Below, in pieces: positions 1-34,904 of a DNA stretch of 34,904 nt. The notes under the pieces are model-generated. The model did no database searches. It was not told the origin of the DNA and saw nothing but the letters and a program-made list of their open reading frames with translations. Location: positions 1-34,904 of the forward strand of contig JAFTAB010000172.1 in assembly GCA_017458745.1 (NCBI GenBank). The letters are read 5' to 3'. Position numbers and translations under genes: made by a program. This DNA comes from Schwartzia sp. (in: firmicutes). Lineage in GTDB: Bacteria; Bacillota; Negativicutes; Selenomonadales; Selenomonadaceae. Within the stretch, counting starts at the first letter, position 1. Every line of letters begins with the position of its first letter.

Positions 1-1035
1 GAAGCCCTCGACGCCAGCAGAAAATACCTTACCTACACGCTGGTATCAGGGCAACTTTTTTTAGCCGGTACAGTCGGTGTCTACTGCATAAGCGGAACTA
101 TGGATTTTAAGGCGGGCGGATTTCTTTCATTAGAAATGGCTCCAGTGTGGGTACTTCAGACACTATTCATTTTAATGATCATGGCTGGCAGCGTTAAGGC
201 TGCTGTAATGCCTCTTCATGGATGGCTTCCGGCCGCAATGGTTGCACCGACACCTGTCAGCGCACTGCTTCATGCTGTCGCTGTCGTAAAAACCGGTGCT
301 TTTGCCGTGCTTCGCATCATTGGATTCGTATTTGGTCCCGCGTTGCTTTCCAAGATTGGAATGGCAGACCTTCTGGCTTGGTGCGCGGCCGCCACGATAA
401 TAATCAGTTCCTTTATTGCGCTGAAGCAGGATAATTTAAAACGCCGTCTCGCCTACTCAACAATCGGTCAATTAAGTTACATCGTGCTCGGCGGCGCTCT
501 TCTCGCCCCGCTTGCTATCAAAGGCGCATATCTCCATCTAGTCGCGCACGCGCTCATGAAAATAACATTGTTCATGTGCGCGGGATGTATAATAGTAAGA
601 ACCCATCTCCATGATATAAGTGAAATGAATGGTCTGGGGCATCGCATGCCTGTCACCATGGGATGCTTTGCCATAGCTTCTTTGGGCATTGCCGGAACGC
701 CGTTCATCATAGGCTTTATCAGCAAATGGAATTTGGCAATGGGCGCAATGCAGGCCGGAAAGCCTTTATTTGTTGTTGTCTGGGTCGCATCGGCAATGCT
801 CGCAATAGCTTACTTGATGCCTGTCGTGAGAATGGCTTTTTTCAAGCCGGCTCCGGTTGATGACCCTAGGCATTACGGGTCAATAAGCTATCTCATGCTG
901 ATACCAATATGTTTCACGACAATCCTCGCTGTCGTGCTTGGATGTGATCCAGAGCTCTTCCCTCCTGACTTTTATCAATTAGCGACAATAGTGTCTGAAA
1001 CGGTTTGCGCCGGCTTTGGAGGTGGATGGCAATGA
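1..1035 (+). CDS. Mrp/complex I-type proton-conducting membrane subunit (MrpD/NuoM-like), 5' partial
   Basis: The frame is open from base 1, so this is the last 344 residues of a larger membrane protein whose start lies off the left edge; the first in-frame ATG at 100 is internal. It belongs to the antiporter-like family shared by Mrp cation/proton antiporters and the NuoL/M/N subunits of complex I. The hallmark stretch PLHGWLPAAMVAPTPVSALL is followed by HAVAVVKTGAFAVLRI, carrying the lysine and histidine that line the proton path in this family. Several further hydrophobic spans follow. The stop overlaps the next start as ATGA at 1032-1035, so the genes are translationally coupled. Membership of an Mrp-like or energy-converting complex is inferred from family and neighbours; which ion is moved cannot be told. 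Confidence 0.85.
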   Translation, partial: EALDASRKYLTYTLVSGQLFLAGTVGVYCISGTMDFKAGGFLSLEMAPVWVLQTLFILMIMAGSVKAAVMPLHGWLPAAMVAPTPVSALLHAVAVVKTGAFAVLRIIGFVFGPALLSKIGMADLLAWCAAATIIISSFIALKQDNLKRRLAYSTIGQLSYIVLGGALLAPLAIKGAYLHLVAHALMKITLFMCAGCIIVRTHLHDISEMNGLGHRMPVTMGCFAIASLGIAGTPFIIGFISKWNLAMGAMQAGKPLFVVVWVASAMLAIAYLMPVVRMAFFKPAPVDDPRHYGSISYLMLIPICFTTILAVVLGCDPELFPPDFYQLATIVSETVCAGFGGGWQ

Positions 1036-1298
1036 TTGATTTGATTGTTGATAAAAAGAAGCGATATAAAGTTATGCTGGCTTCATTTGTCATAGCAGCC
1101 ATGTGCTTGGCGTTAAGTTTTGCATGTGGCGTTTACAATGAACCGGCGCATGAAATATTGGAAAAGCCATTCGCCATATTTGCTTTTGGCTTTATCGGCT
1201 GCTGGATATTGATTATCATGGCAAAAATCATAATGACACCATTGCTTCAAAGGGACGAGGAATATTACCAAAAAGGAGATGACGATCAAGATGTTTGA
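1032..1298 (+). CDS. small two-helix membrane protein between two antiporter subunits
   Basis: This 88-residue protein has a charged N terminus (DKKKRYK), two hydrophobic segments (about residues 15-35 and 47-67) and an acidic, soluble C-terminal tail (RDEEYYQKGDDDQDV). I do not recognise a named family. The ATG at 1032 is preferred over ATGs at 1005 and 1026. GGAGG at 1018-1022 sits 9 bases upstream, and this start gives an ATGA overlap with the preceding stop. Its end overlaps the next gene by 8 bases. Conserved placement between two antiporter-like subunits suggests it is an accessory or assembly subunit of the same membrane complex; that is inference. Confidence 0.75.
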   Translation: MIDLIVDKKKRYKVMLASFVIAAMCLALSFACGVYNEPAHEILEKPFAIFAFGFIGCWILIIMAKIIMTPLLQRDEEYYQKGDDDQDV

Positions 1299-3027
1299 GA
1301 ATTTTCATCCTGGCTTCGTTTTCTTTCTGGTTGGATTTTTCGCTTGTGTTTTGACCCCAAAGCTGCGAAAGATGATGCTGGCTTGCGGACCTTTTTTGGC
1401 GCTTATCGCTATTTTCAATCTTTTACCCGGAACTGTAAAAGATTTTACTTTTCTTGTGGACTGGACAAGCCATTATATGTATGTTGACGGGCTAAGCTGG
1501 ATTTTCGCTTTCATATTCTGTATAATGGGCTGCATTGGCGGAGTATTCAGCTGCCATAACGACAGCTCGTTAGAAGCCATCTGCAGCATGGGGTATGTCG
1601 GTGCTTCTATAAGCGTTGCCCTTGCTCATGATTGGATAACCTTCTTGTTCTTTTGGGAACTCATGGCCGCCACATCTCTTTTCCTCGTGTGGAATGATCC
1701 TCGCCCGACCTCCCGCGGCGCCGGCACACGATATATACTGATGCACACTTTGAGCGGCAATTTCGTCCTCTTTGGAGTTATTTTTAAGCTTGTCAGCGGT
1801 GATTATCTTGTTCATAACCTCGTCGCAGGGCCGCATGACACAGCTTTTTGGCTTATACTGATAGGCGTATGCATAAATGCCGCCGTTGTGCCTTTGCACG
1901 CATGGCTTGTTGACGCCTACCCGTCAGCCACGATTACCGGCAGCGTATTCATGAGCTCATATACGACCAAGGTCGCCGTATATGCTTTGCTCCGCATTTT
2001 CGGAGGCACCGAGCTGCTGATAGGGGCAGGCGTGGTGATGGCTTTATATGGCGCACTATACGCCGTAATGGAAAACGATATGCTCAAACTCCTGTCATAT
2101 CATATAGTGAGTCAGGTCGGTTATATGGTAGCAGGAGCCGGCATCGGAACAGTCATGAGCATGAACGGTGCCACAGCTCATGCTTTCAGCGATATACTTT
2201 TCAAATCACTCCTTTTCATGTGCTGCGATGCCATCATCTTTGCGACGGGCATAAGAAAAATCAATCAACTTGGCGGCATGGCAAAAAGATACAGAACTGT
2301 ATTTATCTGCTTTATAGTCGGGGCATTTTCTATCTCAGGAATCCCGCTTTTTAACGGCTTTATCAGCAAGACGATGACCATATATGCGGCCGGAGAGGCG
2401 GGCTTAATGTGGACCTCTATTCTTCTTGAGCTTGCCAGTGTTGGTACTTTGCTATCAATTTGCTTCAAAATGCTCTACTTCATATTCCTTGCACCTGACA
2501 AGGGGATGGCTCCCGAGTTACGTCCTATTCCCGCGAACATGAAGGTCGGAATGATAATGGGCGCAGTTTGCTGCACGTTGTTCGGTTCATTTCCCAATCT
2601 TTTGTATCAGTACCTTCCGTTTGGTCCGGTTCTGTATCAGCCTTACACTATCGCCCGCGTAAGTGCGATGTTCCAGATGGCTTTCATGGCACTGATACCC
2701 TTCCTGACTTTTCTGCCAAGAATGGAACCGCATACAGCCTTGTCACTTGACACGGATTGGTTCTATCGACGCCCGCTGAAAAGCCTTTTCCGTGGAATAT
2801 CAAATCTCTGCATAAGCTCGTGTCATAGCTTGGGACACGCTTGGGCGGTTGGCGTTCACCAATTCATGAATGTGTGCAACAATCCGATGGAGCTAATGGA
2901 CGCGAGACCATTCCATGTAAAAAAACATTACAGTCCTGATAATTACCGAACAAGCATCGCCGATACTGTCATGATTATTCTCACGACACTTTTTATATGT
3001 ATTTTCTATTTCCAAACAATCGGATAA
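1291..3027 (+). CDS. Na+/H+ antiporter subunit D-family (NuoL/M/N-like) membrane protein
   Basis: This 578-residue polytopic membrane protein resembles the long MrpD-like subunits. Family landmarks are FFWELMAATSLFLVW (the glutamate of transmembrane helix 5), VVPLHAWLVDAYPSATITGS, a lysine in SSYTTKVAVYALLRI, and LLSYHIVSQVGYMVAG with a His-containing GATAHAFSDILFKSLLFM stretch. A lone hydrophobic segment lies at the extreme C terminus. The ATG at 1291 was chosen because the in-frame ATG at 1279 overlaps its own SD; AAGGAG at 1273-1278 is 12 bases before 1291. It would form part of a proton- or sodium-translocating membrane module with the preceding two genes. The TAA stop lies inside a sequence resembling the start of the dispersed repeat described at 7194. 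Confidence 0.88.
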   Translation: MFENFHPGFVFFLVGFFACVLTPKLRKMMLACGPFLALIAIFNLLPGTVKDFTFLVDWTSHYMYVDGLSWIFAFIFCIMGCIGGVFSCHNDSSLEAICSMGYVGASISVALAHDWITFLFFWELMAATSLFLVWNDPRPTSRGAGTRYILMHTLSGNFVLFGVIFKLVSGDYLVHNLVAGPHDTAFWLILIGVCINAAVVPLHAWLVDAYPSATITGSVFMSSYTTKVAVYALLRIFGGTELLIGAGVVMALYGALYAVMENDMLKLLSYHIVSQVGYMVAGAGIGTVMSMNGATAHAFSDILFKSLLFMCCDAIIFATGIRKINQLGGMAKRYRTVFICFIVGAFSISGIPLFNGFISKTMTIYAAGEAGLMWTSILLELASVGTLLSICFKMLYFIFLAPDKGMAPELRPIPANMKVGMIMGAVCCTLFGSFPNLLYQYLPFGPVLYQPYTIARVSAMFQMAFMALIPFLTFLPRMEPHTALSLDTDWFYRRPLKSLFRGISNLCISSCHSLGHAWAVGVHQFMNVCNNPMELMDARPFHVKKHYSPDNYRTSIADTVMIILTTLFICIFYFQTIG

Positions 3028-3034
3028 AATGAGA
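3021..3034 (+). repeat. truncated stub of the dispersed hairpin repeat
   Basis: The 13 bases ATAAAATGAGACT at 3024-3036 match the conserved left edge of the repeats at 7194, 19250 and 33766, but no hairpin follows. The bases just before it (ATCGGATAAA) match the conserved right edge of the full copies, as if a right edge and a left edge were fused. The match is short, so chance cannot be excluded. Confidence 0.35.
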
Positions 3035-3068
3035 CTATAAATAATAATATGTGGTACTTAAATTAAAA

Positions 3069-3106
3069 ATAGAACAGGTTTCGGCTTTTGCCTTAACCTG
3101 TTCTAT
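3069..3106 (+). terminator. hairpin after the antiporter genes
   Basis: A perfect 12-bp stem (ATAGAACAGGTT pairing with AACCTGTTCTAT) encloses a second small GGC/GCC stem. It lies 41 bases after the antiporter stop. On the + strand it is followed by an A/T-rich tract with interrupted Ts rather than a clean T-run, so termination may be moderate. A TATAAT at 3115-3120 just beyond it could be the -10 box for the next gene, leaving a very short leader. Confidence 0.6.
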
Positions 3107-3139
3107 AAATATTTTATAATTGAATCGAGGCAACGATAT

Positions 3140-3847
3140 ATGAAATATGCTGCAAAATTATTTCTACTTTTTACATTATGCCTATTTTTATCAGATACGG
3201 CTTTTGCTTCAGATACCCAGCCGTCAGTAATCTCGATAAATGGCAATGGCTCAGTTCAAGGAGCACCCGATACAGCGACAATATCACTGGGAGTCATTAC
3301 CCGAGCCCAAACGGCATCCGAGGCACAAAATGATAATGCGCTCGCCACAAGAAAAGTTCGTGATGCTCTTTTTGCTTTTGGCATTTCAAAAAGTGACATT
3401 CAGACTCAAAACTTTAATTTTCATACTGAATTTGGTCGTTCAAACGACAATTCCAACGAAGTCATAGGCTACGTTGTCTCAAACACAATTCTCATAAAAA
3501 CACATGATGTCACGTCAATAGGTGAAATCATTGATATCGCATTAAGCAATGGTGCAAATACTATCAATTCATTAAATTTCTTGATAAAGGATACAACAGA
3601 TCTGCGCAATACAGCTCTGAAAGAGGCAATAAAAGATGCCAAAGACAAAGCAGAAATAATAGCAAAAGCACTTGGCAAAAAAATTATCGGTATACAAAGT
3701 GTAACAGAAAATACTAACATGTTTCAGCCGCGTAATGCCGAAATGATGCTCATGGCAACCGGCAAGGCAATGGATTCCACGCCGATTGAAGCAGGGACAT
3801 TGACTCTTACAGCCGATGTTCATATTGATTTTATTATTGAAAATTGA
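3140..3847 (+). CDS. SIMPL-domain (DUF541) exported protein
   Basis: This 235-residue protein has a classic signal peptide: Lys near the start, a hydrophobic core about residues 5-20, and likely cleavage after AFA-S near residue 24. The rest fits the SIMPL/DUF541 fold, typified by the opening VISINGNGSVQGAPDTATIS, the later LRNTALKEAIKDAKDKAEII helix and an SxTExTNMF-like segment. Family members are periplasmic or surface proteins of mostly unknown role, some linked to oxidative-stress phenotypes. GAGG at 3126-3129 supports the start. The downstream acyltransferase begins 15 bases after the stop with its SD overlapping it, so the two are probably one transcription unit. Function remains unknown. 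Confidence 0.85.
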   Translation: MKYAAKLFLLFTLCLFLSDTAFASDTQPSVISINGNGSVQGAPDTATISLGVITRAQTASEAQNDNALATRKVRDALFAFGISKSDIQTQNFNFHTEFGRSNDNSNEVIGYVVSNTILIKTHDVTSIGEIIDIALSNGANTINSLNFLIKDTTDLRNTALKEAIKDAKDKAEIIAKALGKKIIGIQSVTENTNMFQPRNAEMMLMATGKAMDSTPIEAGTLTLTADVHIDFIIEN

Positions 3848-3862
3848 GGAGGATGGCTATAA

Positions 3863-4975
3863 ATGCAAAAGCCTCGTCTCCCTGCGATAGAATATATACG
3901 CGGTATATCTATGCTTGGCGTCATAGGCATTCATGTCGGCTCAGAATACCTCATGAACCCCACACCAAACCTTCACCTTGTTGCCCTGTTTGAGATTGCC
4001 ACGCGTTTTTCCGTGCCAATCTTTTTTTTCATATCGGCTTTTGGCCTTTTTTATAATATGGATCTCAAAAAGCCGTTTTCTTACAGGGATTTTCTTCGTC
4101 GCCGTTTCCGCACAGTATTAGTTCCCTATATTGCATGGTCGGCATTTTATATCCTTCACTACACATTCCTGTATAGGGATACAATGCTGCTTAATGTCAA
4201 AGAAATATTGAAATACTTATTCTTTGGCTTTGCAAGCTATCAACTTTATTTTATGGTGATTTTGCTTTGGTTTTATCTTTTAATGCCGTTATGGATTGCC
4301 ATAATACGACGCGTCACGCCTGCAAACCTGACTCTGATATTGATATTCCAGATAGTATTTAATTACTGGTCAAGCTTCATTTTTAATCCATACGGAATAG
4401 AAAATAAATACCTAAATGCGCTGATGGTAAACAGACTTAATTATTGGGTTCTGCATTATATTTTCATTTTCATATTGGGCGGATGGCTGGCAATAAATAT
4501 AAAATCATTTCTAAAATTTTTAAAAACAAATCAATGCAAAATTACCCTTTTCTTTTTGGGGTCGCTCGCTTCAATATTATGTTATTACTATTGGCTGATT
4601 TCATTCCGACATTATACTCCTATTCAAGCCATAAACACCGCGCACCAGCTATGCCCTGCCGGAGTGGTATATACTATTGGCGCTTCAATATTTTTGTTTA
4701 TGATATTTACCGAGCAGCATTACCCTGAATGTATGAATAAGATTTTCTCTTTTTTGGGTCGTCACTCTTATTTTGCTTATCTGGCTCATCCCCTTGCCAT
4801 AACTTATCTTGACAGAATCGTTGCCAGGATGGGACTTGTGATGAATGCGCCGCTTGCCATAATGTTTTACATCGCGACTGCCACGCTCGCAGTCACAGCA
4901 GCTTCATTGACAAGAAAAATCGGAGATAAAATTCCAATCATCAATAAACTCACCATAGGTGTTTATAAAGATTAG
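3863..4975 (+). CDS. integral membrane acyltransferase, acyltransferase-3 family
   Basis: This 370-residue protein has about ten hydrophobic spans. Near the N terminus, R13 and H24 reproduce the R-X10-H pattern (IRGISMLGVIGIH) of the acyltransferase-3/OafA-like family. These enzymes transfer acetyl or other acyl groups to carbohydrates or lipids on the cytoplasmic membrane. The region FRTVLVPYIAWSAFYIL is also family-typical. GAGGAGG directly after the preceding stop, about 10 bases upstream, supports the ATG. The likely acceptor is a surface polysaccharide, lipopolysaccharide or peptidoglycan sugar, but the sequence does not say which. Pairing with an exported SIMPL protein is suggestive of an envelope role only. 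Confidence 0.85.
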   Translation: MQKPRLPAIEYIRGISMLGVIGIHVGSEYLMNPTPNLHLVALFEIATRFSVPIFFFISAFGLFYNMDLKKPFSYRDFLRRRFRTVLVPYIAWSAFYILHYTFLYRDTMLLNVKEILKYLFFGFASYQLYFMVILLWFYLLMPLWIAIIRRVTPANLTLILIFQIVFNYWSSFIFNPYGIENKYLNALMVNRLNYWVLHYIFIFILGGWLAINIKSFLKFLKTNQCKITLFFLGSLASILCYYYWLISFRHYTPIQAINTAHQLCPAGVVYTIGASIFLFMIFTEQHYPECMNKIFSFLGRHSYFAYLAHPLAITYLDRIVARMGLVMNAPLAIMFYIATATLAVTAASLTRKIGDKIPIINKLTIGVYKD

Positions 4976-5001
4976 GCGATAAAATGGTGCGATGAAATGT
5001 C

Positions 5002-5030
5002 TTGCGGGTGGGGTACACGCATGGTAAAAT
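5002..5030 (+). promoter_or_regulatory. candidate sigma-A promoter of the gene at 5137
   Basis: TTGCGG and TAAAAT are separated by 17 bases. The predicted RNA start near 5037 gives a leader of about 100 bases. That leader contains a small perfect palindrome, TTGCAG-TTG-CTGCAA, at 5052-5066. The -10 box has 5 of 6 consensus bases and the -35 box is weaker. Confidence 0.45.
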
Positions 5031-5136
5031 TGTAGCCATGAATTATGATAATTGCAGTTGCTGCAAGAAACAAATATCAAACGCATAAAGCCGTATATTT
5101 TCTTGGGGCTTTTGCAGGAAAGGAGCCGATGTTTTT

Positions 5137-5781
5137 ATGAAAAAGTGGCGCAGCCTGATCTTGGCATTTTGTCTCCTCCTCTCGTTCGCGTTGCCGGTCA
5201 ACGCGGAGAAGAGCGATTGGTCGGACAAAGCCTATGACTTTTCAAAGGTGCAACGCGTCCTGATTTACGACGTGAACGTCGACGCAGTATCGAAGCTCGC
5301 CGATGACCTCGAAATAAAGCTGATTCAGGAGGAATATCTGAAAACCGCTTCCAAGCCGAAATATCGGATGCTCCGTCCGGACAAGGCGGAACAGCTGTCG
5401 CCGGGCGCGCCGAATCTTGCCGCCGACCTCTATGTGACGACTGAGCTTTTGCAGTGGAACGACGGCTACTATATCAGACCGGAATACACGTCATGGGAAA
5501 CGCGAACGGAGAAACGCGAGAAAAAACACAGGGACGGCTCCACAACGACGGAAACCTATACCGTCAACGTCCCAGTGTTCCATCCGGCGCAAACCATTTA
5601 TACGTCCACCGTCAGGGTGCGCTTCAAGGTCTATGATTCCAAGACGGGAAACTGCGTCATGGAACGGGACGAGCGTAGGGAGCGCGACGATTCCAGACAC
5701 GGACAGCAAGGCATCTTCGGGCGAATCAGCAAGTCCTTTTTTGACGACCTTGGCACGAAGCTGAAACTGGAAGAAGAATAA
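5137..5781 (+). CDS. exported protein of unknown function
   Basis: This 214-residue protein has a clear signal peptide (MKKWRSLILAF onward, likely cleavage after VNA near residue 23). The mature part opens with DFSKVQRVLIYDVNV and a stretch resembling nucleotide- or lipoprotein-like beta/alpha folds, but I do not recognise the family. The middle is basic and polar (TEKREKKHRDGSTTTET), followed by repeated aromatic/beta segments, a MERDERRERDDSRHG cluster and a charged C terminus. AAAGGAG at 5119-5125 supports the ATG at 5137. Its G+C-rich codon choice contrasts with the A/T-rich SIMPL and acyltransferase genes beside it, which may mean different ancestry. It stands alone between a candidate promoter and a strong bidirectional terminator. 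Confidence 0.75.
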   Translation: MKKWRSLILAFCLLLSFALPVNAEKSDWSDKAYDFSKVQRVLIYDVNVDAVSKLADDLEIKLIQEEYLKTASKPKYRMLRPDKAEQLSPGAPNLAADLYVTTELLQWNDGYYIRPEYTSWETRTEKREKKHRDGSTTTETYTVNVPVFHPAQTIYTSTVRVRFKVYDSKTGNCVMERDERRERDDSRHGQQGIFGRISKSFFDDLGTKLKLEEE

Positions 5782-5840
5782 GAGGCATGGAACCAGTGTT
5801 GAATTTCTGAACATACGATTATTTACAAGCGAAAAGCTAT

Positions 5841-5871
5841 AAAGCCCTCCTGCGAAATGCAGGAGGGCTTT
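5841..5871. terminator. bidirectional intrinsic terminator
   Basis: A 13-bp perfect stem, AAAGCCCTCCTGC with its complement, encloses a 5-base loop (GAAAT), with T-runs on both strands. It lies between the convergent gene ending at 5781 and the HD-GYP gene ending at 6019, and can serve both. Confidence 0.88.
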
Positions 5872-6018
5872 TGCTATGTCTCGGCTATACGCCGCTTCCG
5901 CCGCTTCAAAGCTTTTTACTTTGGCTCCTTCTTTGACTGATAAGAGGATTTCATCGTCTTGCGTGCCCCTGCCATGATTGAGGCGAAATAATGCGCCCCC
6001 TTCTAGGCGGCAGTTGGG

Positions 6019-7161
6019 TTATATCTTTTCTTCATCCTGAAGGAACTTCGCAGGGTCTATCTTCATGCGCAGCAATAGCGGAATGAGTTTCATATCTTCT
6101 AAAACGCCGGTCACCGTGTCTGGCGGGCAATCATTCAAATCGATATCGAAGGGGTGCGGCAGAACATTCCCATTCATGTCGCCGAAAACACAAATCAACG
6201 GGGTGCGCGTGCGACCGAACTCACTCTTTTTCACAATGGCATAGCCCATGGTCGTTTCTATGACAGTACCGACGGGATATATAGCAACATTGTCGAAGAA
6301 CAATTTCAGCAGGGATTCGTCAAACTGCCCCGGAGAGCATTTCATCATGATATTGTGCGCGATATGTGGCTTGTAGGCCGGTTTATATGAGCGACAGCTG
6401 GTAAGCGCATCGTAAACATCCGCGATGGCGACTATCCGGGCAAGTTTATGTATCCTCTCCCCCTTGATATGTCCCGGATAACCGCGCCCATCCATGTGTT
6501 CATGATGTTGTTCCGCGATAAGTGAATAGATGGTAGCGGATGGTGATGTCAGCTCGCGTATCTTCGCGCGCCCCGCGTCCGGGTGCATCTGCATGATGCT
6601 AAATTCGCTTTGAGAAAGACGTCCCGGTTTCGTAAGGATTTCTGTGGGGATGCTTATCTTTCCAATGTCATGCAGCAGACTTCCCATGATGAGATCCAGC
6701 ATACTTTCCCTAGGCAAATTGCAAAGTGCTCCAAGCATCGCGGAAAGCACAGCCACATTCACGCTGTGCGCAAAGGTGTAGTCGTCGTGCATGCGCAAGT
6801 CGGTGAGCTGAACAAGATTGGAGCGATTGGACAGAATATCCAAAAGGATATTCTCAGAGACGCCCTCCAACAAATTTGTGTTGAGTTCTCCTTTTTCCTC
6901 CAGAGCATGATATGTATCGTACAGTTTATTGATAGCATCGACGCGAGTTTTTTCCTGAATGATATCGTCCGGCGGCAAGATAGAATAATTTGGATTCATT
7001 GATGTTACCGTGAGATTTTTAACACCAATTTTTTTCAAACGGCTAATATATTTTTCCGTTACCGCCGTGCCTCGAGTGAGATAGCTTACGCCTTGTCGAT
7101 TGTAAATGCTCTGCGCCGTGACCATGCCGGGACGTAGTTTTTGAATCGGTAGATTTATCAT
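6019..7161 (-). CDS. HD-GYP domain protein, probable cyclic-di-GMP phosphodiesterase
   Basis: This 380-residue protein carries an intact HD-GYP domain. Its metal-ligand and signature residues are H132, H164-D165 (HDIGK), H193 (MHP), H219-H220 with GRGYP at 225-229, and D248 in ADVYDALTS. Such domains hydrolyse cyclic-di-GMP, linking the gene to motility, adhesion or biofilm control. The N-terminal 100 residues resemble the small beta-rich domain often placed before HD-GYP; there is no receiver or PAS domain, so its input signal is unclear. A GAAGGTGG SD supports the ATG. A candidate promoter lies at 7275-7303, and one copy of the dispersed hairpin repeat lies in the leader. The frame continues open past its TAA stop. 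Confidence 0.9.
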   Translation of the reverse strand: MINLPIQKLRPGMVTAQSIYNRQGVSYLTRGTAVTEKYISRLKKIGVKNLTVTSMNPNYSILPPDDIIQEKTRVDAINKLYDTYHALEEKGELNTNLLEGVSENILLDILSNRSNLVQLTDLRMHDDYTFAHSVNVAVLSAMLGALCNLPRESMLDLIMGSLLHDIGKISIPTEILTKPGRLSQSEFSIMQMHPDAGRAKIRELTSPSATIYSLIAEQHHEHMDGRGYPGHIKGERIHKLARIVAIADVYDALTSCRSYKPAYKPHIAHNIMMKCSPGQFDESLLKLFFDNVAIYPVGTVIETTMGYAIVKKSEFGRTRTPLICVFGDMNGNVLPHPFDIDLNDCPPDTVTGVLEDMKLIPLLLRMKIDPAKFLQDEEKI

Positions 7162-7193
7162 TATTCCACCTTCAATTAATCAAAATGAAGCGC

Positions 7194-7258
7194 ATAAAAT
7201 GAGACTTATTCAGTTGGAGTTTTATACTCCAACTGAATAACCATACTCATCGGATATA
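7194..7258 (+). repeat. dispersed hairpin repeat, copy A
   Basis: Starts ATAAAATGAGACTTATTCAG and ends CATCGGATATA. It contains a perfect 15-bp stem (7206-7220 with 7226-7240) around a 5-base loop. Copies B (19250) and C (33766) share the left 20 bases, the hairpin core and the CATCG-ATA right edge. This copy lacks the CTAGTC-AATTTACCC middle block. It lies in the predicted leader of the HD-GYP gene, antisense to the orientation in which the element is drawn. Confidence 0.8.
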
Positions 7259-7274
7259 ATTAGTTTTACTTTGT

Positions 7275-7303
7275 ATTATACCACAAATGACTTGTAAAAT
7301 AAA
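7275..7303 (-). promoter_or_regulatory. candidate extended -10 promoter of the HD-GYP gene
   Basis: Reading the minus strand, TGG-TATAAT (7283-7275) forms an extended -10 box. A weak TTTATT -35 box (7303-7298) lies 17 bases upstream. The predicted RNA start near 7268 gives a leader of about 105 bases that includes repeat copy A. Confidence 0.5.
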
Positions 7304-7517
7304 CTTTGCAACGCTAATGGCCGTTAGGAATTTATGATTTCTAGCGGCTATTTGCACGATATAATAAAAGCCTCATCTTTTTCAAGCAAGGGCCGCGCAA
7401 TGAAAAAATCAGAGCAAAATACGGCGGCGGCATAATGAGCTTGCAGCGCAAGTGTAGCCTGCGTAGCAGGCGTATATTCGGTCAAAAATCATCTTGCAAC
7501 CTTACCATACCAAATAA
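7284..7517. other. non-coding interval with palindromes between HD-GYP and glutamine synthetase genes
   Basis: No convincing gene is present. The interval holds a long imperfect palindrome at 7317-7351, in which all 15 positions pair if G-U is allowed on the + strand. It also holds a small CTTGC-AGC-GCAAG hairpin at about 7440-7452 and a GC-rich REP-like palindrome at 7453-7472. Very short ORFs occur, but none has a good start context. Confidence 0.6.
7453..7472. repeat. GC-rich palindromic repeat, copy 1
   Basis: The core is GCCTGC-GTA-GCAGGC within a 20-base block that recurs at 33220-33239 with one difference. It resembles REP-type intergenic palindromes and lies just beyond the 3' end of the glutamine synthetase gene. 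Confidence 0.7.
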
Positions 7518-7550
7518 AAAAATCTCAGCCGAAATTCGACTGAGATTTTT
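7518..7550 (-). terminator. intrinsic terminator of the glutamine synthetase gene
   Basis: An 11-bp stem (AAAAATCTCAG with CTGAGATTTTT) encloses a further CGAA/TTCG pair. On the minus strand it is followed by a run of seven Ts. It begins 10 bases after the glutamine synthetase stop. Confidence 0.85.
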
Positions 7551-7559
7551 CATTAAGGG

Positions 7560-9446
7560 TTAAATCATATTCTTACGATATGCGTCGTAAAGCTTTTTCA
7601 GTTCCTCCATCTTGTCGTACATTTCAACCTGCAGGCCGGATGCAGTTGCAAAATCTCCTGCATTGAGCGCATTAATCAGCAATGTAAACAGCGATTTCTT
7701 GTCAATGCTGTCCTTGGCAAGTGATGAGCGTATCCCGCTGATCTTCGTCCAGTTGTATGAGTCCTGATCGGTGACGTTATCAGCATCAATTTCTTTCGTG
7801 GCACGGACAATATCACGATTTTCGGGAATTATTCGGCTTATGAGCTCGGTCTTCCAGCGGAGCAGCGCGCCCTCAGCGAATGACTTCAGAATCTTATCGG
7901 AAAGCGCACCGCCTGCTGTGATGACGGCTTTCTTTTCGGGATATGTATTGAGGTTTTCCATGTTCTCGAATACAGTGGCGGGCGGAGCTCCAAAGAGACG
8001 GTCGCGTTCCTCCTCTGTGTAATCCTCAAAAACATCCTCCTCGCTTCTATAGGCACGATTCTTTTCGAGATAAAATCCTTTATCCCCTGGCTTCTTGGAA
8101 AGCTCATCAAGAAGCTCGCCCGTTGATTTTTTGATTGATGCCTTTATGCCGTCAAGAGCCGCCGAGTAAATAGCCGCTAGAGCAATATATGTATTAGTGT
8201 ATGGATTGCAAGCGCGCAATTCAAAGCGGGTTGCCAGCGGATTTTCCGCGTCACGGACAAGTCCGGCAAGAATCGTTCTGTTGCGGGAAGGAATCTCGGG
8301 CGAATGTCCGAGCGAGGTCACTATGCAGACGGGAGCCTCAAAGCCCGGCTTCAATCTGTTGAGTGAATCATTCGTCGCAGAAATAAGCGGATTTATTACC
8401 TCATAGTTTTTGAGCAATCCCATGATTGCGCCATATCCAATTGCGCTCAAATAATCTTTTTTCATGTCCTGTGGAGCGAAAAGATTAATAAGCTTACCAT
8501 CCTTCATCTTGGCGGCCATGCCAAAATGAGTATGCTCGCCATTGCCCGCAAGCCCAATCATCGGTTTTGCCTTGAAATTCACTTCAAGACCGTTTTCACG
8601 GAATATCTCCTTGACAACGGTTCGCACGAGAAGCTCATTATCTGCTGCCTGAAGCGCATCATCGAAACGCCAGTCCATCTCAAGCTGCTCGCAGACGTGC
8701 GATGTCTGCCCCGCCTCGTTGATGTGAGCCTTAAGCCCGCCTACCTCCTTGTGCCCCATCTCAACATCCAGTCCGTATTTTTCGACAAGAAGCACGCTCT
8801 GCTCCAAAGCGGTTCTCACCGCGCCGCGGGTTCTCTGCCAATATTGCTCCTGCATGACCTGCGAGGCGGACATCTCAGCTATGTCAGCTTCCTCGAGAGG
8901 GGTTTTTACCCAAAATTCTAGTTCCGTCGCCGAGGTAAAGACAATATCATCAATATTCGAAGCATCAATATGCTCCAGCCCCGCTATTTTCGGATTAGCC
9001 TTGAAAAGTTCAAGCAACTCTTTTCGCACAAAATCAAGCGTGTCTTTCAGCACGGCACGCGAATCAACACGGTTGCCGTCGTGGATAAGGAACGCCGGAA
9101 TGCGAAGAGTTCCTATCGGCTTTTCGGTCATTTCGTCATAATTCTCAAAATTATAATCTACATACCAATTCACATTTGGATCAATAGGCATATCAACCTT
9201 TGCATTGTTCAGGGTGGCAATGCCGGGAAGGACAACTGATGAGCCATCAGTCTGGACGGCAGTGCCGGCGTAAAAATCATCTATGTCCTTCAAGAAAATA
9301 CGTATAGGTATTTTTTCGTCGGTGTCATTGCCTGCAAGGTCTATCCCCACAAGTGAAACAAATTTTATCTCCGAATGCTCCTTTAGCATGGAGAGAATTT
9401 TTTCCTTATCAGTTCCAGCGGGAATCACATAGAGTAAATCTTCCAT
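7560..9446 (-). CDS. long-form glutamine synthetase (ATP-dependent glutamate-ammonia ligase family)
   Basis: This 628-residue protein has the glutamine synthetase catalytic domain: the ATELEFW glutamate motif, MGHKEVGGLKAHINE, FKAKPMIGLAGNGEHTHFGM around the catalytic histidine, NRLKPGFEAPV, and RFELRACNPYTNTYIALAA near the active-site arginine. Classic GlnA is about 440-470 residues. This one has an N-terminal addition and a long C-terminal helical region (after about residue 480), so it belongs to an atypical long class and may not be the housekeeping enzyme. Starts at 9458 (GTG), 9452 and 9446 are possible; ATG 9446 has the best spacing, 8 bases, from AAAAGGTGG. A good promoter and a terminator-like hairpin lie upstream, suggesting attenuation. 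Confidence 0.88.
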   Translation of the reverse strand: MEDLLYVIPAGTDKEKILSMLKEHSEIKFVSLVGIDLAGNDTDEKIPIRIFLKDIDDFYAGTAVQTDGSSVVLPGIATLNNAKVDMPIDPNVNWYVDYNFENYDEMTEKPIGTLRIPAFLIHDGNRVDSRAVLKDTLDFVRKELLELFKANPKIAGLEHIDASNIDDIVFTSATELEFWVKTPLEEADIAEMSASQVMQEQYWQRTRGAVRTALEQSVLLVEKYGLDVEMGHKEVGGLKAHINEAGQTSHVCEQLEMDWRFDDALQAADNELLVRTVVKEIFRENGLEVNFKAKPMIGLAGNGEHTHFGMAAKMKDGKLINLFAPQDMKKDYLSAIGYGAIMGLLKNYEVINPLISATNDSLNRLKPGFEAPVCIVTSLGHSPEIPSRNRTILAGLVRDAENPLATRFELRACNPYTNTYIALAAIYSAALDGIKASIKKSTGELLDELSKKPGDKGFYLEKNRAYRSEEDVFEDYTEEERDRLFGAPPATVFENMENLNTYPEKKAVITAGGALSDKILKSFAEGALLRWKTELISRIIPENRDIVRATKEIDADNVTDQDSYNWTKISGIRSSLAKDSIDKKSLFTLLINALNAGDFATASGLQVEMYDKMEELKKLYDAYRKNMI

Positions 9447-9486
9447 TTTCATTACCACCTTTTATAAATTTTATAATAAAACCAAA

Positions 9487-9529
9487 AGGCCACACGGCGA
9501 CACGAAAAAAACATGTCGTCGCATGGCCT
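9487..9529 (-). promoter_or_regulatory. terminator-like leader hairpin of the glutamine synthetase gene
   Basis: On the minus strand, AGGCCATGCGACGACATG can pair with CGTGTCGCCGTGTGGCCT at 17 of 18 positions, allowing three G-U pairs, around a loop of seven Ts. It is followed by TTTTGG-TTTTATT. It sits between the candidate promoter and the SD, where it could act as an attenuator. I see no T-box or known riboswitch signature. Confidence 0.6.
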
Positions 9530-9550
9530 CATTGCCAAAATCATGTGTTA

Positions 9551-9579
9551 ATGATATAGCTTAAAAATTTTTTTGTCAA
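9551..9579 (-). promoter_or_regulatory. sigma-A promoter of the glutamine synthetase gene
   Basis: On the minus strand, a consensus TTGACA (9579-9574) and TATCAT (9556-9551) are separated by 17 bases. The predicted RNA start near 9544 leaves a leader of about 100 bases containing the hairpin at 9487-9529. Confidence 0.75.
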
Positions 9580-9620
9580 GTTAATATATAAATGTATACA
9601 AAATATTTTGCGCGAATCAT

Positions 9621-11063
9621 TTAATTTGAAAGTTTCTTTGCAAGCATCTCATTTACCAGCTTGGGGTTTGCTTTTCCCTTTGTCTTTTTCATTATTTGAC
9701 CTACGAGCGCCCCGATTGCCTTTTTATTGCCGCTCTTGTAATCCTCAACAGGCTTCGGGTTAGCCGCAATAACTTCATCCAGTATGCTGTCAAGCTCACC
9801 GGTATCCGTTATTTGGACAAGACCTTTTTCTTTTACAATTTTCTCAGGAGCATCTTTTGATGTCCACATTGCAGAGAATACGTCCTTGGCAATCTTTGAG
9901 GATATTGTTCCATTTGTTATTAGTTTTATCATATCGCCCAAGCGTTTTGCGTCAATCGGCGACTCCTCGATTGTCTTGCTCTCGGCGTTCAGGTTCTTTG
10001 AGAGTTCCCCCATCATCCAGTTGGCAGCCAGCTTCGCGTCAGCGCCCTCCGCGATAACCTCATCAAAATAATCAGCCATGGCACGCGATGAGGTTATTAT
10101 GCCAGCATCATACGAGGACAGCCCAAGCTCGTGCTCCATTCGTTCGCATCGAGCATCAGGCAGCTCGGGCAGCCCTTTTCGATATGCCTCTATCTCCTCG
10201 TCTGTCGTAATTATAGGCGGCAAATCCGGCTCAGGCATATATCTGTAATCCTGTGCCTCCTCCTTGCTGCGCATTGAAAGAGTTATTCCCTTTGCAGCAT
10301 CAAATGTTCGCGTTTCCTGTATCACATGACCGCCATCCTCAAGCACCTCGGTCTGACGCTCTATCTCGTATTCAATCGCCTCCTCAAGAGACTTAAATGA
10401 ATTGATATTCTTCATCTCGGTGCGGGTGCCAAGATCTTTTTGTCCGACAGGGCGCAACGAAACATTTATATCCGCGCGTAGATTCCCCTGCTCCATGCGG
10501 CAATTTGAGACATCTATGTATTCAAGTATTGATTTAATTTTCTCCATGTAGGCTCGTGCCTCTGCCGCCGAGCGCATATCGGGCTCCGACACGATTTCAA
10601 GCAAAGGAACTCCCGTCCTGTTATAATCAACATTCGACGTCGCCGAGTCTTTTATCGTGGTGCCGGAATGAACCAGCTTGCCCGCGTCCTCCTCCATGTG
10701 AATCCGAGTCAGACGGATACGTTTTTTTTCGCCATCAACGTCAATGTCAACATATCCGTGCTCGGCTATCGGCAAGTCATATTGCGAGGTCTGAAAGTTT
10801 TTTGGCAGATCAGGGTAATAGTAATTTTTCCTGTCAAATTTGCTGTATTTGTTTATTGTGCAGTTAGTCGCAAGCCCAGCCTTTATCGCAAATTCGACGA
10901 CACGACGATTGACAACCGGCAGCACTCCCGGCAATCCGAGACAAACCGGGCAGACGTGCGTGTTTTGTTCGGCGCCGAAGCCTGTCGCGCAGCCGCAGAA
11001 AATTTTTGTGTTCGTTTTCAGCTCACTGTGGATTTCAAGTCCTATCACAGCCTCATACTTCAT
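9621..11063 (-). CDS. gatB: aspartyl/glutamyl-tRNA amidotransferase subunit B
   Basis: This 480-residue protein has the usual length of GatB, which binds and phosphorylates misacylated Glu-tRNA(Gln) or Asp-tRNA(Asn) so that GatA-derived ammonia can amidate it. Visible features are the opening EAVIGLEIHSELKT, the zinc-site cysteines in FCGCATGF and HVCPVCLGLPG, KFDRKNYYYPDLPKNFQTSQ, and the YqeY-like tail ending KGKANPKLVNEML. The ATG overlaps the gatA stop as ATGA (11060-11063). GGAGG lies 9 bases upstream. It is the last gene of the gatC-gatA-gatB operon. Confidence 0.97.
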   Translation of the reverse strand: MKYEAVIGLEIHSELKTNTKIFCGCATGFGAEQNTHVCPVCLGLPGVLPVVNRRVVEFAIKAGLATNCTINKYSKFDRKNYYYPDLPKNFQTSQYDLPIAEHGYVDIDVDGEKKRIRLTRIHMEEDAGKLVHSGTTIKDSATSNVDYNRTGVPLLEIVSEPDMRSAAEARAYMEKIKSILEYIDVSNCRMEQGNLRADINVSLRPVGQKDLGTRTEMKNINSFKSLEEAIEYEIERQTEVLEDGGHVIQETRTFDAAKGITLSMRSKEEAQDYRYMPEPDLPPIITTDEEIEAYRKGLPELPDARCERMEHELGLSSYDAGIITSSRAMADYFDEVIAEGADAKLAANWMMGELSKNLNAESKTIEESPIDAKRLGDMIKLITNGTISSKIAKDVFSAMWTSKDAPEKIVKEKGLVQITDTGELDSILDEVIAANPKPVEDYKSGNKKAIGALVGQIMKKTKGKANPKLVNEMLAKKLSN

Positions 11064-12532
11064 GCGTCAACGCCTCCAATTTTTGCCATGTCGTTATGGA
11101 AATTTTGACTTTGCTCATACGCATAAGCCGCTCTGATGACGGTCTCCTCCCCAAGCGGGCGACCGATTATCTGAAGGCCAATCGGCATACCGTTTGAGCT
11201 GTAACCGCACGGAACTGATATGCCGGGAAGCCCCGCTAAATTGAGCGGCACAGTGCAGACATCCTGCAAATACATTTTAAGCGGGTCATCAATCATCTCG
11301 CCAATCTTATAAGCCGGCGTTGGCGCCGTCGGACATGCAATGACATCGACGTCCTTGAACGCCTCGGTATAATCCCTTTGAATTAGGGTACGCACTTTAA
11401 GAGCTTTAAGATAATATGCATCATAATATCCGGCCGACAAAGCATAATTGCCTATCATTATGCGCCGCTTGACTTCATCGCCGAATTTTTGGGTACGAGT
11501 ATTTTTCATCATATCAACGACATCCGCACCATCAACACGCTCGCCATAGCTCACGCCGTCATAACGCTCAAGATTAGTCGCCGCCTCGGCAGGAGCAATA
11601 AGATAGTATGTGGCAATCGCATACGCCGTATGGGGAAGCGATATTTCTTTTACATCGGCGCCCATCGCTTTCAATTCATCAATCGCTTTTCTCACGGCAT
11701 TATTTATATCCTCGTCAATGCCATCAATGAAATATTCCTTGGGCATTCCTATTTTCAGCCCCTTGACATCGGCAACGAGTGATTTCGTATAATCAGGCAC
11801 ATCCGCAGCGCTTGATGTTGAGTCCATATCATCATGACCCGATATTATATTGAGTATATTTGCACAATCGGTTACATCACGAGTGATAGGCCCTATCTGG
11901 TCAAGAGATGAAGCATAAGCTACCAGCCCATAGCGCGACACACGGCCATAGGTCGGTTTCATTCCGACGACGCCGCAAAAAGAAGCCGGCTGCCGTATAG
12001 ACCCGCCTGTATCTGAGCCAAGCGCCCATATTGCTGAGCCTGAGGCAACAGCAGCGGCGCTGCCGCCCGAGCTGCCGCCGGGCACGCAGTCGATGTTCCA
12101 CGGATTATGAGTCGCATGAAAAGCGGAGTTTTCGGTGGAGCCTCCCATCGCAAATTCATCAAGATTCGTCTTGCCTATGATAACCGGTTTCTCTTGCTTT
12201 AGTTTTGTGATAACTGTGGCGTCATAGGGCGGCACGAAGTTTTCCAGTATTTTTGAAGCGCAAGTGGTCTTTATGCCGTTTGTACAGATATTGTCCTTTA
12301 TTCCGCAAGGAATGCCCTCAAGAAAAGAGATTTCCTCGCCGCTTGAAATCTTCTTGTCTGTTTCCTCTGCCGTGCGGAGCGCATCGTCACGAGTAACGGT
12401 AATGTATGCGCCTATGCTTTTTTCCACTTTGTCCATGCGAGCCAGCACATCTTCAGTCAGCTCGACCGATGATATTTCTTTCTTTGCCAGCATTTCATGA
12501 AGCACATGAGCAGGCTTATCGTATAATGCCAA
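11060..12532 (-). CDS. gatA: aspartyl/glutamyl-tRNA amidotransferase subunit A
   Basis: This 490-residue amidase supplies ammonia from glutamine for transamidation. The amidase-signature catalytic lysine lies in GIKDNICT. The Ser-Ser-Lys triad region is GGSSGGSAAAVASG followed by GSDTGGSIRQPASFCG. The start is a TTG at 12532, not an ATG: AAGGAGG (12542-12548) is well spaced, and the resulting MALYDKPAHVLHEML matches the family's N terminus. The SD overlaps the end of gatC, so gatC and gatA are tightly linked, and gatA overlaps gatB by 4 bases. Confidence 0.97.
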   Translation of the reverse strand: MALYDKPAHVLHEMLAKKEISSVELTEDVLARMDKVEKSIGAYITVTRDDALRTAEETDKKISSGEEISFLEGIPCGIKDNICTNGIKTTCASKILENFVPPYDATVITKLKQEKPVIIGKTNLDEFAMGGSTENSAFHATHNPWNIDCVPGGSSGGSAAAVASGSAIWALGSDTGGSIRQPASFCGVVGMKPTYGRVSRYGLVAYASSLDQIGPITRDVTDCANILNIISGHDDMDSTSSAADVPDYTKSLVADVKGLKIGMPKEYFIDGIDEDINNAVRKAIDELKAMGADVKEISLPHTAYAIATYYLIAPAEAATNLERYDGVSYGERVDGADVVDMMKNTRTQKFGDEVKRRIMIGNYALSAGYYDAYYLKALKVRTLIQRDYTEAFKDVDVIACPTAPTPAYKIGEMIDDPLKMYLQDVCTVPLNLAGLPGISVPCGYSSNGMPIGLQIIGRPLGEETVIRAAYAYEQSQNFHNDMAKIGGVDA

Positions 12533-12546
12533 GATTATATTCCTCC

Positions 12547-12837
12547 TTATTCCTCTAATACACGCGGGACTTTGAAGTATCCGTCCTCCTTGAGCGGCGC
12601 ATTTGAAAGCGCTGCGTCACGCGGAAGAGACGGGCGCACGACATCGTCACGGAAAACATTCTCCATTGGAAGCGCATACGTCGTCGGCTCAACATCATCC
12701 GTATCGACGCCCTTCAAATTTTCCACATATTCAAGGAAATTGCCGAGCTGCTCCATATATTTCGCTGCCTCATTATCGGGAACAGAGAGACGCGACAGCA
12801 TCGCTACATTTTTCATATCATCTTTTGTGACATTCAT
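12547..12837 (-). CDS. gatC: aspartyl/glutamyl-tRNA amidotransferase subunit C
   Basis: This 96-residue protein has the normal GatC size; it wraps around GatA and stabilises the GatCAB complex. Recognisable features are KNVAMLSRLSVPDNEAAKY, FLEYVENLKGVDTDDVEPT and the C-terminal AALSNAPLKEDGYFKVPRV. The ATG at 12837 gives the family's typical MNVTKDDMKN start. The longer frame beginning at 12870 would add 11 residues without an SD. A promoter sits at 12884-12911, so gatCAB is probably transcribed on its own rather than only as an extension of pcrA-ligA. Confidence 0.95.
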   Translation of the reverse strand: MNVTKDDMKNVAMLSRLSVPDNEAAKYMEQLGNFLEYVENLKGVDTDDVEPTTYALPMENVFRDDVVRPSLPRDAALSNAPLKEDGYFKVPRVLEE

Positions 12838-12883
12838 CTTATCACCGTCCGTTAAAATAATAAATTTCAAAACTCAACTTTAG

Positions 12884-12911
12884 ATTTTAACACAAATTCA
12901 TTTCATATCAA
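12884..12911 (-). promoter_or_regulatory. sigma-A promoter of gatCAB
   Basis: On the minus strand, TTGATA (12911-12906) and TAAAAT (12889-12884) are separated by 16 bases, with a TG upstream of the -10 box. The predicted RNA start near 12877 gives a leader of about 40 bases. The site lies in the 84-base gap after ligA. Confidence 0.65.
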
Positions 12912-12921
12912 AGCGAATACT

Positions 12922-17236
<4,315 letters not shown>

Positions 17237-17440
17237 GATAATCCTCCTAATGAACTGAGATTAGGCCTTTGTTTGATAAATCTCTCGCACACTATGACGG
17301 CTCTTTTTTCGTCTCTCGATGGCAGCGAAAACTCGACGTTGCGCAGCAATGCTGCTACTTCGTTTTTGCTTCCTTGATAGACGAAAAACCATCTCTCTAT
17401 GGTGCACAGTCCCATTCATTCAACAAGGCTCAGTAATAAA
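17237..17440. other. gene-free interval upstream of pcrA with nested palindromes
   Basis: No supported gene is present. A palindrome GCAGCA-A-TGCTGC lies near 17342-17354. A G+C-richer block around 17280-17400 stands out from the A/T-rich flanks. I found no convincing promoter for pcrA here. A 66-codon minus-strand ORF crosses it but has no SD and runs into pcrA in another frame. Confidence 0.5.
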
Positions 17441-17466
17441 GGGCTGGTGCGGAAATGCAACAGCCC
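17441..17466 (-). terminator. intrinsic terminator of the pyrophosphatase gene
   Basis: A GGGCTG/CAGCCC stem with additional TGC/GCA pairing in the loop is followed on the minus strand by TTTATTA. It lies 13 bases after the pyrophosphatase stop. Confidence 0.65.
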
Positions 17467-17479
17467 TTCTAGTTCCTGC

Positions 17480-19129
17480 TTATTTCTTAATCAGACTGAC
17501 CGCCTCTGTCAGCTGCGGTATAATCTGTTTCTTTCTCGACATGACCCCCGGAAGATATATCGAATCACCCGACGCGTCCTTTCTAAACGCTGTGCCTATT
17601 ATTGTCTTTGGCGAGCCTACATATAACAATTCTGTCGATTCCTGCAAAATATCGGTTACCATCAAAAGGCTCATATCAAAGCCTTCCTGTTCGCAATTAT
17701 TTTCCATGCATTTCAAAATTTCGGCTTTTTTGTTAAGCACGTCAGCAGTGTCCATAACCGATACCTGACTCACAAGTATGCGATAATCGCCAATCTGAAA
17801 TTCCTTGCAGTCATTCTTTGCTATCTCGGACGACGACATGCTCCCGACAGTTGAGCCGGCCTTCAACATATCCATTCCGTATTTTTCTATGGTCACCCCG
17901 GCTATTTCAGCCAACTTCTTTGCCGCGTCCCTGTCCATATCGGTGCAGGTCGGCGACTTGAAGAGCACCGTATCCGAAAGAATAGCCGAAAGCAATATGC
18001 CGGCAATGCTCCTTGATATATCAACCCCGCGTTGCCAATACATATTAGCGATAATCGTCGCAGTGCAGCCAACCGGCTCCTCGCGTATGAATATAGGGTC
18101 GCCCGTCTGCATTCCGCCAAGGCGATGGTGGTCTATTATTTCTAGTATCTTTGCGTTTTCTATGCCCTCAACTGCCTGACCACGCTCATTATGGTCAATA
18201 AGTATTACCCTTTCGGGCTCGGGAACCATCAGATTGTCACGGCTGACCAGCCCGACCAGTCTGCCATTTTCCTCAACCGGATAATTGCGATAATTGGTTG
18301 AATCAATAGTACCCTTGATATTGCTCAAAAGCTCCTGCGAAGAAAATGACGTCATGTGACGCTTCATTATGTGGCCAACAGGAACACACTGATTTATAAG
18401 GCGCGCAGCAGTATATGTGTCAATCTGTGTTGTGACGACAAGCGTGTTGGTTCTCTTTGCCTCGGTGATAATATCATCCGGCACAGTCCCGTCATTTGTG
18501 ACTATGAGACAAGATATATCGTGCTGCAGGCTCTCCATCATCGAGTCAAACCTTCCCTCGCCCACAAGCACTACATCGCCCGGTGCAAGCAGGCGAGAAA
18601 TCGTCGACTTGCTGCCTGCGGCTATGAGCACCTTGCCAAGCACTATAGCATCTTCGTCGGATGGCACGACAGTCTTGCCGCCGATTATTTTTACCACGGA
18701 GCTCAGAGGCACCTTCGCATCATCGAGATTTTGAATATTGAGCTCCTCGAAATATCGCTGCGCGAGGTCGCTCACCGTCACGATTCCGGTGAGCTGGCCA
18801 TTGTCATCTGTCACCGGCACCGAGCGAAGAGAGTTATCCTGCATGACCTTTCCGAGATGGCGCAATGTGTCCTTCTCCGTCACAACCGTGTTACATTCAA
18901 GCATTATATCCTTGACACGAGGATAAAGGTCAGAGACAAGCAGCGGCAACTCCACATTAAAGTAATCAAGCGCATATTTAGTTTCGGGATTTATCTGCCC
19001 CGCCCGCGCAGCAATAACATTATTATCTCCCTGCGTCTTTTTCAAATTCGCATAAGCAATGGCCGAACAAATAGAATCGGTATCAGGATTGCGATGCCCA
19101 ATGACATAGACCGGCTTTGCATTACCCAT
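17480..19129 (-). CDS. CBS-domain family II (Mn-dependent) inorganic pyrophosphatase
   Basis: This 549-residue protein splits pyrophosphate to phosphate, pulling biosynthetic reactions forward. The DHH-type active site is visible as GHRNPDTDSI (11-20), IDHNE and EIIDHHRLGG, with the DHHA2 half at the C terminus (TDILQESTELLYVG; MSRKKQIIPQLTEA). Inserted between the halves are two CBS motifs (TVVTEKDTLRHLGKVMQDNS and HMTSFSSQELL) and a DRTGG-like region. In characterised relatives these bind adenine nucleotides to regulate activity. ATG at 19129 follows GGAGG by 9 bases. It is monocistronic, with its own terminator, and is divergent from the TtcA-like gene. Confidence 0.93.
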   Translation of the reverse strand: MGNAKPVYVIGHRNPDTDSICSAIAYANLKKTQGDNNVIAARAGQINPETKYALDYFNVELPLLVSDLYPRVKDIMLECNTVVTEKDTLRHLGKVMQDNSLRSVPVTDDNGQLTGIVTVSDLAQRYFEELNIQNLDDAKVPLSSVVKIIGGKTVVPSDEDAIVLGKVLIAAGSKSTISRLLAPGDVVLVGEGRFDSMMESLQHDISCLIVTNDGTVPDDIITEAKRTNTLVVTTQIDTYTAARLINQCVPVGHIMKRHMTSFSSQELLSNIKGTIDSTNYRNYPVEENGRLVGLVSRDNLMVPEPERVILIDHNERGQAVEGIENAKILEIIDHHRLGGMQTGDPIFIREEPVGCTATIIANMYWQRGVDISRSIAGILLSAILSDTVLFKSPTCTDMDRDAAKKLAEIAGVTIEKYGMDMLKAGSTVGSMSSSEIAKNDCKEFQIGDYRILVSQVSVMDTADVLNKKAEILKCMENNCEQEGFDMSLLMVTDILQESTELLYVGSPKTIIGTAFRKDASGDSIYLPGVMSRKKQIIPQLTEAVSLIKK

Positions 19130-19222
19130 AAAAGAATACCTCCGTGTTATATATTATCGAAATAGTCTTCTTTCATTGCATTATTTTACTACATTTCTAT
19201 AACAAATAAAACAGCCTCGCAA

Positions 19223-19251
19223 TTAAAAATTTGGTTGATTTGAGATATAAT
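19223..19251 (+). promoter_or_regulatory. candidate promoter of the TtcA-like gene
   Basis: TTAAAA and a perfect TATAAT (19246-19251) are separated by 17 bases. The predicted RNA start near 19258 falls at the left edge of repeat copy B, so the transcript would begin with the repeat hairpin. Confidence 0.5.
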
Positions 19252-19378
19252 AAAATGAGACTTATTCAGCGGGAGTTTGGACTCCCACTGAATCTAGTCG
19301 AATTTACCCATTGCCTTATGGGCGCTTATCCCCCGCTTAAGAAACGGGAGTTTCAGTGCCCGTTAGCATCGGATAAAC
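19250..19378 (+). repeat. dispersed hairpin repeat, copy B (long form)
   Basis: This is the longest copy. It has the ATAAAATGAGACTTATTCAG left edge, a 13-bp near-perfect hairpin (19264-19276 with 19281-19293, one C-A mismatch) and the CTAGTCGAATTTACCC block. Two further small hairpins follow (CCCAT/ATGGG near 19317; CCCG/CGGG near 19332-19348). The right edge is GTTAGCATCGGATAAA. It occupies the predicted leader of the TtcA-like gene in sense orientation. Confidence 0.8.
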
Positions 19379-19405
19379 AACAAATGAGAATAAAAGGTGA
19401 AAAAA

Positions 19406-20200
19406 ATGAAATTCAAACTCCCACAGATTTACTTCAGCAAAATAATGAGAGCAATCGTCGAATTTGACCTCATAGATGACGGCGACAAAATACTTATAGG
19501 TTTATCGGGCGGCAAAGACAGCATCCTGCTGACATACGCGCTCTCCATGATGAGGGAACGCCTCGACAAGGATTTTTCTCTAATGGCGTTTACTATTAAC
19601 CCTATGTTCAATGACTCATTCGATACGGGAGTATTAAAAGATTTTTGCAATAGCCTTGACATGCCCTATGAGTCGCGTGACATCAATATCGCCAAGACAA
19701 TCGCGGATTGCGAGGATAAAAATCCATGCTACACATGCGCCTTTTTCCGGCGCGGGGCAATAAACCGTTACGCGCTCGAGCACGGCTGCAACAAAATCGC
19801 ATACGCACATCATAACGATGATGCCGTCGAGACTCTACTGATGAGCATACTATACTCTGGACAAATCAAAACCTTCACTCCAAAGACGTACCTTGACAGA
19901 ACGGATCTTACCGTCATACGCCCGCTTGTGTACTTGCGTGAAAGTGAATCAATCGACGCGATAAAGTATCACGGAATGAAGCCTTTGGCCTCGTCCTGTC
20001 CCCTTGACGGCAAGACAACAAGGCAAGAAATAAAAAATCTGATAAAAAAGCTGACAAACGAGAATGAATTGATTTACGCTCATCTTGCGGCCGCCATGAG
20101 AAAAAATAATATAGGCGAGATGTGGCCCGCCGCAAAAACAAGAAACGAAATGCGTGACACATATTTTTCATTCTTCAATAAAGAAAATAAAAAACGCTGA
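19406..20200 (+). CDS. TtcA-like tRNA thiolation ATP pyrophosphatase
   Basis: This 264-residue protein is an N-type ATP pyrophosphatase with PP-loop SGGKDS (34-39) that adenylates a tRNA base before sulfur transfer. A CxxC at C108/C111 and a later C198 (SSCP) match the three-cysteine Fe-S ligand set of the TtcA/TtuA group. HHNDDAVETLLM is also family-typical. It probably makes 2-thiocytidine-32, but members of this group in Firmicutes are diverse, so the exact base is uncertain. ATG 19406 is preferred over GTG 19397, because that GTG lies inside the AAAGGTG SD. Its TGA stop is embedded in the terminator stem. Confidence 0.8.
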   Translation: MKFKLPQIYFSKIMRAIVEFDLIDDGDKILIGLSGGKDSILLTYALSMMRERLDKDFSLMAFTINPMFNDSFDTGVLKDFCNSLDMPYESRDINIAKTIADCEDKNPCYTCAFFRRGAINRYALEHGCNKIAYAHHNDDAVETLLMSILYSGQIKTFTPKTYLDRTDLTVIRPLVYLRESESIDAIKYHGMKPLASSCPLDGKTTRQEIKNLIKKLTNENELIYAHLAAAMRKNNIGEMWPAAKTRNEMRDTYFSFFNKENKKR

Positions 20201-20220
20201 AACTGACATCAGCGTTTTTT
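20189..20220. terminator. bidirectional terminator between convergent genes
   Basis: A 12-bp stem (AAAAAACGCTGA with TCAGCGTTTTTT) encloses an 8-base loop, with A- and T-rich arms giving a T-run on either strand. It overlaps the stop of the TtcA-like gene and lies 15 bases from the end of the phosphoethanolamine transferase gene on the other strand. Confidence 0.85.
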
Positions 20221-20235
20221 CATTGCGTTTTCCAT

Positions 20236-21966
20236 TCACGGTAAGTACGAATCATTTAATTCAAATACCTGATCTGTTTTTCCACGCACTATTTCCTTTT
20301 CATAATCCAAATGATTAAAAATTCTTGGACGCGAGGCATCAAATTCATCATTTACAATGCTTCTTTTCGCGTCGTATTCCTCTGTCTTTATATCCGCTAT
20401 ATCGAGCATCGTATGGATCATATCATCAGTCATGTACGGTCGATTTACCGATGACATGATTTTTTCCCACTTATCGGGATATTTTTTCTTGAATGAATCC
20501 GATGCCCATATTATCATGGGTATCTCTATCATGTGACGATTGGGATTTTCCTCGATATGTCCCGATACGCTGCCCTCATCATAAACGGCCTCGCCATGGT
20601 CGGGAACGTAAAAAACGATGGCCTCTTTATCGACAAATCTGTCTATTATCGACTTCACAACATAATCATTGTAGAAAAGCGCATTGTCATATTCTGCCAC
20701 AACGGAACGAAATTGCTCCGACACATTCAAATGGATGTCCTCTCCCGTAAATTTATTGAAAATATACGGGTAACGATTATAGTAGAGGCCATGCCCGCCC
20801 ATGAGATGGAGCACATAGAAATTGCGATTCGTGTCGTCATTTTTCATAGCCTCATCAAGCAATGGGAATAGCTCCTCGTCAAGTATTCCCATGTCCTCAA
20901 TCGAATCGCGTATGCGCGTGAACTCGTGCATCTTGCTGTGATTGGCATAGACCTGTGCAACGCTCCCCCATGTGCCGGAGCTTTCCTGATTTGAAAGCCA
21001 ATGCGTAGAATAGCCGGCCGCATTCATTACGTCTATCAAATTACGGTGCTCATACCAAGGCTGCTCCGATTCGTGATTGCAAAATGTGAAAAGCTCGGAG
21101 AGCACTGCCACAGTCGTGGAATGTGGACTTATGACATCACGATATACGGCAATCTCTCCATTTTTTGCCATGTCATCAAGGTACGGCGTGTTATCAAGAT
21201 AATAACCATATAAGTGCATATGGTTTCTGTTTGTTGACTCGCCAAGAATAAAAACGATATTTTCTATTTTTGAATTATTTTCGGTAATTTTTACATCCGA
21301 GCTGACCATATTGGCAAGACGATGATAAGCCCTCATATTGTCAATTGCAATGCAGGTTGCATTCGTCATGCGCTGAATGGGGAGCATCTCCTCAATGACA
21401 AAATCTCCGAGCATGACTATTGTTTGTATTGCGCATAAAAAAGAGGCAATAAGCGCGACAAGGAAAGCAGGGCGCACGAGTTTATCCGGAAAACGAAATC
21501 TCTCCCATACTCTCTTTTTTGCAAAGATGATAATCCCCAAAAAAATAACGAATAATATTATTACCTCTCGAAATGTCACATACATTTTAAGAAACTCGAC
21601 AGCTTCCTTGGTGTTTGTCTCAAGAGTCGCATTGACAACGCCCGGCCCAATCAACGCACGGTAATTGAGCATTAAAAATATTTCAACCGAAAACGGTATC
21701 AGACAGACCGCAAAAGCGAATTTCTTTGCAATTTCAAATAATCGCGCCGGAAGAATGCGGGCGCATAAAAGCGTAAAAAGAGATACGAAGAAGAATACAG
21801 TCCCGCCATATTCAATGCATGAAATGAAATCCCTTTGGTGAATGACAGACCATGCAAGCGTGGCAAAATTTATGAAAAAAAAGAGCATGATAAAACCGCT
21901 GTTTTCTCTGAAGCATTTTATCATACGCTCTAAAAAATTTTTGTTATCTGAATTTGACTCTGACAA
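20236..21966 (-). CDS. phosphoethanolamine transferase, sulfatase-fold (EptA/CptA-like)
   Basis: This 576-residue inner-membrane enzyme has about five N-terminal transmembrane helices (residues 24-190) and a periplasmic alkaline-phosphatase-fold domain. The catalytic threonine is T245 in GESTNRNHMHLYGY. Metal-binding motifs follow at VPDHGEAVYDEG and the histidines of SGHIEENPNRHMIEIP. Such enzymes move phosphoethanolamine from phosphatidylethanolamine to lipid A, core sugars or other surface glycans, so the cell should have an outer membrane. The start is a TTG at 21966 with AGGAG 10 bases upstream. It ends the psd-pssA-glycosyltransferase-queD-queE run, which also makes its lipid donor. The acceptor is unknown. 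Confidence 0.87.
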   Translation of the reverse strand: MSESNSDNKNFLERMIKCFRENSGFIMLFFFINFATLAWSVIHQRDFISCIEYGGTVFFFVSLFTLLCARILPARLFEIAKKFAFAVCLIPFSVEIFLMLNYRALIGPGVVNATLETNTKEAVEFLKMYVTFREVIILFVIFLGIIIFAKKRVWERFRFPDKLVRPAFLVALIASFLCAIQTIVMLGDFVIEEMLPIQRMTNATCIAIDNMRAYHRLANMVSSDVKITENNSKIENIVFILGESTNRNHMHLYGYYLDNTPYLDDMAKNGEIAVYRDVISPHSTTVAVLSELFTFCNHESEQPWYEHRNLIDVMNAAGYSTHWLSNQESSGTWGSVAQVYANHSKMHEFTRIRDSIEDMGILDEELFPLLDEAMKNDDTNRNFYVLHLMGGHGLYYNRYPYIFNKFTGEDIHLNVSEQFRSVVAEYDNALFYNDYVVKSIIDRFVDKEAIVFYVPDHGEAVYDEGSVSGHIEENPNRHMIEIPMIIWASDSFKKKYPDKWEKIMSSVNRPYMTDDMIHTMLDIADIKTEEYDAKRSIVNDEFDASRPRIFNHLDYEKEIVRGKTDQVFELNDSYLP

Positions 21967-21979
21967 TTTAAGATAGCTC

Positions 21980-22729
21980 CTACAATAAATTCATCATCAC
22001 ATGCGTCTGCGGGATAATTCTCACATCGCGCAATGCGCTGAGAGCAATTTTTTGAGCCCCCATGATTTTTTTAGCCGATGGCTTGTTTGACATTCCTTTA
22101 GGCGTTACCGGCTGCAATATGAGCGGAATATTATTATCAATGCTTGCTATCAGCTCAAATGCTCTTCTCAATTCATCATCTTTAGTTTCATCAGCCACAA
22201 CAATTTTTACATATAAATCTTTTTCGCTTGCAATTCTCAGAAAATCTCTATGCAAATCCCACAGCTCACGATTCACTTCACTTGGAAGCTTTATATCCAT
22301 GCTTATAATGTCAACCATCGGGAGCAGCATTTTTAATTCTCTTGGCATTGTGCCATTTGTTTCAAGAAGAATCGGGGCATTGATGTTAGGCAAAAGCTTA
22401 AAAAGATAATCAGACTCCATAAGAGGCTCGCCGCCTGTTATGCTTGCCGCATGATGGGGCAACGCGAGCAACATGGAATTAATTTCATCGGCTAAAAAAT
22501 CGCAATCAACAGGATTATCATAAAATGAAAAATTTTGAGAGCCAATTACACTTTCGATTCGGCATCTTTCATGTGATCCTGCCTCATGCTCGGTGTCACA
22601 GTAATCGCATTTAAGATTGCAGCCCTCAAAGCGCACAAACAACTGACGATAGCCGACATATTTTCCCTCGCCTTGAATTGAGGAAAAAACCTCTATCACA
22701 TTCGCGCCTTTTACTGAATCGCGCATCAT
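21980..22729 (-). CDS. queE: 7-carboxy-7-deazaguanine synthase (radical SAM)
   Basis: This 249-residue protein converts carboxytetrahydropterin to 7-carboxy-7-deazaguanine on the way to preQ0 and queuosine. The N terminus has VFSSIQGEGKYVGYRQLFVR and the radical-SAM Cx3Cx2C motif CNLKCDYC for the 4Fe-4S cluster. SITGGEPL supplies the SAM-binding GGE motif. Its ATG overlaps the queD stop, so it is translationally coupled to queD, which makes its substrate. QueC and the later enzymes are not in this window. Confidence 0.94.
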   Translation of the reverse strand: MMRDSVKGANVIEVFSSIQGEGKYVGYRQLFVRFEGCNLKCDYCDTEHEAGSHERCRIESVIGSQNFSFYDNPVDCDFLADEINSMLLALPHHAASITGGEPLMESDYLFKLLPNINAPILLETNGTMPRELKMLLPMVDIISMDIKLPSEVNRELWDLHRDFLRIASEKDLYVKIVVADETKDDELRRAFELIASIDNNIPLILQPVTPKGMSNKPSAKKIMGAQKIALSALRDVRIIPQTHVMMNLL

Positions 22730-23106
22730 GCACCCTCACTGTAGCGCACGGCTGAATGTGAGGACTCCCAAACTCTCACGCTTGTCAAGGCAACGCGTTC
22801 ACCATCAAACACCATTGATTTCTTAATTGCATAATAAATATATTTGGCAATATTTTCTGCCGTCGGGTTTACCGTTTCAAACATTGGCAATTCATTAAGA
22901 TACTGATGGTCAAGAACGCTCAAAACATCCTTGAGTTTTTGACGTACCCCCTTGAAATCGACAAGCATCCCGAGCTCATCGAGATCCCTGCCCGACGCGT
23001 TTACCTCAACCCTCCACGTATGACCATGCAGCCTGTCGCATTTCCCGGGATACGAAACGACACGATGCGCTGCGTCAAATGTATCTTGAACCTCTATCTC
23101 AAACAT
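22726..23106 (-). CDS. queD: 6-carboxytetrahydropterin synthase
   Basis: This 126-residue protein has the zinc-histidine set of QueD: His in DAAHRV, then HGHTW; the catalytic Cys is in PGKCDRLHGH. The catalytic glutamate lies in the C-terminal VWESSHSAVRY. It makes carboxytetrahydropterin from dihydroneopterin triphosphate. A TTG one codon earlier (23109) is possible, but ATG 23106 is better spaced from GAGGTG. It lies 18 bases after the glycosyltransferase gene and overlaps queE, so queuosine-precursor synthesis is embedded in an envelope operon. Confidence 0.94.
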   Translation of the reverse strand: MFEIEVQDTFDAAHRVVSYPGKCDRLHGHTWRVEVNASGRDLDELGMLVDFKGVRQKLKDVLSVLDHQYLNELPMFETVNPTAENIAKYIYYAIKKSMVFDGERVALTSVRVWESSHSAVRYSEGA

Positions 23107-23124
23107 CAAAACACCTCAAAAAAA

Positions 23125-24366
23125 CTATTCCTTTTCATCTTTTATGAACTCGTTGTACGTCATAGCCCTGGTATGCTGCGTATGGCTCCATTCATGCTCA
23201 TTGCGGTGCAAAAAGCCAAGAAAAACAATAGGAATCCATGAATATATAAACACGGGATATAAAATCAGATACAGCCAAGCCTTTGGCTTCGCATGAACTT
23301 TCAAAAGTATTGCCATCGGAAGAACATACTGGACGACCATAATAAATGTCATCAGCTCTGACGGCATAAAATTATAAATGTTCGTATAGAATGGCGGAAA
23401 AGCTAGCTGAACATAGCTGATAATGACAAAAAAAGTTGATACAAGCAAAAAGTGCGGCTGAAAAAGATGCAGGCAACCATCCAGAATGCGAATATCACGC
23501 TGCTTGAAGCCCTCACAAATCATCTTGGGGATAAATCTTCGAGCTACATCAAACTGCCCCTGCGCCCATCTTTGACGCTGATGCCATGACTGCATGAAGG
23601 TAAGAGGTTTCTCGTCGTAAACGATAGCATCCTGGGCCCAGGTCGTCTTTATGCCCTCACACAAAGACTTCATTGTAAACTCCATGTCCTCGGTAAGGCA
23701 AGTCGCGCCCCAGCCATGACGTTTCAAAACATCGTAGGCAATGCACATCCCTGTTCCGCCAAGAACAGACGAAAGACCAATATTCGTCTTTGCAAGATGC
23801 CAAACATGATCCATTACCCAAAAAGCAATGGCGAAAGTCCCTGATATCCATGTATCATAGGGATTCTTGGCATCAAGATACCCCTGTATCACTTTATCGC
23901 CCTTGAGCAGGCGATTATTCATTTCCAGCAAAAATTTTGGATGCACAAGATTGTCAGCATCGAACACGACTATGCCATCGTACTTCTTATCCATTTCAAA
24001 CAGCCTGTTAAACATCCATTCGAGCGCGAACCCTTTGCCCTTTTCGGTATCATTGAACCGCTCGCATACGATGACACCAGCATTTCGCGAAATCTCAGCC
24101 GTATTATCATTGCAATTATCGGCAATCACAAAAATATCGTATAATTCATCAGGATAATCGAGTGTTTTTAAGTTTTCAAGCAGCTGACCGATAACGGCAC
24201 TTTCATTATGAGCCGCAACGATAACGGCAAAAGTGCTTTCGGGTGTCATGATTTTATCTTCACTGCGCCGCCAAAAACCAAAGAAACCAATGATAAAATA
24301 ATAAACAGTGAAAAGCAAAATTAAAGATTGAAGTGGAACCATCAATATGTCAAACGGGTGACTCAT
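23125..24366 (-). CDS. membrane family-2 glycosyltransferase
   Basis: This 413-residue protein is built like processive or lipid-modifying GT2 enzymes. It has one N-terminal membrane helix (about 8-30), a cytosolic GT-A domain opening VIVAAHNESAVIGQLLENL, and three to four C-terminal helices. Catalytic landmarks are VFDADN (DxD), LTEDMEF and QRQRWAQG (Q/RxxRW). It probably adds a hexose or related sugar to a lipid or growing glycan; the substrate is not readable. ATG 24366 has AGGAGG 10 bases upstream. It sits 18 bases after pssA in the same operon as psd and the phosphoethanolamine transferase, so envelope assembly is likely. Confidence 0.87.
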   Translation of the reverse strand: MSHPFDILMVPLQSLILLFTVYYFIIGFFGFWRRSEDKIMTPESTFAVIVAAHNESAVIGQLLENLKTLDYPDELYDIFVIADNCNDNTAEISRNAGVIVCERFNDTEKGKGFALEWMFNRLFEMDKKYDGIVVFDADNLVHPKFLLEMNNRLLKGDKVIQGYLDAKNPYDTWISGTFAIAFWVMDHVWHLAKTNIGLSSVLGGTGMCIAYDVLKRHGWGATCLTEDMEFTMKSLCEGIKTTWAQDAIVYDEKPLTFMQSWHQRQRWAQGQFDVARRFIPKMICEGFKQRDIRILDGCLHLFQPHFLLVSTFFVIISYVQLAFPPFYTNIYNFMPSELMTFIMVVQYVLPMAILLKVHAKPKAWLYLILYPVFIYSWIPIVFLGFLHRNEHEWSHTQHTRAMTYNEFIKDEKE

Positions 24367-24384
24367 GAAAAATGTTCCTCCTGA

Positions 24385-25089
24385 TTAATTATCGCCGAAT
24401 ATACGCGCAAAAACGGAATTGACAATTCCGAATGTCGCATAAGTGGCAAATATTCCAAACAGCACCGAAAAATGAATCGCGTCTTTTCCAAGATATAATA
24501 TGACGGCAAACATGACCGCCGCAAAAATTTTGGATGCCATATAAATTTTCTCGCCCTTGCCTTTGAAATCCGGATAATGAACTGTGCTCACCATCAAAAA
24601 CGCGACAACAGCCATTATGACAGGATATATTATACCGAGCGAATGAGGATCAAAACCTATCGCCTGCATCAAAAGCGTTGACGTGGACACGAAGCACCCT
24701 CCGGCGGGAATGGCCAGTCCCATGAAATAGCCATGAACCACGCTGGCATTTACATTAAATCTGGCGAGCCTCCACATACCGCAAAGCGCAAAGCAAATCG
24801 CAACAGCCCATCCAATATACCCGAAAGCTTCAAGGCAAAAAACGTAAGCCAATATCCCCGGAGCGACCCCGAAAGAGACAAGGTCGCACAACGAATCCAT
24901 CTCTTTCCCCATCTCGCTCGACACGCCAAAAAACCTAGCTGCCCTGCCATCAAGGCCATCGGCTACAAGAGCCGCCAAAATAAAGACAGAGCCCATGAAC
25001 AGATTACCTTGAATAGTCGATAAAATTGAGCATACGCCAAAAAGAAGATTTGACGATGTCAAAGCATTTGGAATAATTGACCTATACAT
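24385..25089 (-). CDS. pssA: CDP-diacylglycerol-serine O-phosphatidyltransferase
   Basis: This 234-residue membrane enzyme joins serine to CDP-diacylglycerol, giving phosphatidylserine. The CDP-alcohol phosphotransferase motif DGx2ARx8Gx3Dx3D is seen in DGLDGRAARFFGVSSEMGKE with following D and D residues; about six hydrophobic helices follow. It overlaps the end of psd by 8 bases, and GGAGG gives a well-spaced start. Together with psd it supplies phosphatidylethanolamine. The product is the donor lipid for the phosphoethanolamine transferase encoded downstream. Confidence 0.94.
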   Translation of the reverse strand: MYRSIIPNALTSSNLLFGVCSILSTIQGNLFMGSVFILAALVADGLDGRAARFFGVSSEMGKEMDSLCDLVSFGVAPGILAYVFCLEAFGYIGWAVAICFALCGMWRLARFNVNASVVHGYFMGLAIPAGGCFVSTSTLLMQAIGFDPHSLGIIYPVIMAVVAFLMVSTVHYPDFKGKGEKIYMASKIFAAVMFAVILYLGKDAIHFSVLFGIFATYATFGIVNSVFARIFGDN

Positions 25090-25711
25090 CTCTTATCCTC
25101 CCGATAATCGTCTCCCCGCCTATGACTTTGTCGCCTTTTTTTACAAGCACGTCCACTCGCTGAGGCATGACAATCTCCGTGCAGGAACCGAATTTTATCA
25201 GTCCATATCGTTCACCCTTTTCAAGCACATCATCAATCGTCACCCACGATATGATTCTCCTTGCAAGAATACCGGCAATCTGTGTCACGGTCACTCTCAT
25301 TTTGTCATTCTCAATGCCTATCATATGACGCTCATTTTCAAAACCGACCTCGTCTTTATACGCAGGCCTGAATCTGCCGCATATATATGACTGAATTTTA
25401 ATGATTCCCTTCATTGGGCTCCTATTGATATGAACATCAAAAATCGACAAAAAAATAACGACTTTATTTGATGGCTCACCGACAAAATCATCGTCCGCAA
25501 CCGGCACCACTTCCATTACTTTTCCGTCAGCAGGAGAGACGATAACATTTTCATCGTCGGGAATTTCTCTCTCCGGATCACGAAAAAAGTAAGCAAAATA
25601 TAGCATAAGCACAACAGGAACAATCGCCCAATATGGATCTACCACAAGACCGATAAAAACAGCCACACCAAGTGCCGCCAATATAAAAGGATAGCCATCC
25701 TTCAAAATCAT
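25082..25711 (-). CDS. psd: phosphatidylserine decarboxylase, short type
   Basis: This 209-residue proenzyme decarboxylates phosphatidylserine to phosphatidylethanolamine. A single N-terminal hydrophobic region (PFILAALGVAVFIGLV and the next span) anchors it. The core contains VSPADGKV, FLSIFDVHINRSP and the self-cleaving site GS in IKFGSCTEIV, whose serine becomes the pyruvoyl group. Starting at ATG 25711 gives the usual length for the short family; the longer frame from 25765 runs over the promoter. It is the first gene of the lipid/envelope operon, with a promoter at 25752-25780. Confidence 0.94.
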   Translation of the reverse strand: MILKDGYPFILAALGVAVFIGLVVDPYWAIVPVVLMLYFAYFFRDPEREIPDDENVIVSPADGKVMEVVPVADDDFVGEPSNKVVIFLSIFDVHINRSPMKGIIKIQSYICGRFRPAYKDEVGFENERHMIGIENDKMRVTVTQIAGILARRIISWVTIDDVLEKGERYGLIKFGSCTEIVMPQRVDVLVKKGDKVIGGETIIGRIRDV

Positions 25712-25751
25712 CAGTTTCGCTTCCTCACAATAATAAACTAAAACCTTTATA

Positions 25752-25780
25752 ATTATAGACCGCAAGGCTTTCTTTGTCTA
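25752..25780 (-). promoter_or_regulatory. sigma-A promoter of the psd-pssA-GT-queD-queE-transferase operon
   Basis: On the minus strand, TAGACA (25780-25775) and a perfect TATAAT (25757-25752) are separated by 17 bases. The predicted start near 25745 gives a leader of about 35 bases. It lies in the 83-base gap after ribF, so the lipid operon can be expressed independently of the rimP-ribF block. Confidence 0.75.
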
Positions 25781-25794
25781 CATCATTTAGAACA

Positions 25795-26739
25795 TCATTC
25801 AGGCATTGATTCATGGAGTGATTTGAGAATCCTGCAAGTCGCCAATTCATCTCGTTTGAGCTGACCAACAAGTTCATCAATGGAAGAAAATCTTACTTCA
25901 TGACGTAAAAGTTTAATAAAAGATACCTTTATAGTCCTGCCATAAAGATTTCCTTCATAATCTAAAAGATGCACCTCTAATCTTCTGGCAGCATTGCCAA
26001 ATGTCGGATTAGTACCGATATTAGCCATGCCGGCATAGCATTTGCCATCTGCAAAAACCTTTGACGCATAAGCGCCGTCAACCGGAATAGCCTTTTTATC
26101 ATCAAGATTAATATTCGCAGTCGGATAACCTATGGCGCGCCCTCTTTCGTCGCCATGGGACACAACTCCGGTGATTGAATAACCGCGCCCGAGGCAGTGA
26201 TTAACTTCCTCGATATTTCCTTCAAGCAGTGCTTTCCGTATCCTCGTCGAGGATACCATTTCCCCATCAAAGGAAACAGGTTCACATACGATTACTTTAA
26301 TGCCATATTTTTCTCCTATATTGCAAATCAATTCCGGCGTTCCCTTGCCATTATTTCCAAATGAATAATTCGGGCCGACCACTATGAACGACGGTGAAAA
26401 ACAATCATGAACGCGCTTGACAAAATCGTCAGGTTCAATCTTCATCAGGTCATGGTCAAATGCAGTCTCCAGCAAGTATTCCACGCCAAAATTTTCAAAC
26501 AGCTCATGTCGTTCGGAAATGTCGTTTATCAGCAACGGGCTAATATCGGGATTGATGATTGATAAAGGATGATTGCTGAAGGTCATGACAGCTAAAGGCA
26601 GATTATATTTATTCGCCAAAGATTTAGCTGTCATTATAACTTTCTGATGCCCGATGTGCAGGCCATCAAACATTCCAAGCGCAATAACAGAGTGGCAAAA
26701 ACAGCCGGGGATGTCATCAAATGTATTCCAAACGATCAT
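25795..26739 (-). CDS. ribF: bifunctional riboflavin kinase/FAD synthetase
   Basis: This 314-residue protein converts riboflavin to FMN and then FAD. The N-terminal adenylyltransferase half has GMFDGLHIGHQKVI and STRIRKALLEG. The C-terminal flavokinase half has GYPTANI and LEVHLLDYEGNLYG. ATG 26739 gives the normal family length; the frame extending to 26811 would overlap truB with no better SD. It is the last gene of the rimP-to-ribF translation block, the usual truB-ribF neighbourhood. Confidence 0.95.
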   Translation of the reverse strand: MIVWNTFDDIPGCFCHSVIALGMFDGLHIGHQKVIMTAKSLANKYNLPLAVMTFSNHPLSIINPDISPLLINDISERHELFENFGVEYLLETAFDHDLMKIEPDDFVKRVHDCFSPSFIVVGPNYSFGNNGKGTPELICNIGEKYGIKVIVCEPVSFDGEMVSSTRIRKALLEGNIEEVNHCLGRGYSITGVVSHGDERGRAIGYPTANINLDDKKAIPVDGAYASKVFADGKCYAGMANIGTNPTFGNAARRLEVHLLDYEGNLYGRTIKVSFIKLLRHEVRFSSIDELVGQLKRDELATCRILKSLHESMPE

Positions 26740-26761
26740 CGTCTTACCGCCTGCCTCCAGA

Positions 26762-27646
26762 CTAATCCCCCTGATAATATATTTTATCAGGGAAAATCGA
26801 CTTTGAATCAATATCGAAATGACCTATTCCAATAAGATGATTATTCGTTGAGAAAACAGCGATATTATTTCTTAAAGGCGTATCAATAAATTCATCATGT
26901 GTCGGAAGTCCGTTTATAAACGGCTTTATCCTTTCATCCGCAATAACGTAACGTGACAGATGCGATAAACAATCCTCCGGCAATAATATTAATTCTTCTC
27001 GCTTTTCAAGTATTTCCTCTAATGTCGCTGCCTCTTCAACGCAAAACGCCCCCACCCTCGTGCGAAGAAGAAACGTCATCGTGGATGGGATATTAAGTTT
27101 TGCCCCTATGTCACGGCAAATCGACCTGATATATGTGCCCTTGGAGCAATCAACATCAATCAAAATCGAATCATTGCTCACATCAAGGATTTCAATATGA
27201 TAAATTGTCACCTCGCGCATGGGCATATCTATTTCTATATTTTTTCTCGCCAGGTCATAGGCATGATGTCCATTAATCTTTATTGCGGAAAATTTTGGCG
27301 GAGCTTGAAGAATGTTCCCGGATAAATTATTCATCAGCTCGGTCAGCCTTTCATTGGATGGCATTGACCATTCACAAGGCGAGGAAATGACTTTTCCAAG
27401 ATCGTCGCCTGTATCTGTCTCTTCACCAAATCTAAGCCAAGCGCGATATGATTTATCAACGGAATCAAAATACTGCACTAGCCTCGTCGCCCTGCCTACG
27501 GCAATAGGCAGGACACCGGAAGCGGCCGGGTCGAGCGTGCCAAGATGACCCACTTTTTTTGTGTTAAATGTTTTGCGAATAAACGAAACAACATCATGCG
27601 ATGTCATGCCCGCAGGTTTTAAAACATTTATGAAGCCATCTTTCAT
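26762..27646 (-). CDS. truB: tRNA pseudouridine-55 synthase
   Basis: This 294-residue enzyme converts U55 of the tRNA T-loop to pseudouridine. The catalytic aspartate lies in VGHLGTLDPAASGVLPIAVG. Other landmarks are the opening GFINVLKPAGMTSHDVV, KSYRAWLRFGEETDTGD and CSKGTYIRSICRDIG. Its ATG overlaps the stop of the DHH phosphoesterase gene as ATGA (27643-27646), indicating coupled translation. Confidence 0.96.
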   Translation of the reverse strand: MKDGFINVLKPAGMTSHDVVSFIRKTFNTKKVGHLGTLDPAASGVLPIAVGRATRLVQYFDSVDKSYRAWLRFGEETDTGDDLGKVISSPCEWSMPSNERLTELMNNLSGNILQAPPKFSAIKINGHHAYDLARKNIEIDMPMREVTIYHIEILDVSNDSILIDVDCSKGTYIRSICRDIGAKLNIPSTMTFLLRTRVGAFCVEEAATLEEILEKREELILLPEDCLSHLSRYVIADERIKPFINGLPTHDEFIDTPLRNNIAVFSTNNHLIGIGHFDIDSKSIFPDKIYYQGD

Positions 27647-28590
27647 TTATTTTCTTCCAAAGCCGATACCAAAGAGTCTAAAAGCATTTTTTTTGCCTCT
27701 TCAAGCGGCATATTCAGCGTGCAGCCTGCTGCCCTGATATGACCACCGCCTCCAAATTTCATCGCGATTTTGCTCACATCAAATCCCTTTGACCTTATGC
27801 TGGCGCGACAAACATTTGGCGATATGCCCTTTATCATCACGGCCACATCGACGCCCTCAATCACGCGAATAAGGTCAATAAACCCCTCTGTCGATTCGAT
27901 TTTTGATGACAATTCATAGTCGAGAAATATCCCGGCGATTCTTCCGTTTGCTGCCATGGTAAGAGTTTTCAGTGCCTCGATTTCTCCCTCTACAACAGAA
28001 AGAGGCTTTTGCTCCAGTGCCTCCGAAACCTCATTAGGCTTGACACCGCAATCAATGAGACGCGCCGCCGCCATCATTGTATAGGATCTCGTATTTGAGA
28101 ATTTGAAAAATCCCGTGTCCGTGGCAAGACCTGTGTAAAGGGGCAAAGCCACCGAAAGAGGAATTTTGGCTTTCACATAATCAATTATCTCAAACACCAT
28201 TTCCGCTGTCGCGGCACGCTTCTCAATGTAAACGTAATCTGCCTTTCCGTCATTTGATATGTGATGGTCGATATTCAGCGTCTTTTTTCCAATGATTAAA
28301 TCAGAAACAGCGCCTATGCGTCCCATATCAGTATCGAGAATGACAGCAAGATCAGCGTCGAATCGCTCATCATCGAGACGCTTTATCAAGTCATAGCCCG
28401 GCAAAAACGAAAGATTTCGTGGCAGCTTATCATCAATGTATATCCGCACTTCTTTTCCTTTGCTCATGAGAAATGCGCCAAGCCCCAGCGAGGAGCCTAC
28501 GGCATCTCCGTCGGGATTGATATGCGCGGTGATGATGATTTTTTGTGCTTTTTCGAGGAGCCCTGCCGTCTCGTCAAGAGAAATTTTCAT
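27643..28590 (-). CDS. nrnA: DHH-family nanoRNase/pAp phosphatase
   Basis: This 315-residue protein degrades very short RNA oligomers and 3'-phosphoadenosine phosphate. The DHH motifs are HINPDGDAVGSSLGLG, DTDMGRIG and LNIDHHISN; the DHHA1 half ends with KFGGGGHIRAAGC. ATG 28590 has GGAG 7 bases upstream and gives the family length; the longer frame from 28644 lies within rbfA. The gene overlaps rbfA by 17 bases. The nusA-infB-rbfA-nrnA-truB order is common in Firmicutes. Confidence 0.95.
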   Translation of the reverse strand: MKISLDETAGLLEKAQKIIITAHINPDGDAVGSSLGLGAFLMSKGKEVRIYIDDKLPRNLSFLPGYDLIKRLDDERFDADLAVILDTDMGRIGAVSDLIIGKKTLNIDHHISNDGKADYVYIEKRAATAEMVFEIIDYVKAKIPLSVALPLYTGLATDTGFFKFSNTRSYTMMAAARLIDCGVKPNEVSEALEQKPLSVVEGEIEALKTLTMAANGRIAGIFLDYELSSKIESTEGFIDLIRVIEGVDVAVMIKGISPNVCRASIRSKGFDVSKIAMKFGGGGHIRAAGCTLNMPLEEAKKMLLDSLVSALEENK

Positions 28591-28969
28591 TTTTCGTCTC
28601 CGATTCCGCATCAGTGGAATAACTCTTTTCAGTTTCAACTTCATCTAAAAGCTTTTGAATATGCAGACTGTAGTCGAGCGTCTCGTCAATCTCAAATGAG
28701 ATTTCGGGTGTATAGCGCAGCCTCACAGCTTTTCCAATTTCACGGCGAATAAAGCCTATGGAGCTTTTGAGTCCCTCCATGCATTCCTTTTTTCTGGCCT
28801 CGTCCCCCATTATGCTAATAAAAATAATTGCATTCTTGAGGTCACTCGTCATCTTTATGTCCGTGACAGTAACAAAGCCAATGCGAGGATCTTTTATCCC
28901 GTTGAGAAGTAGTTTGCTGATTTCCTGTTTTATCAGTTCTTCTACTTTTTCCTTGCGTTGTTTTCCCAT
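28574..28969 (-). CDS. rbfA: 30S ribosome-binding factor A
   Basis: This 131-residue protein assists late maturation of the 30S subunit around the 5' end of 16S rRNA. Family features are RKEKVEELIKQEISKLLLNG, IKDPRIGFVTVTDIKMTSDL and LRYTPEISFEIDETLDYSL. It starts 6 bases after infB ends and overlaps nrnA, fitting one transcript. A short acidic/polar tail after about residue 110 is not conserved. Confidence 0.95.
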   Translation of the reverse strand: MGKQRKEKVEELIKQEISKLLLNGIKDPRIGFVTVTDIKMTSDLKNAIIFISIMGDEARKKECMEGLKSSIGFIRREIGKAVRLRYTPEISFEIDETLDYSLHIQKLLDEVETEKSYSTDAESETKNENFS

Positions 28970-28975
28970 ATGGGC

Positions 28976-31696
28976 TTACTCCTTTGATGCGCCCTTCGAA
29001 TCATTTTCTTCTGCCCTTGCATTTGCCTCGGTGATAGAAGTCGCAACCTCCTCCACGGCATACACTTCAAGTATATCGCCCTCGCGGAAATCGCGATAAT
29101 CCTTTATCGTCAAGCCGCACTCATATCCGGCGGCGACTTCCTTCACGTCATCCTTAAAACGGCGCAAGGAATCAATCTCGCCATCAAACACGACAATATT
29201 ATCACGGATAATTCGTATTTTAGAATTATTCGTGACTTTGCCCTCCAGAACGTAACTTCCTGCTACAAGCACTTTGGAGAATTTCATTACCTGACGAATC
29301 TCCACCTTGCCCTGCACTACCTCTTTGAGTTTCGGCGCAAGAAGACCGCTCATTGCAGCCTTGACATCATTCAGCGCATCATATATGACCTGATACAATC
29401 TGATATCCACGTTCTCATTGTCGGCAACTTTTCTCGCATTCGCATCAGGGCGCACATTAAAAGCAATAATAATCGCATTTGCAGCCGAAGCGAGCATGAC
29501 ATCCGACTCGTTGACAGCGCCTACTCCGGAATGAACAACGCTGACACGCACTTCATCATTTTTATTTAGAGCCATCAGCGAGCTGTTCAGTGCCTCAACT
29601 GAGCCTTGGACGTCAGCTTTTATTACGATATTCAAATCCTTGATATTGCCTTCCTGTATTTGCTGGAACAAATCATCAAGCGAAACTTTCTTTGACTTTA
29701 TGAGCGCATTGCGCTGCTTTTCAATACGTTTCTCAGCGATTGACTTAGTCAGTTTTTCCTCTAAAACAGCAAGCTGGTCGCCTGCCTCGGGCACCCCCGA
29801 CAAACCCAGCACCTCGACCGGCGTCGATGGAGGAGCCTTCTTAACATTTTCACCGCGATCATTGACCATGGCTCTTACCTTGCCATAAGTAGTGCCTGCG
29901 ATTATAGAATCACCGATTCGCAGTGTGCCGTTTTGCACCAGCACAGTCGCGACCGGGCCGCGCCCCTTGTCAAGCTGTGCCTCTATGATGACCCCGCGAG
30001 CATCTCTATTGGGATCGGCCTTTAATTCTTGAACCTCGGCAACAAGAAGGACCATCTCCAAAAGTTCATCAATGCCTATTTGCTTTTTGGCGGAAACAGG
30101 CACCATGATAGTGTCACCGCCCCACTCCTCGGGAACGAGTCCCTGATTCATGAGTTCTTTTTTGACAAGATCCGGGTTCGCGCCCGGCTTATCAATTTTA
30201 TTTACCGCGACGATTATCGGCACATTGGCGGCCTTCGCATGATTGATAGCCTCAATGGTCTGCGGCATGACCCCATCGTCCGCCGCGACGACGAGCACGG
30301 CAATATCTGTTACCTGTGCGCCGCGGGCACGCATAGCGGTGAAAGCCTCATGACCCGGAGTATCAAGAAATACTATTTTCTTTCCTTTGCAGTTAACCTG
30401 ATAGGCACCTATTTTCTGCGTAATGCCGCCTGCCTCATGAGCAGAAACGGAGCTTTTCCTTATGACGTCAAGCAAAGAGGTCTTGCCGTGATCGACATGT
30501 CCCATAACTGTCACGACAGGCGGACGGAGGACGAGCATCTTGGGATCATCTATGATCTCAGGAATCTCCGTGGGGTCAGTCTCCGGCGGCAAAGCCTCCG
30601 CTGTGACTCCAAACTCGCTTGCGACAAGAGCTGCCGTGTCAAAATCTATTTCCTGATTGATGGTTGCCAAAACACCCATCAAAAATAATTTTTTCACGAC
30701 CTCCGCAGCCGTGTAGCTCATCTTGCTTGCGAGGTCTTTCACGGCGATGCTCTCGCCAATCTTGATATGCTTTGGCCTGATTATTTCCGTCTTGACGGGA
30801 GGCTGCACATTGCGAATCTTTTTATTCTTTTTGTTGTTCCTGTTCTCATTCCTGAATCCGCGATTATCATTTTGATTATTATTCTTGAAATTATTGTTTC
30901 TGTTCCCGCCATTTTGATTATTGTTGCCACGCTTGCGATTAGAGCCGTCCCCATCATTGCGGCGACGATTTTCGTCATCGCGTTTTCCGTTTCTTTGCAA
31001 ATTCTGATTATTTGAACGCATATTATTGCTGTTTCTGTTTTCAAAACGGCCGCCGGAATGACCGCCATCATTCGCTCTGCGCCCGTAATTCATCCCATCG
31101 CCAGAGCGTCTATTTTCCTGACGATGCTCTCCGTTATGCTGCTGTCGATTTCTGGCATTGCCGCCATCATTATTATAGCCATTGCCGCTACTGTTCCTAG
31201 CATTATTGCCGTTACGTTCAAAGCTATTTCCTTGACCTTGCCTGCGCTCTCTGTCGCGATCTCCCCTCGCCTGTGCCTCGCCGTTCCTCTGCTGTCCCTG
31301 CTGATAGGTTTTGGACTGCGTATTAGGCTGCTGCTGCCTTGCCGGTGCTTGCTTGTCCGCGCTCTTTATGGCGGCAGACTGCTGTGGTTTATCGCCATTA
31401 TCTTTTGATGTTTGATTTTTCTTTGCGCTGTCAGCTTTTATATTCTTGTCAGCTTTTTCAGCGGGTTTGACATCCTTGTTCTGCAACTTTTTTTCCTCAT
31501 CCAATGCTTTCTTTGCCGCATTCTGTTTCGCCGTCTCTCCGCTGAAGATACCCCTCAGCATCTCCCTTTCTTCTTCTCCGACAGTGCTCATATGATTCTT
31601 TACTTTATGACCATTGCGCTCCAAAAGGCTCACAACTACCTTGCTTTCCGTATGAAATTCCCTTGCCAATTCAAACACTCTATATTTAGTTGACAT
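28976..31696 (-). CDS. infB: translation initiation factor IF-2
   Basis: This 906-residue GTPase delivers initiator tRNA to the 30S subunit. The order is a small N-terminal IF2_N domain ([17 protein letters not shown]), a very long disordered linker rich in Asn, Arg, Gly and Gln (about residues 115-295), a second IF2_N ([18 protein letters not shown]), then the G domain with GHVDHGKT (about 399-406), DTPGHEAF and NKIDKPGA, and the C-terminal tRNA-binding domains. ATG 31696 has GGAGGTG 7 bases upstream; the frame to 31735 is not needed. It follows rnpM by 28 bases, with no ylxQ gene between them. Confidence 0.97.
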
Positions 31697-31724
31697 AGGC
31701 CCACCTCCAAAAAAACGACTCATT

Positions 31725-32009
31725 TCAATCATCACTTATATTTAAAGGAAAGAGTTCATCGCGTATCCCTGCAAGAACATCCTCATCAATCGCCATGCCA
31801 AAAGCTCTATTAAAGGCATGTGTCTTCAATGCGCTGTCAAAACATTCTTTTTTCTTGCAGATGTACGCGCCTCGTCCCGGTTTTTTTCCGGTAATGTCAG
31901 CGGAAATTTCTCCGCTTGGTGCTCTGACAATTCTAATCATTTCAGCCTTGGGCTGGACTTGACGACATCCCACGCACATACGGTTATGTGCTTTTTTGAT
32001 GCTTGCCAT
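31725..32009 (-). CDS. rnpM: YlxR family RNA-binding protein RnpM
   Basis: This 94-residue protein has the YlxR fold: [20 protein letters not shown] at the start and the signature [14 protein letters not shown]. YlxR/RnpM proteins bind RNA and have been linked to RNase P control in Firmicutes. Its start shares one base with the nusA stop (TGATG), so it is coupled to nusA. In many relatives a ribosomal protein L7Ae-like gene (ylxQ) lies between this gene and infB; here there is none. Confidence 0.9.
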
Positions 32010-33175
32010 CAGTCATCGCCTTCCGCCGAGAATGATTCTTCCCCCGTCACATTAACAACTTCCATGTTCTCATCCAGTTCCTCGTCCTCCGCCTGCGACT
32101 CGCTCTTTATGTCAATCTTCCAGCTCGTGAGCTTGGCGGCGAGTCGCGCGTTTTGCCCTTCCTTGCCTATTGCAAGGGAAAGCTGATAATCCGGCACAAC
32201 AACCCTTGACGCCTTTTCCTCCTCATTCACGGCGACGGACACCACCTTCGCGGGGCTCAAAGCGTTTGCGATAAACTTTGCGCTGTCCTCATTCCATTTG
32301 ACAATATCGATCTTCTCGTTGCGCAGCTCATCAACAACGGCCTGGACCCTCATGCCCTTTTGGCCAACGCAGGCTCCTACCGGATCTATTTCCTCATCCG
32401 AGGAAAAGACAGCAATCTTTGAACGCATTCCCGGCTCACGCGCCACGGACTTAATTTCTACAATCCCGTCCTGTATCTCCGGAACCTCCAGCTCGAACAG
32501 CCTTTTCAGAAGACCGGGATGAGTCCTTGACACAGTTATCTGGGGTCCCTTTGTAGTCTTTCTGACCTCAAGAATATATGCCTTTATCCTGTCACCATGG
32601 ACATACGATTCATCGGGGATTTGCTCGGAGGCAGGAAGAATAGCAATGGTTTTGCCAAGGTCTATGAAAACATTTCTGTTCTCGACACGCTCCACCGTGC
32701 CATTTACAATATCACTTGACCTCTGATAATACTCATCATAAATATTTCCGCGCTCAGCCTCGCGTATGCGCTGCACGACAACCTGCTTTGCGGTTTGAGC
32801 GGCAATTCTCCCGAAATTGGCGGGCGTAACCTCTATCTCTATCACATCTCCGACCTCATATTCGGGCTTTATTGCCTTGGCATCAGCAAGCGACAGCTCG
32901 GTGATATCATTATCTAAAACATCGCTTTCAACCACCGTCTTAATCGCATACACATGATATTCTCCCGTAACGCGGTCCAGTGAAACCCTGACATTTTGAG
33001 CGGAGTTGAAATTGCGCTTGTACGCCGAAATAAGAGCGGACTCTATCGCGTCAAACAAGACATCAGGCGAAATCCCCTTTTCTTTTCCAAGCTCCTCAAG
33101 CGCCGGCATAAACTCCTTGCCGTAGTCAGCCATTTGCATTTTTTTCTTTGCTTTTCCCCTGCTTTTTTTTATCAA
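32009..33175 (-). CDS. nusA: transcription termination/antitermination factor NusA
   Basis: This 388-residue protein has the N-terminal RNA polymerase-binding domain (FMPALEELGKEKGISPDVL), an S1 domain (GTVERVENRNVFIDLGKTIA), and two KH domains (GACVGQKGMRVQAVVDELRN and LAIGKEGQNARLAAKL). It modulates pausing and intrinsic termination. The best start is a TTG at 33175: GGAGG at 33184-33188 lies 8 bases upstream. That adds a basic leader (IKKSRGKAKKK) before the family-typical MADYGKEF. An ATG at 33139 lacks a good SD. The 111-base gap to rimP contains a REP-like palindrome. Confidence 0.96.
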   Translation of the reverse strand: MIKKSRGKAKKKMQMADYGKEFMPALEELGKEKGISPDVLFDAIESALISAYKRNFNSAQNVRVSLDRVTGEYHVYAIKTVVESDVLDNDITELSLADAKAIKPEYEVGDVIEIEVTPANFGRIAAQTAKQVVVQRIREAERGNIYDEYYQRSSDIVNGTVERVENRNVFIDLGKTIAILPASEQIPDESYVHGDRIKAYILEVRKTTKGPQITVSRTHPGLLKRLFELEVPEIQDGIVEIKSVAREPGMRSKIAVFSSDEEIDPVGACVGQKGMRVQAVVDELRNEKIDIVKWNEDSAKFIANALSPAKVVSVAVNEEEKASRVVVPDYQLSLAIGKEGQNARLAAKLTSWKIDIKSESQAEDEELDENMEVVNVTGEESFSAEGDD

Positions 33176-33219
33176 GATAAAATCCTCCCCTTATACTGCA
33201 TTTGCACCGAAGGGACAAA

Positions 33220-33239
33220 TGTAGCCTGCGCAGCAGGCG
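33220..33239. repeat. GC-rich palindromic repeat, copy 2, inside the rimP-nusA gap
   Basis: GCCTGC-GCA-GCAGGC, with the same flanking TGTA...G as the copy at 7453. Here it lies within a predicted transcript, between two cotranscribed genes, rather than at an operon end. Confidence 0.7.
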
Positions 33240-33286
33240 CATCGCGGTTCTATATTTCCATTCAAAATTTTGGCCTGAGATAAGTA

Positions 33287-33733
33287 TTAGATATCAACAT
33301 GGAGCCGTACTTGAGAAATTTTCTTTATCGGTACATCCTCATGGCCGCCAATATGCAAAAAATTTTCATCTCGCCCCAAAAGCTCGCCAGTTAAAAGCTT
33401 TTCTCCATTTATAGGCTCATACAACGCAACATCAACTTTCTTTCCTTTTTCGCGCTCATAGTCACGTTCATTTTTCAGAACCCTGTCAATCCCGGGAGAC
33501 GAAACTTCCAATATATAGCTCTCATTGATGGCGTCATCGGCATCAAGCACGGCCTCAATTTTTTCGCTTGCCATCTGGCAATCGTCTATGCCAATCCCTC
33601 CGGGTTTGTCAATATAAATCCACAAATACCAGTCATGTTCCTTGACATACTCAATGTCAACTACTTCAATATCGGAGTCATCAAAAATACCGGCAACTGC
33701 ACCCCAAACATATTTCTCAACCGATTTAGCCAT
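33287..33733 (-). CDS. rimP: ribosome maturation factor RimP
   Basis: This 148-residue protein helps assemble the 30S subunit. Landmarks are DDSDIEVVDIEYVKEHDWYL, IDKPGGIGIDDCQMASEKIE and LEVSSPGIDRVLKNERDYER. ATG 33733 follows GAGGA by 8 bases; a TTG at 33739 is less likely. It is the first gene of the rimP-nusA-rnpM-infB-rbfA-nrnA-truB-ribF block. Its leader, from a promoter near 33.94 kb, contains a terminator-like hairpin and a dispersed-repeat copy. Confidence 0.95.
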   Translation of the reverse strand: MAKSVEKYVWGAVAGIFDDSDIEVVDIEYVKEHDWYLWIYIDKPGGIGIDDCQMASEKIEAVLDADDAINESYILEVSSPGIDRVLKNERDYEREKGKKVDVALYEPINGEKLLTGELLGRDENFLHIGGHEDVPIKKISQVRLHVDI

Positions 33734-33765
33734 AAACAAATTCCTCTTTGCACAAAATTGATATT

Positions 33766-33842
33766 ATAAAATGAGACTTATTCAGTGGGAGTTTTAGGCT
33801 CCAACTTAACCTAGTCAAATTTACCCGTTAGCATCGAATAAA
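33766..33842 (+). repeat. dispersed hairpin repeat, copy C
   Basis: Shares the left edge ATAAAATGAGACTTATTCAG, the CTAGTC-AATTTACCC block and GTTAGCATCG-ATAAA right edge. Its hairpin is degenerate, with at least two mismatches. It lies in the predicted leader of the rimP operon, antisense to that transcript. An ATTATA just before it reads TATAAT on the other strand, but without a matching -35 box. Confidence 0.78.
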
Positions 33843-33873
33843 TAATTCAGAAAACGCCATTATCTCATAAGAG

Positions 33874-33901
33874 TAAAGAGTGGGCTCGCACCCACTCTTT
33901 A
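33874..33901 (-). promoter_or_regulatory. leader hairpin of the rimP-nusA operon, possible attenuator
   Basis: A perfect 11-bp stem (TAAAGAGTGGG with its complement) encloses a 6-base loop, beginning about 17 bases after the predicted RNA start. On the minus strand it is followed by TTTACTCTT, a poor interrupted T-tract. That fits a weak or factor-stimulated terminator better than a strong one. It could alternatively be only a transcript-stabilising hairpin. Confidence 0.6.
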
Positions 33902-33924
33902 GAATAATAACCATATACGATGTG

Positions 33925-33953
33925 ATTATAGCATTAACCCGATGAAATTGCAA
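33925..33953 (-). promoter_or_regulatory. sigma-A promoter of the rimP-nusA-infB operon
   Basis: On the minus strand, TTGCAA (33953-33948) and TATAAT (33930-33925) are separated by 17 bases, with TGC making an extended -10 box. The predicted start near 33918 gives a leader of about 185 bases. Confidence 0.75.
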
Positions 33954-33959
33954 ATCAGA

Positions 33960-34180
33960 TTTTTTTACTTCTCTATAAACAGCAAGGGACATTATCAGGA
34001 ATAACATTCTCGCATCGCCGCCGGCTTGGGCGACTTTTTTATTTGAACAGCAAAAGCTAAACGTCCTCGACTCCACTAAAGCAAATTTTAAATTTGCCCT
34101 ATGCTCAATTTCAATGCTGTCAACTATCCATCTCGCACCGTCGGAGCAATCGACACCCGCCTAAAGAATGAGCTCATTCC
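33960..34180. other. gene-free interval between the rimP promoter and the FkbM gene
   Basis: I see no supported gene here. A perfect palindrome, GCAAATTT-T-AAATTTGC, at 34081-34097 might terminate the FkbM transcript weakly, but its T-run is poor. A minus-strand ORF of 82 codons (33828-34076) overlaps the promoter and leader and has no SD. Confidence 0.5.
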
Positions 34181-34904
34181 TCAAATCGCGTACAGTACCG
34201 TCTCCTCTCCCCAGAAAGTGTAATGACGCAGGTAAAATCTGTACTCGTCATTATATGACAGTATCAGCCTCGGTATGTCAATGATGTCCTCATTCTTGTG
34301 ATACACACATATGGCAAGCTTAGGCTTGTCCTTTTTTATTGTCATTTGCGCCCCCTCAAGTGCCCTCGACTCAGCTCCCTCTATGTCCATCTTTATGAAC
34401 GTCACGCCTTTGCCACGAAGCTCCTCGTCAATCGACGCGACCGGCACTTCAATCTCGCCCTCGTCGCTGAGCCTGGACGAATCGTTCTCCTCGTGAAAAC
34501 GAAGCACTTCACTCTTGTTCCATGCCCCCTTGGGAATCAGAGTCCATTTCTCCTTTGGCAGCGACGACAGATTCTTATTGCAATTTTTTCGATTCTCCGC
34601 GCTCGGCTCAAAGCAGTATATGTGTCTGTATTTTTTTGCCCACTTTACAAATTCGAGCGAGGTTCGCCCGTCGAAGCATCCGGCATCCACAAACACCTCT
34701 TCGCCGTTGTTTTCAAGCTGCGGCAGGTCGAAGTATTGCTTTCCCACCATAGCATCTACCACTTCGTCAAGCCTGATGATTTGCTCGTCGCCAATGCCAA
34801 GCTCATACAGCTGATCCATCATCGCGTCTTGGTAGTTCATGTTGCTCTTGCGAGCCGCTATGTATACGCGCGCTTCTTTATCGCCCTTTATTGAGTCGGG
34901 GGGC
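34181..34904 (-). CDS. FkbM-family SAM-dependent methyltransferase, 5' partial
   Basis: The frame is open to the right edge: 21 codons precede the first visible ATG (34840) and read VYIAARKSNMNYQDAMMDQL across it. So the gene most likely begins off the window, and at least 240 residues are seen. The FkbM fold is shown by EVFVDAGCFDGRTSLEF (SAM-binding motif I), IYCFEPSAENRKNCNKNL, PVASIDEEL and VTFIKMDIEGAESRALEGA. Such enzymes O-methylate sugars or other small molecules and are frequent in glycan clusters. The residues upstream of DAGCFDG resemble an Ile/Ala-rich N-terminal extension linked to sugar-modifying FkbM fusions. Substrate unknown. Confidence 0.85.
   Translation of the reverse strand, partial: PPDSIKGDKEARVYIAARKSNMNYQDAMMDQLYELGIGDEQIIRLDEVVDAMVGKQYFDLPQLENNGEEVFVDAGCFDGRTSLEFVKWAKKYRHIYCFEPSAENRKNCNKNLSSLPKEKWTLIPKGAWNKSEVLRFHEENDSSRLSDEGEIEVPVASIDEELRGKGVTFIKMDIEGAESRALEGAQMTIKKDKPKLAICVYHKNEDIIDIPRLILSYNDEYRFYLRHYTFWGEETVLYAI

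Follow-up and report, generated by a model that had tools for sequence, protein, structure and literature searches.

How can a gene for glutamine synthetase (GS) be transcribed when an apparent terminator stands between its promoter and its start codon? The question is raised by a leader on the minus strand of a contig of Schwartzia sp. (Negativicutes, Selenomonadaceae; GCA_017458745.1, contig JAFTAB010000172.1), of which positions 1 to 34,904, all 34,904 nucleotides, were analysed and are called the window here. A sequence-only reading had placed a terminator-like hairpin in this leader, which would end transcription before GS unless relieved, and had recognised no known class of relieving signal. 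The analysis presented here leads to the view that the leader is, very probably, a transcription-antitermination switch of a nitrogen regulon, in which a single hexaloop is predicted to be read by an ANTAR protein.

The glutamine synthetase leader and its terminator

The gene (Table 1) is identified as GS by a Pfam Gln-synt_C match (8e-38) within an open reading frame of 632 codons; the protein probably has 628 residues and starts at the ATG at 9446, the start common to relatives, with a further in-frame ATG at 9452. The -35 and -10 boxes, 17 bases apart, match 11 of 12 consensus bases, and their spacing puts the predicted transcription start at about 9544, all starts used in this work, in the window and in relatives alike, having been placed from consensus promoters. 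The leader between this start and the GS gene (9580-9446 region) comprises about 98 bases and reads AUGAUUUUGGCAAUGAGGCCAUGCG from its 5' end. An AAGGTGG-like sequence precedes the GS gene in many relatives.

Table 1. Features of the GS leader and gene in the window.
Feature	Positions	Strand	Details	Basis
-35 box	9574..9579	-	TTGACA	consensus match; promoter aligned over 64 leaders of relatives
-10 box	9551..9556	-	TATCAT	consensus match
P2-type antiterminator hairpin (predicted)	9524..9537	-	UGGC-[AAUGAG]-GCCA; loop 9533-9528 with A1 and G4	sequence, energy, conservation
Intrinsic terminator hairpin (predicted)	9486..9530	-	5' arm 9530-9512, loop 9511-9505, 3' arm 9504-9486	folding energy
U-rich tract 3' of terminator	9475..9487	-	UUUUGGUUUUAUU	sequence
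Ribosome-binding site	9455..9460	-	AGGTGG	sequence
Glutamine synthetase gene	7560..9446	-		Pfam Gln-synt_C match; start common to relatives

The hairpin is real, as are the promoter and the GS match on either side of it. The segment 9447-9545 folds on the minus strand at -32.4 kcal/mol compared with a mean of -19.8 kcal/mol (standard deviation 3.1) for shuffled sequences (z -4.1), none of the 200 shuffles folding as low, and the terminator hairpin by itself folds at -28.0 kcal/mol. Its stem, given earlier as 17 of 18 positions paired, comes close to that description, with 11 + 7 base pairs and one A-C mismatch; the all-U loop (UUUUUUU) and the downstream UUUU and UUUUAUU tracts are present as described. 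Transcription would thus be expected to stop before GS unless the structure is relieved, and the element is a real, predicted conditional terminator (attenuator) that is conserved in relatives.

A single hexaloop predicted to exclude the terminator

That the leader belongs to no established RNA family holds as far as covariance models go: Rfam models, including those of the T-box and the glutamine riboswitch, gave no match in the window at gathering score, and a search at E up to 5 over 17 leader loci found no leader RNA above its own gathering score. Besides itself, the 133-base leader has only short partial matches in its own genome. The ANTAR twin hexaloop is likewise absent from the leader, as had been noted. 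What had been missed is one ANTAR-type hexaloop, AAUGAG, which overlaps the terminator.

This hairpin, named P2 after its counterpart in known ANTAR leaders, has a stem of four pairs and a six-base loop with A at position 1 and G at position 4, which is the recognition signature of ANTAR proteins according to the available text of PMC3369931. Its 3' arm GCCA (9527-9524) is part of the 5' arm of the terminator, and the two hairpins are therefore mutually exclusive. By itself P2 folds at -4.3 kcal/mol; the whole leader reaches -32.4 kcal/mol with the terminator and -25.0 kcal/mol with P2 enforced. Since the energies favour the terminator, termination is the predicted default and P2 would need to be stabilised. 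The sequence also agrees with the minimal ANTAR site of a single hexaloop as redefined, in the part of it available, by PMC8934654, with a G4 in the loop that could stack on the conserved tyrosine, and the equivalents of the RNA-contacting residues, this tyrosine among them, in the regulator described below. Relief of the terminator most likely occurs by ANTAR binding to this single hexaloop.

The missing first hexaloop

Described ANTAR antiterminators have a pair of hexaloops, P1 and P2, and eutP is no longer induced once P1 is deleted (PMC3369931, available text); in the eut leaders of Enterococcus faecalis the two are reported, in the accessible account, to be separated by a linker of 5 to 12 nucleotides. 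In the window, 7 nucleotides lie between the predicted start and P2, and no P1 with A1 and G4 was found upstream of P2. P1 is likewise missing from nearly all relatives examined: in three sets of leaders, stem-bearing A1/G4 hexaloops upstream of P2 were counted in 4 of 64, 3 of 33 and 2 of 28, where shuffled sequences give 2.8, 1.2 and 0.55. Several of these upstream hexaloops fall within promoter elements. Of the 123 leaders for which a promoter was found, 18 have fewer than 15 bases from the predicted start to P2, too few for a P1 and a linker, and in several leaders (e.g. L259, L263, L265) P2 starts within a few bases of the predicted start. The GS leader of genome G018 (L161) may be a genuine exception with a P1. 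Dual hexaloops near EutB, taken as a positive control for P1, were seen at 2 of 30 loci, both chance-like, and the ability of the P1 rule to find the P1 of eutP is that given by the published description of this hairpin alone. As the defining P1 was looked for and not found, the leader is set apart from ordinary dual-hexaloop ANTAR members.

An ordinary dual-hexaloop target would nevertheless result if the true start lay upstream of the predicted one and a second hexaloop further upstream. The placement of all starts from consensus promoters leaves some room for this, but the scarcity of upstream A1/G4 stem-loops in all three sets speaks against it, as does the position of those in L153 and L269, which by inspection fall in promoter elements; it is improbable, if the strongest of the competitors. 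The apparent P1 hairpins in L153, L267 and L269 were rejected as lying within the promoter region.

The beginning of the transcript is conserved. GUAA occurs there in 31 of 85 GS leaders compared with 5.6 in shuffled ones (in the window at about 9544), and CAU(C/A)A(A/G) at the start of 13 of 21 leaders of ammonium transporter (amt) genes compared with 0.5. A degenerate P1 loop was also envisaged in the conserved sequence AUAG upstream of P2, which is present in 22 of 85 leaders compared with 9.1 in shuffled ones; by inspection AUAG is mostly unpaired, and it is not claimed as such a loop.

A candidate ANTAR regulator and its putative partner kinase

An ANTAR domain (PF03861) scores above its cut-off in 38 of 41 relatives and, across the class, in 204 of 253 genomes (completeness floor 90). 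In the genome of the window, the match (C78:21596-21754, E 3.2e-20) lies in a protein of 196 residues that consists of a receiver and an ANTAR domain, and whose gene is located directly 3' of a PdtaS-type kinase gene with GAF_PdtaS, PAS_8, HisKA_2 and HATPase domains. Of 30 loci, 28 have a HisKA_2-type kinase motif next to the ANTAR gene. In genome G002, the ANTAR gene follows a GS gene at a distance of about 0.6 kb on the same contig (C168).

Among proteins of solved structure, those that come nearest are Rv1626/PdtaR (1S8N, 7.6e-60), the closest regulator, and EutV (6WSH, 4.7e-44), and the kinase shares the domain type GAF_PdtaS with the mycobacterial PdtaS-PdtaR system, which we take to be Rv3220c-Rv1626. 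The residues by which EutV contacts RNA are R142, K143, K147, K149, E160, Y164 and M172 (PMC8934654, as far as available). Six of them, R142, K143, K149, E160, Y164 and M172, are kept in the protein of the window's genome and K147 is replaced by R; this mapping was read from the alignment and assumes that the numbering is shifted by 2.

Conservation across the Negativicutes

Comparison of the leader across related genomes, proposed earlier as a way to look for an alternative antiterminator fold, revealed the layout of promoter, leader and terminator in most relatives and the overlapping hexaloop hairpin as that alternative fold. (An initial search pattern with GG(C/T)TTTT failed to pick up the site in the window and returned a single match that looks like chance.) While P2 is mostly GGC-RNNGNN-GCC in GS leaders of the Selenomonadaceae, it is GUC-AANGNN-GAC in many other families of the class, a compensatory change. 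Outside the ANTAR-negative set, GS leaders contain 116 complementary hairpins of the form G.C-N6-G.C; a purine at position 1 together with G4 is seen in 100 of them, and A1 with G4 in 90. With the middle pair of the stem left free and the loop anchored (n=93), this pair is GC in 63, UA in 27, a wobble in two and a mismatch in one, Watson-Crick thus in 90 of 93. The covariation speaks for P2 in its own right, since the 5' arm of P2 lies outside the terminator.

A strict rule, which demands a hexaloop and a terminator starting in or beside its 3' arm, is satisfied by 24 of 27 and 33 of 43, together 57 of 70, GS leaders of ANTAR-bearing genomes, these sets being leaders of sampled loci within the class and not of all class genomes, with the motif absent in the other 13; the corresponding numbers are 3 of 53 for ANTAR-lacking genomes and 2 of 1110 for shuffled leaders. 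The comparison of bearing and lacking genomes is not phylogenetically independent, because the negatives come mostly from three genera (g9, g13 and g46). The negative set takes in second GS copies and genome G013, whose ANTAR match is below cut-off; the ANTAR-negative genomes G064 and G097 have no GS match, L164 was left out of the count as it repeats the L037 region, and of 68 distinct leaders that carry the motif, four (L063, L016, L094 and L106) were dropped from the leader alignment, having no promoter within the set distance.

Counted by lineage, about seven ANTAR-less lineages are without the motif and two keep it. One of these is genus g43, where the complete genomes G153 and G154, of two species, carry a hexaloop and a terminator before GS (GGC-AGCGUU-GCC in L198 and L197, respectively) and have no detectable ANTAR protein; this genus is a real counter-example to a strict coupling of motif and ANTAR protein. 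The other, G150, is doubtful: it is a fragmented metagenome-assembled genome, and further members of its genus (G007, G151 and G152) possess the gene. In the ANTAR-less genus g9 (L150, L215-L217, L219, L220 and L223) the hexaloop is gone and a terminator-like hairpin is kept right before the GS ribosome-binding site, which is why a hairpin in a GS leader is by itself no proof of ANTAR control.

The hexaloop may also be conceived as a regulatory antiterminator whose reader is not an ANTAR protein but a small RNA or an RNA-binding protein of a different kind. Genus g43, the absent P1 and the conserved 5' transcript segment all fit such a reader, but the loop is the exact ANTAR signature, the motif tracks the presence of the ANTAR protein in most lineages and the EutV contact residues are conserved, and we consider this unlikely, slightly more so than a hidden second hexaloop.

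Still less probable is that the hairpin merely terminates the upstream gatCAB operon, promoter and hexaloop being coincidental. GatB does end at 9621, 90 bases before the hairpin, and read-through from gat would meet the terminator too; on the other hand, the terminator sits downstream of a good GS promoter, and of the 104 relatives whose upstream sequence is long enough, just 3 have GatB there. As 79 of the other 101 leaders carry the motif (strict GGC/GUC pattern), the element is tied to GS rather than to the gene upstream. Classical leader-peptide attenuation is very improbable indeed: a 30-codon frame is open from the ATG at 9544 through the terminator (9452-9544, minus strand), its end overlapping the upstream in-frame ATG of GS, but it leaves no room for a ribosome-binding site if transcription starts at 9544, has no glutamine codon, has a comparable frame in only 34 of 100 GS leaders and is thus not conserved, and would leave the conserved hexaloop unexplained.

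Ammonium transporter and other leaders

The single-hexaloop switch does not seem to be confined to GS. A model of promoter and hexaloop found further sites in 25 genomes. To judge by eye from the translations, these sites lie in front of genes for ammonium transporters and for a xanthine/uracil-type permease, a GltB-like gene and others, and of these further targets only the ammonium transporter family was counted against shuffles. A hexaloop with an overlapping terminator is present in 28 of 31 amt leaders (PF00909 loci) compared with 6 of 620 shuffles, and the amt leader of the window's own genome carries the element as GAC-AAUGGC-GUC. Upstream of that hexaloop (L335, 200-800, minus strand) a strong hairpin with a CCCAA loop can, by eye, be formed, in the place of P1 and without the P1 loop signature.

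Two or more hexaloops occur in 17 of 30 amt leaders (L275-L304); leaders such as L276, L277, L290 and L294 have two or three, the second usually being GAC-AANGNN-GUC. They are apparently tandem antitermination modules, several with one terminator per hexaloop by inspection. The sites found by the promoter-hexaloop model include some with promoter, hexaloop and terminator before DUF3870-like, NCS2-like permease, GltB-like, chemoreceptor-like and unknown genes (L191, L192, L193, L183, L179 and L194; identities by eye).

Control of a eut operon in the manner of EutVW was considered and rejected. The system is not of the ethanolamine type, since EutB is rare in the class (34 of 253 genomes) and was not found in the genome of the window, which is 82.7% complete.

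Proposed mechanism and relation to known systems

The reading of the GS leader as a single-hexaloop switch draws on exclusive predicted folds, a conserved loop with a covarying stem, the association with nitrogen genes and with an ANTAR gene, and the kept contact residues. From these we infer a course of events that includes the ANTAR binding, its phosphorylation trigger, the signal and the direction of regulation. By default, the nascent RNA would fold the terminator and transcription would halt before GS. Upon a signal, probably nitrogen need, the partner histidine kinase would lead to phosphorylation of the ANTAR protein, which would bind the single hexaloop AAUGAG as the loop emerges. The P2 hairpin thus stabilised would withhold its 3' arm from the terminator, and RNA polymerase would continue into GS. 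In the window's genome and in most Negativicutes examined, the amt gene is preceded by this element as well.

The nearest described counterparts are EutV and EutW with the eut leaders of Enterococcus faecalis (PMC3369931, PMC8934654, both as available in part), which share the six-base A1/G4 loop, a P2 stem that overlaps an intrinsic terminator, and a receiver-ANTAR regulator beside a histidine kinase with conserved RNA-contact residues; unlike them, the window's leader is without P1 and P1-P2 linker, and the targets are GS and amt, not eut. NasR/nasF and AmiR/amiE (PMC3369936, in its available part) likewise have an ANTAR-relieved terminator before nitrogen genes, but their leaders possess P1 and P2 and their regulators use NIT or pseudo-receiver domains. 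From the close mycobacterial PdtaS-PdtaR pair the system differs in its RNA, as actinobacterial ANTAR RNAs are reported to be dual stem-loops of which few lie upstream of a terminator (PMC8164766, as far as its accessible text goes). The survey in PMC3369931, to the extent available, lists ANTAR RNAs with two hexaloops that stand, in other bacteria, upstream of genes for glutamate/glutamine synthase and for ammonium transporters, the same kinds of target; leaders like that of the window are not expected to score there, because its search model called for two hairpins, each with three pairs or more.

In the literature searched, no description of ANTAR leaders in Negativicutes, Selenomonas or Veillonella was met among the papers listed (Table S2 of PMC3369931 may hold a match from the class), nor anything on an ANTAR hexaloop with an ammonium transporter; searches for ANTAR with glnA antitermination or a glutamine synthetase leader gave nothing on Negativicutes among the papers listed.

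Implications for nitrogen control in the Negativicutes

The available part of PMC8934654 argues that an ANTAR dimer binds only one hexaloop at any given moment, and ties single sites to cases free of the time limit of transcription. We lean, with some reservation, towards a class-wide ANTAR nitrogen regulon of the Negativicutes in which one hexaloop serves at once to recruit the regulator and to form the antiterminator, contrary to the requirement for two loops when a moving polymerase limits the time. In amt leaders, two modules of single loop and terminator would be stacked in series, and the conserved single-stranded 5' segment may replace P1. As natural single-hexaloop sites directly before terminators, with many orthologues, the GS and amt leaders make these ideas directly testable, and they are candidates for the means by which Negativicutes regulate glutamine synthetase and the uptake of ammonium.
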